Shown here in pieces: positions 1 through 64,000 of a DNA stretch of 64,000 nt. Origin of the DNA: Thermodesulfobium sp. 4217-1 (GTDB taxonomy: Bacteria > Thermodesulfobiota > Thermodesulfobiia > Thermodesulfobiales > Thermodesulfobiaceae); assembly GCF_039822205.1 (NCBI RefSeq), contig NZ_JBAGBW010000005.1:25689-89688 (forward strand), given 5' to 3'. Each line of letters starts with the position of its first letter. Position 1 is the first letter of the stretch. A program made the position numbers and the translations under genes. The notes under the pieces were generated by a model that did no database searches, had not been told where the DNA came from, and was given only the letters and a program-made list of their open reading frames with translations.

Positions 1-212
1 GCACATACGAACACATAAAAGCTCCAGGACACGATCCGATAAAAAAGCACGTAGAAACCTTTCTTTCGAATGGCGGGAAATTCTATGTTTGCATCCCTTG
101 TTGCCAAGAAAGAGATATCTCTCAAGATCAAATACTTGAAGGGTGCGAAATGGCAAAGTCCGGCAAGGCAGTAAAAGCTATATTGGAAGCAAAAACCACA
201 TTAAACTACTAA
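1..212 (+). CDS. DsrE-like protein, 3' part only (cut by window edge)
   Basis: The reading frame enters at base 3 and gives the last 69 codons of a small protein, ending in LEAKTTLNY. It is the upstream twin of the complete gene at 272-634: the first ~80 bases are nearly identical in DNA to 423-502, and both proteins keep the same Cys-rich CIPCC element. DsrE-family proteins are small sulfur-handling or sulfur-carrier folds; which substrate this one handles cannot be told. The 5' half lies outside the window. The two genes are 59 bases apart and probably co-transcribed. Confidence 0.75.
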   Translation, partial: TYEHIKAPGHDPIKKHVETFLSNGGKFYVCIPCCQERDISQDQILEGCEMAKSGKAVKAILEAKTTLNY

Positions 213-271
213 AATCTAAAATAATATTTTCATAACAAGATTCGAAATTAAATTAAGGAGAAAAATTCAAA

Positions 272-634
272 ATGAGCGAAAAATTGATAGTTGTATCAAC
301 AACGGGACCAGAAGATCCTGAAAAGGCTACACTCGCTTATGTAATGGCCAATGCAGCCCTTGCGATGGACGCTGAGGTATTAGTTTGCCTTCAGGCAAGT
401 GGAGTATACACTGTAACAAAGGGCACATACGAACACATAAAAGCTCCAGGACACGATCCAATAAAAAAGCACGTGGAGACCTTTCTTTCGAATGGCGGAA
501 AGATATTCCTTTGTATACCTTGTTGCGAGGAGAGAAATATTACAAAAGAAATGATAGTTGATGGCTGCGAGCTCACAAAAGCAGGGAAAGCCATTAAAGA
601 AATATTGGAAGCAAATTCAGTATTAAATTATTAA
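272..634 (+). CDS. DsrE-like small sulfur-relay-type protein
   Basis: A 120-residue soluble protein with a DsrE/DsrF-like pattern: an N-terminal beta strand (KLIVVSTTGPED), an alpha helix rich in Ala, a VLVCLQASGV strand with Cys39, and a CIPCC motif near residues 82-86 that could carry persulfide or bind metal. The ATG follows an AAGGAG ribosome binding site at 255-260. It is a tandem paralogue of the partial gene at 1-212. DsrE relatives pass sulfur atoms between proteins in dissimilatory sulfur metabolism and tRNA thiolation, but no Dsr or Tus genes are adjacent here, so the partner is unknown. Transcription ends at the strong hairpin at 640-683. Confidence 0.75.
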   Translation: MSEKLIVVSTTGPEDPEKATLAYVMANAALAMDAEVLVCLQASGVYTVTKGTYEHIKAPGHDPIKKHVETFLSNGGKIFLCIPCCEERNITKEMIVDGCELTKAGKAIKEILEANSVLNY

Positions 635-639
635 CTTAT

Positions 640-683
640 AGAGCCCCGTATCTAAAAAATAATTTTAGATACGGGGCTCTTTT
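640..683. terminator. Bidirectional Rho-independent terminator
   Basis: A perfect 18-bp stem (640-657 with 663-680) and 5-base loop, GC-rich in the middle and A/T-rich at its base, sits between the stop of the DsrE-like gene and the stop of the convergent alcohol dehydrogenase gene. The flanks give short U-tracts in both directions, so it probably ends transcription from both sides. Confidence 0.85.
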
Positions 684-688
684 AAATT

Positions 689-1858
689 CTACAAACACAT
701 CCTATATATCTTCTCGATATCTTCTTCAGTCAACGGTTTAAACCCGCTCAATACCCCGCCCCTACAAGCCTTGTGTGCCATAGTCTTGAAATTCTTGTCA
801 TCGATGCCAATTTCATGAAGGGTGCTTTTAAGATTTATTTTATTGAACAAGAAATCACTTAATGAAGATATTGCTTTTCTTGCAATCTCCATATCGGGCA
901 GTTTAGGATCGATGCCAAAGACATTAATCCCAAATTTTTTAAACTGTAAGACATTTGATTCATCCAAAATATATTCCATCCAACGAGGCGTAAGTATAGC
1001 AAGACCTAAGCCGTGAGTAATATCATAAAAGGCAGAAAGTTCATGCTCCATTGCATGACAGGGAGCATGAAATTCACCGCCTGTTTGCAAGAAGCCATTT
1101 AAAGCCCAGGTTGATGCCCACATTAGATTTGCCCTTGCCTGGTAGTTCGTCGGTTCTTGGATAGCAATTGGAGTATATTTTATAACAGTCTTTATAACAT
1201 CTTCTGTAACGCGTTCTATCATGTCTATTTTTTCTGATTTGTTAAAGTAAAATATATCGAAAATATGAGACAGAATATCTGCGCTGCCGCAAGCAGTCTG
1301 ATATGGGCTTACAGAAAAAGTATTTGTAGGATCAAGAAAAGAAACCTTCGGCAAAAGGAGAGGGTGCATAAGGCCGTATTTCTCATTTGTTTGTAGATTA
1401 CTGATAACTGCTCCCGAATCCATTTCCGATCCTGTTGCTGACAGGGTTAAGACTGTGCAAATAGGCAAAGTTTTTGCAACAGGAGCTTTGTGCGTCACAA
1501 GATCCCAACTGTCACCATCATAAAAGGTTGTCGCTGAAATTACCTTTGTACAATCTATTGTAGAACCTCCCCCGACAGCAAGCAGCACATCAATTTTTTC
1601 TTTTTTACAGATATCTGCGCCTTTGTTGACAGTTGTATGTCTGGGGTTGGGCTCTATGCCAGACAACTCAAAAACTGTAAGATTAGCTTTTTTCAGTTCA
1701 TCAATAACCTTGTCATAAAGACCAATCTTTTTAATTGTGCCTCCTCCATAGGTAAGAAGCACCCTTGTCCCAAACTGCTTTACTTCCTCTCCAAGGTGAG
1801 AGAGCTGATTGTCCCCAAAATAAACTTTTGTTGTGTTTTGAAATACAAAATTGTACAC
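689..1858 (-). CDS. Iron-containing alcohol dehydrogenase (BdhA/YqhD-like)
   Basis: A 389-residue cytosolic group III (iron-dependent) alcohol dehydrogenase, the usual family length. The nucleotide-binding GGGS motif is near residues 96-99. The metal site is visible as SADILSH (Asp194, His198) and two later His in the HAPCHAMEH...DITHG region (about 267-284). Its closest general resemblance is to butanol dehydrogenases and YqhD, which use NAD(P)H to reduce aldehydes, including toxic short-chain ones. It heads leftward just downstream of a cupin gene and an iron-sulfur flavoprotein, a grouping that suggests an aldehyde- or redox-stress set. The true substrate cannot be read from sequence. Confidence 0.88.
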   Translation of the reverse strand: MYNFVFQNTTKVYFGDNQLSHLGEEVKQFGTRVLLTYGGGTIKKIGLYDKVIDELKKANLTVFELSGIEPNPRHTTVNKGADICKKEKIDVLLAVGGGSTIDCTKVISATTFYDGDSWDLVTHKAPVAKTLPICTVLTLSATGSEMDSGAVISNLQTNEKYGLMHPLLLPKVSFLDPTNTFSVSPYQTACGSADILSHIFDIFYFNKSEKIDMIERVTEDVIKTVIKYTPIAIQEPTNYQARANLMWASTWALNGFLQTGGEFHAPCHAMEHELSAFYDITHGLGLAILTPRWMEYILDESNVLQFKKFGINVFGIDPKLPDMEIARKAISSLSDFLFNKINLKSTLHEIGIDDKNFKTMAHKACRGGVLSGFKPLTEEDIEKIYRMCL

Positions 1859-1922
1859 AGCTAAAACCTCCTATTGTTTAGAGTTAATTTATATTATCTT
1901 TAATGCCAAGAACAAATATGCC

Positions 1923-2327
1923 CTAAATCAATTTGTTATAAAATTCATCATCGACTGGTTCAAGCCATTCAATAGATGAACCGTCAGCAGGAATTTCCAT
2001 AGCCAAATGAGAAAACAAGCTGTTTTTGGCTGCACCATGCCAGTGTTTTACTTCAGGTAAAATTTCTACTACATCGCCCTGATTCAATTGATGAGGCTCT
2101 TCTCCCCAAATCTGATACCATCCACGCCCTTGTGTACAAAGGAGTATTTGTCCACTTTTGTGATGAATGTGCCAATTGTTTCTTGAACCTGGTTCAAAAG
2201 TTACATTTGTAATTGGACCTCCTTTGTCTGTAAGCTTCTGTAGATAAACTCTACCAATAAAATATTTTGAAAGATTCTCGGGCAGTAGATTGCCTTTGCT
2301 AAAAATCTGATTTTCATTATTGCTCAT
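1923..2327 (-). CDS. Cupin-domain protein
   Basis: A 134-residue single-domain cupin. Motif 1 is seen as the HIHHKSGQ segment (about residues 53-60) and motif 2 as GDVVEI followed by KHWHGA (about 84-98), giving the three His and a Gln/Glu position that normally hold one metal ion. Cupins of this type are often annotated as carboxymuconolactone-decarboxylase-associated; the reaction here is unknown. A GGAGG site lies just upstream of the ATG. It lies between the flavoprotein gene at 2384 and the alcohol dehydrogenase at 689, all on the same strand. Confidence 0.8.
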   Translation of the reverse strand: MSNNENQIFSKGNLLPENLSKYFIGRVYLQKLTDKGGPITNVTFEPGSRNNWHIHHKSGQILLCTQGRGWYQIWGEEPHQLNQGDVVEILPEVKHWHGAAKNSLFSHLAMEIPADGSSIEWLEPVDDEFYNKLI

Positions 2328-2383
2328 TTTTAACCTCCTTAATATTTGATAAACATATTTATTAGTAACTGAACATTAAACCC

Positions 2384-3025
2384 TTATCTAATAAAGTTTG
2401 TTGCAACAAACTCTTCTTGCTCAGGCAATTCAATGCCTGCTTTTATTCCTGCCTCTTTACACCTTAAGAACCATGCCATATTTCTTGCCAATGTGCGCAT
2501 TGTTTGTAATCCTTCCAGGTCCTTGGCTACATCATCAGGATTCGCACCATGCACCATATTCCAGTATTGTGAAGTAATAATAGGCATTTGCATAATTCCA
2601 AAATATTTATTCAATTGATCAAAGGTAGCTGTAGTGCCCGCACGCCTTGCTGATACTATGGCAGCTGCGGGTTTTAAGTAAAAAGATTTTAATCCAGCAC
2701 ACAAATCAGTATAAAATACTCTATCTAAAAAAGATGTTATTGCACCGCTTGCCGATGCAAAATGAACTGGAGACCCAAAAATAAAACCATCAAATTCTTT
2801 AGAAATATTTAGAAACTCATTAACCCAATCGTCAAAAATACATTTTTTATTCTCCACACACGTCTTACATGCTATACAACCAGATATTGGCTTATTGCCT
2901 ATCCAAAAAAAGTCGCTCTCTAAAGCTTCTTTTTCTAAGACATTTGATATTTCTCTAAGGGCTGTATAGGTACAGCCATACTCATGAGGACTGCCATTTA
3001 CCAGTAACACTTTCATAATATTCAC
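2384..3025 (-). CDS. Flavodoxin-like NAD(P)H oxidoreductase with Cys cluster
   Basis: A 213-residue protein with the NADPH-dependent FMN reductase/iron-sulfur flavoprotein fold. The FMN phosphate loop is LLVNGSPHEYG at the N terminus, and a Cys cluster C50-x2-C53-x2-C56-x5-C62 follows, as in iron-sulfur flavoproteins, which shuttle electrons from ferredoxin. The segment FGSPVHFASASGA is the second flavin-contact loop. It is probably first in the leftward operon with the cupin and alcohol dehydrogenase. Two relatives with the same Cys spacing occur at 24632-25821. Confidence 0.82.
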   Translation of the reverse strand: MNIMKVLLVNGSPHEYGCTYTALREISNVLEKEALESDFFWIGNKPISGCIACKTCVENKKCIFDDWVNEFLNISKEFDGFIFGSPVHFASASGAITSFLDRVFYTDLCAGLKSFYLKPAAAIVSARRAGTTATFDQLNKYFGIMQMPIITSQYWNMVHGANPDDVAKDLEGLQTMRTLARNMAWFLRCKEAGIKAGIELPEQEEFVATNFIR

Positions 3026-3385
3026 CTCTTTAAATTTTTATTGCCAAAATTGTAAACATTGCTCTATAAAATTAATATATCACCTGGAGTCTACTCAAAG
3101 TAAATGGGTTAAAATGTCTTGGAAAAATAAAATTAATAAATATGAATTTAGATCGGGCTCATTTAATAGCACTATACACTACGAAGATGAAAAACTAATG
3201 ATATATTGACATTATAATTATTGTATATCCAAAGGTTAATAGACAATCAAATTAAGTACTTAAATTAAACTTTTTAGTCCACATAAAATATAATGATTTT
3301 TTAAAAAATCTTTAATTCTAATTTAACTTTTAGGATGTATCATTTCTACTAAAGTGTATTTAATCCCCTACCAAGGCGTTTAAAT
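3026..3385. other. Intergenic region between divergent genes
   Basis: About 360 bases of AT-rich DNA between the leftward flavoprotein gene and the rightward membrane protein gene, so it should hold both promoters. A TTGACA hexamer is at 3206-3211, but no TATAAT-like element sits at a good distance from it. I see no RNA gene, long inverted repeat or open reading frame here. Confidence 0.4.
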
Positions 3386-4156
3386 GTGAGTAAAAATATA
3401 ACAAATTTGCTTATTAATGAAGACAATCTTTTAAAAGTTCCAAAAATAACAATTTATTTTTGGATAGCAAAACTTCTCTCTACTGCTATGGGAGAAGCTA
3501 CTTCAGATTATTTGGTTTTTCATACAAACCCATATTTAGCTGTAATAACATGCGGCCTAATCTTTGCAGCTTCAATATGGCTACAAATGAAAAGTAATAG
3601 ATATTTTGCACATTATTACTGGTTTGCAGTAATAATGGTTAGTATATTTGGAACGCAGATAGCTGATGTAATACATGTAGTTTTGGGAGTTCCATACAGC
3701 TTTTCCACTCTATTTTTTCTCATATCTCTAATTCTAACTTTAGCAGCCTGGAAATCCAAAGAGAAGACTCTTTCTATACATAGCATATATACTCCACAAC
3801 GCGAGGCATTTTACTGGACGACCATAGTCATAACATTTGCTCTTGGAACAGCAGCCGGAGATATGACTGCTTTCACGCTCAATCTTGGGTATTTTGAATC
3901 AGGCTTGCTTTTTGCAGTAATATTTTCTATTCCGATAATCGCATATTTTATGTTTGATCTGAACGAAATAGCTGCATTCTGGATTGCATATATAATGACT
4001 AGACCCCTTGGAGCTTCTTTTGCTGACTGGGCAGACAAGCCGACAAAATTTGGCGGCCTTGGTTTTGGCTCTTTTACAGTTAGTTTGGTGCTAACCGCAG
4101 CCATTCTTATGGTAATGATATTTTTAATTGTCTATAAGATTGACGATCCTGGTTAA
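3386..4156 (+). CDS. Polytopic membrane protein of unknown function (COG4705-like)
   Basis: A 256-residue integral membrane protein with about eight hydrophobic segments. It has two similar halves: an early GEATSDYLVF segment and a later AAGDMTAFTLNLGYF segment each carry a G-x-x-x/T-x-D pattern within a membrane span, which fits an internal duplication. A third acidic site is SFADWADKP near residue 212. The start is GTG at 3386; the ATG two bases earlier is out of frame. From memory such proteins belong to an uncharacterised membrane family (COG4705), and the conserved in-membrane acidic residues would suit an ion or metal transporter, but this is only inference. Confidence 0.65.
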   Translation: MSKNITNLLINEDNLLKVPKITIYFWIAKLLSTAMGEATSDYLVFHTNPYLAVITCGLIFAASIWLQMKSNRYFAHYYWFAVIMVSIFGTQIADVIHVVLGVPYSFSTLFFLISLILTLAAWKSKEKTLSIHSIYTPQREAFYWTTIVITFALGTAAGDMTAFTLNLGYFESGLLFAVIFSIPIIAYFMFDLNEIAAFWIAYIMTRPLGASFADWADKPTKFGGLGFGSFTVSLVLTAAILMVMIFLIVYKIDDPG

Positions 4157-4181
4157 ATTTTTTATTTATTTTAAATATCAT

Positions 4182-5279
4182 TTATTCATGGATAAACTTT
4201 AACAGCTTGTCTTTAAACGCAAACAATATAATCAAGAGAAAAAATTTCATAACAAGTCTAAATCTTGTACCAAAAATAAGATTTCTGTATGTCTTTCTTT
4301 TGCTTAAATTAGAAACAATATTTTGAGCTGACAAATTGTAGTTAATCTCAGCAAAAAGTTTATTTTTCTCTGACATCAAAATTGCATCAGCTGCCATCTG
4401 GCCAGTCTTAATAGCGTAGTATATCCCCTCACCTGTAATAGGGTCTACGAATCCTCCAGCATCACCAACCAACAATATATTGTCGCACCCCAATCTATCT
4501 GGAATCCAGCCTGTAGGAATTAAATGGGCACCAGAGTTGGCTGGCCCCTCAACCTTAATTAAATTTAAGAAATTTTTAAACTGTTTTTTTATCAAGCCTC
4601 TATTTTTGCTTATTAGCGCGCCAATACCGACTAAAGTTCTTTCTTTATTAGGAAAAATCCATCCATAGCCGAATTTTGTAAATCCAAAGTAGATAGATGC
4701 CCGATCGGTTGTCAATTTATAGTCATAAAATTCCATAGCAAGGGTTAAGTTTTCTTTGTATCCACCATCATCTAAAATGCCATTCTTTATCAAGCAGCCC
4801 CTAACAACACTGTTTACCCCTTCGGCATCAACAATATATTTTCCCTTAAATATATTGTTGTTTGTAAAGACCGACATATTTTTAATGTCTATATCAATTA
4901 CTTTTGTTTTGTTAAAAAAATAGGCTCGAAAACCCAAAGCCCTTTGTAAAATAGCAAAATCAAATTTTTTCCTGTTAACATAGATAAATAGTTTTTTTGA
5001 AAGTGCTGATAAAACCTTTAATTTTCCATAAAAAATTTCAAATTTACTTGAAGAAAATTCTATCAAGTCAGGCTCGAAAAAATCACTTCCAAATATAGAC
5101 TCAATCAGCTTATAAGACTTTTCAGTTAATAGTCCCCCGCAAAGTTTATCCCTAGGGAAATCCTCTTTATCAATTAATGCTACCTTCAAGCCATTTTTTG
5201 CTAACAAAGCGGCAGCCGTAGCCCCAGCGGGCCCTGAACCACATATAACCACATCAAATTCTAAAATTTTTTTATTCAT
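4182..5279 (-). CDS. Geranylgeranyl-reductase-family FAD oxidoreductase
   Basis: A 365-residue flavoprotein. The FAD-binding Rossmann motif GSGPAG is at residues 13-18, followed by an acidic strand end (VALIDKEDFPRDK) and the CGG motif at 47-49 typical of geranylgeranyl reductases. The second FAD motif is LLVGDAGGFVDPITGEG (about 265-281). Family members saturate isoprenoid chains of quinones or lipids or act on other polyenes. The C terminus is hydrophobic (about residues 345-360) and may sit in the membrane. It converges on the membrane protein gene ending at 4156. The substrate is not known. Confidence 0.8.
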   Translation of the reverse strand: MNKKILEFDVVICGSGPAGATAAALLAKNGLKVALIDKEDFPRDKLCGGLLTEKSYKLIESIFGSDFFEPDLIEFSSSKFEIFYGKLKVLSALSKKLFIYVNRKKFDFAILQRALGFRAYFFNKTKVIDIDIKNMSVFTNNNIFKGKYIVDAEGVNSVVRGCLIKNGILDDGGYKENLTLAMEFYDYKLTTDRASIYFGFTKFGYGWIFPNKERTLVGIGALISKNRGLIKKQFKNFLNLIKVEGPANSGAHLIPTGWIPDRLGCDNILLVGDAGGFVDPITGEGIYYAIKTGQMAADAILMSEKNKLFAEINYNLSAQNIVSNLSKRKTYRNLIFGTRFRLVMKFFLLIILFAFKDKLLKFIHE

Positions 5280-5450
5280 ATGAATTATGATTATAAGATA
5301 AAAGCTAAGAGAGTCAAAATCTTTTTTGGAAATACATTAAATTTTTATTTTATTATAAGTTTTACTTATCAAAATGTATAATTGTTAATAAGAAGAAAAT
5401 TTTAAAAAGTATAATATAATAATAGAAATTACTTATAGGAGGTATTAATT

Positions 5451-5612
5451 ATGGATAAATACGTTTGTACAGTTTGCGGCTATGTATATGACCCAGCAGT
5501 TGGCGATCCAGATGGAGGAATAGAGCCAAATACGCCATTTGAGAAAATACCTGATGATTGGCAGTGTCCAGTCTGTGGAGCTTCAAAATCTGATTTCAAA
5601 AAACAAGATTAG
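5451..5612 (+). CDS. Rubredoxin
   Basis: A 53-residue electron carrier with a single Fe held by four Cys: C6-x2-C9 and C39-x2-C42, with the classic [12 protein letters not shown] start and WQCPVCGA end. It is a small gene, full length for the family, with an AGGAGG site at 5437-5442. The next gene, rubrerythrin, starts 12 bases downstream, and the ribosome binding site for it overlaps this stop codon, so the two form one operon. Rubredoxin donates electrons to rubrerythrin for peroxide reduction in anaerobes. Confidence 0.95.
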
Positions 5613-5624
5613 GAGGGAAACTGT

Positions 5625-6197
5625 ATGAGTGTAAAGGGTACCCAGACAGAGAAAAATTTGCTTGCCTCATTCGCAGGCGAATCCCAAGCAAGGACTAGAT
5701 ATACCTTTTTTGCTTCAAAAGCAAAAAAAGAGGGTTACGAACAGATTAGTGCACTGTTCTTAGAAACTGCAGAAAATGAAAAAGAGCACGCTAAGAGATT
5801 TTTTAGCTTTCTTGAGGGCGGAGATGTTGAAATTGCTGCATCATACCCAGCTGGTGTGGTAGGAAGCACGCTTGAAAATCTAAAAGCTGCAGCAGAAGGA
5901 GAACACTTAGAACATACCGTATTATACCCTCAAGCAGCAGAAGTTGCAGAGAAAGAGGGCTTTCCAGAAATTGCTACGCTATTTAGAAATATAGCAAAGG
6001 TCGAAACAGCCCACGAAAAGAGATATAGAAAACTATATACAAATCTACAAACTAATGAAGTATTTAAAAAGTCCCAAAAAACCGTATGGAAATGTAGAAA
6101 TTGCGGTTATATTCATGAAGGCAATGAAGCCCCTCAGGCTTGCCCAAGCTGCCTTCATCCACAAGCTTATTTCGAGCTTTTTTCGGAACCATATTAA
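5625..6197 (+). CDS. rbr: Rubrerythrin (peroxide reductase)
   Basis: A 190-residue cytosolic non-heme iron enzyme that reduces hydrogen peroxide to water. The four-helix di-iron domain covers about residues 1-140 with ligands in ESQARTRY (Glu19) and ENEKEH (about 50-55), a second set in EGEHLEH and AKVETAHEKRY. A rubredoxin-like domain ends the protein with CRNCGY and CPSC pairs. It follows rubredoxin in a two-gene operon; together they would protect anaerobic enzymes from peroxide. Several TATAAT-like sequences lie upstream of rubredoxin (5377-5420), so the promoter cannot be chosen with certainty. Confidence 0.95.
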   Translation: MSVKGTQTEKNLLASFAGESQARTRYTFFASKAKKEGYEQISALFLETAENEKEHAKRFFSFLEGGDVEIAASYPAGVVGSTLENLKAAAEGEHLEHTVLYPQAAEVAEKEGFPEIATLFRNIAKVETAHEKRYRKLYTNLQTNEVFKKSQKTVWKCRNCGYIHEGNEAPQACPSCLHPQAYFELFSEPY

Positions 6198-6204
6198 ATT
6201 AAAT

Positions 6205-6235
6205 TTTCTAAGGCGCCTATGTGGCGCCTTAGAAA
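6205..6235. terminator. Bidirectional terminator hairpin
   Basis: A perfect 13-bp stem (6205-6217 with 6223-6235) with GGCGCC at its top and a 5-base loop lies just after the rubrerythrin stop. It overlaps the stop codon of the convergent GGDEF-like gene. AT-rich flanks on both sides suit termination in both directions. Confidence 0.75.
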
Positions 6236-7503
6236 TTAATCGGAACGAGGATGGCTTCTACGTTTTTTTCTTTGCTTTGCTTTGACTTAGTCCACGCTTC
6301 TATTGACCTTTGAACGAAGGCATCATTATCTTCTTGAGGCTGATATTGAGTAACCCCTAAAGTACAATCTAAATTTTCTCCATGAGAATAGGTCTGGGTT
6401 GTTATCATCGATCGAATTCTTTTTGCAACGAAAATAGCGCCAAATATATCTGTTTCAGGGCATAAAATAACAAATTTATTTTTTGAATAACTGCAAAAGA
6501 GGTCAAGATTTCTTATAGAATCGTTTATTCTATCACAAAATTCCCTTAAGACTTTGTGAGCTATTTCTTTGCCATATTTTGAATAGATATTGTTGTAATT
6601 ATCGTTAGATAAGAAAATCAAACTAAGCGGTCTTTTATATCTGAAAGACCTCTGGGCTTCCTTTTTTAACTCTTCCAAAAAGACCTTCTTGTCATACAAA
6701 TTTGTAATAGGATTTCTAACTCTTTTAATAATTTTAAAATTTTTATACTTGTCTAAATTAGAAAGCCTAAACAAAGAAATGATAGCTATATCAAGATCTT
6801 TTACTTCCGAATAGTCCATCCAGAATGGCTCAACAGAAAATTCTTTAGATAAGACACTATTTTTTAAAAAAATCACATTTTCATTCTTCTTTATGTCTTT
6901 AATTTTCTCAAGCCATTCCTTTAAAGCTTCTCCTTTATATAGACTTTTTTCGCTTGGATAGAAAAAGTCATAAATATCGAGATTTTTCTTGTTAAACTCA
7001 TCAAGACTAGAAAGCCCAAAATAATTTAAGAAGCTATTGTTTATAAAGACAATTTCATCATATTGGCAAGCAAAAAACATGTTTTGTACATTTAAGCAAA
7101 TATCTTTGTAAAAATTTACATCAGAGGCCGTCTTTTTTTGGTCGTTAATCTCCTTAACGAGATTAAGAAAAAAGTCTAAAAAAGTGAGCTGATTAAAATT
7201 TTCGTCCAGATAATAAAAACTAATACAATGTCCAGACTTTAAATTAGTACCCTTGCCAAGCAACATCAAAATAAATGTATCAGGAAACTCTTTTTTAATT
7301 TTATTTAGAATAATTGGCAGTTCAGAGTTATTTTTTGATCTAAACATTATAAGATCTGGTTGAATTTCACTTATTTTTAAAAATATTTCCTCAGACTTCA
7401 TACACACCGTAAGAGACTCTACATTATTTTTTACCAAATTAAATATTTGGGTGTGAAAATATTTAGTTAAATCAATATAAAGAACTTTTAATGGCAGCAA
7501 CAT
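6229..7503 (-). CDS. Degenerate GGDEF protein with receiver-like and PAS-like regions
   Basis: A 424-residue protein. Residues 1-115 look like a response-regulator receiver fold (VLYIDL, PDLIMFRSK), about 130-245 like a PAS sensor domain (QYDEIVFINNSFLNYFGL), and 258-375 like a GGDEF diguanylate cyclase domain (RNPITNLYDKKVF). The catalytic signature is lost: where GGDEF should stand, residues 338-344 read SYSKNKF, and the metal-binding Asp region reads FLSNDNYNNIYSKYG. It should therefore not make cyclic di-GMP; it may sense or bind ligands instead. It lies 15 bases downstream of the bacteriohemerythrin gene and is probably co-transcribed, which suggests a link to oxygen sensing. Confidence 0.75.
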   Translation of the reverse strand: MLLPLKVLYIDLTKYFHTQIFNLVKNNVESLTVCMKSEEIFLKISEIQPDLIMFRSKNNSELPIILNKIKKEFPDTFILMLLGKGTNLKSGHCISFYYLDENFNQLTFLDFFLNLVKEINDQKKTASDVNFYKDICLNVQNMFFACQYDEIVFINNSFLNYFGLSSLDEFNKKNLDIYDFFYPSEKSLYKGEALKEWLEKIKDIKKNENVIFLKNSVLSKEFSVEPFWMDYSEVKDLDIAIISLFRLSNLDKYKNFKIIKRVRNPITNLYDKKVFLEELKKEAQRSFRYKRPLSLIFLSNDNYNNIYSKYGKEIAHKVLREFCDRINDSIRNLDLFCSYSKNKFVILCPETDIFGAIFVAKRIRSMITTQTYSHGENLDCTLGVTQYQPQEDNDAFVQRSIEAWTKSKQSKEKNVEAILVPINF

Positions 7504-7518
7504 AATTAATCACATACT

Positions 7519-7950
7519 CTAACTATTTACAATCTCTGGAAATCTCATTAGAAAAACCCCCAACCTCTTATCTTCTCCACCTATGTGATACTTTAACCAA
7601 TCAATAACAAAGTGCTTTATTAGCATAAGAAAGCTATCGCTAATACCATTTTTCAAAAACTCTCTTTTAAGCCCATTCATATCTATAATAAACCTATCAT
7701 GAAGCATTCTGTGCTGATAATAATTAGTATATCTATATTTAATCATAAGATCTTCTTCTGTTCCAAAGTGAAATATTACATATTGCTCCAAGAAGTCAAA
7801 AATTTTAATTACTCCTTCTTTGGCCTCGCCTTTCTCACAAGAGTCCAAAAGATCATTGATATTCTCGAACAATTTCATGTGCTGAGTATCAATAATATCT
7901 ATACCTGTTTCAAAATCAGGGGTCCACTTCACTTTCAAATCTGAATCCAT
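7519..7950 (-). CDS. Bacteriohemerythrin
   Basis: A roughly 143-residue four-helix protein that binds O2 at a di-iron site. Ligand motifs are all present: IDTQHMKLFENIN, HFGTEE, the H-x3-H in QHRMLH, and HIGGED near the C terminus. A longer frame begins at 7968, but the ATG at 7950 is preceded by a GGGGTG ribosome binding site five bases away while the upstream ATG has none, so I chose 7950. In anaerobes these proteins store, deliver or sense oxygen. The following gene encodes a PAS/GGDEF-like protein, so the pair may form a small oxygen-response unit. Confidence 0.9.
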   Translation of the reverse strand: MDSDLKVKWTPDFETGIDIIDTQHMKLFENINDLLDSCEKGEAKEGVIKIFDFLEQYVIFHFGTEEDLMIKYRYTNYYQHRMLHDRFIIDMNGLKREFLKNGISDSFLMLIKHFVIDWLKYHIGGEDKRLGVFLMRFPEIVNS

Positions 7951-8000
7951 CCAAACACCCCTTTTCATTAGAATTCAATATTAAAGATATTTTAAGCTTT

Positions 8001-8029
8001 TTGATATTTTTCGTAAATTTTATTATAAT
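8001..8029 (+). promoter_or_regulatory. Sigma-70-type promoter for trpB2
   Basis: TTGATA at 8001-8006 and TATAAT at 8024-8029, separated by 17 bases, lie 49 bases before the trpB2 start. Both elements are near-perfect and the spacing is optimal. Confidence 0.75.
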
Positions 8030-8078
8030 ATAAATCTCATAATAATACTAAAATTAATTTCACAAAAGGAGAGTTTAG

Positions 8079-9362
8079 ATGAGAAAGATCATTTTAGATG
8101 AGAAAGAAATGCCAGATTTTTACCACAATATTCAGACAGACCTACCAGAACCGCTTCTTCCACCACTACACCCTGTAACTAAAGAGCCAATTAAAATGGA
8201 AGATTTAAGACCAATTTTTCCAGAATCTTTAATTAAACAAGAAATTAGCCAGGAAAAAGAGATAGAAATTCCTAAGGAAGTAAGAAAAAGATATCTTAGC
8301 TATCGACCTACACCTTTAATAAGAGCTTTAGCACTTGAAGAATACCTCGATACCCCTGCAAGAATATATTATAAGCACGAAGGAACATCCCCAGCAGGTA
8401 GTCACAAGCTAAATACTGCCATACCTCAAGCTTACTTTAATTCAATTGAAGGGATAAAATCTCTTACCACAGAAACTGGAGCAGGCCAATGGGGAAGCGC
8501 TCTTTCGATGGCTTGTTCATTTTTTAATCTAAATTGTAAAGTTTTTATGGTTAGAGCAAGCTTTGAACAAAAACCATACAGAAGAATATTGATGGAAGTG
8601 TTTGACGCACAAGTTTTACCAAGCCCATCAAACACCACAGAGTCGGGAAGAAAATCTATTGAGCTTGATCCAGATTCTCCCGGCAGTTTAGGGATTGCAA
8701 TATCTGAGGCTGTCGAAGAATCTGTAAAAAAATCTGACACAAACTATGCGCTCGGATCAGTGTTAAATCACGTTCTTTTACATCAATCCATAATCGGCTT
8801 AGAGGTAAAAAAACAATTAAAGTTAGCCGAGGAAAAGCCAGAAATTTTAATTGGCTGTGTTGGTGGAGGTTCTAATTTTGGCGGTTTAATAGCCCCCTTT
8901 GTCAGTAAAAAAGTTAAAGGCAAAGAAATAAGGTTGGTAGCTGTCGAGCCCTCTGTTGCTGCATCCCTTACAAAGGGCACATTTGAATATGATTACGGAG
9001 ACACTATGGGGCTCACCCCATTACTTGCTATGTACACTTTGGGGCATGACTTTGTGCCGCCGCCAATCCATGCAGGCGGATTACGATATCACGGTATGGC
9101 TCCAATAATCAGCAACTTATACAAAAATAAAATAATTGAAGCGTGTAGTTACGATCAGAAGGATATATTTGCAGCAGCAAGGATATTCGCTAGGGCTGAA
9201 GGGATAATTCCCGCACCAGAATCTGCTCATGCTATAAAAAAAGCTATAGATGAGGCGCTAATAGCAAAAGAAGAGAAGAGAGAAAGAACCATTGTGTTTC
9301 TACTGTCAGGACACGGTTATTTAGACCTAAGTGCCTATGAAAAAAATAGACCGATAAGCTAA
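8079..9362 (+). CDS. trpB: Tryptophan synthase beta chain, TrpB2 type
   Basis: A 427-residue PLP enzyme that condenses indole with serine to form tryptophan. The PLP lysine is in the GSHKLNTA segment (about residue 112), the catalytic ETGAGQWG follows, and the phosphate loop is [11 protein letters not shown]. The long N-terminal extension and length near 430 identify the TrpB2 branch, common in thermophiles and archaea, rather than the ~395-residue TrpB1 that pairs with TrpA. No other trp gene is nearby, so it may salvage indole or act on phosphoserine. It has its own promoter (8001-8029) and a clear AAAGGAG site. Confidence 0.9.
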
Positions 9363-9373
9363 CCAGAATATTT

Positions 9374-9425
9374 CAACGTGTAACCTGTTCGTTTAAATCC
9401 AAAAAACAGCTAAGGTTACACGTTG
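9374..9425. repeat. Inverted repeat between convergent genes, possible terminator
   Basis: A perfect 13-bp inverted repeat (9374-9386 with 9413-9425) encloses a 26-base loop between the trpB2 stop and the end of the MBL-fold gene, whose stop codon lies inside the right arm. No T-tract follows in either direction, so its role as a terminator is uncertain. Confidence 0.5.
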
Positions 9426-10189
9426 AGCTTTATACCAACTATTTCCCTCGGCTTGGCAATTTTTATCTTAAATGGCAATTTCGACTTTCCCAAAATTTCT
9501 TTATATGTTTTTTTTAATAAATCAATACAATTATTCTTTTCACTCAGGTGAGCAAGAATTATATCCCTCTTCCTGATTTTAGAGTTTAGAAGTGCAAACG
9601 CTGCATCTTTATTTGAAAGGTGACCATTCGCAGAAAGGATTCTTTTTTTAAGATAATACGGATAGGAACCATTTTTAAGCATTTCAACATCGTGATTTGA
9701 CTCCAGCACCAGTAGATCAGAGTTATCAATTACATATCTCACATCAGACGTAACTTCTCCCAGATCGGTAACATAAGAAAAACAAAAATCCCTGTATGAA
9801 AACCTATACCCTACTGGGTCTATTGCATCATGAGGGGTTGAAAAAAAAGAAACGCAAACATCTTTAAACTTTATATCATCAGTCAATATTTGAAAACAAT
9901 CTTGTCTTAAAACTTTTTTCGAAACAACATCAAAGCATTTCTCTTTGATGAAAATAGGAATATTATGATTTCTCGTAAAGACGTCTAAGCCCTTAACGTG
10001 GTCAATGTGCTCATGAGTAATAAAAACCGCATCTATATCTCCAATATCCATCATTAAGGAGCTCAAAGAGTTTTTAAGATACAGACAACTAACCCCTATA
10101 TCTATCAAGAAATTATACCCACCAATTCTTAATAAAGTAGAATTGCCAGAACTCGAGCTTGCAAGTATGTTTAAATCAACATTTTTCAA
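9416..10189 (-). CDS. MBL-fold hydrolase (WalJ/YycJ-like)
   Basis: A 257-residue metallo-beta-lactamase-fold enzyme with the metal motif THEHIDH (His59, His61, Asp63, His64), further ligands at STPHDAID and LESNHD, and HLSEKN near the C terminus. The SSSSGN start and overall plan match the WalJ/YycJ group, exonuclease-like enzymes linked to DNA replication and repair. It overlaps the upstream RNase HIII gene by 14 bases, so the two are translated from one mRNA; a nuclease role beside an RNase H and, further upstream, a DNA polymerase is sensible. The exact substrate is inferred. Confidence 0.8.
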   Translation of the reverse strand: MKNVDLNILASSSSGNSTLLRIGGYNFLIDIGVSCLYLKNSLSSLMMDIGDIDAVFITHEHIDHVKGLDVFTRNHNIPIFIKEKCFDVVSKKVLRQDCFQILTDDIKFKDVCVSFFSTPHDAIDPVGYRFSYRDFCFSYVTDLGEVTSDVRYVIDNSDLLVLESNHDVEMLKNGSYPYYLKKRILSANGHLSNKDAAFALLNSKIRKRDIILAHLSEKNNCIDLLKKTYKEILGKSKLPFKIKIAKPREIVGIKLNV

Positions 10190-11108
10190 ATTTTATATCC
10201 TTTGTGATTTTAAAATGTATTTTCGCAACCCTTTTTAATCCCTCAAAACCATTCGCGTCAACAATTTGTTGCGCAAGAGGGGCGACATTTACGCTCCCCC
10301 TTTTTAGCACAAATCCAATTTCTTTAGAAAGCCTTTTCAACTCTCTCAAGAATTTTGCACGCGCTAAAATTGAAGCCGCAGCCACATATAAAAATTTGCT
10401 TTCTGATCTCTCTACTTCAAGAAATTTTACGTTTTTAAAACTTGCAAACATATTATCCATACCACTGTTAATAGAAAATTTATCAACAACAATCTTGAAC
10501 TTATCGCTGGCATTTAAGAAAGACCTGTCTACTTCACAATGAGCTTTAGCAAGAATATCGTTTAAATTAGTATTTTGTAATAAACAGTCTGTATAAATCT
10601 TGTTATACCTCTCAGGCAGTAAAGTTATCCTTTTATAAGGAATTTTTGAATTAATTATTTCTGATTCAAGATAAAAAATCTTATCTTCTTTCAGCAACTT
10701 GCTATCTTTAATGCCTAAATTCTCTAAATAGCATAAATTTTCATTAGATACCATTACGCCCGCAACCACCAGCGGCCCAAAATAGTCTCCTTTTCCACTT
10801 TCATCAGAACCAATATAAAAATCAAATTTGTCATCAAAATTTTGCAATAGAGAAGGCTTAGCATTTAATCTTTTGTTCTCTACCTCTAAGCAGGCTTTAA
10901 CTTTATTTATTAAATTAGAACCTTTTATTAAAGAGGTATCAATTTTTATACCTGTTTTTTTATTCTCAAAAATCCTTATGATTCCTTCTTCTTCTCCAAA
11001 AATAGCCTTGAATTGTAATCCATATTGAATCTTCTTAACATCATTCAACGAAAAACCACAGGCTATCAGCCTGCGTTTGACCTTATCAAACTCCTCATCT
11101 AACATCAA
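10176..11108 (-). CDS. rnhC: Ribonuclease HIII
   Basis: A 310-residue enzyme that cuts RNA in RNA-DNA hybrids. The N-terminal ~90 residues form the TBP-like substrate-binding region of RNase HIII, followed by the catalytic domain with GSDESGKGDYFGP (acidic Asp102, Glu103), IKDSKLL, and VVDKFS. The length of about 310 and the extra N-domain separate it from RNase HII. It overlaps the V4R gene start region by 4 bases upstream and the WalJ-like gene by 14 bases downstream, so the three are translationally coupled. Confidence 0.9.
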   Translation of the reverse strand: MMLDEEFDKVKRRLIACGFSLNDVKKIQYGLQFKAIFGEEEGIIRIFENKKTGIKIDTSLIKGSNLINKVKACLEVENKRLNAKPSLLQNFDDKFDFYIGSDESGKGDYFGPLVVAGVMVSNENLCYLENLGIKDSKLLKEDKIFYLESEIINSKIPYKRITLLPERYNKIYTDCLLQNTNLNDILAKAHCEVDRSFLNASDKFKIVVDKFSINSGMDNMFASFKNVKFLEVERSESKFLYVAAASILARAKFLRELKRLSKEIGFVLKRGSVNVAPLAQQIVDANGFEGLKRVAKIHFKITKDIKFEKC

Positions 11109-11644
11109 GAAGGCTTTTTCGTCTTTTTGGGCTTTATTTCAAAAATGCACTTAGGAATTTCGCTAGTCCACGATTCAAGTTCTTTTGCCTCAAGAATTCT
11201 TTTGAAGTAAAAGCTAAATATTCCCGATAAAAATCCCTCGCACATACTGCACACATATCGCCCCTCATGCTGGGCACCAGAACAGTCAACATCTTCAGAA
11301 ATGCTAACCTCAAAATATAAAGAATTTAAGTCCATGTTTTCCAACTGTAAAATTCCAATTCTTTGTTCTTTAAATGACGTTTGCAACGAAACTAAAAAAT
11401 TTTTAATATCGTTTTCATATGAAACAAAGTTTTCACAGAATTCATTTCCTGCTAAAAATCCAGCATCATATAAAATTTTCTCTGTTTCAAGCTGGCCAAA
11501 TTTTTCTTTAAGTTTTTCTTGAATAGACAAAAAGAAAAATCTAAACATAAACACGGGCATCAAAAGCCCAAGGTTTGGTCTTCCAGAGTCAAGATTTCCA
11601 ATTTTATCAATTATGCGTTGTTCAACATTTTCATTATCGTTCAT
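11105..11644 (-). CDS. Stand-alone V4R-domain protein
   Basis: A 179-residue protein that is almost entirely a V4R (4-vinyl reductase) domain, a small-ligand sensor fold. Typical features are the RPNLGLLMPVFMFRF start, YDAGFLAGNEF in the middle, and the Cys triad C121...C132-x2-C135 followed by EGFLSGIFSFYF. A later Cys in PKCIFEI could complete a metal site. V4R domains are usually fused to XylR-like regulators or methanogenesis and photosynthesis proteins; here it stands alone in an operon with RNase HIII (4-base overlap). Its ligand and partner are unknown. Confidence 0.75.
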   Translation of the reverse strand: MNDNENVEQRIIDKIGNLDSGRPNLGLLMPVFMFRFFFLSIQEKLKEKFGQLETEKILYDAGFLAGNEFCENFVSYENDIKNFLVSLQTSFKEQRIGILQLENMDLNSLYFEVSISEDVDCSGAQHEGRYVCSMCEGFLSGIFSFYFKRILEAKELESWTSEIPKCIFEIKPKKTKKPS

Positions 11645-11649
11645 CTTAT

Positions 11650-12360
11650 TTATACCTCCAGGCTATATTTTTCTCTAAGCTTCCTTAGTAACTTCGAAAG
11701 ATCTTTCATGCTTATCTTAATATCTCTTTTTATATTTAAGAAATCTGAAAGACTACCTCTATTCATTAAATATACATTATTTATTTCTAAAATACCATTA
11801 ATATCAGAATTGACAAAAACAATTACTGAAAAGACATTGATCTCTTCTTTAAAAGAATTCCTAATTTCATTCTCCAACCAAACTTTATTCTTTAATGCCC
11901 TTGTTAGCAGATCTCTTTTAGGCTTGACACTATCTAACAATATTTCATTGTTTACAATAGAAAAAGAACCCTGAGTGTAGCACACGTTTACAATAAAGAT
12001 ACCGCTACCCTGAACAACAAGTAAGTACAAGATATCTCCATATCTGCCCGGGTAATGAATATAGACCAAAGAATCAGATGCAATTGTCTCCAACTCCTTG
12101 CCAAGCTCTTCAGAAACACTATATGAGCCAATATTAAATCTTTCGTAAATAAAATTTTTACTTCTAATATTAAAAGCCCTTGCTAAAATTAATAATATAA
12201 CCAATAAAGAAAGAGTTAACATAATCAGCTTGAACATTGGACCCTGATTCAGATAATCCGACAATACTATAATCAAAGTAAAAAATACAGAAGTTATAGC
12301 TATCAGAATCGAATTTTTACGTATAACCTTTTTTAGTTCTTGCTGATCTATTTCATTCAT
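11650..12360 (-). CDS. Membrane-anchored protein with degenerate NERD-like domain
   Basis: A 236-residue protein. Two hydrophobic segments near residues 17-35 and 43-61 anchor it, and the rest is cytosolic. The segment from about 85 to 200 follows the layout of NERD nuclease-related domains: a Glu-rich helix ([11 protein letters not shown]), a strand pair ending DILYLLVV, then GIFIVNV and a G-x-F turn, then a helix and [13 protein letters not shown]. The usual catalytic E-x-K is replaced by N-V-C, so nuclease activity is doubtful. It overlaps panD by 4 bases and lies 5 bases before the V4R gene. Confidence 0.5.
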
Positions 12361-12704
12361 ACAACCCTATTCTTGCTATCTACATGAACTATTTTTGTAG
12401 CAAATTTTTCAATCTCTTTTTCTTCAACCCAAGAATATGCAGCAATAATAATCAGATCTCCAGGCTCTGCAAGCCTAGCTGCGGCTCCGTTTAGGCCTAT
12501 CATGCCAGAATTCTTTTCCCCCTCAATCACATAGGTTTCAAATCGCTCGCCATTATTTATATTAAAAATATTTACAGCCTGATTGCGCACAATTTTCGCC
12601 TTATCCATCAAATCCTTGTCTATAGAAATACTTCCTTCGTAGTTAAGGTTTGTATCGGTTACTGTTGCTCTGTGAATCTTTGATTTAAGCATCTTAATAA
12701 ACAT
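12357..12704 (-). CDS. panD: Aspartate 1-decarboxylase
   Basis: A 115-residue pyruvoyl enzyme that makes beta-alanine from aspartate for pantothenate and CoA synthesis. Self-cleavage occurs at Gly24-Ser25 in NYEGSIS, generating the pyruvoyl group on the beta chain; Lys9, His11 and Arg54-region residues are in place. The ATG at 12704 has a GAGGTG site. It is shorter than the E. coli enzyme (126) but normal for the family. It sits between the polymerase gene and the NERD-like gene in a leftward cluster; no other pan genes are present. Confidence 0.92.
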
Positions 12705-12761
12705 TATTCACCTCTATATTTTATAGCTAAGCTACTAATATTTTTTATTATATAACTAATG

Positions 12762-15068
12762 TTAATCGAAAAGAAGATTGTTTTTGTCATTTTCTAAAAT
12801 TAACTTATTGTGTTTGTAAGAAATCTTCCTCTGGAACACTCCAGAAAAAATCCTAGAGATAGATGGAACTAATAAATTCTTAAGATAATATTCTGTGTCT
12901 AAATCTTCAATTGTCAAAGAAAAATAAGGCAAAGCCCTTGAATTAATCGGACCTTGTCCTTTTGCTATAGCATAGCCAAACACATTGTCAGACTTAAGTT
13001 TAAATCCCATTTGAATATACTTTTTTGCAGCTTCTACATGAGGAGCTTTTATTTCATAAGAACTTATCTTTTTATTAACAGACTTATATATAACAAATGA
13101 CAACAATGGATATTCCTTACTTTTTATTTTATTTACCTCATCTTGCAAGGCATTCATAACAAGGTCAAAATCTTCAAAATTCAAAATAGACTTCAGTACC
13201 CTTTCCTGCACGATCTTAACTATTTCTGGAATATCACCGTGTACGCCCTCAAGTCCAACCAAAACCAGATCATTTTTATCGTTGATTCCAGCATATTTCT
13301 TTTTCGCCTCAGTAAAAAGAATTGATTTAAAAATTTCATCAATTTTGATATCTTCACCTCTATGTTTTAATTCAGTGAGGAGTTTGTCAATATTTTCGCT
13401 ATCCTTTATAAAAAGACTATCTGTATCGCCATATATAACCTCCAAACCAAAACTTGCAGCTAATTCAATCGCATCGGTAAGTGTCTTTCTGCCCCATTCA
13501 GAAGTAGCTTCTGCAACCTCTTTTTTGAACCATCTGGCACTTTGCCATCCAGCATAGCCATAACAAGCATTTGTAATTATTTTCAAAGTTTTCTGTTTAG
13601 CATTTAGAAAAATATATTCCTTTGAAGATTTTTGAAAAACTTCCATATTCTTCTTTATTTTTTCTCTCTCAGAAATCAGATCTTGTAAAATTCTTTTATA
13701 AAAACCATCAGGTTCTTTTCTAAACCTATAGGAATTTTGTGGTGATTCAAAGAATTCTGAATCAAAATCTGTATCTACAAGAGTATCAAACGAAATGTTG
13801 TACTTAATCATAATAGATGGAAGCATGCTCTTGAAGTCAAGAACCACCACATTTTTATAGAGCCCAGGCAGCGTCTTAAGGACCATACCGCCTTCATAAG
13901 AATTGCTAACATGACGTTTTTTAGGCAATATAATCATATTTTGTAAAAAACTTTTTTTCATAAAAAGCTGCTCTACCCTAAATCCGGTAGGAGCAAATAT
14001 TACAATATCAAGAGGCAAAAAAGTAATTTGAGATAATGAAAAATATAACTGGTGAGTCAATTCTCCAAGATCAAAAATTGATTTTGCACAAGCCCTGCAA
14101 TGATTTATCAGTTTTTCATCAAGCGACAATTCAATAGCCTTAACTAATTCAATTTGGCTGAGAACAAGCTCTTCCTGATACAAGATGTTCAAAAATTCTA
14201 AAACTTTTTTTAATTCCTTTTGTTTTAATTCATATAGACTTTCTGCATATAGGAAAAGATCTATTATAACTGCACCATCGAATTGGACTGAGCCAAATAA
14301 ACCTTTAGTGGGCAAACTATCCCCAAACTTAAGACTCATTCCAAAACTTTTCGCTCTATTAAACAAAAAATCAAAATCATCCTGTCCTGTGTTAAAGGTA
14401 TATATTATATTTGGTTTATACTTTTTGATATAAGATAAAAATTTTTCAAAAATACTTCTTTCATCACCATCAAAAACTATTTCTCCCTCGTTACAAAAAA
14501 TAGATATATAAATAACCTTGTTCAATTTAGGATCTGGGTTTAAGACTTTGCTATCAGTCAAAAAGTAAAAAGACATAGATCTATTGATTGGATAGTCATA
14601 ACTATATAAATAGAAATCACCATCTATATAATATCCTGCTTCAAAAGAATTATAAGCCTCCACTTCATTAAAAGCGCAAAAAGTTATATTTTTCTCTATA
14701 ACGTATTGCATTGTAGGCCTTAAATCGTGATGAAAAACAGAAAACTCTTTAAATTTCTTAAAAAATTTAAAACTTTGGACATCTTTGTCCTCATCAAAGG
14801 CATAAAACAACCTATAAAATTTTTTAAGTTGACCTAAATAAAATTTATCTTCTATATTAAATCCGACAATCTCTTCATCTAAAGATAAGTTTATAGCTTT
14901 TTCTATCTCTTCAATATTTCCTTCAGCAAGTATATAAAAGCTTGGTTTAAAAGTTTTATCAAATAATCTTACATTTTTCCCATTATCATCTAAACAATTT
15001 ATAGATATTAGAGATTGATTGTCTTTGTCTAAAACAAGAATTTGGTAAGGACATATTTTAATTCTCAT
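12762..15068 (-). CDS. Family B DNA polymerase, proofreading site degenerate
   Basis: A 768-residue archaeal-like family B polymerase. Polymerase motifs are intact: motif A DFKSMLPS (411-418), motif B with KQKTLKIITNACYGYAG (491-507) and motif C YGDTDS (546-551). The N-terminal exonuclease domain keeps the fold, but Exo I FDIE is replaced around 167-173 by YFLTDS, and Exo III Y-x3-D by H-x3-C (323-327); only Exo II (FDF, 232-234) remains recognisable. It should polymerise without proofreading. It overlaps the alpha/beta hydrolase gene by 4 bases. Not the Pol II of enterobacteria; possibly a repair or translesion enzyme. Confidence 0.85.
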   Translation of the reverse strand: MRIKICPYQILVLDKDNQSLISINCLDDNGKNVRLFDKTFKPSFYILAEGNIEEIEKAINLSLDEEIVGFNIEDKFYLGQLKKFYRLFYAFDEDKDVQSFKFFKKFKEFSVFHHDLRPTMQYVIEKNITFCAFNEVEAYNSFEAGYYIDGDFYLYSYDYPINRSMSFYFLTDSKVLNPDPKLNKVIYISIFCNEGEIVFDGDERSIFEKFLSYIKKYKPNIIYTFNTGQDDFDFLFNRAKSFGMSLKFGDSLPTKGLFGSVQFDGAVIIDLFLYAESLYELKQKELKKVLEFLNILYQEELVLSQIELVKAIELSLDEKLINHCRACAKSIFDLGELTHQLYFSLSQITFLPLDIVIFAPTGFRVEQLFMKKSFLQNMIILPKKRHVSNSYEGGMVLKTLPGLYKNVVVLDFKSMLPSIMIKYNISFDTLVDTDFDSEFFESPQNSYRFRKEPDGFYKRILQDLISEREKIKKNMEVFQKSSKEYIFLNAKQKTLKIITNACYGYAGWQSARWFKKEVAEATSEWGRKTLTDAIELAASFGLEVIYGDTDSLFIKDSENIDKLLTELKHRGEDIKIDEIFKSILFTEAKKKYAGINDKNDLVLVGLEGVHGDIPEIVKIVQERVLKSILNFEDFDLVMNALQDEVNKIKSKEYPLLSFVIYKSVNKKISSYEIKAPHVEAAKKYIQMGFKLKSDNVFGYAIAKGQGPINSRALPYFSLTIEDLDTEYYLKNLLVPSISRIFSGVFQRKISYKHNKLILENDKNNLLFD

Positions 15069-15802
15069 GTTTTTATGTTAAAGAAATTCAATATAAGGCT
15101 TGATGTAAAATTCGGCTTTGAAATAGGAAAACTGTGATCAGAATTGGGGATAATTGCAAGATTAGAATTTTTAATTCCCCTGAACATCGAAATAGTATGT
15201 TCTAACCTTATAAGATCTCTGTCAGCGCTAACTATCAAGGCAGGAGTTATTATCTTCTTAAGCTCTGTATAGTCAATATTTGGACTTGCCAACCACAACA
15301 CAATTATCTTATTTAGAAACTTTTGAAAACTAACATTGTATTTGTTTATCTTTTCATATTCTATTTTTTCTTTCTCAAAAAACTTTTCTACATTATCCGA
15401 TTTTAAAGCCTTAACAAAATATGGCTCAAGACCATCAAAGTGAAACTGACCTCCTAAGAGAGCTATTTTTTTGAAAAGCTTCGGATATTTAATAGATAAA
15501 AGCAAAAGAATTATTGCGCCGTCGCTATAGCCAACTGCACAACAGCCTTCTAATTTAAAAGTTTTTATAAATTCATAAGTATCTTTAGAGAACTGGTCAT
15601 AGGAAAATTGGTCATCTGTATCCTGAGTCCTGCCATGTCCTCTTCTTTCGGGCAAGTATATTTTGTAATCATTTGACAGATTGCTTGCCAACTGATTCAT
15701 GCTGTTAATATTTTCAGTGCCACCGTGTAATATAAGACAGGGATTTCCCTTTCCAGATATCTCATAATAAGTTTCAAGGTTATTTAATTTTACATAAGCC
15801 AT
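15065..15802 (-). CDS. Alpha/beta hydrolase
   Basis: A 245-residue alpha/beta-hydrolase-fold enzyme. The oxyanion loop HGGTEN (about 26-31), nucleophile elbow GYSDG (Ser93), acid in SADRD and catalytic His in SDHSF (about 222) give a complete triad. Such enzymes cleave esters, lactones or C-C bonds; the substrate is unknown. It directly follows the MFS exporter with no gap and overlaps the DNA polymerase start by 4 bases. An AAGGAG site precedes the ATG. Confidence 0.85.
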   Translation of the reverse strand: MAYVKLNNLETYYEISGKGNPCLILHGGTENINSMNQLASNLSNDYKIYLPERRGHGRTQDTDDQFSYDQFSKDTYEFIKTFKLEGCCAVGYSDGAIILLLLSIKYPKLFKKIALLGGQFHFDGLEPYFVKALKSDNVEKFFEKEKIEYEKINKYNVSFQKFLNKIIVLWLASPNIDYTELKKIITPALIVSADRDLIRLEHTISMFRGIKNSNLAIIPNSDHSFPISKPNFTSSLILNFFNIKT

Positions 15803-17179
15803 TCAAATCTCCTTTTTCCTTTTTTCAAAAGCAAGAAAAGAAAAGATTGTTACAATTATGCTCAAAAAAACTCCAAAAGCAGATGCATTGTGAAAGCCTT
15901 TCTCTAAAAGATCCACAGAATAAGACATATCTATTTTCCCATAAAAATTGCTAAAAAGGTATATACCAATTAAAGCTCCAAGATTTTGGACTACTTGAAT
16001 GAAAGAAGAAACAAAACCGCTCTGAGATTTTTTTACGTGACCCAGGATAAGAGAAGGACTTGCCACAAAGAAACCAACCAGACCAACCCCTGCAAAGACG
16101 ATGGCAATTACAAAATAAAGCATAAAGCTAAAGTTCTGTATAAAAAAGAATAGGGCACAAGATATGAATAAATTTAATGAAGAAAAAATGCACATTTTCC
16201 TATATCCAAACTTATCAGACAACAGTCCAATCATTGGCACGGTAAAGATTGTTATTAGGCTTGAAATCCCAATTAAAATTCCTGTTAATTCCTGGCTAAA
16301 ATGCATAGCTCCAATAGCAAAAAACGGTATCACAAAATTAAACCCATCAAACAAGAAAACTATAAAAAAACTCGATATTAGAGCGAAAGATATATTCTTG
16401 TTTTTGAAGATTGAAAAATCAATCGTTGGATTTTTATTATTTTTTTCATAATATATAAACAAAGCAAGAAGCAAAAGCCAAGCAAACCATATAGAAAAAA
16501 GCAAACCTTTTTCGGTAACTGTTCTTTGTAGATTTAGTATAATTATCAGAAGAGATATTACAGTAAAAATCAGAAAGTATCCTATAAGATCAAATTTATT
16601 CTTAAGCTTCGTTTCATCAACTTTTGAAAGCGAAAGTAAAGTAAAGAGAAAAACCAAAAGGCCTATGGGCACGTTAATCAAAAAAATAGAATGCCATCCA
16701 AATTTTTCAATCAAAAAAGATCCAATTGGAGGCCCAAATGCAAATCCAATTCCCCCAAGTCCAGTAACTGCCGCAAAAGATCTTCCGATATACTCTTTAG
16801 GCAAACGTTGCAAGATCAATGCGCCCGTGGTAGCAGAAATCATACTTGACGCCACTCCCTGAAAAAATCTTCCGATCAAGATGACATGAAAAGTGCCAGA
16901 AATTGCGCAAAAAAGAGATGTAAAAGAGAACAATATAGACCCTGATAGAAATACCTTGGATGCACCAATAGAATCAGAAATTTTTCCAAAAATAATAAGC
17001 ATTGAACAAAGCGATAAAAGATAGAATATCGCTAAATTTGATATATTTTCTATGCTAACGCCAAAGAATCTACTTAAATATGGGTATGAGATGTTAACTA
17101 TGCTAACGTCCAAGCTAACCATAAAGCTTGCCACACACATACAACACAACAAAATTACATTTTTTTGCAACTTAAGCAT
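15803..17179 (-). CDS. MFS multidrug-type transporter (DHA family)
   Basis: A 458-residue membrane transporter of the major facilitator superfamily with roughly 12-14 hydrophobic helices. MFS signatures are visible: SLDVSIVNISYPYL in helix 1, GKISDSIGASKVFLSG in the first loop and GLLSDKFGYRKMCIF in the symmetric second-half loop. The LDVSIVNI pattern is typical of DHA2-type drug/proton antiporters. Its stop codon abuts the alpha/beta hydrolase start, so the pair may export or detoxify a common compound. The exported substrate cannot be inferred. Confidence 0.85.
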   Translation of the reverse strand: MLKLQKNVILLCCMCVASFMVSLDVSIVNISYPYLSRFFGVSIENISNLAIFYLLSLCSMLIIFGKISDSIGASKVFLSGSILFSFTSLFCAISGTFHVILIGRFFQGVASSMISATTGALILQRLPKEYIGRSFAAVTGLGGIGFAFGPPIGSFLIEKFGWHSIFLINVPIGLLVFLFTLLSLSKVDETKLKNKFDLIGYFLIFTVISLLIIILNLQRTVTEKGLLFSIWFAWLLLLALFIYYEKNNKNPTIDFSIFKNKNISFALISSFFIVFLFDGFNFVIPFFAIGAMHFSQELTGILIGISSLITIFTVPMIGLLSDKFGYRKMCIFSSLNLFISCALFFFIQNFSFMLYFVIAIVFAGVGLVGFFVASPSLILGHVKKSQSGFVSSFIQVVQNLGALIGIYLFSNFYGKIDMSYSVDLLEKGFHNASAFGVFLSIIVTIFSFLAFEKRKKEI

Positions 17180-17214
17180 AAATTGTCCTAACCGAAATAA
17201 GTTTTAGTAAAAAA

Positions 17215-17268
17215 TTAATAATCTGGAAGAACTATGTATAAAAGGATCTTCCTTCTCCAGATTATTAA
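17215..17268 (-). terminator. Terminator-like hairpin between ydbC-like gene and MFS gene
   Basis: A 12-bp perfect stem (17215-17226 with 17257-17268) with a 30-base loop that contains a second possible pairing (GGAAGA with TCTTCC). It lies downstream of the leftward 73-residue gene and 36 bases before the MFS start. It could end the small gene or act as a leader structure for the MFS operon. Confidence 0.5.
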
Positions 17269-17297
17269 AAATTATGCTGAAAGATTAAAATTCGAAT

Positions 17298-17519
17298 TTA
17301 TAAATCAATATTTTTCAAGACATCTCTAAGGGCTTTCAGTTCTTCTTTTGTGAAGGTTAAACCTTTGCCCATTCTATCATAATTAGGAGACCACTCTCTA
17401 ATATCATATTTTGTATCCTTATCGTTCCAACTAACTAGTTTTAACTCTTTTTTCCAGCCTTTTGGACTTTCAGAAATAACTCCAAAAGTTTCTAAAATAT
17501 CAAATTTTATTTCTGCCAT
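17298..17519 (-). CDS. YdbC-family (PC4-like) ssDNA-binding protein
   Basis: A 73-residue protein matching the YdbC/PC4 family: a beta-rich ssDNA-binding fold ending in one helix. The telling segments are KKELKLVSWN, KYDIREWSP and MGKGLTFTKEELKAL. PC4 is a eukaryotic transcription coactivator; bacterial YdbC proteins bind single-stranded DNA or RNA and occur in firmicutes and other anaerobes. It has its own ribosome binding site (GGAGGTTTT). It is upstream of the cluster that includes a DNA polymerase and RNase HIII, but a hairpin (17215-17268) separates them. Confidence 0.8.
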   Translation of the reverse strand: MAEIKFDILETFGVISESPKGWKKELKLVSWNDKDTKYDIREWSPNYDRMGKGLTFTKEELKALRDVLKNIDL

Positions 17520-17716
17520 AAAACCTCCAAAATGATTTTTAAGTATATTTTAACATGCTTGTTTTCCAAGCATTCTAAAATTCTTAATCGCACTTAAATA
17601 TCATGGTTAATATTGAATTTGCTGATACATTATATTTTCCAACATCTTAGTCAATTAAGGCTGATATATAATTTTTGACTTCTAAAAAATGCCCTGTAAA
17701 AGCAATATAATATCAT

Positions 17717-17744
17717 TTGACAAAGAATAATACAGTATTATAAT
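17717..17744 (+). promoter_or_regulatory. Promoter of the copper operon
   Basis: A perfect TTGACA (17717-17722) and perfect TATAAT (17739-17744) separated by 16 bases. Transcription should start around 17751, inside or next to the copper operator at 17756-17773. Confidence 0.85.
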
Positions 17745-17755
17745 AGGATATATAT

Positions 17756-17773
17756 CCACCCCCTATGGGGTGG
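17756..17773 (+). promoter_or_regulatory. CsoR-type copper operator
   Basis: The inverted repeat CCACCCC-N4-GGGGTGG is a GC-rich island in AT-rich DNA, placed 11 bases after the -10 box. It fits the known CsoR operator layout (a run of C, a short AT spacer, a run of G). The csoR gene is the last gene of the operon it precedes, which fits autoregulation: repressor bound without copper, released when Cu(I) binds. Confidence 0.85.
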
Positions 17774-17792
17774 GATAGGAGGTTATAGATAG

Positions 17793-20225
17793 ATGCAAAA
17801 AGTAATTTTAAAAATAAATGGTATGAGTTGCGCATCATGTGCTATGAACGTAGAGAAGGCCCTAAAAAAGGTCGAGGGAGTAAAGAGTGCAGTAGTAAAC
17901 CTTGTGACTGAAAAGGCCGTAGTTGAGGGAGATAATTTAGATCCAGAAAAATTATCCAGTTCAGTTGAAAAAGCTGGATATTCCTCCACTCTTGATCAGT
18001 TTGAAAAAGGTGACGTTCAAAGCAAAACCTATAAAATTGAAGGTATGAGCTGCGCCTCATGTGCTATGAACGTAGAGAAGGCCCTAAAAAAGGTCGAGGG
18101 AGTAAAGAGTGCAGTAGTAAACCTTACTACTGAAAAAGCTCTGGTAACCTTTGATCCCTTAAATTTCAGGGAAAGAAGTATTTTTGAAGCTGTAGAAAAA
18201 GCTGGATATAAAGCTATAAATGAAAAGAGAGAGTCAAAAGATGAGGCAGATGATTTTGCTGAAAAGTTAAGAAAGGCAAAGTTAAAAATGATTTACGCAT
18301 GGGTAATTACTGCCCCATTGAGTTTAATTATGTTTTTAAATATGTTTTTTGGAATTGAATTTAAATATAACATGTTAATTAATATTGTTTTTTCTTTTCC
18401 CGTAATCTTCATAATAGGTATCGATCCTATAAAAAGTGCAATAAAGGCATTGATTCATAGAAATACAAATATGGATGTATTGATATTCTTTGGAGTTACA
18501 TCATCTTATTTGACAGGTTTGTTAAATATTTTTGGTCAGAAAATAGCTGATTACTCAGCAGTGGGCGCTATGATTACTGGATTTTACCTTATTGGCCAAT
18601 ATCTCGAAAGTAAGGCAAAAGGAAAAGCCTCAGAAGAGGTAAAAAAATTACTAAATTTAAGCCCTAAAACAGCAAATCTTGTAAAAGAAGATGGTTCAAT
18701 AGAAAAAATAGATGCAGACGACATTGCAATATCAGACATTCTTCTAGTGAAGCCCTCAGAACAAATCCCTTCAGACTCAATAGTTGTTGAAGGCGATACC
18801 GCCGTAGACGAATCAATGATTACAGGAGAAAGTTTGCCCGTGCCAAAGTCAACTGGAGATACCGTTATTGGCGGAACCATAAATCAGCTCGGTACCATAA
18901 AGGTTAAGGTGTCTCAGGTAGGAGAGAATACCGTCTTATCTAAAATTGCAAAATTAGTAGAAGACGCACAAAGCACTAAGGTACCAGTTCAGGCTTTTGC
19001 GGACAAGGTCATATCGGTATTCGTTCCTACAATTATAACCATAGCAATAGCAACCTTCCTAATCTGGTTCTTATTTCCATCATCATTGCATAAAATAGAT
19101 CTTTGGGCAAAAGATTTTCTTCCATGGGTAAATCCCAATCTCAATTCAATTTCAGCCGCAATATACGCATCAGTCGCAACTCTTGTAATAGCCTGTCCTT
19201 GTGCATTAGGACTGGCCACTCCAACTGCCCTAATGGTAGGATTGGGTCTTGGAGCCTCTAAAGGTATATTAATCAGATCGGGTGAAGCGCTCGAGAGAGC
19301 AAAAGACATAGATGTGGTTGTGTTTGACAAGACAGGAACAATTACAGATAAAGAATTATACGTAACCGATATTTCTTCAAATATTGACAAAGATGAATTT
19401 ATAAAGGTTGTCGCCTCACTTGAGAGTTACAGTGAGCACCCAATAGGTATTGCAATAAATAAATACGCAAAAGATAACAATATTATAAAAATAGACTTTC
19501 AGGGCGTAAAAGTAATTCCTGGATTGGGAGTAGAAGGCTATTTAAATAATAGAAAAATTAGCGTGGGAAGCCCTAAATTTATTGAAGGTATAGCCTCGAT
19601 GGCAGATATAAATAAATCCAAATTTATGGGCAAAACCTTAGCAATAGCCTATGAAGAAGAAAGAGGTTTGTTGGGAATTATTGCCTTGTCCTTCAATATT
19701 AAAGCCAATGCAAAAGAGGCAATTGAACAAATTAAAAATATGGGCATTAAAACTATAATGCTGACAGGCGACAACGAAGAAACTGCAAAATATGTGGCAG
19801 ACTCAGTTGGCATTGACGAGTATTTTGCAGATTTATTGCCTCAAGATAAGATATCGCATATTAAAAAACTCCAAGATATGGGACATATTGTAGCAATGGT
19901 TGGCGATGGCATAAATGACGCCCCATCTCTGAAACAATCTGATATAGGAATATCTATTGGAACTGGAACAGATATAGCTAAAGAAGCGAGCGATATTACG
20001 TTGATGACAGATGACCTGACAAATGTAACCAGGTCAATAAGATTATCGGTAGCAACGTTTAAAAAGATTAAACAAAATCTATTCTGGGCTTTTTTCTACA
20101 ATATAATTGCAATTCCGTTTGCAGCTCTGGGAATGCTTCATCCTGTCATAGCTGAAGCAGCAATGGCTACAAGCTCAGTGTTTGTAGTCACAAACTCTAT
20201 TAGGCTTAGAAATTTTAAGATATAA
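17793..20225 (+). CDS. copA: Cu(I)-exporting P-type ATPase
   Basis: An 810-residue P1B-type ATPase that pumps Cu(I) out of the cytosol. Two HMA metal-binding domains come first (CxxC at C13/C16 and C87/C90), then eight membrane helices, the TGES actuator loop, the membrane CPC copper site (468-470), phosphorylated Asp512 in DKTGT, the SEHP nucleotide motif and GDGINDAP. The DNA of the two HMA domains shares a 69-base identical stretch, a sign of recent duplication or conversion. It is the first gene of the copper operon, under the CsoR-type operator. Confidence 0.97.
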   Translation: MQKVILKINGMSCASCAMNVEKALKKVEGVKSAVVNLVTEKAVVEGDNLDPEKLSSSVEKAGYSSTLDQFEKGDVQSKTYKIEGMSCASCAMNVEKALKKVEGVKSAVVNLTTEKALVTFDPLNFRERSIFEAVEKAGYKAINEKRESKDEADDFAEKLRKAKLKMIYAWVITAPLSLIMFLNMFFGIEFKYNMLINIVFSFPVIFIIGIDPIKSAIKALIHRNTNMDVLIFFGVTSSYLTGLLNIFGQKIADYSAVGAMITGFYLIGQYLESKAKGKASEEVKKLLNLSPKTANLVKEDGSIEKIDADDIAISDILLVKPSEQIPSDSIVVEGDTAVDESMITGESLPVPKSTGDTVIGGTINQLGTIKVKVSQVGENTVLSKIAKLVEDAQSTKVPVQAFADKVISVFVPTIITIAIATFLIWFLFPSSLHKIDLWAKDFLPWVNPNLNSISAAIYASVATLVIACPCALGLATPTALMVGLGLGASKGILIRSGEALERAKDIDVVVFDKTGTITDKELYVTDISSNIDKDEFIKVVASLESYSEHPIGIAINKYAKDNNIIKIDFQGVKVIPGLGVEGYLNNRKISVGSPKFIEGIASMADINKSKFMGKTLAIAYEEERGLLGIIALSFNIKANAKEAIEQIKNMGIKTIMLTGDNEETAKYVADSVGIDEYFADLLPQDKISHIKKLQDMGHIVAMVGDGINDAPSLKQSDIGISIGTGTDIAKEASDITLMTDDLTNVTRSIRLSVATFKKIKQNLFWAFFYNIIAIPFAALGMLHPVIAEAAMATSSVFVVTNSIRLRNFKI
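17835..18125 (+). repeat. Exact 69-bp direct repeat inside copA
   Basis: Bases 17835-17903 recur without any change at 18057-18125, a period of 222 bases. Each copy encodes the SCAMNVEKALKK region of one HMA domain. Outside the repeat the two domains differ at many positions, so the identity is local. Confidence 0.95.
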
Positions 20226-20246
20226 ATTCTATTTAGGAGGTTAAAA

Positions 20247-20951
20247 ATGTTTAAAAAGAATTTCGTAAAACCGATCATCTTTATTTTGGCATTAGCATCT
20301 CTGTTAGTTTTTGGATATGCTTATAGCAATGGGTTTTGTGCATACGGAAACGGATATGGTCCTGGTATGATGAATGGAAACGGAAATGGTTCGGGAAATG
20401 GATATGGACCCGGGAATGGATACGGTCCTGGGATGATGAATGGCTATAACAATGGTCAGAGTAGCTATCAAACCATACCTACAAGTCAGTTAAAGAGTTT
20501 TTCAGATCTTATTGGCAACGTAACAGTTGACGATAAGAACAATTCAATCACCTTCAACGATCAAAACGCTGTTATACCCATAGTAGCCTCTCCAAATGAC
20601 AACGCAATGTATTCGTTCGGAGTTGGAAACCTAATAAATCCAACTATTATTGTTAGAAAAAATGCCAATATAACTCTGAAACTCGTAAACAATGATGATG
20701 ATATGTATCATGGAATAATAATTACAAATACCGCACCTCCATATCCATATACAGTCATGATGAATATATCTTTAGCTTTCCAGTATTCTGCAATCAGACC
20801 CTTGTCTTATGAAGACAAACAAAATAAACTTTTGGCAACTGGATCTACAGAATTTAGTGCAAATACACCCGGAACATATTATTATGTATGTCAGGTACCA
20901 GGGCATGCTCAGCAAGGCATGTATGGAAAATTTATAATCTTAGATAAGTAG
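20247..20951 (+). CDS. Exported cupredoxin (rusticyanin/sulfocyanin-like) with Gly-Asn-rich linker
   Basis: A 234-residue exported protein. Residues 1-25 form a signal or anchor segment; residues 31-70 are a low-complexity linker with the repeated NGYGPGMMNG unit; residues 85-234 form a cupredoxin domain. The type 1 copper ligands are visible: His155 in MYHG and the C215-x4-H220-x4-M225 loop. Linker Met residues could themselves bind copper. Lying between copA and the CopZ genes, it probably binds or buffers copper outside the cytosolic membrane, or carries electrons; which one is not settled by sequence. Confidence 0.8.
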   Translation: MFKKNFVKPIIFILALASLLVFGYAYSNGFCAYGNGYGPGMMNGNGNGSGNGYGPGNGYGPGMMNGYNNGQSSYQTIPTSQLKSFSDLIGNVTVDDKNNSITFNDQNAVIPIVASPNDNAMYSFGVGNLINPTIIVRKNANITLKLVNNDDDMYHGIIITNTAPPYPYTVMMNISLAFQYSAIRPLSYEDKQNKLLATGSTEFSANTPGTYYYVCQVPGHAQQGMYGKFIILDK

Positions 20952-20981
20952 GTTAACAAATAAATTTAAAGGAGCAAAAAA

Positions 20982-21236
20982 ATGACAGATAAAGTTATTA
21001 TCTACACATCGCCAGGATGTCCCGACTGCGCTTCTGTGAAGAATTGGCTCAAAAAAAATGACATACAGTATTCTGAGATTGACATCACCGCTCCAGGCAA
21101 GGCAGATGAAGCTTTTGAAAAGTTCGGTGTCAGAATAGCTCCGATTACAGTAGTTAAAGATCAATTTTTTTATGGAACGTTTAAGGATCAAAAACCAAAT
21201 TTAGAAAAAATATTTAAAAATTCTCGAGGTGAGTAA
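20982..21236 (+). CDS. Glutaredoxin-like thiol protein
   Basis: An 84-residue thioredoxin-fold protein. The active site is CPDC in TSPGCPDC (C13/C16), and the cis-proline comes in RIAPITVV. It belongs to the NrdH/glutaredoxin-like group that reduces disulfides using thioredoxin reductase or glutathione. It is the third gene of the copper operon; it may keep the copper-binding thiols of CopA and CopZ reduced, or bind copper through its CPDC site. A ribosome binding site (AAAGGAG) precedes the ATG. Confidence 0.85.
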   Translation: MTDKVIIYTSPGCPDCASVKNWLKKNDIQYSEIDITAPGKADEAFEKFGVRIAPITVVKDQFFYGTFKDQKPNLEKIFKNSRGE

Positions 21237-21237
21237 G

Positions 21238-21441
21238 ATGAAAGTATATGTATCAGGTATGACATGCATGCATTGTAAGATGACAGTTGAAAGGTTATTT
21301 TCTCAAATAGACTCGGTAGAGAAAGTTGAAGTGGATTTATCAACAGGCATAGTCGATGTTAAGAGCAGCAAAAAAATTAGCAAAGAAGAATTGGAAAAAT
21401 CCTTAGAAGATACAGCTTATAAGGTAGAGAAAGTTGAATAA
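21238..21441 (+). CDS. copZ: Copper chaperone CopZ-like HMA protein
   Basis: A 67-residue single HMA domain that carries Cu(I) to CopA. The metal loop is GMTCMHC (two Cys), in a ferredoxin-like beta-alpha-beta-beta-alpha-beta fold. A GTG-initiated frame starts at 21229, but the ATG at 21238 has AGGTGAG just upstream and lies one base after the glutaredoxin stop, so I take it as the start. It is followed with an 8-base overlap by csoR. Confidence 0.92.
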   Translation: MKVYVSGMTCMHCKMTVERLFSQIDSVEKVEVDLSTGIVDVKSSKKISKEELEKSLEDTAYKVEKVE

Positions 21442-21721
21442 TAGCAGCAAACCAGAGCCTTTTCATAAAGATGCCTTAAAGTTGCTAAAAACAGCCAGGG
21501 GCCACATCGATGGCGTAATAAAGATGATTGAAGAAGAAAGATATTGTATAGATATATCAAATCAAATTCTGGCAATTATTGCTATTTTAAAAAAATCTAA
21601 CACATCTGTCTTAAACAAGCACATAGACAGATGTGTTAGGAACGCAGTAAGCAGTAACGAAGTAGATGAAAAGATTATAGAGCTTCAAAATATTATGAAA
21701 TATATAGAAAAAACCAAATAA
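21434..21721 (+). CDS. csoR: Copper-sensing repressor CsoR
   Basis: A 95-residue all-helical repressor of the CsoR/RcnR family. The Cu(I) ligands are present with the right spacing: Cys38, His63 and Cys67 (H-x3-C), which distinguish it from RcnR (nickel) and CstR (persulfide, no His). The start is TTG at 21434, overlapping copZ by 8 bases. It is the last gene of the operon whose promoter carries a matching CCACCCC-N4-GGGGTGG operator, so it should repress its own operon until copper rises. Confidence 0.93.
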   Translation: MNNSSKPEPFHKDALKLLKTARGHIDGVIKMIEEERYCIDISNQILAIIAILKKSNTSVLNKHIDRCVRNAVSSNEVDEKIIELQNIMKYIEKTK

Positions 21722-21722
21722 A

Positions 21723-22103
21723 CTAATCTATATCGACTTCCTCATACCAGTTATCGCTCCATTCTGATGGTTCTGATAGGAGTTCTTGGATTATTTCAAG
21801 GTTGACCATAAGGTTTCCATAACTTTCATCAAACTCATCTTCAGAATAGGCATCTAATTCATCAAAATACCTGTCGCGCCATATCCCGATAAAGTCAAAA
21901 ACCTGAGGCAAAAATGAAAAATTAACTTCAGAAACCCAAGGTTCATTTTCGTCGTTTAATTCATAATAAATGCTGATATCGGGTTCTTCTTCTCTATCAG
22001 AATCAAGAAGCCAGATTTTAACTTCCTTTTCTACGTCATCTACAAAATATGAGCCAAAATCACTTTCAAAATTTTCAATATAATCAAGATCGTTATTTTC
22101 CAC
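21723..22103 (-). CDS. Acidic hypothetical protein
   Basis: A 126-residue, strongly acidic protein (Asp and Glu at about one third of positions) with many aromatic residues and no signal or membrane segment. I recognise no family. It starts with GTG at 22103 inside the end of the GH18 gene (11-base overlap) behind an AGGAGG site, so it is translated with that gene. It ends one base from the csoR stop. The composition resembles small immunity or inhibitor-like proteins, but nothing else supports that. Confidence 0.6.
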   Translation of the reverse strand: MENNDLDYIENFESDFGSYFVDDVEKEVKIWLLDSDREEEPDISIYYELNDENEPWVSEVNFSFLPQVFDFIGIWRDRYFDELDAYSEDEFDESYGNLMVNLEIIQELLSEPSEWSDNWYEEVDID

Positions 22104-23496
22104 TTTTTATGCCTCCTATATTTATTAATTTATCGCCAAACAAGTCAGAAAAAGAGCTCCAAATACCTTCGTCACCTGATTCCAGCTTCCATATTGCAAA
22201 ACCGCCAAGATTGTATCTATGAATAAGTTTAAGTTTATTTGTCATTGTAACATTATTGTCAAACCACATTTCATGTTTTAAATTATACCTGTAAAAGCTA
22301 ACATGATAAAGACCATATTTATCGTCAAATTGCGGCGTCAAGTTATTAGTCTCAAGATATCCCTTTATTTTTTGACTGTCAATAGGCTTTACCTTAACGA
22401 TATTGCCTGAGGTGTTCTCAATCCACTCTCTTGTGTAAAAAGGAATGCCCAATAATATCTTATTAGAATTTACATCCTTCAAGGTATCCCTCAAACCCTT
22501 CTCCATCCAAGGAATAGACGCAGTAGGTCCAGCATGTTCAGAGCCATTTGAAAATTCGTCATAGGTCATCAGAACAAGGTAATCGCTATATTCTGATATC
22601 GTTTTTCTATCATAGCACAAAGACCATGAAGAGTTATTATCAGGTACAGTAACATCTACAGACAATGCTATATCTGAGTTTTTTAACATATTATTTAATT
22701 TTTCAACAAAATGGTTAAAATTTTTGATGTCAGACTTATCCATATTTTCAAAATCAACATTAACTCCATCTAAATGGTACATCAAGGCGTATGTAAAAAT
22801 TTGATTAATAGCATTGTCTATACCATATTCGCTTTCGAACAACTTATGTGTCAGGTTAGGGTTAAACTTATTATTAAATAGGCCCCAAACTCTATATCCC
22901 TTTTCATGAAGATAGTTTACGACACCAATATCAGCATTATTATTAAAGTTCCCAAAACTGTCTTCCAGAGAAAACCAGGTAAAACAAACTGTATTAATGT
23001 TTGAATTTAAATCAAATCTTTTAAGATCTGAAAAATTTTTTGCCACGCTAAACCCTAAACCAACCATTCCGTTATACTTCTTTTCTTTAGAAGGCAGGGG
23101 CAATCCTTTGTCGTGTTCTAAAAGATAGTAATCCCCATTATCTTTAATATTAAAATTAAACAAGCTTGAAAGGGAGAGAATGTCTATATAATAATTGCCA
23201 TTTATATTCTCTAAGGGAAAATTCATTGACTCAAGCGATAGATTATCTTTATTTATTAAATTTAACTTAACATCAAAAATATATATTCTTTTTTCTTTTG
23301 GATTTATCAAAAAGTTTTTGTTAGTGATTAATTTAATATTATTAGCCATCATAAAGAGCCCATCGTTATTTTTTATTAAGACTCCTGCTGGCTTGTCAGG
23401 ATACTTATCTACATACAGTTGTTTATCAAAAGCACAGATTTGCCCAAAGGCAGCAAAAACAAAAATGAATATAGTTGAAAGAATTAGTTTATACAT
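22093..23496 (-). CDS. Exported GH18-family glycoside hydrolase
   Basis: A 467-residue secreted protein. A signal peptide ends near residue 22 (FGQICA). Residues about 25-130 resemble a copper-amine-oxidase-N-like wall domain, and residues 140-460 form a GH18 TIM barrel with the catalytic DGVNVDFE (Asp243-Glu250). The WFS, TYDEFS and GGFAIWKLESGDEG strands also fit spore-cortex/YaaH-like GH18 enzymes that cleave N-acetylglucosamine links. The likely target is peptidoglycan. It overlaps the acidic 126-residue gene by 11 bases. Confidence 0.82.
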   Translation of the reverse strand: MYKLILSTIFIFVFAAFGQICAFDKQLYVDKYPDKPAGVLIKNNDGLFMMANNIKLITNKNFLINPKEKRIYIFDVKLNLINKDNLSLESMNFPLENINGNYYIDILSLSSLFNFNIKDNGDYYLLEHDKGLPLPSKEKKYNGMVGLGFSVAKNFSDLKRFDLNSNINTVCFTWFSLEDSFGNFNNNADIGVVNYLHEKGYRVWGLFNNKFNPNLTHKLFESEYGIDNAINQIFTYALMYHLDGVNVDFENMDKSDIKNFNHFVEKLNNMLKNSDIALSVDVTVPDNNSSWSLCYDRKTISEYSDYLVLMTYDEFSNGSEHAGPTASIPWMEKGLRDTLKDVNSNKILLGIPFYTREWIENTSGNIVKVKPIDSQKIKGYLETNNLTPQFDDKYGLYHVSFYRYNLKHEMWFDNNVTMTNKLKLIHRYNLGGFAIWKLESGDEGIWSSFSDLFGDKLINIGGIKSGK

Positions 23497-23627
23497 TTGT
23501 AGAATAGAATAGCAAAATGGGTGAAAATTTTCAATAATATTATTTAGCTTTCCAAAAAAATTATTATAAAAAAATTTGACAATATTTTCTGATATAATTT
23601 GTTAAAACATTACTTGGGAGGAATACC

Positions 23628-24134
23628 ATGATAATCTGGCAATATTATCCAAAATTTTCAAATTTACCAGAATTTATCGATCAGGTTTTGCAGGCTTTTG
23701 TGTTTAATGAAGACAAGATAGACTCATCACAAAAGCATCTATCACATCAAGATATCTTTGGTTTGGTAGAAAATGAACTTAGAGAGCTCGGGTTTGAAAT
23801 AAAAACAAAAAATGGTGATACTGAGGGAGAAATTGAGATTCCAGTTAACTATGGATTAAATGGCAAACCAGAATTATCATTTTTTACAGAATGTTATCAA
23901 GAAGATTACAAATGCATAATTGACGTTAATGGAAACGATAATAAATCAATAAATAGATGTTACAGGGTACTGCTCCAATCATCAATAATTCCAGGGGTGG
24001 AATATCTTATAATGGTTCTTCCGAATGAACCATCGAATCCATCCCAATTTTTTAAGATAAAAGAATTTCTTGACGTACTATATAGTTCAAAGCAGGGCAT
24101 AAACTTAAAGGGACTACTAATAATCGGCTATTAA
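23628..24134 (+). CDS. Unknown protein with PD-(D/E)xK nuclease-like pattern
   Basis: A 168-residue soluble protein. The middle section reads like a restriction-endonuclease-type fold: a helix ending ELGFEIKTK, then a variable loop, an ECYQEDYKCIIDVNGND strand in the place of the catalytic E-x-E/K core, a helix with INRCYRVLLQSS and the strand VEYLIMVLP. The catalytic residues are altered (IDVN), so activity is uncertain. A good ribosome binding site (GGGAGGA) precedes the ATG. It overlaps the convergent membrane protein gene by 4 bases. No methylase or partner lies nearby. Confidence 0.55.
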   Translation: MIIWQYYPKFSNLPEFIDQVLQAFVFNEDKIDSSQKHLSHQDIFGLVENELRELGFEIKTKNGDTEGEIEIPVNYGLNGKPELSFFTECYQEDYKCIIDVNGNDNKSINRCYRVLLQSSIIPGVEYLIMVLPNEPSNPSQFFKIKEFLDVLYSSKQGINLKGLLIIGY

Positions 24135-24544
24135 AACTTAAAAAATAGAGATATAAAGCTGGCTATTATATAAAAAAAGGAGCTAAATATAAGATAAAAA
24201 ATTGAGAAGATTGAAATAGTAAAATAGTAAATTGAAAAAAGTGCAATTGTAAAAAATTTGTTTATTTTACAGTATTTGTTATATAAAAAAATTACAAGCG
24301 ATATAGCTAATGACCAAGCCCAAATAGCTGGCAAAAAACCGCTTTTTATGACTGAAAACAGGCTCAATATCAGCGGCATAAAGTACAAAATTAGGAGTTC
24401 AATTATAAACAGCTTTATCTTGCCATTTAACTGATTGACTACCACATATCTAAAATTAAATCTGCCGTAGTCATCCTGATATTGAAATTCTTCAATCTTT
24501 TTTAATCTGTTATCGTCTTTATCAGACGGATATATATCGTTCAC
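24131..24544 (-). CDS. Small membrane protein of unknown function
   Basis: A 137-residue protein with a hydrophilic N terminus (about 40 residues containing QYQDDYGRFNFRYVVVNQLNGK) and then three or four closely spaced membrane helices rich in Phe and Ile to the C-terminal end. The start is GTG behind GGAGG. I recognise no family. It converges with the nuclease-like gene (4-base overlap) and diverges from the flavoprotein pair at 24632. Confidence 0.55.
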   Translation of the reverse strand: MNDIYPSDKDDNRLKKIEEFQYQDDYGRFNFRYVVVNQLNGKIKLFIIELLILYFMPLILSLFSVIKSGFLPAIWAWSLAISLVIFLYNKYCKINKFFTIALFSIYYFTISIFSIFYLIFSSFFYIIASFISLFFKF

Positions 24545-24631
24545 AATATTACCTCCAGTTTAACTACTTTAGAAAATTAACTTATAATAGAACAATACAT
24601 TATATTATGAGTTTTATGAAAGGAGCAATTA

Positions 24632-25225
24632 ATGAAGGCACTTGCTATCAGCGGAAGCGCAAAAAAGGGTGGAAACACTGCTTTCATGCTAAAGACGGTT
24701 TTAGAAGGACTTGAAAAAGATGGCATACAAACCGAGCTCATAGAACTTGCAGACGAGGAAATAAAATCCTGCACTGCTTGTTATAAGTGCTTTAAAAATA
24801 GAGATAAGAAATGCGTAATAAAGGATGACAATCTAAATCATTATATCCAAAAATTGATAGAATCAGATATTATAATTCTTGGTTCCCCAGTATATCTGGT
24901 GGACATCACTCCAAAGCTTATTGCGTTTATGGAGAGATGCGGTATGGTTTCAATAGCAAACAAATATCTGTTAAAAAGAAAAATTGGTGCAGGCATAGTA
25001 GTAAGATATAGAAGAGCAGGAGCAATTCATGGTCTTGATTCGATAAACCATTTCTTTTTAGTAGAACAGATGATTGTTGTTGGCTCAAATTACCTAAACA
25101 TTGGAGTCGGAAGGGGCTCGGAAGCGACTATTCTTGCAGATAGTGAGATTGATGAAGAGGGCATAAAAACAATGATTGATCTAGCTCGTAATATTTCATG
25201 GCTTGTTAAAGAAAAATATCAATAA
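24632..25225 (+). CDS. Iron-sulfur flavoprotein-type NAD(P)H oxidoreductase, copy 1
   Basis: A 197-residue flavodoxin-fold protein with the FMN loop ISGSAKKGGNT and a Cys set C47-x2-C50-x2-C53-x7-C61 (SCTACYKC...KKC), as in iron-sulfur flavoproteins that carry an FMN and a [4Fe-4S] cluster. GSPVYLVDITP forms the second flavin loop. It is followed 23 bases later by a close paralogue, with its own AGGAGG site. These proteins mediate low-potential electron transfer, for example to O2 or peroxide in anaerobes; the partner is unknown. Confidence 0.83.
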   Translation: MKALAISGSAKKGGNTAFMLKTVLEGLEKDGIQTELIELADEEIKSCTACYKCFKNRDKKCVIKDDNLNHYIQKLIESDIIILGSPVYLVDITPKLIAFMERCGMVSIANKYLLKRKIGAGIVVRYRRAGAIHGLDSINHFFLVEQMIVVGSNYLNIGVGRGSEATILADSEIDEEGIKTMIDLARNISWLVKEKYQ

Positions 25226-25248
25226 CATATTTAGGAGGTTAGTAAATT

Positions 25249-25821
25249 ATGAAGGCTTTAGCTATCAACTCAAGTGCAAGAAAAGACTCGAATACTGCAA
25301 TAATGCTAAATACAGTGTTGGGCGAATTATCAAAGGACGGGATTGAAACAGAGCTATACCAAATGGCTGGAAAGAACATTCATGGTTGCACAGCATGTTA
25401 TAAGTGTATTGCAAACAAAGATAAGCGTTGTGCCGTGGACGATGATATATTCAACGAGTGCTTTGAAAAGATGATCAGCTCTGATATTATTCTGCTTGGC
25501 TCCCCTATCTACTTTGCAGACATTACTCCCGAATTAAAATGTTTAATAGATAGGGCTGGAATGGTAGGCAGAGCCAATGACTTCCTCTTCAAAAGAAAAC
25601 TCGGTGCTGCAATAATAGCCAACAGGAGAGCTGGTGGAATTCACGGCTTTGATAGCGTCAATCACTTTTTCTTAATCGAACAAATGATTGTTGTTGGGTC
25701 AAGTTATTGGAATATAGGCATTGGCAAAAACAAGGGAGAAGTAGAAAAAGATGAAGAGGGCATAAAAACCTTGATAGACTTAGCTCACAATATTAGTTGG
25801 CTTGCTAAGAAGCTGATATAG
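25249..25821 (+). CDS. Iron-sulfur flavoprotein-type NAD(P)H oxidoreductase, copy 2
   Basis: A 190-residue paralogue of the preceding gene with the same Cys positions (C47, C50, C53, C61) and the same flavin loops (INSSARKDSNT, GSPIYFADITPE). The two share long identical stretches such as SVNHFF/SINHFF and EQMIVVGS, so they arose by tandem duplication. Its last 17 bases overlap the end of the convergent exported-protein gene. Together with the 2384-3025 gene, three members of this family occur in the window. Confidence 0.83.
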   Translation: MKALAINSSARKDSNTAIMLNTVLGELSKDGIETELYQMAGKNIHGCTACYKCIANKDKRCAVDDDIFNECFEKMISSDIILLGSPIYFADITPELKCLIDRAGMVGRANDFLFKRKLGAAIIANRRAGGIHGFDSVNHFFLIEQMIVVGSSYWNIGIGKNKGEVEKDEEGIKTLIDLAHNISWLAKKLI

Positions 25822-26692
25822 TAATAGTCAAAGTTCTCGCTTTGCTCCAATTATATCCTTCAGGAACAAGGGTGATGATGGTAGCTCCCTGCTTTTCTGC
25901 CTGAAAAAGGCCATTACCCTTGTAGGATATATTTCCAAAGCTGTATATAATTCTGCAAGTAGAGTCTTCTAACGGATTTAGCCTTCTTAACAACATTTTT
26001 TGACCAACCTTTAATCTAACCTCATCGTTAGAAAGCCATGATATTTCATTTTTGTCAACCCTATATGTTACCAGAAAAGCATTTTGATCAATCGAGTTTT
26101 CATTTGCAGCGAAATTATCAGGATAGCTAAGAGAGTCGCCCTCTAAACTTTTTTCAAATTTTTCTCCATCCCAAACGTAAAACCACCTCTTATCAGAAGA
26201 TGTCAGTTCATAACCCCCATCAAAAGTCTTGATACTTCCCTGGAACAAAGATTCTCCTTCTGCTATATCGACAAGCCTGCCATCCTTTACCAAAAATATT
26301 TTATAGTTAAGAAACGCTCCGCTTCCTTCCCTATCCCAGACTAATAGTGCGCTTGGATTATTGTTATCAAGAGGAAAAACTTTAAAGGTTGGATTTTGAT
26401 AATTTAAAACAAGGCGATCTAAATTTTTAAATATTATTCCCTCACCCACAGTAGAAAAAAGATCAAGATCGGTAAGATTGTTCTCATCGATAGATACCAC
26501 AATCCAGCACTTATTGCCATCGCTATTGTTAACAGGATATACATTCAAGATTTTGTTAAGAGGCAGATAAAGAGATAACCTATTCGATATGTCGCTTTGA
26601 GCATGCACGGCGGCTTCGTTTGCAAAAGAGATATCGCTTGAAAAGAGCAAAAATAATAAGCAGATCAAATATAAAGAAATAACTTTATTCAC
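25805..26692 (-). CDS. Exported protein of unknown function
   Basis: A 295-residue secreted or periplasmic protein. I start it at GTG 26692, because an AGGAG site stands eight bases before it and the following residues form a clean signal peptide cleaved after SDISFA; the longer frame from 26746 would put 18 hydrophilic residues in front of it. The body is rich in beta strands. The last ~75 residues (KVGQKMLLRR... to TITISAS) look like an Ig-like or chagasin-like beta domain. No enzyme motif is visible. Confidence 0.6.
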   Translation of the reverse strand: MNKVISLYLICLLFLLFSSDISFANEAAVHAQSDISNRLSLYLPLNKILNVYPVNNSDGNKCWIVVSIDENNLTDLDLFSTVGEGIIFKNLDRLVLNYQNPTFKVFPLDNNNPSALLVWDREGSGAFLNYKIFLVKDGRLVDIAEGESLFQGSIKTFDGGYELTSSDKRWFYVWDGEKFEKSLEGDSLSYPDNFAANENSIDQNAFLVTYRVDKNEISWLSNDEVRLKVGQKMLLRRLNPLEDSTCRIIYSFGNISYKGNGLFQAEKQGATIITLVPEGYNWSKARTLTITISAS

Positions 26693-26748
26693 AATAAAAT
26701 CTCCTAAGTTAGTATTAACTAATTCTACTATAAAACTACATAACATAA

Positions 26749-26798
26749 AAAGCTGCCTGAAAGAATCAGATCAAAACCTTTTTTCTCTCAGACAGCTT
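26749..26798 (-). terminator. Terminator of the molybdenum oxidoreductase operon
   Basis: An 11-bp stem (26749-26759/60 with 26788-26798; one G-U pair when read leftward) followed by TTTT lies 14 bases after the stop of the chaperone gene at 26812, so it ends the leftward operon. Confidence 0.7.
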
Positions 26799-26811
26799 AA
26801 AACTTATAACA

Positions 26812-27450
26812 TTAAGATAGGGTGCTAAAAAAAGTTTTTTCCTTTTCTAAGAATCTTTTACACAATGTGGCAAAGTGTTTATAAAAAGATTCTTCCAACT
26901 TACGAGATATTTCTTCAAAAAATATATGAGCCCAATTTAAAATAAATCTGTTAAAAAAGTTTTTTTCATAAAGCAGAGCACTATTTTTATCCTTACTTTC
27001 TGAGACAATTAAAATAGACATAAATGCGCAGATTATAGAAATATGGTCGCTTCTATGAATGCTAGAAAAATCTATCCCATAATTACCATATATAGTGTTC
27101 AGCTCCTCTGGCAATGAGTAAAATTCGTTATTATCCCGAAATTCCTTATAACTAATATAAGCGCTTGCAAAGGGTGGAATAAAATAATTCGCAACAGGTA
27201 TCACAAAAGACATTTCGAATATCTGATTTAATCTCGACATTTCTTTTTCGTCACCCAGAGCAAGCAATATGTGATTCATACATTTCTCAGAAGTATTTTT
27301 ATCTTCTAAATACTCTCCAAGAAAATCCCATAACTCTAAACTTGATAGTCTGTTACAAAGTTCTTTATCAGGATTAAGTATAAAAATATCAGAGATAATA
27401 TTGTATATAGTTTTTCTTTCAAGGTTAAAGTCATCGAGGTTGTTTATCAA
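26812..27450 (-). CDS. TorD/DmsD-type molybdoenzyme chaperone
   Basis: A 212-residue all-helical protein. The RSDHISIICAFMSIL segment (about 133-147) matches the conserved E-x-DH-x6-F motif of TorD-family chaperones. It would bind the Tat signal of the adjacent catalytic subunit and hold it until cofactor insertion. The start is TTG at 27450 with an AAAGGT site, 4 bases after the stop of the catalytic subunit gene, so it is the last gene of the same operon. Confidence 0.82.
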   Translation of the reverse strand: MINNLDDFNLERKTIYNIISDIFILNPDKELCNRLSSLELWDFLGEYLEDKNTSEKCMNHILLALGDEKEMSRLNQIFEMSFVIPVANYFIPPFASAYISYKEFRDNNEFYSLPEELNTIYGNYGIDFSSIHRSDHISIICAFMSILIVSESKDKNSALLYEKNFFNRFILNWAHIFFEEISRKLEESFYKHFATLCKRFLEKEKTFFSTLS

Positions 27451-27454
27451 TTAC

Positions 27455-30400
27455 TTATACCTTTTCAATCTTTACAGGAGTATCATAATAAACCATACCG
27501 CCCGCAACATCGCTTTGAAGTACCGTGGTCCATCCATCTTTTGCCGCTATAGAAGGATCTAAGAGCATCAAGTGGTTTGGATGAATGCCTGCATTTCTTG
27601 CCGGATCTCCAACATATTTTTTACCGTCGATATACCATTCTCCAGAACCATAAAGCCATCTTCCAAAAGCTTGAGAATAAGTAATTACTCCCGGCCTAAG
27701 TGCAAATTTTATTCTCACCCTGCAAACAATACCCTTTGAGTAGGAAGGAGAGATCAGTCTTACGGTATCTCCATTATCTAATTTTAATTTTTTTGCGTCA
27801 ACCTCACTTATCTCAAGGAAGTTTCCAGGCAACAGCTCTAACAACCACGGATCTGAAATAGTCCTCGACTTTGAATGTATAGGAACCTTGTAAGTAGAAA
27901 GCATAAATGGATATTCTTTCCTTGAGTAAATCTCATATATAGGCTGTCCCATCATATTCTTTGGCGGCTCAAGTCTCACACATCCATCGAATCGTTCTCC
28001 AGTAATAGCGTTGTGTGTAACCGCGACCGTTTCGTTGTAGAGTTCAATGACATTTTTGCTGTTGCCCAGCCTGTGTGTTACCCATTCGGGTTCACCAAAT
28101 GGCAGATATCCAACATCATAATCTTCATAGCGTCCGCCTCTGGCTAATACATAAGCAGCCTTTTTCCATTCATTTCCCTTCAAAGCATTTGGATATTTTT
28201 TCATATATTCTTCAACGCTTTTCATATCATAGGCATCCCCATCAGGAACGGGTCCTTGTTTTACAATCTTGTTACCATCAAGCTTTAATAGGGTCTTGTC
28301 ATCCATTCCTATGTTTACCAACATCTTTAAATAATACTCTTCACGAATAGTCAGCTGAGAACCGTCCAAAAAGGCGTTCTTACCAAAGCCTGGCAAACCA
28401 ATTTTTATCGCAAGATCTATTAAGAAGTTTTCCATTGTAATAGGCTTACCATCTTTGGTCTTCTCTGTTATGGGCTCAATTACAGGCTGTCTTACAGATA
28501 TTCTTGAAGTAGGATATGTTGGAAATCCTGGCAGCATACCCCATGTTTCCAAATACGTTGCATCAGGAATTATGTAATCGGCATAGCTAGAGCTCTCAGC
28601 TATGACAATATCGCTTGCAATAAACAATGGTACTTTATTTAAATCTTTTATCATCCTTATCCACATCAAAGACTCATCATCAGCTCCGCCCATACCTGGC
28701 TGTGCCCATGCAGGGTTTGCCATGTGCTGAAAGAGTATCTTTACAGGGTATGGATACTGGAAATAAGTTCCACCCCATATCTCATGCCATATCCCAAATC
28801 CGAATGGAAACCATGGTCTTTCAGCAGGAAAGGGATTGCCGCCATTTTCAGACCTCTTCTTGTATTCACTCGTTTTCTCGTAAAAGCTGCCCTCTCTCGA
28901 AATTTTTACGCCCTTTGGCGCAACAAAATTCGGCCATTTCGCAAGGTCGTATGGGCCATTCATATAATTTGCTGAAGGAGCGCCATTGATATAGCCTCCC
29001 TTCCAGTCAATGTTCCCTATCAGGACATTTAGAAGCATGACAGCCCTTGCATTGTAATAGCCATTTGCATGCATTGCTGCACCCCTATATATATCAGCAA
29101 CAGCCTTTCTTCCATGTGAAGTAAATTCATCTGCAAGTTTTATAAAGGTCTCTTTTGAAATGCCGCATTCTTTTTGATATTCATCATAACTGTGTGATGA
29201 AACTTCTTGCCATAGATATTGCATAGCCGTCATACACTGCACACCATTTACCGTCACAGGTTCAAGAGACAAATATCCTGTAGGCCACAAGTTAGCTTTC
29301 GTGCAATCAGATGCCTTAGTTGGAGAGCCAGATTGTTTATCTATGACCATACCCTTGTCTACAAAAGCACCATAATTTGGATTGCCCTTATCAACTATGA
29401 CCAAATAACTTGAATTAGAAAAGTTTGGTTCTCCCTGCTTTGTGGCTGCATCAAAATTAGGAACTTCTAAGTATTTTTCGTTATACCTTTTATTTTCTAT
29501 AATCCATCTAATCATCCCCATTGCAAAAGCACCGTCGCCGCCAGGTTTTATAGGCACAAAATCAGCATGTGATATTTGATTACCTCCTGTTGGGTCAATA
29601 TATACTACCTTTTTCCCGCTTGACGTGGCCTCAGCAGATCTTCTTGCCAGAGTTTGCATCGGAAAGTTAGCCTGATAATAATTAGAGCCAAAAACTAAAA
29701 CCAACTCACAATTTGGCTGATCAGGCTTTAGCATGTTAGAGGGAACTACTGAATGGGTCGCCACATGGTGCGTCAGCTCACAAACAGCAACGTGAGGCAG
29801 GGAGTTTACAGACCCAAAGGCATTTGCGAACCTGGTAATGAAGTTATTTTGCCCGCCTTCAGCCCTACCCCAATAGGCCACAAATTGATTAGTTTTTGGA
29901 CCAAAATCAGGATATTGTTCATTTGCTGGCACAAATCTATTTTTACCATCGTTCCAGAGCTGTTTAAAACCTTCCACAAATCTATTCTCTTCACCTGGGA
30001 CATCTTTAAACAGATAGCCGCCATTGTAAATTTCATCAAGCAATTGTTCATAAGATATTGTTTTAAATTTTTTTGAACCCCTTGGTCCAACTCTTTTCAA
30101 TGGTTTGTATATCCTATAAGGATCGTAAACAGTCTGCCTGCCAGCCTGTCCTCTTGCACACAGCGAGTGCGAGCCGTTTGCATAAGGTTTAGATGTGTCA
30201 AAGGTAGAACCCACATACATAATAGCCTCTTTTGGTGAATCAGAGTATTTAATTTGAGGTTCTGTATCGTGAATGTCATAAGGGCTACCGTCTAACTTTA
30301 ATATTGTACCCTTATACACTCTTGCCATCAGAGCACAATCGCTGTGACACTGTTTACATGTTGAGAACTTTACCTCAACTCCTGGCCAATTCTCTACTCG

Positions 30401-30532
30401 ACCCGGATAAATCAGCTTACCATCATACCCAAAATATCTAGGCAGATCTTGCTGACTCGCTCCCACACCGACTCCAGCAGCACAAACTCCAAATGTCAAA
30501 TACTTTAAGAAATCTCTTCTATTCATGTTCAT
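27455..30532 (-). CDS. Molybdopterin oxidoreductase, tetrathionate-reductase-like catalytic subunit
   Basis: A 1025-residue bis-molybdopterin enzyme, exported by the Tat path (NRRDFLKYL at residues 4-12). An N-terminal [4Fe-4S] site is C59-x2-C62-x3-C66...C125. The likely Mo ligand is Cys251 in VAVCELTHH, and HVATHSVVPSN follows it. The length (TtrA ~1020), the Cys ligand and the operon order B-C-A match tetrathionate reductase TtrABC of Salmonella. The wider family also includes thiosulfate/polysulfide, selenate and arsenate reductases, so the electron acceptor is not settled. It sits in the periplasm with the B subunit and uses electrons from the NrfD-type C subunit. Confidence 0.85.
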   Translation of the reverse strand: MNMNRRDFLKYLTFGVCAAGVGVGASQQDLPRYFGYDGKLIYPGRVENWPGVEVKFSTCKQCHSDCALMARVYKGTILKLDGSPYDIHDTEPQIKYSDSPKEAIMYVGSTFDTSKPYANGSHSLCARGQAGRQTVYDPYRIYKPLKRVGPRGSKKFKTISYEQLLDEIYNGGYLFKDVPGEENRFVEGFKQLWNDGKNRFVPANEQYPDFGPKTNQFVAYWGRAEGGQNNFITRFANAFGSVNSLPHVAVCELTHHVATHSVVPSNMLKPDQPNCELVLVFGSNYYQANFPMQTLARRSAEATSSGKKVVYIDPTGGNQISHADFVPIKPGGDGAFAMGMIRWIIENKRYNEKYLEVPNFDAATKQGEPNFSNSSYLVIVDKGNPNYGAFVDKGMVIDKQSGSPTKASDCTKANLWPTGYLSLEPVTVNGVQCMTAMQYLWQEVSSHSYDEYQKECGISKETFIKLADEFTSHGRKAVADIYRGAAMHANGYYNARAVMLLNVLIGNIDWKGGYINGAPSANYMNGPYDLAKWPNFVAPKGVKISREGSFYEKTSEYKKRSENGGNPFPAERPWFPFGFGIWHEIWGGTYFQYPYPVKILFQHMANPAWAQPGMGGADDESLMWIRMIKDLNKVPLFIASDIVIAESSSYADYIIPDATYLETWGMLPGFPTYPTSRISVRQPVIEPITEKTKDGKPITMENFLIDLAIKIGLPGFGKNAFLDGSQLTIREEYYLKMLVNIGMDDKTLLKLDGNKIVKQGPVPDGDAYDMKSVEEYMKKYPNALKGNEWKKAAYVLARGGRYEDYDVGYLPFGEPEWVTHRLGNSKNVIELYNETVAVTHNAITGERFDGCVRLEPPKNMMGQPIYEIYSRKEYPFMLSTYKVPIHSKSRTISDPWLLELLPGNFLEISEVDAKKLKLDNGDTVRLISPSYSKGIVCRVRIKFALRPGVITYSQAFGRWLYGSGEWYIDGKKYVGDPARNAGIHPNHLMLLDPSIAAKDGWTTVLQSDVAGGMVYYDTPVKIEKV

Positions 30533-30544
30533 ATTAAACCACCT

Positions 30545-31723
30545 TTAATTGTCTACTGAATTTGTTTGATTTTCAAAGCCATTCTTATTCGAATCTTCCC
30601 AACCAAACAGCCATCCAAGGATAAAAAATATTACTATTGACAAACAAATCAAGCCAATTGAAGATAATATTCCATCAAAACCAAGCCATGGAAATTCAGG
30701 AATAATGGTACCTTGAGAAATCTTCGGTAGTAGCTGTCCGCCTATGACTGTATTGAACCTCATTGCGAAAACTCCTACCTGAACAAATATTGAGATTATT
30801 ACCATCATAAGCTTAGACGTCCTTACGGGTTTAAATATCAACAAGATAAGCGGTATTATTAGACCAAGAAGTATTTGAACGACAAAGTAATTAAAGAACA
30901 AAACACCACCTGCATTATAAACCAAAGTCCAACCGTGGAATACGTCTGCTTCGGTGTATGCCCTAAATGAATAAAGTTTATCAATAAAATCTAAAAACAA
31001 ATCAAATGCAATTGCAAATATCATAAATATTCCCAAGGCATTTAGCGTTTCTATATTTACAACGTTTTTCTTAGAGTAATATGAATATCCAATGACATAA
31101 AGCAAGGTAACAAGAGCTGCGCCTGAGACAATGGCAGAGGTTATAAACATAAGCATCATAACAGAACTTGTCCACAAAGCCCTGGCTTTTATAGCGCCAA
31201 ATACAAAACCAATGTATCCGTGAAAAGCGAATGCGAGAGGAACGCCTATTGCAGAGATTATAAAAAGAGCCTTTCTGTCTTTTAACAGAGATTCTTTTGA
31301 AATATTATTGTTGCCAAAAGTCAAAAACCTTGCTATAGACCCCCTAATACCGCTTAGCTTGGATTTCTCAATATTTTCGACCCTATAGTCAAAGTACATT
31401 TCAAAAAACATTAATATTACATACAGTGTCCATATTATTATAAACACACTCAGTGGAGAATATGGAAAGTGATCTCTAAAATAAAGTTCCAATGGCGCTT
31501 TTGCTGGTTGCAAACTATCTACCAATGGGGCAAGAGCAGCTATCAAAACCATAGCAAAGCTTGAGGTAGCAGCTAACTTCGCAACTGGCTCAAACTGTTT
31601 AAACCCAAATAGGTGGGCAAGAGAGTCAATTACAAAGGCCCCAGCCATCAAACCCGACAAAAATGGGTAGATAACTATTGGCAGTCCCCAAATTGCAGTT
31701 TCTAAAAATTGTCCTCCTAGCAT
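30545..31723 (-). CDS. NrfD/PsrC-type membrane quinol dehydrogenase subunit
   Basis: A 392-residue integral membrane protein with about nine or ten helices, the NrfD-like anchor of the complex. It oxidises quinol and passes electrons to the Fe-S subunit. Typical features are the N-terminal LPIVIYPFLSGLMAGAF helix and a conserved WTLYVI...FEMYFDY region. It lies 9 bases after the stop of the Fe-S subunit gene and 12 bases before the catalytic subunit gene, matching TtrC position. Confidence 0.88.
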   Translation of the reverse strand: MLGGQFLETAIWGLPIVIYPFLSGLMAGAFVIDSLAHLFGFKQFEPVAKLAATSSFAMVLIAALAPLVDSLQPAKAPLELYFRDHFPYSPLSVFIIIWTLYVILMFFEMYFDYRVENIEKSKLSGIRGSIARFLTFGNNNISKESLLKDRKALFIISAIGVPLAFAFHGYIGFVFGAIKARALWTSSVMMLMFITSAIVSGAALVTLLYVIGYSYYSKKNVVNIETLNALGIFMIFAIAFDLFLDFIDKLYSFRAYTEADVFHGWTLVYNAGGVLFFNYFVVQILLGLIIPLILLIFKPVRTSKLMMVIISIFVQVGVFAMRFNTVIGGQLLPKISQGTIIPEFPWLGFDGILSSIGLICLSIVIFFILGWLFGWEDSNKNGFENQTNSVDN

Positions 31724-31732
31724 AACTTCCTC

Positions 31733-32818
31733 CTATTTTTCGAATTCTTTAAACGGATTCTTGTGCTCTTCAATTTTTGGCAAATCAACTTCACCGCCAA
31801 GCTTTTTATAAGCTGTAGTATTAAAACCTATAGTGTATGTATATTCCATAAAAACCTTGTCCATACTCGTATTACCCTCAAGATTTCCGTTCAGATCAAT
31901 ATAAAAGACTTGAGGCTCTGTCCCCTGAGACATTTTTAATCTGGCAGTAGGGTACTGGCTAATAAGCCTGGACACTTCGCTCTTTGGATCGTTTAAATCA
32001 CCAAAAATTCTTGCCCTGCCCACGCAGCTGGTAACGCATGCCGGCTCAAGACCTGCATCAATTCTATGAACGCACAAAGTACACTTATCAGCAGTTTTTG
32101 TAACAGGATTAAAAAATCTCATATTATATGGACATGCCTCTATACAAGTGCCGCACCCAATACACTTTTCATAGTCTACTAGAACTATTCCGTCTTGCCT
32201 CTTAAAAGTTGCTTTTACAGGACAGGCCTCCACACAGGGTGGTTCATCACAGTGATTGCAAAGCCTAGGGAGCATAAATTTCTTAACATTAGGTTCATAG
32301 TTTCCATCATCTGTAACAACCATACCGTTTGGGGAGCTTTCCATTGAACCAGTTTCCATTACTTGCACAACCGTCCTGAACACCCCTAATGGGACGTTGT
32401 TCTCACTCTTACAAGCAATTACACAGGCCTGGCAACCCACGCACTTTCTAGTATCAATTACCATTACCCAGTGGTGTTTTGGTTTAGTTTTGTCAATTTC
32501 GTGAAAATTGTCATACCAAACAGGTAAATTTTTGGGATTTAATAACTTATCCCAATCATTCCAGCCATCTTTGTCATCAAGAACGGGATTTTCCCATCCC
32601 ATCCATCTGTGATTATTAATTGGACCGGTAGGCAAATTAGCATTATTTTTTTCTGCAGCATCTGCGCTATCTGATGAATTGAGTATACTTAAAGCAAATA
32701 GACCACCCAGACCCAATGCGATGCTTTTGACCAACCAAGACATAAAATTAGCTGATAGACGTTCTTGGTTAGCATCGTCATCTGCTTCTTTTAACGAAAA
32801 ATCGCTGCGGTAGCTCAC
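31733..32818 (-). CDS. Four-cluster Fe-S electron-transfer subunit (TtrB-like)
   Basis: A roughly 361-residue protein with an N-terminal membrane or signal segment (VKSIALGLGGLFALSIL, about residues 28-46) and four Cys groups: CVGCQACVIAC, CNHCDEPPCVEAC, CIGCGTCIEAC and CTLCVHRIDAG...CVTSC. These bind four [4Fe-4S] clusters linking the membrane and catalytic subunits. A frame opens with TTG at 32833, but the GTG at 32818 follows GGGAGGTG by five bases, so I chose it. It is first in the operon. Confidence 0.85.
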   Translation of the reverse strand: MSYRSDFSLKEADDDANQERLSANFMSWLVKSIALGLGGLFALSILNSSDSADAAEKNNANLPTGPINNHRWMGWENPVLDDKDGWNDWDKLLNPKNLPVWYDNFHEIDKTKPKHHWVMVIDTRKCVGCQACVIACKSENNVPLGVFRTVVQVMETGSMESSPNGMVVTDDGNYEPNVKKFMLPRLCNHCDEPPCVEACPVKATFKRQDGIVLVDYEKCIGCGTCIEACPYNMRFFNPVTKTADKCTLCVHRIDAGLEPACVTSCVGRARIFGDLNDPKSEVSRLISQYPTARLKMSQGTEPQVFYIDLNGNLEGNTSMDKVFMEYTYTIGFNTTAYKKLGGEVDLPKIEEHKNPFKEFEK

Positions 32819-33127
32819 ATAAACACCTCCCAATAAAAATTAATAGAAAATGAAAAGTTCATAATTATATAATATCTTAATTAAATAATATGTAAAATTA
32901 GAATATTTTATGAATATTATAGAATATTGCTTATATGATTAATAAAGTATTTATTTTTAAAATTAAAAAATATTTAGCTGCATGAATTTTTTCTTGTAAT
33001 CATTTATGCCCTTAAAATAAGTAATTGCCCCTACATAAGGACTATTTATTCCTGACTTTCATTATTTTTATCGTCTAATTACAATTTATACATATAAAGA
33101 TATGCTCAATACTAAGGAGGGATTAAA
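32819..33127. other. AT-rich intergenic region between divergent genes
   Basis: About 310 bases upstream of both the leftward molybdenum oxidoreductase operon and the rightward universal stress gene. It is very AT-rich, with several partial -10-like stretches but no pair of good promoter hexamers that I can defend. I see no RNA gene, open frame or strong inverted repeat. It probably holds promoter and regulator sites for the oxidoreductase operon. Confidence 0.4.
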
Positions 33128-33541
33128 ATGGCAAAAACAATTTTGGCAGCTATAAGGGATAGTGTATCTGACAGGAGCGTCTTAAATATGGCTATAGATC
33201 TGGCAAGAGATGAGGAAGCAAAACTTGTAATCTGTCACGTAATAAACAGATCTGAAGATCTGGGAGTTTTTAACCCAATAGCAGAAGCCAAGATCGTTTG
33301 TAAGGCAGAAAAGACACTCTCAGTTGCAGCTGACATAGCAAAGCAAAGGGGATTGGATGCTACAAAAATCGTAAAAATAGGAAAGCCGTCTGAAAGAATA
33401 GCTGAGTTAGCAAAACAATTAAATGCCACAAATATAGTTCTTGGCAATAGGAAGCTAAGAGGGCTAAGACAGTGGCTATTTTCAGAATTTAGCACAGGTT
33501 TTAATTTGGAAAATGCTACTCTTGTGCCCGTTGAAAAATAA
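33128..33541 (+). CDS. Universal stress protein (UspA family)
   Basis: A 137-residue UspA-fold protein: beta strand TILAAIRDSVSD at the start, SVLNMAIDLAR helix, and the C-terminal GNRKLRG region with a variant nucleotide loop (LGNRKLRGLRQWLFSEFSTGF in place of the common G-x2-G-x9-GS). Usp proteins bind ATP or AMP and respond to stress such as starvation or oxygen. The altered loop makes ATP binding uncertain. Its ribosome binding site is AAGGAGGG. It shares a terminator with the convergent sulfite reductase gene. Confidence 0.85.
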   Translation: MAKTILAAIRDSVSDRSVLNMAIDLARDEEAKLVICHVINRSEDLGVFNPIAEAKIVCKAEKTLSVAADIAKQRGLDATKIVKIGKPSERIAELAKQLNATNIVLGNRKLRGLRQWLFSEFSTGFNLENATLVPVEK

Positions 33542-33583
33542 GAGCTATCCAAACTATTTACTACATATTATGGGTAGCTCTTA
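33539..33583. terminator. Bidirectional terminator hairpin
   Basis: A 12-bp stem (33539-33550 with 33572-33583, one G-U pair) whose 5' arm begins at the stop codon of the Usp gene. It ends both the rightward usp gene and the leftward siroheme gene (stop at 33594). Confidence 0.7.
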
Positions 33584-33593
33584 TAAAATTAAT

Positions 33594-34271
33594 CTATGCT
33601 AATATTTCATTTTTGATGGCATCTATACCTAGTCTCTCTACGAATCGGGCGACTCGCTCGCTCATACCATATCTTCCTTCTACTTTATAATCGCCTTTTT
33701 CTTTGTAGAGGTTTAGGAATTTTTTTATGATGTCCAGAACTTGATCGTCGCTAAGCTCGTCTGCTACAATATCTCCAATTCTGGGTTTTCTGCCAGAGTT
33801 TCCGCCAATTACCAAAACCCAACCTTTTCCTCCCGAGAAGACTCCTATGTCTCTAATAAAAGCCTCGCCGCAATTTAGAGTACATCCTGATATACCAATT
33901 TTTAATTTTGCAGGAACTTTTTCAAAATATACAAGGTCTTCAATCTTCTTCCCCAGACTAAGGCTGTCAAGAGTCCCATATTTGCAAGTAGTGTTGCCAA
34001 CACATGCCTGAACGTAGTGAAGTGAAGGCTCTACGTTGAAGCCCATATCGTTTGTAAGCTCTTCTATTATCTTGTTCACGTTTTCTGGTTGAATCCCAAT
34101 CAAGAAAAATCTCTGACCAGTTAAGATCTTTAACTGGCGTACATTGTATTTCTTTGCAATTTTTGCAACTTCTTCTAAATACTCAGGCGTAACCAGCCCA
34201 GTCGTAGACTTTAATTTTATAGCATAACTGCCGTCTCTTTGCTCTATCGCTCTTGGATGTATCTGTCCCAT
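33594..34271 (-). CDS. Small siroheme sulfite/nitrite reductase (assimilatory-type)
   Basis: A 225-residue protein with one nitrite/sulfite reductase ferredoxin half-domain plus one siroheme-[4Fe-4S] domain. The siroheme ligand set is C90-x5-C96 (ACVGNTTC) and C130-x3-C134 (CTLNCGE). The length matches the 27-kDa low-spin sulfite reductase known from sulfate reducers such as Desulfovibrio vulgaris, about half that of normal SiR. It could reduce sulfite to sulfide for biosynthesis. Starts with AGGAGG-spaced ATG; the cupin gene just upstream (34280) is in the same operon. Confidence 0.87.
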   Translation of the reverse strand: MGQIHPRAIEQRDGSYAIKLKSTTGLVTPEYLEEVAKIAKKYNVRQLKILTGQRFFLIGIQPENVNKIIEELTNDMGFNVEPSLHYVQACVGNTTCKYGTLDSLSLGKKIEDLVYFEKVPAKLKIGISGCTLNCGEAFIRDIGVFSGGKGWVLVIGGNSGRKPRIGDIVADELSDDQVLDIIKKFLNLYKEKGDYKVEGRYGMSERVARFVERLGIDAIKNEILA

Positions 34272-34279
34272 AAAACCTC

Positions 34280-34627
34280 CTAACTAAATATGATACAGGC
34301 TAAAAATTCTATATCCACATTGCCAGTATTTTTTAAAGCATGGTTTTCACCGTCGTAAGTAATCAAAACATCGCCCTTTGAAACCAGAACGTCTTCACCG
34401 TTATCTACAAATATTCCCTCGCCATTTAATATGTAATATATTTCAAAGTCTCCCGTATGAGTATGAAGGCCTATAGAAGAACCTGGTTTCAAAAAATTGT
34501 GTGCGAACATCCTCCCTTTTCCTTTAAAATCATCAGGCTGTAAAAGGGCAATGCTCTCTAATTCTCCCTTGCCTCCTATAGGATCAAGGCGCTTTACCTT
34601 TTCCAAAGTGCTAGACTTCCTGACCAT
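34280..34627 (-). CDS. Cupin-domain protein
   Basis: A 115-residue single-domain cupin with metal motif 1 HTHTGDFEIYYILNGEG (about residues 54-70) and motif 2 GDVLITYDGENHALKN (about 87-102), supplying the three His and one Glu. It is unrelated in sequence detail to the cupin at 1923. It lies 8 bases upstream of the siroheme reductase gene, so it may modify or sense a small sulfur or nitrogen compound, but no function is shown. Confidence 0.8.
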   Translation of the reverse strand: MVRKSSTLEKVKRLDPIGGKGELESIALLQPDDFKGKGRMFAHNFLKPGSSIGLHTHTGDFEIYYILNGEGIFVDNGEDVLVSKGDVLITYDGENHALKNTGNVDIEFLACIIFS

Positions 34628-34673
34628 AAAATCCTCCTAAATTTAGTATTTTAGACTTCAGTTATTAAAAACG

Positions 34674-35540
34674 CTATCTGTATTGAAATCTATAATAAAG
34701 ATATTCATAAAATAAGCTTAGAACTCCTACGACAAATACGGAGAAGACGACAAGCAAAAAACCAAGATCATATTTTGTTATGTTTAAAAAAGGTGGATTA
34801 TAAAATATATCAAAAAGCCCTATCAGACCAACGACGAAAAATGCTCCACCGCCAAAGATCAATGTCCTTGCAGCCGTTCTTTGTGCCGCAAAACGGGCAG
34901 CCTCTATAGGAAATCCAATTTTTGTTGTAATAAAACCAAAAAATGCTCCCAAAATAATCTGTGTTACCATGGTGCCAAAACCAAAGAATGCTCCTGGAAC
35001 CCAGCCCAAAAGATGCGACGGCATTGCGGGGGCTAACACGGTATATATTACCAATGCAAAAGCGCCGAAACCCCACCCCGCAATAAAACCGTGCAAAAGC
35101 GCAATCTTTACTGAAAGTTTGTGTTCTCTATCAATAGAACCCTTAACTGCCATCCTATGATGTTCGCTATCGATCTTACCAAAGTGAATATGAAATACAT
35201 TTTTAGTTCTAAAAACGTAATAGCCTCCAAATATCATAGCAAGGCCAACTAAAATATATGTGCCGTATTCAAATAAATCGGAAGATGCCAAAGGGAAAAG
35301 AGCTAAATTGGCCAGCTCACTTGCCAGTGCCCTTTGAACAGTAAAGGCAAAGGAAAAGGCAAAACCTATGATAAGACCCTTTTTTGCAGAATAGCTGCCA
35401 ACCGCATAGCTAAAAGTAATTGGCCATGTATGCTCATCAGGAGTATAGCCATGAATGACGCCAAGCAAGAAAGAGAGGGCTATTATCATGGGGACGGTGA
35501 GTTCTATATGACTGTGAAGCAAATAGCTAACAATATCCAT
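34674..35540 (-). CDS. Membrane transporter, NicO/UreH-like
   Basis: A 288-residue protein with about seven hydrophobic segments. The first pair contains a HGYTPDEH motif (about residues 30-37), close to the H-x4-D-x-H metal motif of Ni/Co permeases, and a His-rich loop (FHIHFGK...SEHHRM, about 117-130) lies between halves. A second-half copy of the pattern, ALLHGFIAGWGFGAF, is seen. This suggests transport of nickel, cobalt or a related metal, but the classical NiCoT signature is not exact, so the ion is unproven. Nickel would be needed by the hydrogenase at 60 kb. Confidence 0.55.
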   Translation of the reverse strand: MDIVSYLLHSHIELTVPMIIALSFLLGVIHGYTPDEHTWPITFSYAVGSYSAKKGLIIGFAFSFAFTVQRALASELANLALFPLASSDLFEYGTYILVGLAMIFGGYYVFRTKNVFHIHFGKIDSEHHRMAVKGSIDREHKLSVKIALLHGFIAGWGFGAFALVIYTVLAPAMPSHLLGWVPGAFFGFGTMVTQIILGAFFGFITTKIGFPIEAARFAAQRTAARTLIFGGGAFFVVGLIGLFDIFYNPPFLNITKYDLGFLLVVFSVFVVGVLSLFYEYLYYRFQYR

Positions 35541-35556
35541 AATTTATTATTATAAC

Positions 35557-35591
35557 AAAAATCCCGCAGTAAGTTTAACTGCGGGATTTTT
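35557..35591 (-). terminator. Strong Rho-independent terminator
   Basis: A perfect 14-bp stem (35557-35570 with 35578-35591), GC core CCCGCAGT, loop of 7, and a T-run in both directions. It follows the stop of the SurA-like gene (35614) on the reverse strand and separates it from the next transporter gene. Confidence 0.9.
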
Positions 35592-35613
35592 TATCAAGAA
35601 GAGGTTAAATTAT

Positions 35614-36150
35614 CTACTTGTTTATTACTATATTATCTTGCTTCTTCAAGGAATCAACATAAGTCTGAGCTGCTTGTTGTTCTTTTTGGTTTTTAAGATA
35701 TTGTTTAATGTAGTCTTTTACTTTGTCTATAGGCACAAGATTGCCATTTTTATCTTTAAACTTATCAGAGTTCTGATTATAAAAATTTGTAACATCGGCA
35801 TCAGTTATGTCAAAGCTTTGCCCGGCAAGTTGCTTTTGCAAAAGGAAACTAACCAAAATCTGGTTCTTAGCATTGTCGATAGCCTGTATTACCTTTGGAT
35901 CACTTTCCAAACCTTCTTTTTTTGCCTCATTCAAGAGAACAACATCATCTATCAAATTATTTAAGACCGCTGTCTTAACATCAGGATTAGTTTTGTCTAC
36001 GTTAGCAGGCAAACTGTTAAGAAATGCATCAAACTGGCTCTGGGTGATATTGGTACCGTCAACGGTTGCCAAAACTTTGTCATCGGCAAAGCTAGGGTTT
36101 ACCAGAACTACAAATAACAAAAGAGAAAACAAAAGAAAAATACGCTTCAT
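35614..36150 (-). CDS. SurA N-terminal-like periplasmic chaperone
   Basis: A 178-residue exported protein with a signal peptide ending near residue 22 (NPSFA). The body is a SurA_N-type helical domain: VLATVDGTNITQSQFDAFL, then NNLIDDVVLLNEAKKEGL and a C-terminal helix. No PPIase (parvulin) domain is present, so it is a chaperone or holdase rather than an isomerase. It suits a cell with an outer membrane, where it would protect outer-membrane proteins during transit. It is monocistronic, with its own terminator. Confidence 0.8.
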   Translation of the reverse strand: MKRIFLLFSLLLFVVLVNPSFADDKVLATVDGTNITQSQFDAFLNSLPANVDKTNPDVKTAVLNNLIDDVVLLNEAKKEGLESDPKVIQAIDNAKNQILVSFLLQKQLAGQSFDITDADVTNFYNQNSDKFKDKNGNLVPIDKVKDYIKQYLKNQKEQQAAQTYVDSLKKQDNIVINK

Positions 36151-36226
36151 TAAAAACCTCCAAATATTTAATTTCCTCTTTATAACTTTATGACTATTTA
36201 GTCACGATGTCAATAGTTATTTTAAG

Positions 36227-37264
36227 CTAAAACGGGAACCAATGTTTAGTCCTATTACAGACTCCACATATAGATAGCATTACAGGAACCTCCACGAGAA
36301 CGCCTACTACAGTAGCAAGAGTCGCACCAGACTGCAAGCCAAACAAAGAAATAGTCACAGCTACCGCTAATTCAAAAAAATTGCTCGCTCCTATCAAGGC
36401 TGCAGGTGAAGCTATATTGTGAGGAATTTTTAAAATTCTTGCAAGATTATACGTTAGCATAGAGTTAAAATAAACCTGAATGAGTATAGGTATTGCGATG
36501 AGTATTATAACAAACCAATTTTCTAAAATTACATCGCCCTGAAATGCAAATATAATGATAAGAGTAGCAAGAAGCGCTAAGATTGTAACTGGCTTAAAAA
36601 AATTAAGATACTTTGTGTAGAACCAATCTTCTCCAAACGATCTTATCAAGATACTCCTTGAAATATATCCTGCTACTAAAGGGATAACTATATACAGCAA
36701 TACAGATACTATCAAAACATCGTCAGGAACGATTATATTTGATACGCCGAGAAGGAACATTACAATTGGTGCAAAGAGAACCAGCATTAAGAGATCGTTT
36801 ACTGCTACTTGAACCAATGTGTATGCAGGATCCCCATCTGTAAGATAGCTCCATACAAAGACCATTGCAGTGCAGGGCGCAGCAGCTAAAATTATCGTGC
36901 CAGCCAAAAACTCATTGGCCATTATCGGACCAATGAAACCTATAAAGATATGCTTAAAAAATAACCAGCCAAGAAATGCCATTGAAAAAGGCTTTACCAT
37001 CCAGTTTACAAATAAGGTCAATAAAAGACCTTTTGGCTTATTGCCTATCTTCAATACTGCAGAAAAGTCGATTTTCAGCATCATCGGGTATATCATCAGC
37101 CAAATTAATATTGCAATAGGCAAATTTACATGGCTAATTTCAAGTGAACTTAATCTACCGAATAATTCAGGAAATGCCTTACCAAGAAAAATCCCTATAA
37201 AAATACAAGCAAAAACCCAAACTGTAAGATATTTTTCAAAAAAGTCCATTCTTTTTTCTTTCAC
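36227..37264 (-). CDS. acr3: Arsenite/antimonite efflux protein, ACR3 family
   Basis: A 345-residue membrane protein with ten helices. The ACR3 signature APCTAMVFVWSYL in helix 4, with the essential Cys, and the DLLMLVLFAPI segment identify it. It moves arsenite out using the membrane potential. A frame opens at 37285 with TTG, but the GTG at 37264 is preceded by AAGGAGG six bases away, so I start there. No arsR or arsC is beside it; a possible arsenate reductase-family enzyme lies at 27455, but that link is weak. Confidence 0.88.
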   Translation of the reverse strand: MKEKRMDFFEKYLTVWVFACIFIGIFLGKAFPELFGRLSSLEISHVNLPIAILIWLMIYPMMLKIDFSAVLKIGNKPKGLLLTLFVNWMVKPFSMAFLGWLFFKHIFIGFIGPIMANEFLAGTIILAAAPCTAMVFVWSYLTDGDPAYTLVQVAVNDLLMLVLFAPIVMFLLGVSNIIVPDDVLIVSVLLYIVIPLVAGYISRSILIRSFGEDWFYTKYLNFFKPVTILALLATLIIIFAFQGDVILENWFVIILIAIPILIQVYFNSMLTYNLARILKIPHNIASPAALIGASNFFELAVAVTISLFGLQSGATLATVVGVLVEVPVMLSICGVCNRTKHWFPF

Positions 37265-37607
37265 GGAAGACCTCCTTAAATTCAAAACTATACTATATTT
37301 ATTTAGTATATAATTTATTCTATTAGTTTATTATAATTTAGTCAAGTATTGAAAACTATTTTGTTCTATCTAATTTTGGGCAGAATTAAATTAAATTTAA
37401 CAAAGATTGATCAATGCATTATTCAATAGAAGAAGGTCTAAAAACAAAAGGTCAAATTGTATTTTTTATTTGTAACAGTCAACATTATATCGCTATGAGT
37501 ACAATATAACGTTTTAATGCCAAAAAGCGGCAGCTAAATGCGCTGAACTAAAATCACAAATACACGCAGAAGCATCATTGATTTAAGAAGAAAAAACAGA
37601 AGAAAAA

Positions 37608-37684
37608 TGGTTGCGGGGGGAGGATTTGAACCTCCGACCTTCGGGTTATGAGCCCGACGAGCTTCCAAACTGCTCTACCCCGCG
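37608..37684 (-). tRNA. Initiator tRNA-fMet (CAU anticodon)
   Basis: A 77-base cloverleaf read on the reverse strand. Acceptor arm positions 2-7 pair fully but position 1 (C) faces A72, the C1-A72 mismatch that marks bacterial initiator tRNA. The anticodon stem has three G-C pairs (GGG/CCC) above the loop CTCATAA (anticodon at 37648-37650), and D-arm pair A11-U24 is present. A 7-base T-loop TTCAAAT and encoded 3' CCA (37608-37610) complete it. Confidence 0.97.
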
Positions 37685-37957
37685 TCAACACATTACTATT
37701 TAAACACAAAAAATTACAATTTGCAAGTGTTATCTAAACATTGGATTATAAAAAAATTATATTTTTTCCTTTTTATGCATTAATAAAGATTTATCTGTAA
37801 TTAATTGCCACTAAAAAAATGCCAAAATGAAATAATATAAATATTAACTAAAATTGTTAAGATTAACTTATCGTATTATAAGCTAATCTTATTTTATAAA
37901 TTAACGCACAAAATATATAATTAAAATGCTACAGAATTTTATTAGTTAGGGGGAAAT
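37685..37957. other. Intergenic region upstream of tRNA-fMet and MFS gene
   Basis: About 270 AT-rich bases. It should contain the promoter of the leftward tRNA and that of the rightward transporter gene. I find no convincing pair of promoter hexamers, no hairpin and no open reading frame. The 343 bases on the other side of the tRNA (37265-37607) likewise show no gene. Confidence 0.4.
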
Positions 37958-39262
37958 ATGGACAAGATCTTAGAAAACAAAAGCAGTTACTTGTATTTAG
38001 TACTTATCGCTGCTTGGCTGGGATGGGTTTTCGACGGAATGGATGCAATGCTTTACAACATCGTTATGTTCCCAGCGATTCATGAACTCTTAGGTGCAAG
38101 CGCTACAAGAGCAGAAATCGGGTATTTCGGCGGACTGGTAATGTCCTGTACACTGTTAGGTGCAGCTTTGGGGGGTATTTTATTTGGCATACTTGCCGAC
38201 TATATTGGAAGGGTAAAGGTGCTACTACTTACCATACTCACATACTCTTTGATGACAGGCCTTTCAGGATTCGCACACAGCTGGCAAGAATTAGCGGTTT
38301 ACAGAGGACTTACTGGATTTGGAATCGGCGGGGAATGGGCGGTAGGAGCAGTTTTACTTGCTGAAACATGGCCCGATATAAAAAGAACTTTTGCTGGCAG
38401 CTTTATGCAAATGGGTTGGCCAGTTGGTTTCTTTCTTGCTGCAGCTATAAATTTCTTAGTAGGAACACATGGTTGGCGTGTTGTCTTTTTTGTAGGAGCA
38501 TTTCCAGCACTTTTAACATTACTGTTGAGAGTCAAACTTAGAGAACCAGAAAAATGGGTAAAAGATCATGCCAGAAGATGTGAGCTAAAATTAAGCAACA
38601 AATATGAAACAGAAGAAGATAAGGAATATTGTCATTTTACATTCAATCTTCTTTTTAGCAAAAAGTACATAAAATTCACCATAATAGGTTTTCTTCTTTC
38701 AGCAGTCGCCCTCTTTGGAGTATGGGGAGCTACTTATTGGATACCTGCAATAGTTGAAACCCTTGCAAAATCTTCAGGAGTTCCTGAAAGCGCGATCCAC
38801 GGCAGAGTGTTTCTCGCAATTACGCTGCTAAACGTTGGCGCGATAATCGGCGCACTATCTTTTTGGCCAATCGCGAACAAGTTTGGCAGGAAGGGAGCAT
38901 TTTTATTATATTTTCTCACAGGGCTTATATTGATACCACCTATTTATATAAACGCCAAAGACTTTAATCTATTTCTCTTGTTAGTGCCTGTGATTGGTTT
39001 TATCGGTAATGGCGTATTTTCAGGATTCCCCGTGTACCTTCCAGAGCTATTCCCCACTAAGATGAGGGCTACCGCTCAAACCACATGTTACAACGGTGCA
39101 AGGCTGATAACAATACTCAGCCCTCTTTTTACAGGACTACTCATTGGATTTTATCACGGTAACTTCTCTTATGCAGCAGCCACAATAATGGCAGTATACG
39201 TAATAGGTCTAATTACACTTATATTTGCGCCAGAAACCAAGGGAAGGACCCTGCCAGAATAG
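37958..39262 (+). CDS. MFS metabolite/proton symporter (SHS family)
   Basis: A 434-residue 12-helix transporter. MFS signatures lie in DGMDAMLYNIVMFP (helix 1), GILADYIGRVKVLL (loop 2-3) and the second-half RKGAFLLYF. The GFGIGGEWAVG and PETKGRTL motifs fit the sialate/lactate-pyruvate proton symporter (SHS) branch. A carboxylate such as lactate or pyruvate is a likely substrate. It is preceded by GGGG and ends directly against the next, convergent gene (stop codons at 39262 and 39263). Confidence 0.87.
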   Translation: MDKILENKSSYLYLVLIAAWLGWVFDGMDAMLYNIVMFPAIHELLGASATRAEIGYFGGLVMSCTLLGAALGGILFGILADYIGRVKVLLLTILTYSLMTGLSGFAHSWQELAVYRGLTGFGIGGEWAVGAVLLAETWPDIKRTFAGSFMQMGWPVGFFLAAAINFLVGTHGWRVVFFVGAFPALLTLLLRVKLREPEKWVKDHARRCELKLSNKYETEEDKEYCHFTFNLLFSKKYIKFTIIGFLLSAVALFGVWGATYWIPAIVETLAKSSGVPESAIHGRVFLAITLLNVGAIIGALSFWPIANKFGRKGAFLLYFLTGLILIPPIYINAKDFNLFLLLVPVIGFIGNGVFSGFPVYLPELFPTKMRATAQTTCYNGARLITILSPLFTGLLIGFYHGNFSYAAATIMAVYVIGLITLIFAPETKGRTLPE

Positions 39263-39544
39263 CTACCTGCCATATTTCTCATTGCATCTTCTCAGGCAAT
39301 TAGAAAGCTCTAATTCGCAATCGTTCTTGCAGCTTTCGCGCTCATCAATGGGCGCAAAGCTGCAGATTGTTCTGCAGTTCCAATGAAGATGACAGCCCAT
39401 TTGACACCTATCGTATTCACTTGATGTAACAGTAAAAAAATTATTTGCAGAATTTCTAACAGAGTTAATCTGAAAAAGAAAAAAGGCAATTACAATTGAT
39501 AAAATAAATATCAATATAAACAATGCAATATTTGCTGGTTTCAA
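39263..39544 (-). CDS. Small membrane-anchored protein with four CX3C pairs
   Basis: A 93-residue protein with one N-terminal membrane helix (residues 7-26) and a short outer or cytosolic tail. The tail has eight Cys in four C-x3-C pairs: 47/51, 57/61, 72/76 and 83/87. That spacing recalls twin-CX3C mitochondrial-import and disulfide-stabilised helical hairpins and could hold two disulfide-linked helix pairs or metal. I recognise no family. Its stop codon abuts the stop of the convergent transporter gene with no gap. Confidence 0.65.
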   Translation of the reverse strand: MKPANIALFILIFILSIVIAFFLFQINSVRNSANNFFTVTSSEYDRCQMGCHLHWNCRTICSFAPIDERESCKNDCELELSNCLRRCNEKYGR

Positions 39545-39717
39545 CTTAGTGCCCCCTTAATTCTTTACGCTATTAGATTTTAACACAAAACTTTAGAAAC
39601 TTAATATAACAACATACTTATTATTCAGCATTTCTCCTACAATCTTGGAGGATTTGGTATACAAAAATAGATAATTATTTTATAAAACATTTATTTTTTA
39701 TTAACTTTAATGTGTGC

Positions 39718-39764
39718 TACAATTTACACCAAAACCTTAATGTTTTAAGGTAAAAATGTAAATT
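39718..39764 (+). promoter_or_regulatory. Extended -10 promoter overlapped by a nested inverted repeat
   Basis: TGC-TACAAT (39715-39723) forms an extended -10 box for the CGGC gene. Two nested inverted repeats follow: AATTTACA (39721-39728) with TGTAAATT (39757-39764), and ACCTTAA (39734-39740) with TTAAGGT (39745-39751). The outer arms overlap the -10 box and abut the ribosome binding site, so the dyad may be an operator or an RNA hairpin that limits expression. Confidence 0.5.
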
Positions 39765-39775
39765 GGAGGAGAAAA

Positions 39776-40153
39776 ATGAAAAAAATCGCTATCTTATCAT
39801 GTCAACTGATTAGGAGTCAAAATCTTTGTCCTGCCGACACGAAGTGTTTGACAGCCCTAATGAGAAGAGAAGGTTGGTTTGATAGGTATAAGGATGAAGA
39901 GGCACACCTTCTTGGCATAATGGATTGTGGAGGATGCAGCGGCGACAGAGTAGTCTGTGCACTTACTCTATTAAAAATGCAGCTTGACGCATTAAAAGAA
40001 GGTATTGACACGCTGTTTATAGCTACATGTATTATGAATTTTTGTCCTTATAGAGATGAAATAATAGCTACTGCAAAAGAAAAATCAGGAGTAGAAGTGA
40101 TTGTGGGAACACACAAATATGCGCTCCCACAAATCTTTAAAAGTTCAACCTAA
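39776..40153 (+). CDS. CGGC-domain protein
   Basis: A 125-residue protein that matches the CGGC (DUF1847-like) family: ILSCQLIRSQNLCPA at the start, the diagnostic MDCGGCSGDRVVC (Cys51-Cys54), and FIATCIMNFCP in the middle. The several conserved Cys pairs would bind a metal or Fe-S cluster. These proteins occur in anaerobes and sulfur metabolisers, with no proven role. A GGAGGAG ribosome binding site precedes it, and an unusual dyad (39718-39764) lies upstream. Confidence 0.82.
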   Translation: MKKIAILSCQLIRSQNLCPADTKCLTALMRREGWFDRYKDEEAHLLGIMDCGGCSGDRVVCALTLLKMQLDALKEGIDTLFIATCIMNFCPYRDEIIATAKEKSGVEVIVGTHKYALPQIFKSST

Positions 40154-40179
40154 AACCTACCCCTGATTTATTTACACTA

Positions 40180-40641
40180 TCAAACAAATTTTTTAAATAA
40201 GCGCCCTATCAAACAATTAAATTTGTTGGGCTTAGATTCTTTTTTTTCAGAATCAGAACCTTTTACTTTGCCAAGTATTACGTCGATAATTTTTGTTAAA
40301 AGTCCAATTTTAAATTTGTATCCTCCCAGATCCGCTATAATTCTCTTTGAGGAATTAAGTGAGTCGGAAAAAAAGCCAATAATACTGTCGATTTTCGATA
40401 AAATGGATATAGAATTGTCCGACAGGCCCTCAAAAGACTTTTTAAGTTCAGGATACAATTCATCAGAAAATTTTCTAAAGGAGTTAATAGTATCCCTTGT
40501 TTCAACCAAAACCTGATCAAGCGTTGTAACTGACCTTTTCAATTCTTTAATTAGGGCCACAATATTAAAAATCCACCAACCTATTAACCCTACTAAAATA
40601 GCTGCAAGTATAAAGATAAGAAATTGAAATAGACTCATCAT
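40180..40641 (-). CDS. DUF948-family membrane protein (YtxG-like)
   Basis: A 153-residue protein with one N-terminal membrane helix (residues 5-25, AAILVGLIGWWIF) followed by a long amphipathic helical region and a basic C terminus. It matches DUF948 proteins that sit beside YtxH. It overlaps the ytxH-like gene by 4 bases upstream, so the two are coupled. In Bacillus ytxG/ytxH belong to the general stress regulon; whether that holds here is unknown. Confidence 0.75.
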   Translation of the reverse strand: MMSLFQFLIFILAAILVGLIGWWIFNIVALIKELKRSVTTLDQVLVETRDTINSFRKFSDELYPELKKSFEGLSDNSISILSKIDSIIGFFSDSLNSSKRIIADLGGYKFKIGLLTKIIDVILGKVKGSDSEKKESKPNKFNCLIGRLFKKFV

Positions 40642-41060
40642 TCAACCTTCGATGGCTTTTCTTCTTGTACTGTCGCAGTGTTTTGCTTATCATCTTCGGG
40701 TTTATTGTCTTTTGTCTGAGAAGTAGTATTGTCATCTTCCCCCAAAAATTCACTGAAATCATCGTCAATTTCAGTATTCACCAGGTCCTCAGCCTCTCTT
40801 GCGCTCTTTAAAATATCGTTAACAGAATCTATTTTCTCTTGAATCACTTGCTTTGCCTTTGTAGCCCATTGACCAGAAACACCAGAAAGATCAGACATAA
40901 CATCTTCTGCCTGATCCCTGAGCTTCGTTAGCTCATCAACAATATAGGTTCTGGTTTCTTCGCCAGACTTTGGTGCAACAAACAGACCTGCCACAGAACC
41001 AACTATTGCTCCAAAAAGCAAACCCAAGGTAAAACTCGCCATATTATTAGAATTTTTCAT
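40638..41060 (-). CDS. YtxH-family protein
   Basis: A 140-residue protein with the YtxH core: one hydrophobic, glycine-rich helix LLFGAIVGSVAGLFVAPKSGEETR near the start and a following coiled-coil-prone helical region, then an acidic C terminus. A longer frame opens at 41078; the ATG at 41060 is preceded by AAAGGAGG at the right distance, so I start there. The APKSGEETR motif is the family signature. It overlaps the downstream DUF948 gene by 4 bases. Confidence 0.8.
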   Translation of the reverse strand: MKNSNNMASFTLGLLFGAIVGSVAGLFVAPKSGEETRTYIVDELTKLRDQAEDVMSDLSGVSGQWATKAKQVIQEKIDSVNDILKSAREAEDLVNTEIDDDFSEFLGEDDNTTSQTKDNKPEDDKQNTATVQEEKPSKVE

Positions 41061-41109
41061 CTTACAACCTCCTTTCAAGGTTTATAAACATATATTATAA
41101 TTTATTATC

Positions 41110-41811
41110 ATGAAATACATAAGAGGAATATTTGCATTTATATATATGATATTCAGTACTTTCACAATAATATTATATTCACTATATTTACACAGGTATC
41201 CAAAAATAAAAAGAGTCTCATTTGCAGCCGCTGCTCCAAAGTATTGGTTTGCCCCTCTTTTTTTTATACTTGGAATAAAGGTTAAATTAACGATAAAAGA
41301 AGAGCTCCCCCCTTCTCCTGTGTTATTTTTTTCAACCCATAGAGGAAACTTAGATATCCCCCTTCTCTCTTCTACCCTGCCTGGAGGCGTAACATATCTT
41401 TCAAAAGAGGAGCTTTTTTCTCTGCCAATCCTAAATATCATATTACACACAATAGGCTCTATTCCCATAAAAAGAGAAAACGCAAAAAACGCCATAGAAT
41501 CTTTAAAGGAAACTGCCAAGCTATTAAGGGACAATATAAACGTAGTAATTTTTCCAGAAGGGACCAGAACAGTTGACGGCAAGATTGGAACCATAAAAAG
41601 AGGAGGACTAATCCTGGCAAAGAACTCAAATATCCCGATTGTGCCCGTAATTATAAAAGATGGATTCAAAGTTTACCCAAAAAAAAGTTTTTTCCCAAAT
41701 TCTGGCACAGTAGAGATAATTGTTGAGAAGCCGATTTTGCCTGAAAGATATACGTCAAAGGAACTTGCCAACATCATTAGCCAAACCTATAAATCACACA
41801 TTGACGCATAA
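41110..41811 (+). CDS. plsC: 1-acyl-sn-glycerol-3-phosphate acyltransferase
   Basis: A 233-residue membrane-associated enzyme that adds the second acyl chain in phosphatidic acid synthesis. The catalytic H-x4-D is HRGNLD (His77, Asp82), and the phosphate-binding motif FPEGTR lies around residue 150. A hydrophobic N-terminal segment anchors it. No strong ribosome binding site precedes the ATG, which is unusual here. It diverges from the ytxH-like gene. Confidence 0.88.
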   Translation: MKYIRGIFAFIYMIFSTFTIILYSLYLHRYPKIKRVSFAAAAPKYWFAPLFFILGIKVKLTIKEELPPSPVLFFSTHRGNLDIPLLSSTLPGGVTYLSKEELFSLPILNIILHTIGSIPIKRENAKNAIESLKETAKLLRDNINVVIFPEGTRTVDGKIGTIKRGGLILAKNSNIPIVPVIIKDGFKVYPKKSFFPNSGTVEIIVEKPILPERYTSKELANIISQTYKSHIDA

Positions 41812-41877
41812 AAGGTGATATCATTTAGTTTAGTACGCCCTTAAAAAATAAACAAAAATTGTCAAGGGGGAATATCA

Positions 41878-42249
41878 ATGAAAGTAAAAGACATTATGAC
41901 TACTGATGTCCTGATAGTAGGAGATTCTGCTAATATATCAGATGCCATAGAGTTTATGAAAGAAAAGAGGGTCAGATCGCTAATAGTCGACAGACATAGT
42001 GACAAAGATAGCTATGGAATAGTGACAACAAGCGATATTGTTTTTAAGACTATTGGCAAGAAAGAAAACTTAAAATCGGTAAAAATTGAAAAAATAATGA
42101 CTAAACCAGTCGTCTCTATTAGCTCAAGCTCAAGCCTTAAAAAGGCTGCAGACATGATGGCAAATTTAAAAGTTACGCATCTTCCTGTAATAGACAAAAA
42201 TCAGTTAGTTGGGATAATATCCAATATTGATATATTATATAATTTATAA
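41878..42249 (+). CDS. CBS-pair protein
   Basis: A 123-residue protein made of two CBS domains (about residues 1-60 and 65-123): MKVKDIMTTDVLIVG...and IMTKPVVSISSSSSLKKAADMM, with VTHLPVIDKNQLVGIIS as the typical second-domain strand. Such modules bind adenosyl nucleotides (AMP, ATP, SAM) and regulate partner proteins. It stands alone with a GGGGGAA site and no fused enzyme. Confidence 0.85.
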   Translation: MKVKDIMTTDVLIVGDSANISDAIEFMKEKRVRSLIVDRHSDKDSYGIVTTSDIVFKTIGKKENLKSVKIEKIMTKPVVSISSSSSLKKAADMMANLKVTHLPVIDKNQLVGIISNIDILYNL

Positions 42250-42263
42250 ATATTTATATAGCA

Positions 42264-42905
42264 TTAAACTACTTGGCTGATTCTTTTTGGCTCAAATCTC
42301 CTAAACATTAGACCAATGATAATGCCAGAGGAAAAGCCCGTAATATGTGCAAAAAACGCTACATTCGTTGTCTGAGCAAAAAGCCCGATAAACGCTGAGA
42401 CATCCTGTCCTACAAACCACAATATAAGCCATGCAAAAGCGGGCAAAGAAAATATGAGAGGGATAAACCCTAACAATAAGAGAGTCTTGATTTTTGCACG
42501 AGGGAAAAAAATTAAATAAGCGCCCAAAACTCCCGAGATAGAACCTGACGCACCAATTATACCAGCATTGGTGCTCATAAATGTCGCTTGACCAATGGCA
42601 GCAAGGGCACCAAACAAGAGATAGAAAAACAAGAACTTAAAATGACCCAACTTGTCCTCTACGTTATTGCCAAATACGTGCAAAAACCACATATTTCCGA
42701 AAATGTGTAAAAAATTAGCGTGTAAAAATTGATATGTAATCAAATTTATACTTATAGAGTCGCTTGATAATTTATATGAAAAAAGACTATTTAGCATGTG
42801 ACCGCTAATGTTGTCCAAAACAAAAACTATACAGTTTATCATAATCAAAATGTATGTTATCCATGGAAATGACCAAGAATATACATTATCCCACAAAGGA
42901 AACAT
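42264..42905 (-). CDS. Rhomboid intramembrane serine protease
   Basis: A 213-residue six-helix membrane protease. The catalytic Ser lies in GASG (Ser120) and the catalytic His in FAHITGF (about residue 191); HxxxN-type HANFLHIFGN occurs in helix 2. It cuts other membrane proteins within the membrane. GGAGG precedes the ATG. The next upstream gene on the same strand encodes an HU-like protein. Confidence 0.87.
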   Translation of the reverse strand: MFPLWDNVYSWSFPWITYILIMINCIVFVLDNISGHMLNSLFSYKLSSDSISINLITYQFLHANFLHIFGNMWFLHVFGNNVEDKLGHFKFLFFYLLFGALAAIGQATFMSTNAGIIGASGSISGVLGAYLIFFPRAKIKTLLLLGFIPLIFSLPAFAWLILWFVGQDVSAFIGLFAQTTNVAFFAHITGFSSGIIIGLMFRRFEPKRISQVV

Positions 42906-42925
42906 TTATTGCCTCCAGATTAAAT

Positions 42926-43357
42926 TTAGTCAAAAGGTGTATATTGAATATGATGATCTTTGATTACAAATACACCAAAATCTTTAAAAACAATCTTAGT
43001 TTCGGAAGTATTGTCAATTCTATGAAGTCTATAAATAAGTGACCTTACTACTCGATCCACCAAACTTTTTGAAAGATTTTCTTTAAGCGAAACAAGGTTA
43101 ACCAGATCAGACCTTAGCATCTCTGTGTCTAAGTCAAACTCATCAGATATATCGACAAAGAAAACTCTCGATCTTCCTTCGAAAGTCTGCTTCAAAGAAA
43201 AGGTTCCAAGGCCCTTTATTCTAACTCTTTTGCCAAGAAGAACCTGATTTTTTATTGAGACTAAAAAGGTCTCAATTATCCTCCTTACCTTAGAAATACC
43301 AATTTCTTCATCGTTTGATATATCCCTTACAAGGTCTCTTTCTCTAATCTCAAACAA
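42926..43357 (-). CDS. Double HU/IHF-like DNA-binding protein
   Basis: A 143-residue protein (TTG start at 43357, nine bases after AAGGAGG; a TTG at 43363 would be too near). Two HU-like half-domains follow each other: residues ~8-60 (DLVRDIS...SKVRRIIETFLVSIKNQV...RVRIKGLGTFSLK) and ~86-136 (DLVNLVSLKENLSKSLVDRVVRSLIYRL...IVFKDFGVFVIK). Both keep the helix-helix-GF/FGxF pattern, but the long DNA-clasping arms with Pro are missing. It may act as a covalent HU dimer that binds DNA or another target. Confidence 0.6.
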   Translation of the reverse strand: MFEIRERDLVRDISNDEEIGISKVRRIIETFLVSIKNQVLLGKRVRIKGLGTFSLKQTFEGRSRVFFVDISDEFDLDTEMLRSDLVNLVSLKENLSKSLVDRVVRSLIYRLHRIDNTSETKIVFKDFGVFVIKDHHIQYTPFD

Positions 43358-43423
43358 CTTCAAAGACCTCCTTATAGCCTATTTGATACGATTAATCATA
43401 TAACTTTATCAACTTTTATAAAA

Positions 43424-44281
43424 CTACCAAAAGTTTTTAATAACCTTTGAACATAGTTCAAACTGATTTAGAGTGTAAAAGTGAAAAAACTTGACGCCCT
43501 CTTTAATCAATTCAGAACACTGTTCTGTAGCATATTCAATTCCAATTTTTCTCATATCTTCATGCGAAGAAGATCTTGCCATAGAATCTTCTAACTTTTT
43601 TGGAATCTCAACCTTACAAAATTTTGCGAATTCTTTTATCTTTTCGAAGTTTGCAATAGGAATAATACCAGGAACCAGAGTAATGTTTATTCCTCTTTTT
43701 AACACAAGATCTCTGTACCTTAAAAAATGTGAGTTATCAAAAAACATCTGACTTATAGCAAAATCAGCAAACTTCATTTTCTCAAGACAACAATCAAAGT
43801 CTTCTTCGTAACTCTTTGCCTGAGAGTGGCCTTCAGGGTAAAAGGCTACTCCTATAGAAAAGTGATCGAAGTACTCTCTAACATATTTTACAAGGTCAAT
43901 TGCATGTTTAAATTCACCCTTATTAATATCAAAGTTTTTGTCATCTTTTGGCGGATCGCCCCTAAGTGCCAAAAGATTAAAGACTCCAAGCTCGTCATAT
44001 TCCCTTATTAGGGAGTTAATCAAATCTTTCGTTGCGCCAATACAAGTTAAGTGTGGCATAACAGCAAATGCCTTAAGAGAGTTAACAAATTTAACAATTT
44101 CAAAAGTCTTGTTTTGCGTAGTTCCGCCAGCACCGTATGTTATTGAAGCAAACAGTGGTTTAAGATCTATATATTTTCTCATTATCTCCTTAAATTTCTC
44201 TTCTTGCTCTATCTCTTTTGGAGGGAAAAATTCAAGAGAAAAACCTGTATTTTCACTTTTGTACCTTTCTTTTATCCTCAA
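43424..44281 (-). CDS. metF: 5,10-methylenetetrahydrofolate reductase
   Basis: A 285-residue TIM-barrel flavoenzyme that reduces methylene-THF to methyl-THF for methionine synthesis or the Wood-Ljungdahl methyl branch. Motifs: GFSLEFFPPKE, ITYGAGGTT, LLALRGDPPK and ISQMFFD, all in the expected order. The start is TTG at 44281 behind AAAGGAGA. The neighbouring glyA gene (45427) also supplies one-carbon folate units. No metV or other pathway genes lie beside it. Confidence 0.92.
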   Translation of the reverse strand: MRIKERYKSENTGFSLEFFPPKEIEQEEKFKEIMRKYIDLKPLFASITYGAGGTTQNKTFEIVKFVNSLKAFAVMPHLTCIGATKDLINSLIREYDELGVFNLLALRGDPPKDDKNFDINKGEFKHAIDLVKYVREYFDHFSIGVAFYPEGHSQAKSYEEDFDCCLEKMKFADFAISQMFFDNSHFLRYRDLVLKRGINITLVPGIIPIANFEKIKEFAKFCKVEIPKKLEDSMARSSSHEDMRKIGIEYATEQCSELIKEGVKFFHFYTLNQFELCSKVIKNFW

Positions 44282-44633
44282 ATTATTCTCCTTTCTTGGC
44301 CATAAGCCCTTTGCTAAAATAGTTAGATTTTATCATATAAATATAATTTTTTAAATTTTATATTTTTACTTATAACCAAAAATATTGCAGCTGTTAAAAC
44401 TTTTTTTATATCAGCACTATAATAAAAATATCCTTTGTCTAAATAAAAATCGTACAAATGTTTTTAATAAGCTAATATTTAAACAAAAATATAAGATATT
44501 GGCTCAAAAAACACAAATTGTTAAAATATTTACCTCTTTATGCTCATTATAAAATATCAAAGATTTCTTCACCAAATAGTATATTTACATGCTATAATAA
44601 TTGACAGTTAATTAAATTTAAGGAGGAATTACT
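44282..44633 (+). promoter_or_regulatory. Upstream region with extended -10 promoter for the DUF1858 gene
   Basis: About 350 AT-rich bases. An extended -10 (TGC-TATAAT, 44590-44598) lies about 35 bases before the DUF1858 start; the -35 position (about 44570) is weak, typical for an extended -10 promoter. The ribosome binding site is AAGGAGG at 44621-44627. No RNA gene is seen in the rest. Confidence 0.55.
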
Positions 44634-44846
44634 TTGGATCAAATAACAAAAGATTCTAATCTTTTACAGGTTGTAAAAGACTTTCCTGAAACAATTCCAG
44701 TTTTCATGTCCTTTGGTTTAGGTTGCATAGGATGTGCCGTTGCAAAATATGAAACGGTTGAGCAAGGAGCAAACGGTCACGGCATAAACGCAGACGCTTT
44801 AGTAGAGGAATTAAATAAAACCGTTAACAAGAAAGTTGCAAAATAA
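44634..44846 (+). CDS. DUF1858 small redox protein
   Basis: A 70-residue protein of the DUF1858/ScdA-N-like type: SNLLQVVKDFPETIPVFMSFGLGCIGC with the C-x2-C pair at Cys31/Cys34. The start is TTG behind AAGGAGG. Such proteins are often fused to hybrid-cluster or iron-sulfur-repair proteins and may bind a metal or redox disulfide. Here it stands alone with its own promoter and a strong terminator. Confidence 0.87.
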   Translation: MDQITKDSNLLQVVKDFPETIPVFMSFGLGCIGCAVAKYETVEQGANGHGINADALVEELNKTVNKKVAK

Positions 44847-44852
44847 ATTTTA

Positions 44853-44877
44853 GGGCAGGTTTATCCTGCCCTTTTTT
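44853..44877 (+). terminator. Rho-independent terminator
   Basis: A 7-bp GC-rich stem (GGGCAGG, 44853-44859, with CCTGCCC, 44865-44871) and 5-base loop followed by six T (44872-44877). It ends the DUF1858 gene and reaches the stop of the convergent HD gene. Confidence 0.9.
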
Positions 44878-45430
44878 ATAACCCCAGCTCTTTTGAGTAC
44901 AGCAACATGCCAGCATGAGCGAGCTCAACAAATTCTTCTAATTCCATTGGCAAGTACTTACATATTAATATTTTTTCTCTATTTGCGCCCTTTGCAAAGC
45001 CCTTTTCATGAAACCTTCTGCAAATAAAGTCTGCGTTAATAGAGCTTAATTTTTTGTCTGGATGAATCAGAGCACTAGCAACCACAAGACCGCTTACTGC
45101 ATCAGAGCAGACAATTGCAGCTTCATCAAATGATTCTATATCTTCAAGCCTGCTCTTTCTGTGAGCCAAAACTATATTGCAGACACCTTCTTCAAATCCG
45201 TTTTCATGAAGGATCTTTGAGCCAATTATCGCATGATTTTCAGGATCTTTTTCTGTCAACTCATAGTCAATATCGTGCATTAACCCAGCAGTTCTATATA
45301 AATCCATATTTCTGTCAAACTTCACGGCAATAGCCTCCATTACGGCTTCAACCGCAATGGAGTGCTTTATCATATAATCTTTTTTAAGATACTTCTTTAA
45401 AAGTTCAATATTTTGATCTCTGGAGTTCAT
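44876..45430 (-). CDS. HD-domain phosphohydrolase
   Basis: A 184-residue protein with the HD metal site: [19 protein letters not shown] (His-Asp at about 52-53) and [11 protein letters not shown], then CSDAVSGLV. It belongs to the HDIG-type small hydrolases that act on phosphodiesters or nucleotides. It overlaps the upstream glyA gene by 4 bases and ends in the T-tract of the neighbouring terminator. The substrate is unknown. Confidence 0.85.
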
Positions 45431-46677
45431 CTGTCAAGCTCTGGATACAAAGGAAATTGTAGACAAAGCTCATCTACCCTTTTTTTAAGCTCATCCAATT
45501 TTTGTTCATTATCTCTAAAATCTATAGCATCTGACATTATGTTGCCGATTTCTATCATCTCTGGTTCTTTCATCCCCCTAGTAGTCAAGGCAGGCGTACC
45601 AACCCTTATGCCGCTTGCTTTCCATGGAGGCTCTGGATCAAATGGTATACTATTTTTGTTTACCGTGATGCCAATCTTAGCAAAAAGCGCCTCTGCATCT
45701 TTTCCTGATATATTTGACGCCCTCATATCTATCAGTATAAGGTGGTTGTCAGTGCCGCCGCTTACCAGTCTTAATCCTCTTGAGTTCATAGTTTCAGCCA
45801 AAGCTTTTGCGTTTTTCATTATCTGTTCGCCATATTTTTTAAAACCTGGAGTCATAGCCTCTTTAAATGCCACTGCCTTTGCAGCGATTATGTGCATCAA
45901 AGGTCCGCCCTGATTTCCAGGAAAAACGGATTTATCGATTCTATCTTTAAATTCTTCTTTGCAAAGTATAAATCCAGATCTTGGCCCCCTTAAAGTCTTA
46001 TGGGTTGTAGACGTGACTACATCTGAACAAGGAACGGGTGATGGATGCAAACCTGTTGCAACCAGCCCAGCAATGTGAGCCATATCGACCATAAGAAGAG
46101 CACCAACCTCTTTTGCTATCTGAGAAAATTTCTCAAAATCTATCGTTCGAGGGTATGCGCTTGCTCCCGCAACAATAAGCTTAGGCTTGTTCTTCCTTGC
46201 TAAATCTAAAACCTCATCAAAATCGATAGTCTCAGTATCTTTTCTTACTCCGTAGTGAATCACATTAAACCACTTTCCAGAAACTGTTACCTGACTTCCG
46301 TGTGAAAGATGACCACCCTGATCGAGTCTCATGCCCATATATGTATCACCAGGATTTAAAAGTGCAAAATATACCGCAAGATTCGCTTGAGTTCCTGAAT
46401 GTGGCTGTACATTTGCATGCTCTGCACCAAAAAGCTGTTTTGCCCTCTCTCTTGCCAGATTTTCAACAACGTCCACACATTCGCAGCCACCATAGTATCT
46501 CTTGCCAGGGAGTCCTTCTGCGTATTTGTTCGTCAAAACAGTACCCATCGCCTCAAGCACTGCTGGTGAAGTAAAGTTTTCTGAAGCAATAAGTTCCAAA
46601 CCATTTCTCTGTCTGCCAACCTCACACATTACTGCTTTGAAAACTTCCTCGTCTGTCATCCTTAAAAAGTTAAGCAA
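45427..46677 (-). CDS. glyA: Serine hydroxymethyltransferase
   Basis: A 416-residue PLP enzyme that converts serine and THF into glycine and methylene-THF. The PLP-Lys is in [12 protein letters not shown] (about 228), and the substrate residues in LELIASENF and [13 protein letters not shown] are clear. The longer frame starts at 46701, but the TTG at 46677 stands seven bases after AAGGAGGT, so I use it. It supplies one-carbon units together with metF nearby; it is probably co-transcribed with the HD gene (4-base overlap). Confidence 0.95.
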
Positions 46678-46707
46678 CTCGACAACCTCCTTAATTAACA
46701 ATAAAAA

Positions 46708-47337
46708 TTATTTCTTTAACAAAACTCTTCTTACCACATCTTTCGCAATGACTCCATCTCTTAATACCTCAAGTCCTTTTTCTATCTTTACAACAGTAGA
46801 AGAAGCAAGGTAAACAAGATCGCCTTTTATACTAAAATCTATCTGTTTCAATAGAGTTTTATCTATATCATCAATGGATAACGGATTGATTTTACCACTA
46901 ATATTTGCACTTGTCCCTATAATTGGGAAGTTAACTTCTTCAAAAATCTTCATTATTACAGGATGAGAAACAACTCTTAGAGCGACAAAGCCATCACATG
47001 CAACTCTTTCAGAAAAGTTAAAATTAAAAAAAAGTCTCGATACTATAGTTAGAGGACCAGGCCAAAAGGTAGATGCAAGCCTCAGAAATATATTTTTATC
47101 AGTATAATTAAAATTGCCATTTTCAAGTAACCAGGTCAGCGAAGGGACAAAAACCGGAAAGCTTTTATCTGGCAACCTTTTTTTCACATCAAAGATACGC
47201 GCAGACACTTCTTCAGACCTTGCATCTCCAGTCAGAGCAAAAAGAGTATCTGTGGGGACTATGCCAATCTTACAATCTTTAATCTTATCAGCAACGCTTT
47301 CATTATTAAAACTCTTTTTCAATTCTAAGCCATCCAC
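46708..47337 (-). CDS. tsaC: L-threonylcarbamoyladenylate synthase (TsaC/YrdC/Sua5 family)
   Basis: A 209-residue enzyme that makes threonylcarbamoyl-AMP for the t6A modification of tRNA. The family pattern is present: GIVPTDTLFALTGDA, then KKRLPDKSFPVFV, GPLTIVSRL, RVVSHPVI, IIGTSANISG. It overlaps the upstream PII-like gene by 13 bases. A YrdC-only length (no Sua5 C-domain). Confidence 0.88.
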   Translation of the reverse strand: MDGLELKKSFNNESVADKIKDCKIGIVPTDTLFALTGDARSEEVSARIFDVKKRLPDKSFPVFVPSLTWLLENGNFNYTDKNIFLRLASTFWPGPLTIVSRLFFNFNFSERVACDGFVALRVVSHPVIMKIFEEVNFPIIGTSANISGKINPLSIDDIDKTLLKQIDFSIKGDLVYLASSTVVKIEKGLEVLRDGVIAKDVVRRVLLKK

Positions 47338-47666
47338 ATTATATCTGTAGCAAAGGCAAAAAATGTATCAGGTTTATTTGCCTCACCAAAAATTTTTTCA
47401 GCTATTTTTTTTATCTCTTCAAGCTTTGAGTCGTCTAAAACAAAAAATAAAAATGTTTTTTCTTTAACCTCGTCTGCAGACATAATCTTTTCAATAGATT
47501 GAAAAAGTGATTCCTCTGAAAGAAGGGTAGATTTTCCAAAACCGCTGCAATCAGAAAAGGTAACGCAAGGTATTCCCAATCTTGCAAGATCTTGTAAGAA
47601 TTCAGGCAATAGATCTTTATTATCAACGACCATAAAAGTGGCAACTTTGCTCAAATTTACCTCCAA
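47325..47666 (-). CDS. PII-like regulatory protein
   Basis: A 113-residue protein with the beta-alpha-beta-beta-alpha-beta order of PII-like proteins: strand MVVDNKDLLPEFLQDL, the loop region FSDCSGFGKSTLL, then FLFFVLDDSKLEEIKKIAEKIFG and the C-terminal strand FFAFATDIMW. Glutamine, ADP or ATP sensing is the classical role; the T-loop tyrosine is missing. It is coupled to tsaC by a 13-base overlap, so it may read nucleotide supply for that step. Confidence 0.5.
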   Translation of the reverse strand: MEVNLSKVATFMVVDNKDLLPEFLQDLARLGIPCVTFSDCSGFGKSTLLSEESLFQSIEKIMSADEVKEKTFLFFVLDDSKLEEIKKIAEKIFGEANKPDTFFAFATDIMWMA

Positions 47667-47692
47667 TCATCCTGATTTTATTAATTATAACC

Positions 47693-48859
47693 TCATTGTG
47701 TTCTATAGAAAGCTTTTAGTAGTAAAGGCGTTATCATAGTAGTAAGTATTGCAACCACAATTAACACAGAAAAGACCGATCTCGATAGAACAGTGCTCGT
47801 TAGCCCGATAGTTGCAACTATTATAGCCACTTCTCCTCTTGAAATCATACCCACGCCAACTCTCAAGGAATCCACAATGCTAAATCTGGTAACAAATGCC
47901 CCAAAACCACAGCCAATTATCTTTGTTAAAACCGCTATCAAGAATATTATCAAGGCATAAAAGTAAAGCCCGGCTTCTAAGCCGCCCTTTTCAACATACA
48001 GGCCTACACTGAAAAAAAATAAAGGCGCAAAAATTGAATAAGTTAGCGTACTCATCCTATCAGAAATTCTCTCGTTATATTCTGTAAAAGATACCATAGC
48101 ACCAAGCAAATACGATCCAGTAATGGCAGCAAGCGAACCAAAGACCTCAGCAGACCAGGAATATATTATTATTAGAGCAATCGTACCAGCGACCAAGGGT
48201 TTTGATACCTTTAGCCTTGAAAAAAAATCCAAATAGCGCTTAAGAAAAAGTTTTGCTAAAAGTATGGCTACGAATAAATAGCCGAAAATTCTGAAGAGCA
48301 AAAAGAGGATGTTCCCCCTCCCAAGCTCAAATGCTATTACCAAAGACAAAATAATTATGCCTAAAACGTCATCAATAATAGCAGCTCCCAATATGGTCAT
48401 GCCAACCTTACTTCTTAATTTCCCAAGCTCCATCAATGTCTGTGCAGAAATACTAACAGAGGTAGCTGTCAAAACTGCCCCAACGAAAACCGATTCTGAA
48501 ATCCCAAAACCCGAATATAGCGAAAAGGCAGCTCCAAAAAAAAGAGGCAGTATCACCCCAAAGCTTGCAGAAGAAAAGGCAGCTAACCCAACCTTTTTCA
48601 ATTCTTTTAGATCCGTCTGCAAACCAGCAAGAAACATTAGAAATATGACCCCTATTTCAGAAAATAAAGCTATAAATTCGTTCATATGAACAACATTTAA
48701 TATTGCAGGACCAAATACAAGCCCCGCCAAAAGCTCGCCAAACACTGCAGGTTGGCCAAATTTCGCGCTTATATTCCCAGATAATTTTGATAAAAAAAGT
48801 ATAAAAGCAAAAATTGGGAGAAAATTTAAAACAGCTTCTCTTTCCAGATAAACCTCCAC
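47693..48859 (-). CDS. CPA2-family cation/proton antiporter
   Basis: A 388-residue membrane protein with about 12-13 helices: PAVFGELLAGLVFGPAIL, EIGVIFLMFLAGLQTDL, and the ion-site region LGAAIIDDVLGIIIL with two adjacent Asp. This matches the KefB/NapA-type CPA2 core without a C-terminal TrkA domain. It exchanges Na+ or K+ for H+. The start is GTG at 48859 and overlaps the previous gene by 34 bases, but a clean ribosome binding site is absent, so the true start may lie slightly inside. Confidence 0.85.
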   Translation of the reverse strand: MEVYLEREAVLNFLPIFAFILFLSKLSGNISAKFGQPAVFGELLAGLVFGPAILNVVHMNEFIALFSEIGVIFLMFLAGLQTDLKELKKVGLAAFSSASFGVILPLFFGAAFSLYSGFGISESVFVGAVLTATSVSISAQTLMELGKLRSKVGMTILGAAIIDDVLGIIILSLVIAFELGRGNILFLLFRIFGYLFVAILLAKLFLKRYLDFFSRLKVSKPLVAGTIALIIIYSWSAEVFGSLAAITGSYLLGAMVSFTEYNERISDRMSTLTYSIFAPLFFFSVGLYVEKGGLEAGLYFYALIIFLIAVLTKIIGCGFGAFVTRFSIVDSLRVGVGMISRGEVAIIVATIGLTSTVLSRSVFSVLIVVAILTTMITPLLLKAFYRTQ

Positions 48860-49806
48860 TTATAGAGGAAATTTTTGTAAAATTGATCGCCTACAAAATA
48901 AAATAGGTAGCAAAAAACAAGAACTGTTCTAAAATCAAAGAAATACATCTCTCCAATATATTTAAACACAAGATAAATAAGTATGGAAAAAAATATATCT
49001 CCAAAAAAGATGCCAGCAAAAAAAGAAATAACCGAAAAAGCTATATATAAATATGGATAATAAGCGCCAGTGATGTTCATCACGAAATCAGAGAACATTT
49101 CTATATAGCCATAATGCGCTATATAACCAAAGAGCACACAAAGAAGCAAAAAATAAAATATCCCGCTATTTGCAGAGTACATATCAATTTTTACAGATTT
49201 TATGTCAATTTTGTATCTTAAAAAGCCTATAATTACAAAAATTAATGCTGCCACACCTATAACCTGATCCATATAGGTGTAAACAACCGAGAGAACAGTA
49301 AAAAGAGTGATATAAAACAAAAATTCTCTTTCTTTTAAAGTCTTTAATACATCAAGTCTATGATTTTTTAAAATATAGATTAGATAGAAAATTAAACTTG
49401 CAGCTATCAAAGGATAGAAAAATTGCAGATATGAAAAATAATTTACTCCAGATACACAAAAAAAATACAAAATGGGAATAGAAGAAAATGGGAATAACCA
49501 TTTTGAAAACAAATTGGTTATTTTACCTTCAGAGCCCCCCATATCCACAAATATTTTAGCTAAAGAGAGAACATTCTCTTTACCATTTGCGACATGTTCG
49601 ATAAAGTCCCTAACAAAGGGCAGAGCTAAAAGCGCAAGCAAAAAATTTAGATCAAATAAATAATATATAGGCAGGATCTGATAACTTCGCGTGGCAAGCA
49701 CCAAACAAACAACCAGAGCAAGCGAGAGAAAGGGCCTAAGCTTTAATCTAGAAAGAAGCAATATTGCTATATTTATATAAAATAAAGTTAAAAATATCTG
49801 CTGCAT
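48826..49806 (-). CDS. Polytopic membrane protein of unknown function
   Basis: A 326-residue, highly aromatic membrane protein with about 10-11 helices. I use ATG 49806, because GGGAG lies five bases upstream, in place of the ATG 12 bases earlier. There is one larger hydrophilic loop (about 75-110: EHVANGKENVLSLAKIFVDMGGSEGK). I recognise no family. It precedes and overlaps a CPA2 antiporter, so it may support ion transport or be a partner subunit; this is inference. Confidence 0.55.
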   Translation of the reverse strand: MQQIFLTLFYINIAILLLSRLKLRPFLSLALVVCLVLATRSYQILPIYYLFDLNFLLALLALPFVRDFIEHVANGKENVLSLAKIFVDMGGSEGKITNLFSKWLFPFSSIPILYFFCVSGVNYFSYLQFFYPLIAASLIFYLIYILKNHRLDVLKTLKEREFLFYITLFTVLSVVYTYMDQVIGVAALIFVIIGFLRYKIDIKSVKIDMYSANSGIFYFLLLCVLFGYIAHYGYIEMFSDFVMNITGAYYPYLYIAFSVISFFAGIFFGDIFFSILIYLVFKYIGEMYFFDFRTVLVFCYLFYFVGDQFYKNFLYKWRFIWKEKLF

Positions 49807-49901
49807 TTGTTCTCCCATAATTTTTTAAATCTGATAGCTATTTTAACACAAATCCTAAAAGTCCAGAGAAATAGCTGATAAAAATATAAGCCTATAGTTC
49901 G

Positions 49902-50501
49902 TTAAAGTTCTAATATTATATTCTTCACATCCATACAAATCTCACCCAAATCAAGCATTGAATTTATTAAGCAAACCTTTTCGTAGGCAACAATTTTGTC
50001 AACTGTAATTTCTGTTTCTTTTATTATGCCTTTATCTAAATAAAACTGCCTTTTGGTTCCATTTAGCAAATAGCTTTCAGGTGTATGCCATATACCATTT
50101 TTATATAATGCAATATTGGAATATGAGGTATCGGTCACAAAATTATTTTTAATTATCAAGATCTCTTCAGAACTCTTAATATGTTTTTTTAAATTATCAA
50201 AGACTTCTCTGTCAAAGAACTTATAGCTGTATTCTATTTCATTAGCAGACATTAATTTTAAAGAATCTATCTTTCTAATAGAATAGCTGTCAATACTTAT
50301 ACTTTCTACACCTCTACCATAAATAATTCTGCACTTAAATCGCCCATTGTTATAATTTTCTTGGTTAGGCAATACACTCTCAATATCTATATTACACTTT
50401 CCAAAAAATTCCTTTTGAGCAGCATTAACTCTTTTTTGATGATACTCAAGGTTTAAGTAGCTTGAGTTATATAATTTTATCGTCTCAATAAATTGGCACA
50501 T
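49902..50501 (-). CDS. pabC: Aminotransferase class IV (aminodeoxychorismate lyase-like)
   Basis: A 199-residue PLP fold type IV enzyme. The likely PLP lysine is in YSYKFFDRE (about 90), and DTSYSNIALY and YLLNGTKRQ are the phosphate-binding and product-side motifs. The ATG at 50501 has GAGAAG upstream; the longer frame begins with TTG at 50513. It overlaps pabB by 17 bases. It is shorter than E. coli PabC (269) but fits the compact relatives found beside PabB, so it probably makes 4-aminobenzoate for folate. Confidence 0.75.
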   Translation of the reverse strand: MCQFIETIKLYNSSYLNLEYHQKRVNAAQKEFFGKCNIDIESVLPNQENYNNGRFKCRIIYGRGVESISIDSYSIRKIDSLKLMSANEIEYSYKFFDREVFDNLKKHIKSSEEILIIKNNFVTDTSYSNIALYKNGIWHTPESYLLNGTKRQFYLDKGIIKETEITVDKIVAYEKVCLINSMLDLGEICMDVKNIILEL

Positions 50502-51474
50502 ATATCTTCTCAATCAATTCTTGATATTCTTTTTCAATATCGCTATATATGGTTATTCCGCCGCCGCTTTTAAAGAATAGCTTATTGTTTATATTTTCTA
50601 TAAACCTTATCAATACATAACTTTCTAAATTATTTCCATCAAAATACCCTCCAACCCCTGTATAATATCCCCTTTTATATGTCTCTACCTCCTTTATCTT
50701 TTTAATTGTAGCCTCTTTTGGGGCTCCGCTAATTGATCCAGCAGGCAACAAATGCGCTATTATATTGCCCAATCTCTTTTTGTAATCACTTCCCAAATAA
50801 CCACATATCTCAGAGCTGGTTTGATAAAGCTCTCCATTAATGGTATGAATTTTAGAAAAATATCTAAACTGGCTTACCTTTATATTGTTAGCGATTCTTC
50901 CAAGATCATTTCTAATTAGATCTACAATAGTAGCGTGTTCTGCTATCTCTTTTTCATCATTCTCTAAAATTTTTTTGGCATTTGGTATCTTTGCGTCTAT
51001 CGTTCCCTTCATTGGATAGGCGAATATAAACCCATTTTTAATTCTAACAAATATCTCAGGCGAAAAGCAGGTAAACGAATCTTTAACGTAGAGCTTAAAT
51101 TTAGACTTGCTCATCAAAAATATTTCAAAAAGACTAAGATTCGTATAAATTTCAGTCTGGAAAGTTAGATTTATTAGGTATGAGTATCCATCTCTTTCGT
51201 ATTTCTGAACTGACTCAAAAGCCTTTTTGTATTCTGCCATAGAAACTGGAAAGCTTTCAAAAATTATTTTTTTATTATCTTGTTTAACATTGTGATAAAC
51301 ATCTTCGTAGTTTTTAAAATTATTTATGTCAAAAAAAATGTCATTTGAAAAAAGTTTATCGCCATGTAAAATTTTAAATTCATCCGACTCAAAATTTATC
51401 ATGAAAAAAAATGGGACCGATTTTAAGGATAGCTTATTAAACTGCTCTATAAATTCATTTGTACAAGAAAACAT
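50485..51474 (-). CDS. pabB: Aminodeoxychorismate synthase component I
   Basis: A 329-residue chorismate-binding enzyme that makes 4-amino-4-deoxychorismate, the first step to 4-aminobenzoate. Family motifs are present: LINLTFQT, PEIFVRI, YPMKGTID, EHATIVDLIRNDLGRI, LPAGSISGAPK and GYYTGVGGYF. It lacks the N-terminal extension of larger PabB, typical of the small form. It overlaps the class IV aminotransferase gene, forming a PabB-PabC pair. Confidence 0.9.
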   Translation of the reverse strand: MFSCTNEFIEQFNKLSLKSVPFFFMINFESDEFKILHGDKLFSNDIFFDINNFKNYEDVYHNVKQDNKKIIFESFPVSMAEYKKAFESVQKYERDGYSYLINLTFQTEIYTNLSLFEIFLMSKSKFKLYVKDSFTCFSPEIFVRIKNGFIFAYPMKGTIDAKIPNAKKILENDEKEIAEHATIVDLIRNDLGRIANNIKVSQFRYFSKIHTINGELYQTSSEICGYLGSDYKKRLGNIIAHLLPAGSISGAPKEATIKKIKEVETYKRGYYTGVGGYFDGNNLESYVLIRFIENINNKLFFKSGGGITIYSDIEKEYQELIEKIYVPIY

Positions 51475-51601
51475 AAGCTATATTCTACAAATTAAAAATA
51501 TTATTGTAAATCTTGTAAGCCTGATATAAAAACAATAATTTACTTAGTTAAAGCTAGCCTGTGTTATGATTTATTTAAACAATTGTTACAATATTAAACC
51601 A

Positions 51602-51636
51602 AAGGAGGAAGAGCTTTTTGCTCTATATCAAACATG
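51602..51636 (+). promoter_or_regulatory. Ribosome binding site with intervening hairpin before glycerate kinase
   Basis: AAGGAGG (51602-51608) is 25 bases before the ATG at 51634, too far for direct use. A 5-bp stem with a TTTTT loop (51610-51614 with 51620-51624) lies between them and, if formed, would reduce the effective spacing to about 10 bases. Confidence 0.45.
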
Positions 51637-52797
51637 AACAAGATATTAATTGCTCCTGACTCATACAAAGGTTGTCTTAGCGCACTTGAGGTTTCTAATG
51701 CAATAGAAAGCGCTTTTTTAGAATTTTATCCAGAAATAAATATAGTAAAAGTTCCAATTGCAGATGGAGGCGAAGGAACGGTAGACGCTCTTGTAACGGC
51801 CACAGGCGGAAAACTTATGTTTAGTGAAGTATTAGACCCTTTAGGAGAAAAAATAGTTGCAAAGTGGGGTATATTAGGTGATGGCAGCACAGCTGTTATC
51901 GAGATGGCTTCAGCCTCAGGGCTGCCTCTAGTTCCAAAAGAAAAGAGAAACCCATACATCACTTCGACATTTGGCACAGGGCAGCTTATAATGGCTGCTT
52001 TGGATGCAAACTGTAAGAAGATTGTTATTGGAATTGGCGGAAGTGCCACAAATGATGCAGGCTCTGGAATGGCAAAGGCATTAGGCGCAAAGTTCCTTGA
52101 TGGCTCTGGCAAAGAGTTGTGCGATGGAGGCTATGCGTTACAGAAATTAGAAGGAATAGACATATCCAAAATAGATCGACGCATAAAAAACACAGAAATT
52201 CTCGTTGCATGCGATGTTGATAACCCATTGTGTGGACCTCGTGGAGCATCAGCAGTATATGGTCCACAAAAAGGGGCAACCCCTGAAATGATTTTGGAAT
52301 TAGATAAGGCCTTGCTAAAATTTTCAGACATTGCTCAACGAGTTACAGGAAAGGATGTAAAAAATACTGCTGGTGCAGGAGCTGCAGGAGGGCTTGGAGC
52401 AGGTTTAATGTTTTTTACCGAAGCATCTCTTATGCCCGGAGTGGAATTAGTCTTAGAAGTTACAGACTTCAATAATTTAGTAAAAGACGCAGACCTTGTC
52501 ATTACTGGAGAGGGCAACACAGACTTCCAAACTGTTTTCGGAAAAGCCCCAGTAGGAGTCGCAAAAGCAGCCAAAAAATACAATATACCTGTAGTCTGCA
52601 TTTCTGGAGGTTTGGGAGACGGTTACGAATCAGTGTTTGATAAGGGTATTGACGCTATTGTCAGCATCTCATCTGGACCAGTTTCATTGGATGAATGTAT
52701 GCTAAATGGCGCCATCATGCTAATTTCTGCAACCAAAAGACTTATAAGAACGCTGAATGTGGGGATGCTTGTAGAAAAAAGGAGCGGCCAAGGGTAA
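51634..52797 (+). CDS. glxK: Glycerate 2-kinase (GlxK/GarK family)
   Basis: A 387-residue cytosolic kinase phosphorylating glycerate. The family start MNKILIAPDSYKGCLSALEV, the IADGGEGTVDALV segment, GIGGSATNDAGSGMAKALG and CDVDNPLCGPRGA all match the GlxK type-1 family. It links serine/glyoxylate routes to glycolysis. The ATG lies unusually far from its ribosome binding site (see 51602-51636). A GC-rich hairpin (52782-52814) follows; it is convergent with the Kor operon. Confidence 0.92.
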   Translation: MNKILIAPDSYKGCLSALEVSNAIESAFLEFYPEINIVKVPIADGGEGTVDALVTATGGKLMFSEVLDPLGEKIVAKWGILGDGSTAVIEMASASGLPLVPKEKRNPYITSTFGTGQLIMAALDANCKKIVIGIGGSATNDAGSGMAKALGAKFLDGSGKELCDGGYALQKLEGIDISKIDRRIKNTEILVACDVDNPLCGPRGASAVYGPQKGATPEMILELDKALLKFSDIAQRVTGKDVKNTAGAGAAGGLGAGLMFFTEASLMPGVELVLEVTDFNNLVKDADLVITGEGNTDFQTVFGKAPVGVAKAAKKYNIPVVCISGGLGDGYESVFDKGIDAIVSISSGPVSLDECMLNGAIMLISATKRLIRTLNVGMLVEKRSGQG

Positions 52798-52814
52798 TCC
52801 CCTTTAAGCCGCTC
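52782..52814. terminator. GC-rich terminator-like hairpin between convergent genes
   Basis: GAGCGGC (52782-52788) pairs with GCCGCTC (52808-52814), with an inner pairing of AAGGG and CCCTT. It covers the glxK stop codon and lies eight bases from the end of the reverse gene. No long T-tract follows, so the efficiency is uncertain. Confidence 0.6.
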
Positions 52815-52821
52815 AAATTAT

Positions 52822-53364
52822 TTAGCCCTTTACCGTCTTTACTCCCAGATCTAGTGCTTCATAGTTCAGGGGCAAGAGGTGGTGGTATTTTTTTGAAAAA
52901 ACTTTTGGCAAAACTTCCTTTATGCTGTCCACAGGCATAATGTTTGACAAACTTACGTAGGCACCCAGCATAATCATATTAGCCAGCTGTGGTTTGCCCA
53001 TCTGATTTGCAAGATGATTGATTTCAATGCCAATAACCTTCGAAGTCTTTTCAGAGGTTACTTTTTCTTTTATCAAAGATGCATTGTACAACAAAATCCC
53101 ATTTTCTTGTAATGTTGGCGCAAACTTCTCAAGTGATGGCTGATTCATAATTATTAAAGAAGTTGGCTCATCAATATATGGCGAGGAAACAACTTCATCT
53201 GATACAACTACCATACAATTAGCCGTGCCGCCTCTCTGTTCTGGTCCATAACTTGGCAAATAGCTTACTTCCTTGCCAAAATTAAGCCCTGCATAAGCAA
53301 GAACCTGGCCCATAGTCATAACGCCCTGACCACCAAAACCTGCAATAATCAATTCTTCAGTCAT
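52822..53364 (-). CDS. korC: 2-oxoacid:ferredoxin oxidoreductase, gamma subunit
   Basis: A 180-residue subunit of the CoA-linked 2-oxoacid oxidoreductase. GFGGQGVMTMGQVLAYAG, YGPEQRGGTANCMVVVSD and NIMPVDSIKEVLPKVF are the gamma-subunit signatures. It overlaps the beta subunit gene by 8 bases and is last in the D-A-B-C operon. It joins the catalytic subunits and channels the substrate's redox chemistry to ferredoxin. Confidence 0.93.
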   Translation of the reverse strand: MTEELIIAGFGGQGVMTMGQVLAYAGLNFGKEVSYLPSYGPEQRGGTANCMVVVSDEVVSSPYIDEPTSLIIMNQPSLEKFAPTLQENGILLYNASLIKEKVTSEKTSKVIGIEINHLANQMGKPQLANMIMLGAYVSLSNIMPVDSIKEVLPKVFSKKYHHLLPLNYEALDLGVKTVKG

Positions 53365-54106
53365 CTAAACCAACCTCCTTATAAACGCCCAGAGGAAATT
53401 GTTTTGTCATGTTTTCTTCCACCCATTTTGCAGCGTCTACAGGCGGCATGCCCCAACCAGTAGGACAAGCGCTTAAGAATTCAACCAATGAAAAGCCTTT
53501 TTCTTGAAGCTGATATTTGAAAGCCTTTCTGACAGCACTTTTAGCCTTAATGACGTGTTTTGGTGATGAAACCATTACCCTTTCTATGTAAGAAACCCCT
53601 TCGAAAGGAGCAAGCATCTCAGAAACTTTTATTGGATAGCCCTGTTTTTTTACATCCCTCCCTAATGGAGTAGTAGCAGTTTTCATCCCAGGCAAGGTAG
53701 TTGGAGCCATCTGACCACCAGTCATTCCATATATTGCGTTGTTAACAAAGAATACACAAATATTTTCACCTCTTGCAGCAGCATGTACTATTTCAGCAGT
53801 ACCTATTGCAGCGAGGTCTCCATCTCCTTGATAAGTAAGCACGAACTTGCCCTTTGAAACCCTCTTTATTGCTGTAGCTACCGCAGGGGCCCTGCCGTGA
53901 GCAGCCTCAGACACATCAGTATCAAAATACTCATAAATATATACAGCACATCCTACAGGCTGAACAATTATGGTCTTCTCCCTTAGGTCAAATTCATCAA
54001 TTGTTTCAGCAATTAATCTGTGGATGATGCCATGGTGACATCCTGGACAATAGTGAAACTGCTTTTGTGTTAATGACTTTGGTCTTTCAAGAATTTGATT
54101 TGACAT
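53357..54106 (-). CDS. korB: 2-oxoacid:ferredoxin oxidoreductase, beta subunit
   Basis: A 249-residue TPP-binding subunit. CPGCHHGIIHRL, the TPP motif TYQGDGDLAAIGTAE and the downstream NNAIYGMTGGQMAPTT are complete. It works with the alpha subunit to decarboxylate a 2-oxoacid and reduce ferredoxin. It overlaps korC by 8 bases and follows korA by 2 bases. Its motifs fit the 2-oxoglutarate/branched-chain (Kor/Vor) rather than the fused pyruvate enzyme. Confidence 0.93.
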   Translation of the reverse strand: MSNQILERPKSLTQKQFHYCPGCHHGIIHRLIAETIDEFDLREKTIIVQPVGCAVYIYEYFDTDVSEAAHGRAPAVATAIKRVSKGKFVLTYQGDGDLAAIGTAEIVHAAARGENICVFFVNNAIYGMTGGQMAPTTLPGMKTATTPLGRDVKKQGYPIKVSEMLAPFEGVSYIERVMVSSPKHVIKAKSAVRKAFKYQLQEKGFSLVEFLSACPTGWGMPPVDAAKWVEENMTKQFPLGVYKEVGLDD

Positions 54107-54108
54107 AT

Positions 54109-55161
54109 CTATACTCCCCTTTCCAGAAGAGATTTTAGTTTAATATAAAGTTCATTGGGAGATGGAACTACCCCGCCAGCTCTTCCGTAAAACTTTACTT
54201 CGATCTCGTCTGGCACTATGCGCCTAACATCTTCGAGCATCTGGCCATAGCTCATCTCACTAACAAACACCTGCTTTGCCTTCATTGAAGCGCTCTTCAA
54301 AGCGCTCTCAGGAAATGGCCAAAGAGAAATTGGCCTAAAAATTCCAACCTTTTTCCCTTCTCCCCTTAACTTCTGTACAGCATTTTTCAATATTCTTGCT
54401 ACAGTTCCATAAGCCACAACCAAAATTTCCATATCGTCAGATATATCCTCTTCGTACTTTATCTCGTCATCGATATTTTTAAATTTCTCCTGTAGATGGA
54501 GATTGTGCTCTTCTAACCCTTTTGGATCAAGATAAAAAGAAAATATCTTATTTGCAGGCCTTCCCTTTGCTCCGGTAAGCGCCCAATTTTTCACAGAAGG
54601 TTTGCTGGCGCCCTGTTCTGGCAAGCTAACGGGTTCCATAATCTGACCCAGCGCTCCATCTGCCAAAATCATAACTGGATGCCTATATTTTTCTGTTATG
54701 TCAAATGCGTCATAAACCATAGATGCTGCCTCAGAAACAGATGATGGAGCAAATGTGATTAGTTTGTAATCTCCATGTCCACCGCCTTTTGTAGACTGAA
54801 AATAATCGCTTTGGGATGGCTGGATGTTTCCAAGTCCAGGACCGCCTCTCATAACGTTTATTAGAACGGCAGGCAGCTCTGCACCCACCAAATATGAAAT
54901 TCCTTCCTGCATTAAGCTTACACCAGGGCTAGAAGACGATGTCATGACCCTTACCCCAGCAGCTGCAGCACCATAAACCATATTTATAACTGATACCTCG
55001 CTTTCAGCCTGTAAAAATACTCCTCCAGCTTCTGGCATCCTTCTTGACATATAGTGAATTAGCTCTGTCTGAGGAGTAATAGGATAACCAAAATAGGCAC
55101 TACATCCAGCCCTTATTGCCGCCTCAGCCATAGCTTCCGTCCCTTTCATTAAAACTCTCAC
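54109..55161 (-). CDS. korA: 2-oxoacid:ferredoxin oxidoreductase, alpha subunit
   Basis: A 350-residue alpha subunit (VorB/KorA type). GCSAYFGYPITPQTEL at the start, AESEVSVINMVYGAAAAG, TSSSSPGVSLMQEG and the C-terminal EMSYGQMLEDVRR region are family features. It carries the pyrimidine-side and CoA-site residues. With the D, B and C subunits it forms a four-subunit complex. The substrate is 2-oxoglutarate or a branched-chain 2-oxoacid; the sequence alone does not separate them. Confidence 0.92.
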   Translation of the reverse strand: MRVLMKGTEAMAEAAIRAGCSAYFGYPITPQTELIHYMSRRMPEAGGVFLQAESEVSVINMVYGAAAAGVRVMTSSSSPGVSLMQEGISYLVGAELPAVLINVMRGGPGLGNIQPSQSDYFQSTKGGGHGDYKLITFAPSSVSEAASMVYDAFDITEKYRHPVMILADGALGQIMEPVSLPEQGASKPSVKNWALTGAKGRPANKIFSFYLDPKGLEEHNLHLQEKFKNIDDEIKYEEDISDDMEILVVAYGTVARILKNAVQKLRGEGKKVGIFRPISLWPFPESALKSASMKAKQVFVSEMSYGQMLEDVRRIVPDEIEVKFYGRAGGVVPSPNELYIKLKSLLERGV

Positions 55162-55185
55162 AATATCCCTCCTTTACAAAGCTTT

Positions 55186-55410
55186 TTATTTTTCTACTTC
55201 TACTTTTTCGTCTCTATAAACTGTTATTGCAGTATCGGGGCAAACCATATAGCAAAACCCACAGCCTTTACAATCTTCTCCTACAAACTCACTAACTTTG
55301 TAGCTTTTTGAATTGAAATTTTCTCCAATCCTTAGGTTTCCAAAATTGCACGCTGCTACGCATAGGCCACAGCCTTTGCATCTTTCTTGATCAATTACTA
55401 CCTTTGCCAT
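55186..55410 (-). CDS. korD: Oxidoreductase-associated 2[4Fe-4S] ferredoxin subunit
   Basis: A 74-residue ferredoxin with two C-x2-C-x2-C-x3-C(P) motifs: CKGCGLCVAACNF and CKGCGFCYMVCP. I use the ATG at 55410, because GGGAGGA precedes it, over the longer start at 55437. It is first of korDABC and passes electrons from the catalytic subunits. Confidence 0.93.
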   Translation of the reverse strand: MAKVVIDQERCKGCGLCVAACNFGNLRIGENFNSKSYKVSEFVGEDCKGCGFCYMVCPDTAITVYRDEKVEVEK

Positions 55411-55415
55411 CTTAT

Positions 55416-56081
55416 TTAGTTCCTCCCTTCTTCCCATGGATAGAATAAAAAAGGATTTATAGGAATATAGTTTTTAAAATCTTTTGCGAAATCTTCCTGA
55501 ACAAATCTAAAGAGAACCTCAAGATTTAGCTTTTCTACAATATCATTGGCCAAATTTTCTCCAAAGGTCAATTCTTCTAATGTAGCTCCTGCGCCCAGAT
55601 AAAGGTTTATTATCACATTTTTGAAAACAAGCTTGCTCGAATCCTGGATAGACTTGATCGTTTCAAGCACTGCCTCGTACGAGCTTGAAAATGGCCTGAA
55701 TGGGTTAAATACAAAAATTGGCACAGTGTTTCTCTTAACCAAAACATCGTTCAATGAACCCAGAACAACAGATCCATCGCTATTGCCACCCACATCAATA
55801 ATTAAAAAGTTCCTATAATCCTCAATCAAACCTCTAATTTTATATGCGACAATCGGCAGATCCAGATTGATATATTCCTCTGGAACACTGACTATTTCAT
55901 AGGGGAATTTAAGATTCATCTCATTTTTCACATGTCTTATGGTTCTCATAATCTTTACATTATCAAGATCTACAATCGTCACAGGATTGTCTTTAGACAA
56001 TAAATAGCCCAAATTTAAAACGATCTCTGATTTGCCAGAGCCCGCTTCGCCACAAAGAATATAAGCAGGATAGTTATTCAT
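55416..56081 (-). CDS. P-loop ATPase (MinD/CobQ-like)
   Basis: A 221-residue cytosolic protein with a Walker A motif GEAGSGKSE near the start, a Walker B-like LIIDVGGNSDG, and a C-terminal region without known domain. The start ATG 56081 has AAGGGAG in front; the longer frame from 56138 has none. MinD/CobQ-like ATPases activate or load metal clusters and move proteins. Its place between the acyl-CoA synthetase and the korDABC genes suggests a role in assembly or regulation of this metabolic block; its target is unknown. Confidence 0.65.
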   Translation of the reverse strand: MNNYPAYILCGEAGSGKSEIVLNLGYLLSKDNPVTIVDLDNVKIMRTIRHVKNEMNLKFPYEIVSVPEEYINLDLPIVAYKIRGLIEDYRNFLIIDVGGNSDGSVVLGSLNDVLVKRNTVPIFVFNPFRPFSSSYEAVLETIKSIQDSSKLVFKNVIINLYLGAGATLEELTFGENLANDIVEKLNLEVLFRFVQEDFAKDFKNYIPINPFLFYPWEEGRN

Positions 56082-56127
56082 TTTTTCTCCCTTATTAGAA
56101 AAAGGCAAACAGTTGATATTAAAATCC

Positions 56128-58260
56128 TCATTTTTCAAGGAGCACTCTGGAATCTACTATGACCACAGAATCTTTATAAGCAAAAACGGGATTGAATTCC
56201 ATTTCCTTAACTTCTGGGTGTAAATATAACACCTCAGAAAACTTGACAAGTAACTCAGCTATCTTCTCCTGATCCACAGGATCTTCTCCTCTTACCCCTG
56301 TCAAGATCTTATATGATTTTAATTCTTTGACCATATCCATAGCAATTTGTTTGGTTATTGGAGCCATTGCAAAAGCTACGTCTTTCAAAACTTCCACGTA
56401 AATACCGCCGAGACCGAACATGACCATGGGCCCAAAATACCTATCATTAAAGCCGCCGACAATAAGCTCCACGCCTTTCTTCTCCATTTTTTGGTATGAT
56501 ATTCCCATTATTTTTGCACTCGGATCGTATTTGTTAGCATTTTCAGTAATATTTTTATATGCATCAACCAATTCATCTTTTGATTTAATGCCTAAAATTA
56601 CACCACCAGCATCGGTTTTGTGAATTATTTCATGTGATACCACCTTGGCCACGCCTGGAAACACAATATTATTTGAATTGAGTATATCCTCTATAGATGA
56701 GAAAAAATAGCTCTGCGAAAGAGGCATTTTATAATCGTTTAGGAATTCTGAAAGAAATGGCTCTATCAAAGAAGTCTTGTTCGACTTCAAGGTCTTTGAA
56801 GTTATGCTCTTTGCTTTTTTAGATGCTTTTAGAGAAGTTTTTTCGCCCTGCCAGCTATCCTTTTCTCTGAACTTCGTATACAAAGATGATATATATAACG
56901 AGTCAATACAATCTATTATATTGTTGTATACGAGCATTCCCTTCTTTTCCAGCTTAAGTTTTATTTTATTTGTATAATTTCCGCCAATCATAATTGAATA
57001 ATAAGGTTTTGAGCTCATAGCTATCTCAGCTGGCAAAACGCTTACTATCTTTTCGTCCATACCAGGAACCTGTACAAGATTTATTCCCAAAACAGCATCC
57101 ACATCGTCATCTGCTTGGATAATCTTCAGTGACTTAACATAATCATCCTCATTTCCAGATCCGGTAATGTCCACAGGATTGTTTACGCTGGCAAAAACTG
57201 GCAAAAAGCTTTTTAATTTTTCCTTAGTAGAATCGGATAAGCTTGACATTTTAAAGGATTTCTCCATTGCATAATCAGTTGTCATAACTCCCGCTCCGCC
57301 ACCATTGGTCAAAATCGCAACTTTATTTCCCGTTACAGGTCCCGATCTAACCAATGCTTTGGCAGCATTAAACAATTCCCTATAGTCTCGTACCATAATT
57401 AGGCCTGCTTGTTTGCACGCACTTTTGAAAAGCAGCCCACTGCCAGCCATGCTGCCAGTGTGAGACGCAGCAGCTTTTGTGCCCTCCTCGGAAAGGCCAG
57501 CCTTCATAATTAAAATTGGTTTCTTTTTAGAAGCAGCGCTAGCCTTTTCAAAAAAAACCCTCGGATTCTCTATCCCCTCTATATAGAGGCATATTACTTG
57601 TGTGTCGTCGTCTTCTATCAGGTAGTCAATTAAGTCGAGCTCATTTACGTCAGCCTTGTTCCCGTAAGAAACGCCCTTAGATATGCCAATCTTTTCAGAC
57701 GCTGCCCAGTCCATAATAGCAGCAAGAAATGCTCCGCTTTGCGACAAAAATGCTATGCTGCCCGGACCAGGTCTTGCTTGTTTTTGTTTTGATAGAAAGG
57801 ATGTATCAAGCCTGGATTTTGCGTCGTAAATGCCCAAACAATTCGGACCTATTAGTCTCATTGAATATCTTTTTGCGATATCTAAGAGCTGATCCTCCAA
57901 GTCTTTTTTGCCTACTTCTTTGAAACCAGATGTTACAATAATAGCCCCCAAACAACCAGCCCTGCCAGCATCTTCTAAAACAATTGGCACAATTTCTCTA
58001 GGCACAGAAATTATGGCAAGATCTACTGGCTCAAACAAGTCCTGAAAGCTCGGGTAGGCTCTCATCCCCAGAATTTCTGTAGCATTAGGGTTGATTGGAA
58101 AAACCTGCCCTTTGAAATCAAGAAGGTTCTCCAAAATAGTATAGCCTACAGCGCCAGGCTTTCTTGAAGCTCCCAATACAGCGACATTTCTCGGATTAAA
58201 GAAAAAATCAAGCTCAGACTGCTCCCTGTTACCATTAGATGAGTGCACTAAAATGTCCAC
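56128..58260 (-). CDS. Acyl-CoA synthetase (ADP-forming), fused alpha-beta
   Basis: A 710-residue enzyme that converts acyl-CoA, ADP and phosphate to acid, CoA and ATP (or the reverse). The alpha part has the CoA-binding Rossmann region (NPRNVAVLGASRKPGAVG) and the phospho-His motif AASHTGSMAGS; the beta part (from about residue 480) is an ATP-grasp domain (FPGVAKVVSHEIIHKTDAGGV). This fused form is found in archaea and some anaerobic bacteria. It lies directly upstream of the Kor operon, so acyl-CoA made there could yield ATP. The start is GTG. Confidence 0.9.
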   Translation of the reverse strand: MDILVHSSNGNREQSELDFFFNPRNVAVLGASRKPGAVGYTILENLLDFKGQVFPINPNATEILGMRAYPSFQDLFEPVDLAIISVPREIVPIVLEDAGRAGCLGAIIVTSGFKEVGKKDLEDQLLDIAKRYSMRLIGPNCLGIYDAKSRLDTSFLSKQKQARPGPGSIAFLSQSGAFLAAIMDWAASEKIGISKGVSYGNKADVNELDLIDYLIEDDDTQVICLYIEGIENPRVFFEKASAASKKKPILIMKAGLSEEGTKAAASHTGSMAGSGLLFKSACKQAGLIMVRDYRELFNAAKALVRSGPVTGNKVAILTNGGGAGVMTTDYAMEKSFKMSSLSDSTKEKLKSFLPVFASVNNPVDITGSGNEDDYVKSLKIIQADDDVDAVLGINLVQVPGMDEKIVSVLPAEIAMSSKPYYSIMIGGNYTNKIKLKLEKKGMLVYNNIIDCIDSLYISSLYTKFREKDSWQGEKTSLKASKKAKSITSKTLKSNKTSLIEPFLSEFLNDYKMPLSQSYFFSSIEDILNSNNIVFPGVAKVVSHEIIHKTDAGGVILGIKSKDELVDAYKNITENANKYDPSAKIMGISYQKMEKKGVELIVGGFNDRYFGPMVMFGLGGIYVEVLKDVAFAMAPITKQIAMDMVKELKSYKILTGVRGEDPVDQEKIAELLVKFSEVLYLHPEVKEMEFNPVFAYKDSVVIVDSRVLLEK

Positions 58261-58268
58261 TTCCTCTC

Positions 58269-58751
58269 TTACAGTATATTTTGATCTTTGTTAGAAGCCA
58301 AAAAGCTATTAATCTCTTCTACTATAAGCTCAACTAATCTTGGGAGTTTTTCTTTCAATGGCTGACTAAGTTCCATAGAAAAGTCCAAATTCATTGGTTC
58401 CATGCCAAAAAAAACACTTTTCTTTGGCTTCTTATCAGCAAATTCAGCTAATCTCAGTGTCTCTGGGATTCCTATCTGATGGGGAGATAGCGCAACGCTT
58501 CTTTGATACTTCATCTCTTCAGGGTTATATTTATACATGGTGCCAGGTTCGTTGCCTCCCCTTATTGCATCCACAAATATAAGTAGATCTACCCCTTCAA
58601 AATAAACGATCAAATCAGGTCCGCTTGTGCCTCCTGCCAAAAGCTCTACTTCCTTAGGTAAAGAAATCTTTTCCAATTCCTTTATCACATGAACTCCTAA
58701 TCCATCATCTCCCTGTATCTCATTTCCAATTCCTATTACAACTATCTTCAT
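58269..58751 (-). CDS. [NiFe] hydrogenase maturation endopeptidase
   Basis: A 160-residue protease of the HyaD/HybD/HycI family that removes the C-terminal tail of a hydrogenase large subunit after Ni insertion. GIGNEIQGDDGLGVHV gives the Glu/Asp of the Ni-binding site, the second Asp is in FVDAIRGG and the His is in LSPHQIG. The hydrogenase at 60-62.7 kb carries a cleavable 15-residue tail after DPCLACAIH, so it is the natural client. It lies 8 bases upstream of the acyl-CoA synthetase. Confidence 0.9.
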   Translation of the reverse strand: MKIVVIGIGNEIQGDDGLGVHVIKELEKISLPKEVELLAGGTSGPDLIVYFEGVDLLIFVDAIRGGNEPGTMYKYNPEEMKYQRSVALSPHQIGIPETLRLAEFADKKPKKSVFFGMEPMNLDFSMELSQPLKEKLPRLVELIVEEINSFLASNKDQNIL

Positions 58752-58903
58752 AATTTCCCCTTAAAAAAGATTTAACCCCTAACAAATAACAAACAATTAA
58801 ATTATGAATTGGTTTTTTATTTTTGTCAAATAAGTTAAACTAATAGCTACAATTGAGTATAAAAAAACTATAAAAAAGTTTTAATATACGTTACACTTGG
58901 TAC

Positions 58904-59437
58904 TTATACGATAGTATTTATCTGGGTGCTTTTAGAATTTCCTGAATTAGATTGACTTTTCTGTCTTTCCATTATTGTTTTTTGCTCTTGAGCTTGAATA
59001 ATAGCCATTTGGGCTCGAGATGCCACAGTGTAATCTTGAGTGGAAGGTTGAGCAGGAGCTAAAGCAGCACTAATAACAGTATCCATTTTTTGGATTGTAG
59101 CGTCGGGATTATTTGGAACAGGAGAGACGTCTATGTTTACATCACCTCCCACAGCATAGAGCTTACCATCAGGACCTGTTACGTAAACATAGTTTGGGCC
59201 CGAAGTGGCCAAACCTCCTGATGCAGCAATATGAGCTTGTTCGTGAGCACGTACTTCCTGATCGGTCTTTATCAACTGTTGTAGTTGTTGCTCAACTTGA
59301 GCAGAAAACTTTTGTTTTAATAAAGAAGTAGCGTTGCTACTAGAGTTCTGATTTGATACGCTTGACACACTAGAAGCATTATTTTTTCCAGAGGAACCAA
59401 TATCATTTGACACCAACATACTATTGGTTTCAGACAT
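58904..59437 (-). CDS. Putative SprA-like metalloprotease (CJM1_0395 family)
   Basis: A 177-residue protein. The N-terminal ~55 residues are low complexity (Ser, Asn, Gln rich). The core has HEQAH (an HExxH zinc-protease motif, about residues 63-67) in VRAHEQAHIAASGGLATSGP, then YAVGGDVNIDVSPVPNNP and an Ala-rich helix. This matches the SprA-related family, probable metalloproteases of bacterial cell envelopes. It lies between the hydrogenase operon terminator and the hydrogenase protease gene, on the same strand. Its target is unknown. Confidence 0.75.
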   Translation of the reverse strand: MSETNSMLVSNDIGSSGKNNASSVSSVSNQNSSSNATSLLKQKFSAQVEQQLQQLIKTDQEVRAHEQAHIAASGGLATSGPNYVYVTGPDGKLYAVGGDVNIDVSPVPNNPDATIQKMDTVISAALAPAQPSTQDYTVASRAQMAIIQAQEQKTIMERQKSQSNSGNSKSTQINTIV

Positions 59438-59484
59438 TTTAATCCTCCAACCGTATATATACTACATTATATTATATAATAAAA

Positions 59485-59510
59485 CCCCGGATTTAACATA
59501 CAATCCGGGG
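59485..59510 (-). terminator. Terminator of the hydrogenase operon
   Basis: A 9-bp GC-rich stem (59485-59493 with 59502-59510) and 8-base loop, followed leftward by TTTTATTAT, lies 25 bases after the stop of the cytochrome b gene. Confidence 0.85.
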
Positions 59511-59535
59511 CAATAAGTTAAAAATAAATTTAATC

Positions 59536-60117
59536 TTAATCCTTTTTTGCGATACCAAAGAACATAAGCGGAACCTGATCCCATGCCTCTGTGACTGACA
59601 GGTATGCATGACCAATTATAAACATGATGAACGCAAACATACCAAAATAGTGCCACAGCCTCAATGTATACAAACCACCAAAGAAGTGCACTACTCCAGC
59701 AAAACTGCCCGTAGGCCACAAAAGCGCAAAACCTGTAGTTGCCTGAAAGATGAAAAGAACAATCAAAAGCCAGCTATAAGCTACCTTCTGAAGTGGATTA
59801 TATTTTCCAGTATGAGGATGCGGACCTATAAATAAATAGTATTTAATCTGAGGAATGATATTTTTAATGTCTTCTCCTGTATAGGCAAATTCCTTCCAGT
59901 CCTTATCAGAACCAGCAAATGCAAAATAAACTCTAAATATTGCATTTAGAATCCAGATAAACGCTAGTGAAAGGTGAAGCCATATAAGAGATCCCATCCA
60001 GCCAGGTGCAAATGGGCTGTGGATATACCATCCCGACACAATAAGACCTATCATGCAAAGCAAATTTATCCAGTGCATAGTTCTTTGTGGAAGCGGATGC
60101 TCTTCTAAACGCGCCAT
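59536..60117 (-). CDS. [NiFe] hydrogenase cytochrome b subunit
   Basis: A 193-residue membrane protein with four helices and several His that can bind two hemes b (HPLPQRTMHWINLL, WLHLSLAF, FFGGLYTLRLWHYFG). It accepts electrons from the Fe-S subunit and reduces quinone. The frame begins earlier at 60198, but the ATG at 60117 is preceded by GGGAGG and matches the family start, so I use it. It is the last gene of the small-large-cytochrome operon. Confidence 0.9.
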   Translation of the reverse strand: MARLEEHPLPQRTMHWINLLCMIGLIVSGWYIHSPFAPGWMGSLIWLHLSLAFIWILNAIFRVYFAFAGSDKDWKEFAYTGEDIKNIIPQIKYYLFIGPHPHTGKYNPLQKVAYSWLLIVLFIFQATTGFALLWPTGSFAGVVHFFGGLYTLRLWHYFGMFAFIMFIIGHAYLSVTEAWDQVPLMFFGIAKKD

Positions 60118-60128
60118 AGTATACCTCC

Positions 60129-61691
60129 CTACTCCACAACAAACTTCAAGATGCGGTTGCTCTCTGGATGAATAATGTGAATTGCGCAAGCCAAACATGG
60201 GTCAAATGACCTGATATTTCTTACTACGTTGACTGGATTTTCTGGATCAGGTACAGGAATACCTATGAGAGACTGCTCGAATTGACCACGAACGTTGTTC
60301 GCATCTCTTGGAGAACCATTCCAAGTAGTAGGAACGACCTGCTGATAATTTTTGAGCTTTCCACCTTCAATGATTGCCCAGTGGCTCAAAAATCCTCTCG
60401 GTGCCTCTACAAATCCTGCTCCCTTTCCGGTATTGGGTGTAGGCTTGTCGTCATTTACTATTAGCGGACCCTTGCCCATTAGTCCTGCCAACTGGTCTAC
60501 CCACTTCAAAACGTTTCTTGCAACGTCAACGGCCTGGTAAGATCTTGCAGCATGACGAGCCAAAAATCCCGGTTTGATGTTTAACTTAGTAACAATATCC
60601 ATAAATTCCTTTGGTTGGGTAGTCATAGCCCAAGCAAGAGGACCCACTTCGTAAGGCTTTCCGTCGTAACGAGGAGCCTTCACGAAGCTATAAGCACCTT
60701 CTTTTGTTAGGTTAAATTTTGTCTGACCTTCATATGGTGCGAGCAGTGGCTGATTATTTGAGTAATCATACCAAGAGTGCGCTACCGATTCTGCAATCTT
60801 TTGACCATCCAAGGGTTGGACTGCGCCAAGATTACCATCTGTAACTACTCCGCCCTTCCACAAAAAGTCCTTGCCGCTTTCATCTGCCTGAAATTCTGGA
60901 CCTGAGAGATAGTTATTGTACCCTCCGCCAAGACCAGCCTGGCCTACAGGAAGAAGCGGACCTGCTCCAAGAAAGAGTATGTCTTTCCAGTAAACGTTCT
61001 CTACAAAATCTATCACCTTTAAGATAGATTCCTTATATTTTATTAGATCTTCCAAATTTGGATGATAAGTTACGCCACCTTGGATTATTCCTGCCTGGTG
61101 AGGTGATTTACCGCCAAAAATAGCCACACACTTCTGTGCAATGGCCCTTGCCTCGATAGCTTGCAAATAGTGGCTGACAAGGGTAGTTACTATTTCAGGA
61201 TCTGTAAGCGTATATTGATCGTTTTTATATGTAGGGGTAAAAGGCGAAGTATCGTTTGCCTTTACAAGTGAGACTATCTTGTCCTTTATTGCCAAGAGCT
61301 TTGGATCATTCCCCTTATAGCCTGCAACTGCTGTAATATCGATATAGTCAGGAGCGTTTAAATTATAAAAGATCTGTATATGGTCTCCCATATGAAGTGC
61401 TGCAAGCATAAGATTCCTAAGAAGTATTCCTGCCTCTGGAACCTTGCATCCGTATGCCATATCCAGAGTCCTTGAAGAGGCCATTCCATGCACCAGTGTG
61501 CACACGCCGCAAGATCTCTCAGTAACGTAAATGGCATCCATTGGTTGTCTGCCAAGGAGCATTGCCTCGAATCCCCTTGCCATAGTACCTGTAGACCATG
61601 CGTCCTTAACTACGCCATTTTCAACCTCTACTTCTATTCTTAAATGGCCTTCTATTCTTGTAACTGGATCAATTACTATTTTGTTCGCCAT
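60129..61691 (-). CDS. [NiFe] hydrogenase large subunit
   Basis: A 520-residue catalytic subunit that oxidises H2. The Ni-Fe ligands are in RSCGVC (Cys61, Cys64) and C-terminal DPCLACAIH (Cys499, Cys502, His505), followed by a 15-residue tail removed by the maturation protease. All four ligands are Cys, so it is not a selenocysteine enzyme. It is group 1, periplasm-facing with the Tat-exported small subunit. It follows the small subunit gene by two bases. Confidence 0.96.
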   Translation of the reverse strand: MANKIVIDPVTRIEGHLRIEVEVENGVVKDAWSTGTMARGFEAMLLGRQPMDAIYVTERSCGVCTLVHGMASSRTLDMAYGCKVPEAGILLRNLMLAALHMGDHIQIFYNLNAPDYIDITAVAGYKGNDPKLLAIKDKIVSLVKANDTSPFTPTYKNDQYTLTDPEIVTTLVSHYLQAIEARAIAQKCVAIFGGKSPHQAGIIQGGVTYHPNLEDLIKYKESILKVIDFVENVYWKDILFLGAGPLLPVGQAGLGGGYNNYLSGPEFQADESGKDFLWKGGVVTDGNLGAVQPLDGQKIAESVAHSWYDYSNNQPLLAPYEGQTKFNLTKEGAYSFVKAPRYDGKPYEVGPLAWAMTTQPKEFMDIVTKLNIKPGFLARHAARSYQAVDVARNVLKWVDQLAGLMGKGPLIVNDDKPTPNTGKGAGFVEAPRGFLSHWAIIEGGKLKNYQQVVPTTWNGSPRDANNVRGQFEQSLIGIPVPDPENPVNVVRNIRSFDPCLACAIHIIHPESNRILKFVVE

Positions 61692-61693
61692 AA

Positions 61694-62764
61694 TTACTTA
61701 TCTCCCTCCTTCTTCTTGCCAAATACAGATCGGCCAACAAGGTGGGCAGCGACGCCTAAGGCAGTTACAGCTGCAGCGACTGTGCCAACTGTTTCAGATG
61801 GAACTCCACCAATGCCTGGCAGATTGACATCATTTGACTTAACATAAAGAGGAGAAAAACCAGCATAAAATTCTGGTTGTGAGCATCCCGCACAAGGTGC
61901 GCTAGCTTTTATACACCAGCTTACATTTTCATTAAAACCTCTTGATGGGCAATCACTAAAAGTAAACGGCCCCTTGCAACCTTTTAGATAAAGACAATAG
62001 TCTGCTTGTTTTGGATCGCCATAATCGGTCACAAACTCGCCGCGCTCAAAGTGCGCCCTTCTTGGACAGTTGTCGTGAATAATAGAGCCAAAAAACATTA
62101 ATGGTCTTTGGTGAATATCAAGTGGCGGAGCCTTTTTAAAGGTAAGATAGTAAACGATAGTTCCAGCCAAATGATCTGGATTGCATGGACATAGAGGAAG
62201 GTTAATAACCTTATCTTTTCCAAGAACCTCAGCTACTCCTCTGCCTTTAGAAGGACAGTCTTGAACCACGCCGCCCCATGTAGCGCATGAGCCAAGCGCA
62301 ATAACTACGGCAGCATTCTTATAAGCTTCTTTGAGGGTATCAATTACGGGTTTTCTTGCGGGGTTGGTAGCACTTTCGGTGCCGACAGTACAAAATAGAG
62401 GATCTGCGGTAGGGATTGAACCCTCAACCACCAAAACATATCCGCCTGCTTTTATAGCATCGTCTAAGGCCTTGTCTGCAACGTATCCGGTACCAAACAT
62501 AACTGTATCCTGATACTTTAAACTGATAGTATCTAACAAAATCTGAGCTGGAGTAGGTTCAGATGAATTGAGAAATGCCTCAGTATCACCAGAACAGCTT
62601 TGGGCTTCTATCCAGACAACTGGAGCCTTTTTACTAGCATTTTCGACTGCATCAGCAATCTTTGGAGCAAAAGATTCACTCAAACCCAAATATACGGCCA
62701 TCGCCGCACAGGCTTTCATAAAATCCCTTCTACTAACCTTATTCTTAGTTAAACTTGATAACAA
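61694..62764 (-). CDS. [NiFe] hydrogenase small subunit, Tat-exported
   Basis: A 356-residue Fe-S subunit. The Tat signal (VSRRDFMKACAA, residues 10-21) is followed by the cluster-binding domain and ends in one C-terminal membrane helix (about 325-345). The start is TTG, nine bases after an AAGGGGG site. In the proximal-cluster motif the second Cys of C-x2-C is replaced by Asp: C57-S-G-D60, instead of C-T-G-C. The other cluster Cys are in place (SCATWGG, CPCNPDH, CKGPFTFSDC, CAGC). Confidence 0.93.
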   Translation of the reverse strand: MLSSLTKNKVSRRDFMKACAAMAVYLGLSESFAPKIADAVENASKKAPVVWIEAQSCSGDTEAFLNSSEPTPAQILLDTISLKYQDTVMFGTGYVADKALDDAIKAGGYVLVVEGSIPTADPLFCTVGTESATNPARKPVIDTLKEAYKNAAVVIALGSCATWGGVVQDCPSKGRGVAEVLGKDKVINLPLCPCNPDHLAGTIVYYLTFKKAPPLDIHQRPLMFFGSIIHDNCPRRAHFERGEFVTDYGDPKQADYCLYLKGCKGPFTFSDCPSRGFNENVSWCIKASAPCAGCSQPEFYAGFSPLYVKSNDVNLPGIGGVPSETVGTVAAAVTALGVAAHLVGRSVFGKKKEGDK

Positions 62765-63103
62765 AAAACAACACCCCCTTCATGAAGGTAAGAATTCTTG
62801 AAGCAAAAAGCCAAATCGTTGTTTTTCTGTTACCCCTCCTCTCTTTTTGTGAAGAGCCATACTTAAAGTCGTAAGGCAAAACCCTTCATGAGATTTACCA
62901 CATTTTAATCCTTAAACAGAAATTATAACATGAATTTTGAATTTTTTATAAATTCTGATAATTCAAATAATTTTTCTGCTTATGTATAAATAAACAAAAT
63001 AAATACTAAACCGAAATAAGAGTTTTGTCCAGTAAAAACACCACTCTAAAATCAAAATAAATTTTAAATATTGAAATAACTATTTTAGGCTGGCTATTAG
63101 AGG
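62765..63103. other. Intergenic region upstream of the hydrogenase operon
   Basis: About 340 bases. It should hold the hydrogenase promoter. A 12-bp perfect palindrome CCTTCATGAAGG (62777-62788) overlaps the ribosome binding site of the small subunit gene, and a partial copy (CCCTTCATGAG) occurs at about 62881. The rest is AT-rich. I see no RNA gene and no open frame that I can defend. Confidence 0.4.
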
Positions 63104-64000
63104 TTAAGTTCTATCTAAGTAATTTATATATTCTCTTACTCCCGTTTCAAGATCGTACTCAGGATTGTACCCTATAAAAGACCTTGCCCTTGAAATATCA
63201 GCTTGTGTAAGATTTTGATAAAAATTATAAGGACAATCAAAGTATTCCACATTTATATCCTTCTTGGTAGTATCAGAGATTATTTTTACGATATCGTTAA
63301 ACGATCTTGCGCTACCAGTGGCTATGTTGAATATACCTGATACATCGCTTTCCATCGCTCTTACGTTTGCATTTATTACGTCTTGGATATACACAAAATC
63401 TCTTTTTTGCTCACCGTATTTGAAAAGTCTCGGATTCTCGCCTCTTTTTATTTTTAAATACATCTGTCTTATCATACTTGCGTACTCCCCCTTAAAATCC
63501 TCACCAGGGCCATACACATTAAAATATCTCATGCCGCAAACTTGGACATCAGGGTTTATTTTCATAAATTTCAGCGTCATCATATCCATAACATATTTTG
63601 AAAAACCATAAACGTTTTCAGGCACAAGACCGCTTTCTTCTTTCTGAGGAGCAGGAGAATTGCCGTAAACCGCTGCGCTAGATGCATATACTACTTTCGA
63701 CTTAGAGCTTCTTGCACAATCAAGCAAATATTTAAATGACTCAGCATTTACCCTCATAACAAGACCCTGATCTAAAACTCTTGTGTCAGATATAGCTCCT
63801 TCATGAAATATAACGTCAAACCTATAGCTTTTTAGTCTCTCCCAGACCTCCTTCAAAGATATATCAGCAGTTATTACCTCGCCCTTAAAACCCAAAAGAT
63901 TCTTAAAATGACCGCTCGAAAAGTCATCAAGAGCAAATATCTCATAAGTTGGAAAATGATCTTCAAGGGCCTTTGCTAAACTTGAACCGATAAAACCAGC
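63104..64000 (-). CDS. hldD: ADP-glyceromanno-heptose 6-epimerase, 5' end cut
   Basis: The reverse frame runs to the window edge and gives about 298 residues; the ATG and first few codons lie outside. It keeps AGFIGS (the last part of the NAD-binding GxxGxxG), a HEGAISDTR segment, SSAAVYGN, the catalytic Y-x3-K in YGFSKY and RYFNVYGPGEDFKGEYASM, all HldD features. It makes the heptose of lipopolysaccharide inner core, so it supports a diderm cell. Confidence 0.88.
   Translation of the reverse strand, partial: AGFIGSSLAKALEDHFPTYEIFALDDFSSGHFKNLLGFKGEVITADISLKEVWERLKSYRFDVIFHEGAISDTRVLDQGLVMRVNAESFKYLLDCARSSKSKVVYASSAAVYGNSPAPQKEESGLVPENVYGFSKYVMDMMTLKFMKINPDVQVCGMRYFNVYGPGEDFKGEYASMIRQMYLKIKRGENPRLFKYGEQKRDFVYIQDVINANVRAMESDVSGIFNIATGSARSFNDIVKIISDTTKKDINVEYFDCPYNFYQNLTQADISRARSFIGYNPEYDLETGVREYINYLDRT

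Follow-up and report, generated by a model that had tools for sequence, protein, structure and literature searches.

A leftward gene cluster with an archaeal-type polymerase

Thermodesulfobium is a heat-loving bacterial genus of the small phylum Thermodesulfobiota. In a 64,000-nucleotide stretch of the Thermodesulfobium sp. 4217-1 genome (hereafter the window), a family B DNA polymerase gene, polB, was found in a cluster of leftward genes separated by short gaps or overlaps (Table 1). Gene order and sizes are kept in all four genomes of the genus set, which comprises the genome under study (G000) and G001 to G003 (G001 and G003 being single contigs of 1,898,865 and 1,774,794 bases) and is alone in representing its family, order, class and phylum in our sample. 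The evidence for this conservation is the agreement of ORF order and ORF length, together with an independent RNase HIII match beside polB in each of the four genomes. An earlier, sequence-only reading had placed the polymerase in a single leftward cluster, together with RNase HIII and a WalJ-like nuclease. The cluster itself, with RNase HIII and a metallo-beta-lactamase-fold protein, was recovered in the four genomes, while the matches listed for the latter protein included no WalJ-specific model. The associated suggestion that these two neighbours might supply separate nuclease functions to the polymerase found no support, RNase HIII acting on RNA/DNA hybrids. As the cluster also contains panD, a transporter and a hydrolase, the adjacency of polB and rnhC is weak functional evidence. 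A separate RNase HII is encoded elsewhere in each of the four genomes. Among the remaining genes, the 236-aa NERD-like protein shows what appear to be membrane helices close to its N-terminus and lies beside polB in 4/4 genomes, and the 179-aa protein is similar to MsvR, an archaeal transcription factor, over the C-terminal part of the latter (49 bits).

Table 1. Genes of the polB cluster, sites within the polB product and the solo 5'-3' exonuclease (window positions, unless a locus is given)
Feature	Position	Strand	Basis
MFS-like transporter, first gene of the leftward cluster	15803..17179	(-)	sequence by eye; position kept 4/4
Alpha/beta hydrolase; 3' end overlaps polB start by 4 bases	15065..15802	(-)	ORF and Pfam
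polB, archaeal PolB3-type family B DNA polymerase, 768 aa	12762..15068	(-)	ORF bounds exact
Exo I catalytic positions Y168-F169-L170, D-I-E replaced (dead)	14559..14567	(-)	alignments; identical 4/4
Exo II N226-x4-D231, kept	14376..14393	(-)	alignments
Exo III H323-x3-C327, Y-x3-D replaced (dead; Cys/Ser varies by species)	14088..14102	(-)	alignments
Motif A D411-F-K-S-M-L416-P-S, catalytic Asp kept	13815..13838	(-)	alignments
Steric-gate position Leu416, Tyr replaced (KOD Y409 / Vent Y412)	13821..13823	(-)	Leu 4/4
Motif B K496-x3-N500-x2-Y503-G504, kept	13557..13583	(-)	alignments
Motif C YGDTDS, both Asp kept, unlike PolB2/G2	13416..13433	(-)	alignments
C-terminal tail DKxxxLF(D/N), possible degenerate beta-clamp binding peptide	12765..12788	(-)	conservation
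panD, aspartate 1-decarboxylase	12357..12704	(-)	TIGR00223, 148 bits
236-aa membrane protein, weak NERD (nuclease-related) similarity	11650..12360	(-)	Pfam, E 0.09
179-aa V4R / MsvR-like protein	11105..11644	(-)	profile matches
RNase HIII (rnhC)-like protein	10176..11108	(-)	TIGR00716, 142.5 bits, slightly under cut-off 161
Metallo-beta-lactamase-fold hydrolase	9416..10189	(-)	Pfam Lactamase_B_2, 2.6e-16
Solo 5'-3' exonuclease (FEN), 296 aa	L039:1135-2025	(-)	PolA model positions 2-283 of 890 only (N-terminal third)

The sequence-only reading had regarded the enzyme as an archaeal-like B polymerase in a bacterium, and this description holds. Pfam searches with the polB product returned a complete DNA_pol_B domain (1e-53) and DNA_pol_B_exo1 (1.7e-11), and its best solved relative is Pyrobaculum calidifontis PolB3 (PDB 5mdn, 377 bits), to which BLASTP aligned it with 32% identity across 752 columns; Thermococcales enzymes come next at about 260 bits. 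The maximum-likelihood tree, built from the genus proteins, bacterial G1-, G2- and G3-type polymerases and archaeal plasmid and viral polymerases, joined the four genus proteins to P. calidifontis PolB3 at 100/99 support, with KOD PolB3 placed elsewhere on a weak branch (68/26). By branching, the enzyme groups with PolB3, as represented here by two archaeal sequences, and not with PolII (G1), PolB2 (G2) or G3. Family B membership is further indicated by motifs A (Dx2SLYPS, with an altered gate residue), B (Kx3Nx2YG) and C (DTD). An intact DIE / N-x-D / Y-x3-D exonuclease site, usual in PolB3 enzymes although not strictly defining them, is not present, and the enzyme is therefore named PolB3-derived rather than a typical PolB3. 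Its AlphaFold2 model (mean pLDDT 73.6, mostly >90 in the palm and fingers and low in the exonuclease domain) resembles archaeal B polymerases along its length, with VIA Z up to 32.5.

The best match to polB outside the genus among 386 bacterial genomes reached just 107 bits, GTDB contigs yielded matches from the genus only, no close relative was detected in the phages, plasmids and viral contigs searched, and a PHROGs search added nothing further. A PADLOC match annotated as 'homing endonuclease' covers the polymerase domain and was set aside as presumably an intein-bearing polymerase model.

The exonuclease site and the steric gate

The sequence-only reading had proposed that the proofreading site is erased, Exo II being the sole surviving exonuclease motif, and both points were borne out in the four genomes. 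Across Exo I, the alignment with P. calidifontis PolB3 (RVLAFDIEVYNERGSPDP vs RSMSFYFLTDSKVLNPDP) is ungapped with posterior marks of 9/*, and the replacement of the catalytic Asp by Tyr168 and of the Glu by Leu170 was reproduced by BLASTP and local-pair MAFFT; the segment concerned (FYFLTDSKVLNPDP) is identical in 4/4 genomes. For Exo III, comparison with KOD (YSMEDAKVTYELG vs HCRACAKSIFDLG) replaces Y311 by H323 and D315 by C327, in a register anchored by the subsequent AK....LG common to KOD; C327 is a Ser in two genus genomes. Both motifs are erased throughout the genus and, of the four carboxylates expected in a proofreading family B enzyme, Exo II Asp231 alone remains, accompanied by Asn226.

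It appears very improbable that this loss is an alignment artefact and that the exonuclease uses displaced carboxylates. This explanation could draw on the low model confidence in the exonuclease domain and on some alignments with distant viral polymerases, which moved Exo I or Exo III onto D158, D179 or D333. Yet these slid placements are still devoid of a D-x-E pair, D333 aligns with KOD Glu321 within AK....LG, and the match to P. calidifontis is ungapped and of high posterior. In a register-free scan, residues 150-193 contained no acidic-x-acidic pair and residues 300-345 no Tyr-x3-Asp, so that no placement restores the site.

Polymerase motifs A, B and C were also said to be intact, a claim that stands for motifs B and C and for the catalytic Asp of motif A, but not for the steric gate, where Tyr has given way to Leu416. 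At this column, the 107 other family B polymerases aligned (bacterial, viral and archaeal) display Tyr in 106 cases and Phe in one, and Leu is confined, within this alignment, to the 4/4 genus genomes. Its viral members were found with patterns, and since the pattern covering the gate admitted Tyr or Leu, the viral set was not selected against Leu. The family B gate has been described as Tyr or Phe (PMC4176160), and our search of the open-access literature found no report of a natural aliphatic gate in this family.

An aliphatic residue at this position is the feature expected of a ribonucleotide-permissive, DinB2-like mechanism. In Mycobacterium smegmatis, the natural Leu gate of DinB2, a Y-family enzyme, permits rNTP incorporation, and DinB1 acquires rNTP insertion with the F23L change (PMC4176160). 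In Thermococcus kodakarensis, where PolB acts on the lagging strand, cells lacking RNase HII and carrying an exo-minus Y409L or Y409V PolB accumulated genomic rNMPs, most with Y409V, and placing exo-minus gate mutants at the native locus was not tolerated (PMC13136892). Because the genus enzyme naturally carries both the exonuclease loss and the gate change, it is predicted to discriminate only weakly against ribonucleotides; as Leu is bulkier than Val, Ala or Gly, the gate may be just partly open. Two further parallels with engineered XNA polymerases, at the E664 equivalent (Lys in 3/4 genus genomes, Arg in 1/4) and at A485 (Thr), were dropped as diagnostic since other PolBs also have Lys or Thr at the respective position, many of them in the case of Lys, P. 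calidifontis included.

These changes are found in a gene under constraint. Present as one copy in each of the four genomes, with an overall identity of about 70-96%, polB has a dN/dS of about 0.15 (0.015/0.101 in the closest pair), against 0.19 for its exonuclease domain (0.009/0.048, same comparison), and the palm and fingers are the most conserved part of the product. Its sequence changes are fixed under purifying selection, and the exonuclease domain, with its identical Exo I segment in 4/4 genomes, is apparently retained as a scaffold instead of decaying. An inactive or structural remnant might be suspected from the several altered catalytic sites, inactivated family B proteins being known (PMC2527604, PMC2669801), but the polymerase catalytic residues are all kept and, together with the conservation of the palm and fingers and the strong purifying selection, make such a remnant hardly credible. 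At the C-terminus, D761, K762, L766 and F767 are invariant across species in a tail otherwise just 42-46% identical; devoid of the canonical Gln of the beta-clamp motif, this tail could be a degenerate beta-clamp peptide and provides a candidate lead.

A replication inventory without DNA polymerase I

Family A polymerase (PF00476) was absent from 4/4 genus genomes, with 10/10 bacterial controls matching. This domain occurs in 342 of the 386 sampled bacteria, and a published survey reports Pol I in about 96% of bacteria (PMC12926913). Each genus genome encodes a solo 5'-3' exonuclease, so that the loss of the Pol I polymerase is combined with FEN activity available in trans, an arrangement described by the same survey as usual in bacteria without Pol I. 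In the genome under study, the exonuclease gene directly follows genes reading as ruvA and ruvB. The only other polymerases detected in the families searched were one DnaE and one UmuC-type enzyme. No match to the DnaQ-like family PF00929 was found in 4/4 genomes (bacterial controls 10/10), and the expected metal-binding motifs are visible by eye in the DnaE PHP domain, which, given the absent Pol I and the dead PolB exonuclease, would be the only evident proofreader. As a side observation, Pol I is missing in 6 of the 18 other PolB-bearing bacteria of the 386-genome sample (G032, G179 and G314, from one family, and G100, G153 and G322) compared with 34/364 bacteria without PolB (Fisher p 0.0065, kinship ignored).

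The sequence-only reading anticipated an error-prone or repair enzyme. This now appears too narrow, and a general role in gap filling and Okazaki fragment processing, in place of Pol I, fits better with genomes that lack Pol I and already possess a UmuC-type translesion polymerase; moreover, absence of proofreading is common among Pol I enzymes, about half of the bacterial ones having a substituted exonuclease site according to the above survey (PMC12926913). In Bacillus subtilis, the polA phenotype is due to the polymerase part of Pol I and not to its nuclease, and FEN and RNase HIII act together (PMC10191290). Our chief doubt comes from the same species, in which DnaE can carry out strand displacement at Okazaki fragments when Pol I is absent (PMC13082043). 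PolB need not then be the gap filler, and this alternative would leave it as a repair-only enzyme.

One rival reading is a dedicated translesion polymerase comparable to archaeal PolB2, in which the exonuclease loss and the altered gate would serve to extend primers from mismatches or lesions, Okazaki gaps being filled by DnaE. We regard it as unlikely, although it is consistent with the processing of Okazaki fragments by B. subtilis DnaE and with the activity of exo-dead PolB2/G2 enzymes as translesion extenders, as presented in two surveys (PMC7544198, PMC12926913). Against it, the enzyme does not belong to PolB2: motif C (YGDTDS) retains both Asp where G2 has a single one, Exo III is substituted and not missing, and the tree places the enzyme outside the G2 clade, which led us to reject this class. 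In addition, a UmuC-type translesion polymerase is already encoded, and no SOS or mutasome partner genes were recognisable in the polB cluster.

Another explanation is that the enzyme lays down "ribo patches" during repair, preferring or accepting rNTPs under dNTP shortage, in the manner suggested for DinB2. The Leu gate, the presence of RNase HIII in the same cluster and the DinB2 precedent (PMC4176160) speak for such patches. Conversely, Ku was not found in the genus genomes, which argues against end filling in NHEJ and led to the rejection of an NHEJ partnership, and a gap filler embedding many rNMPs genome-wide would be costly. Overall, we consider ribo-patch repair decidedly improbable.

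Proposed role and relation to known polymerases

In the reading that we favour, with a probability of about one half, a PolB3-derived enzyme took the place of the Pol I polymerase half as a non-proofreading, sugar-permissive gap filler. An archaeal PolB3 would have been transferred into the ancestor of the genus and taken over this half, the FEN half surviving as the separate 5'-3' exonuclease. The transferred enzyme would then have lost Exo I/III proofreading and exchanged its gate Tyr for Leu, both proofreading and strict sugar selection being dispensable, presumably, because short gap-fill tracts tolerate their loss. DNA synthesis would proceed without 3'-5' editing and with weak ribonucleotide discrimination, probably to fill gaps after lagging-strand (Okazaki) primer removal and in repair. 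With both proofreading and the gate Tyr lost, the enzyme may be a natural gap filler that tolerates or inserts RNA letters, either by adding rNMPs or by extending past and copying RNA stretches, and RNA could be removed by the solo FEN, by the RNase HIII of the same cluster and by RNase HII. We infer the activity of the polymerase, its sugar tolerance, its Okazaki and repair role and the link between the transfer and the loss of Pol I from the gene content and residues described above. A bolder version, which we advance only tentatively, would have this natural exo-dead, open-gate family B enzyme replace Pol I genus-wide and routinely insert or copy ribonucleotides while filling gaps on the lagging strand or in repair, with RNases HIII and HII cleaning up.

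The surveys divide bacterial family B polymerases into G1, G2, G3 and minor groups, G2 being the sole major group described as exo-dead (PMC7544198, PMC12926913), and one of them presents these enzymes as non-essential accessory polymerases (PMC12926913); neither a bacterial PolB3 nor Thermodesulfobium was found in the main text of either survey. The case of this genus suggests that Pol I can be replaced by an enzyme of family B, and that exonuclease death and a Y409L-type gate, the two changes used in laboratories to obtain ribonucleotide-inserting polymerases, have also been combined in nature. Whether cells remain viable with a sugar-permissive gap-filling polymerase, and how RNases H compensate for it, thereby become testable, and RNA or modified-nucleotide synthesis may gain a new scaffold in this enzyme.

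Compared with known systems, the closest counterpart is P. calidifontis PolB3 (5mdn), which shares the domain layout, motifs A-C, 32% identity and the tree grouping (100/99) with the genus enzyme; the latter differs by its erased Exo I and Exo III, its Leu gate and its bacterial host. PolB2 and bacterial G2 enzymes are likewise archaeal-derived family B polymerases of bacteria with a dead exonuclease, but have one Asp in motif C, no Exo III and a separate position in the tree. Bacterial DNA polymerase I has the role proposed here, the FEN activity being supplied in the genus by the solo exonuclease, but it belongs to family A and is absent from these genomes. M. smegmatis DinB2 also has a natural Leu in place of an aromatic gate and no proofreading; it is, however, a Y-family polymerase, not homologous as a family, and rNTP use was measured in DinB2 whereas it is predicted in the genus enzyme. 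Finally, the engineered KOD exo-/Y409L and Tgo TGK (exo-, Y409G, E664K) combine exonuclease death with a gate change on the same scaffold and, unlike these laboratory-made Thermococcales polymerases, the Thermodesulfobium enzyme acquired its changes naturally.
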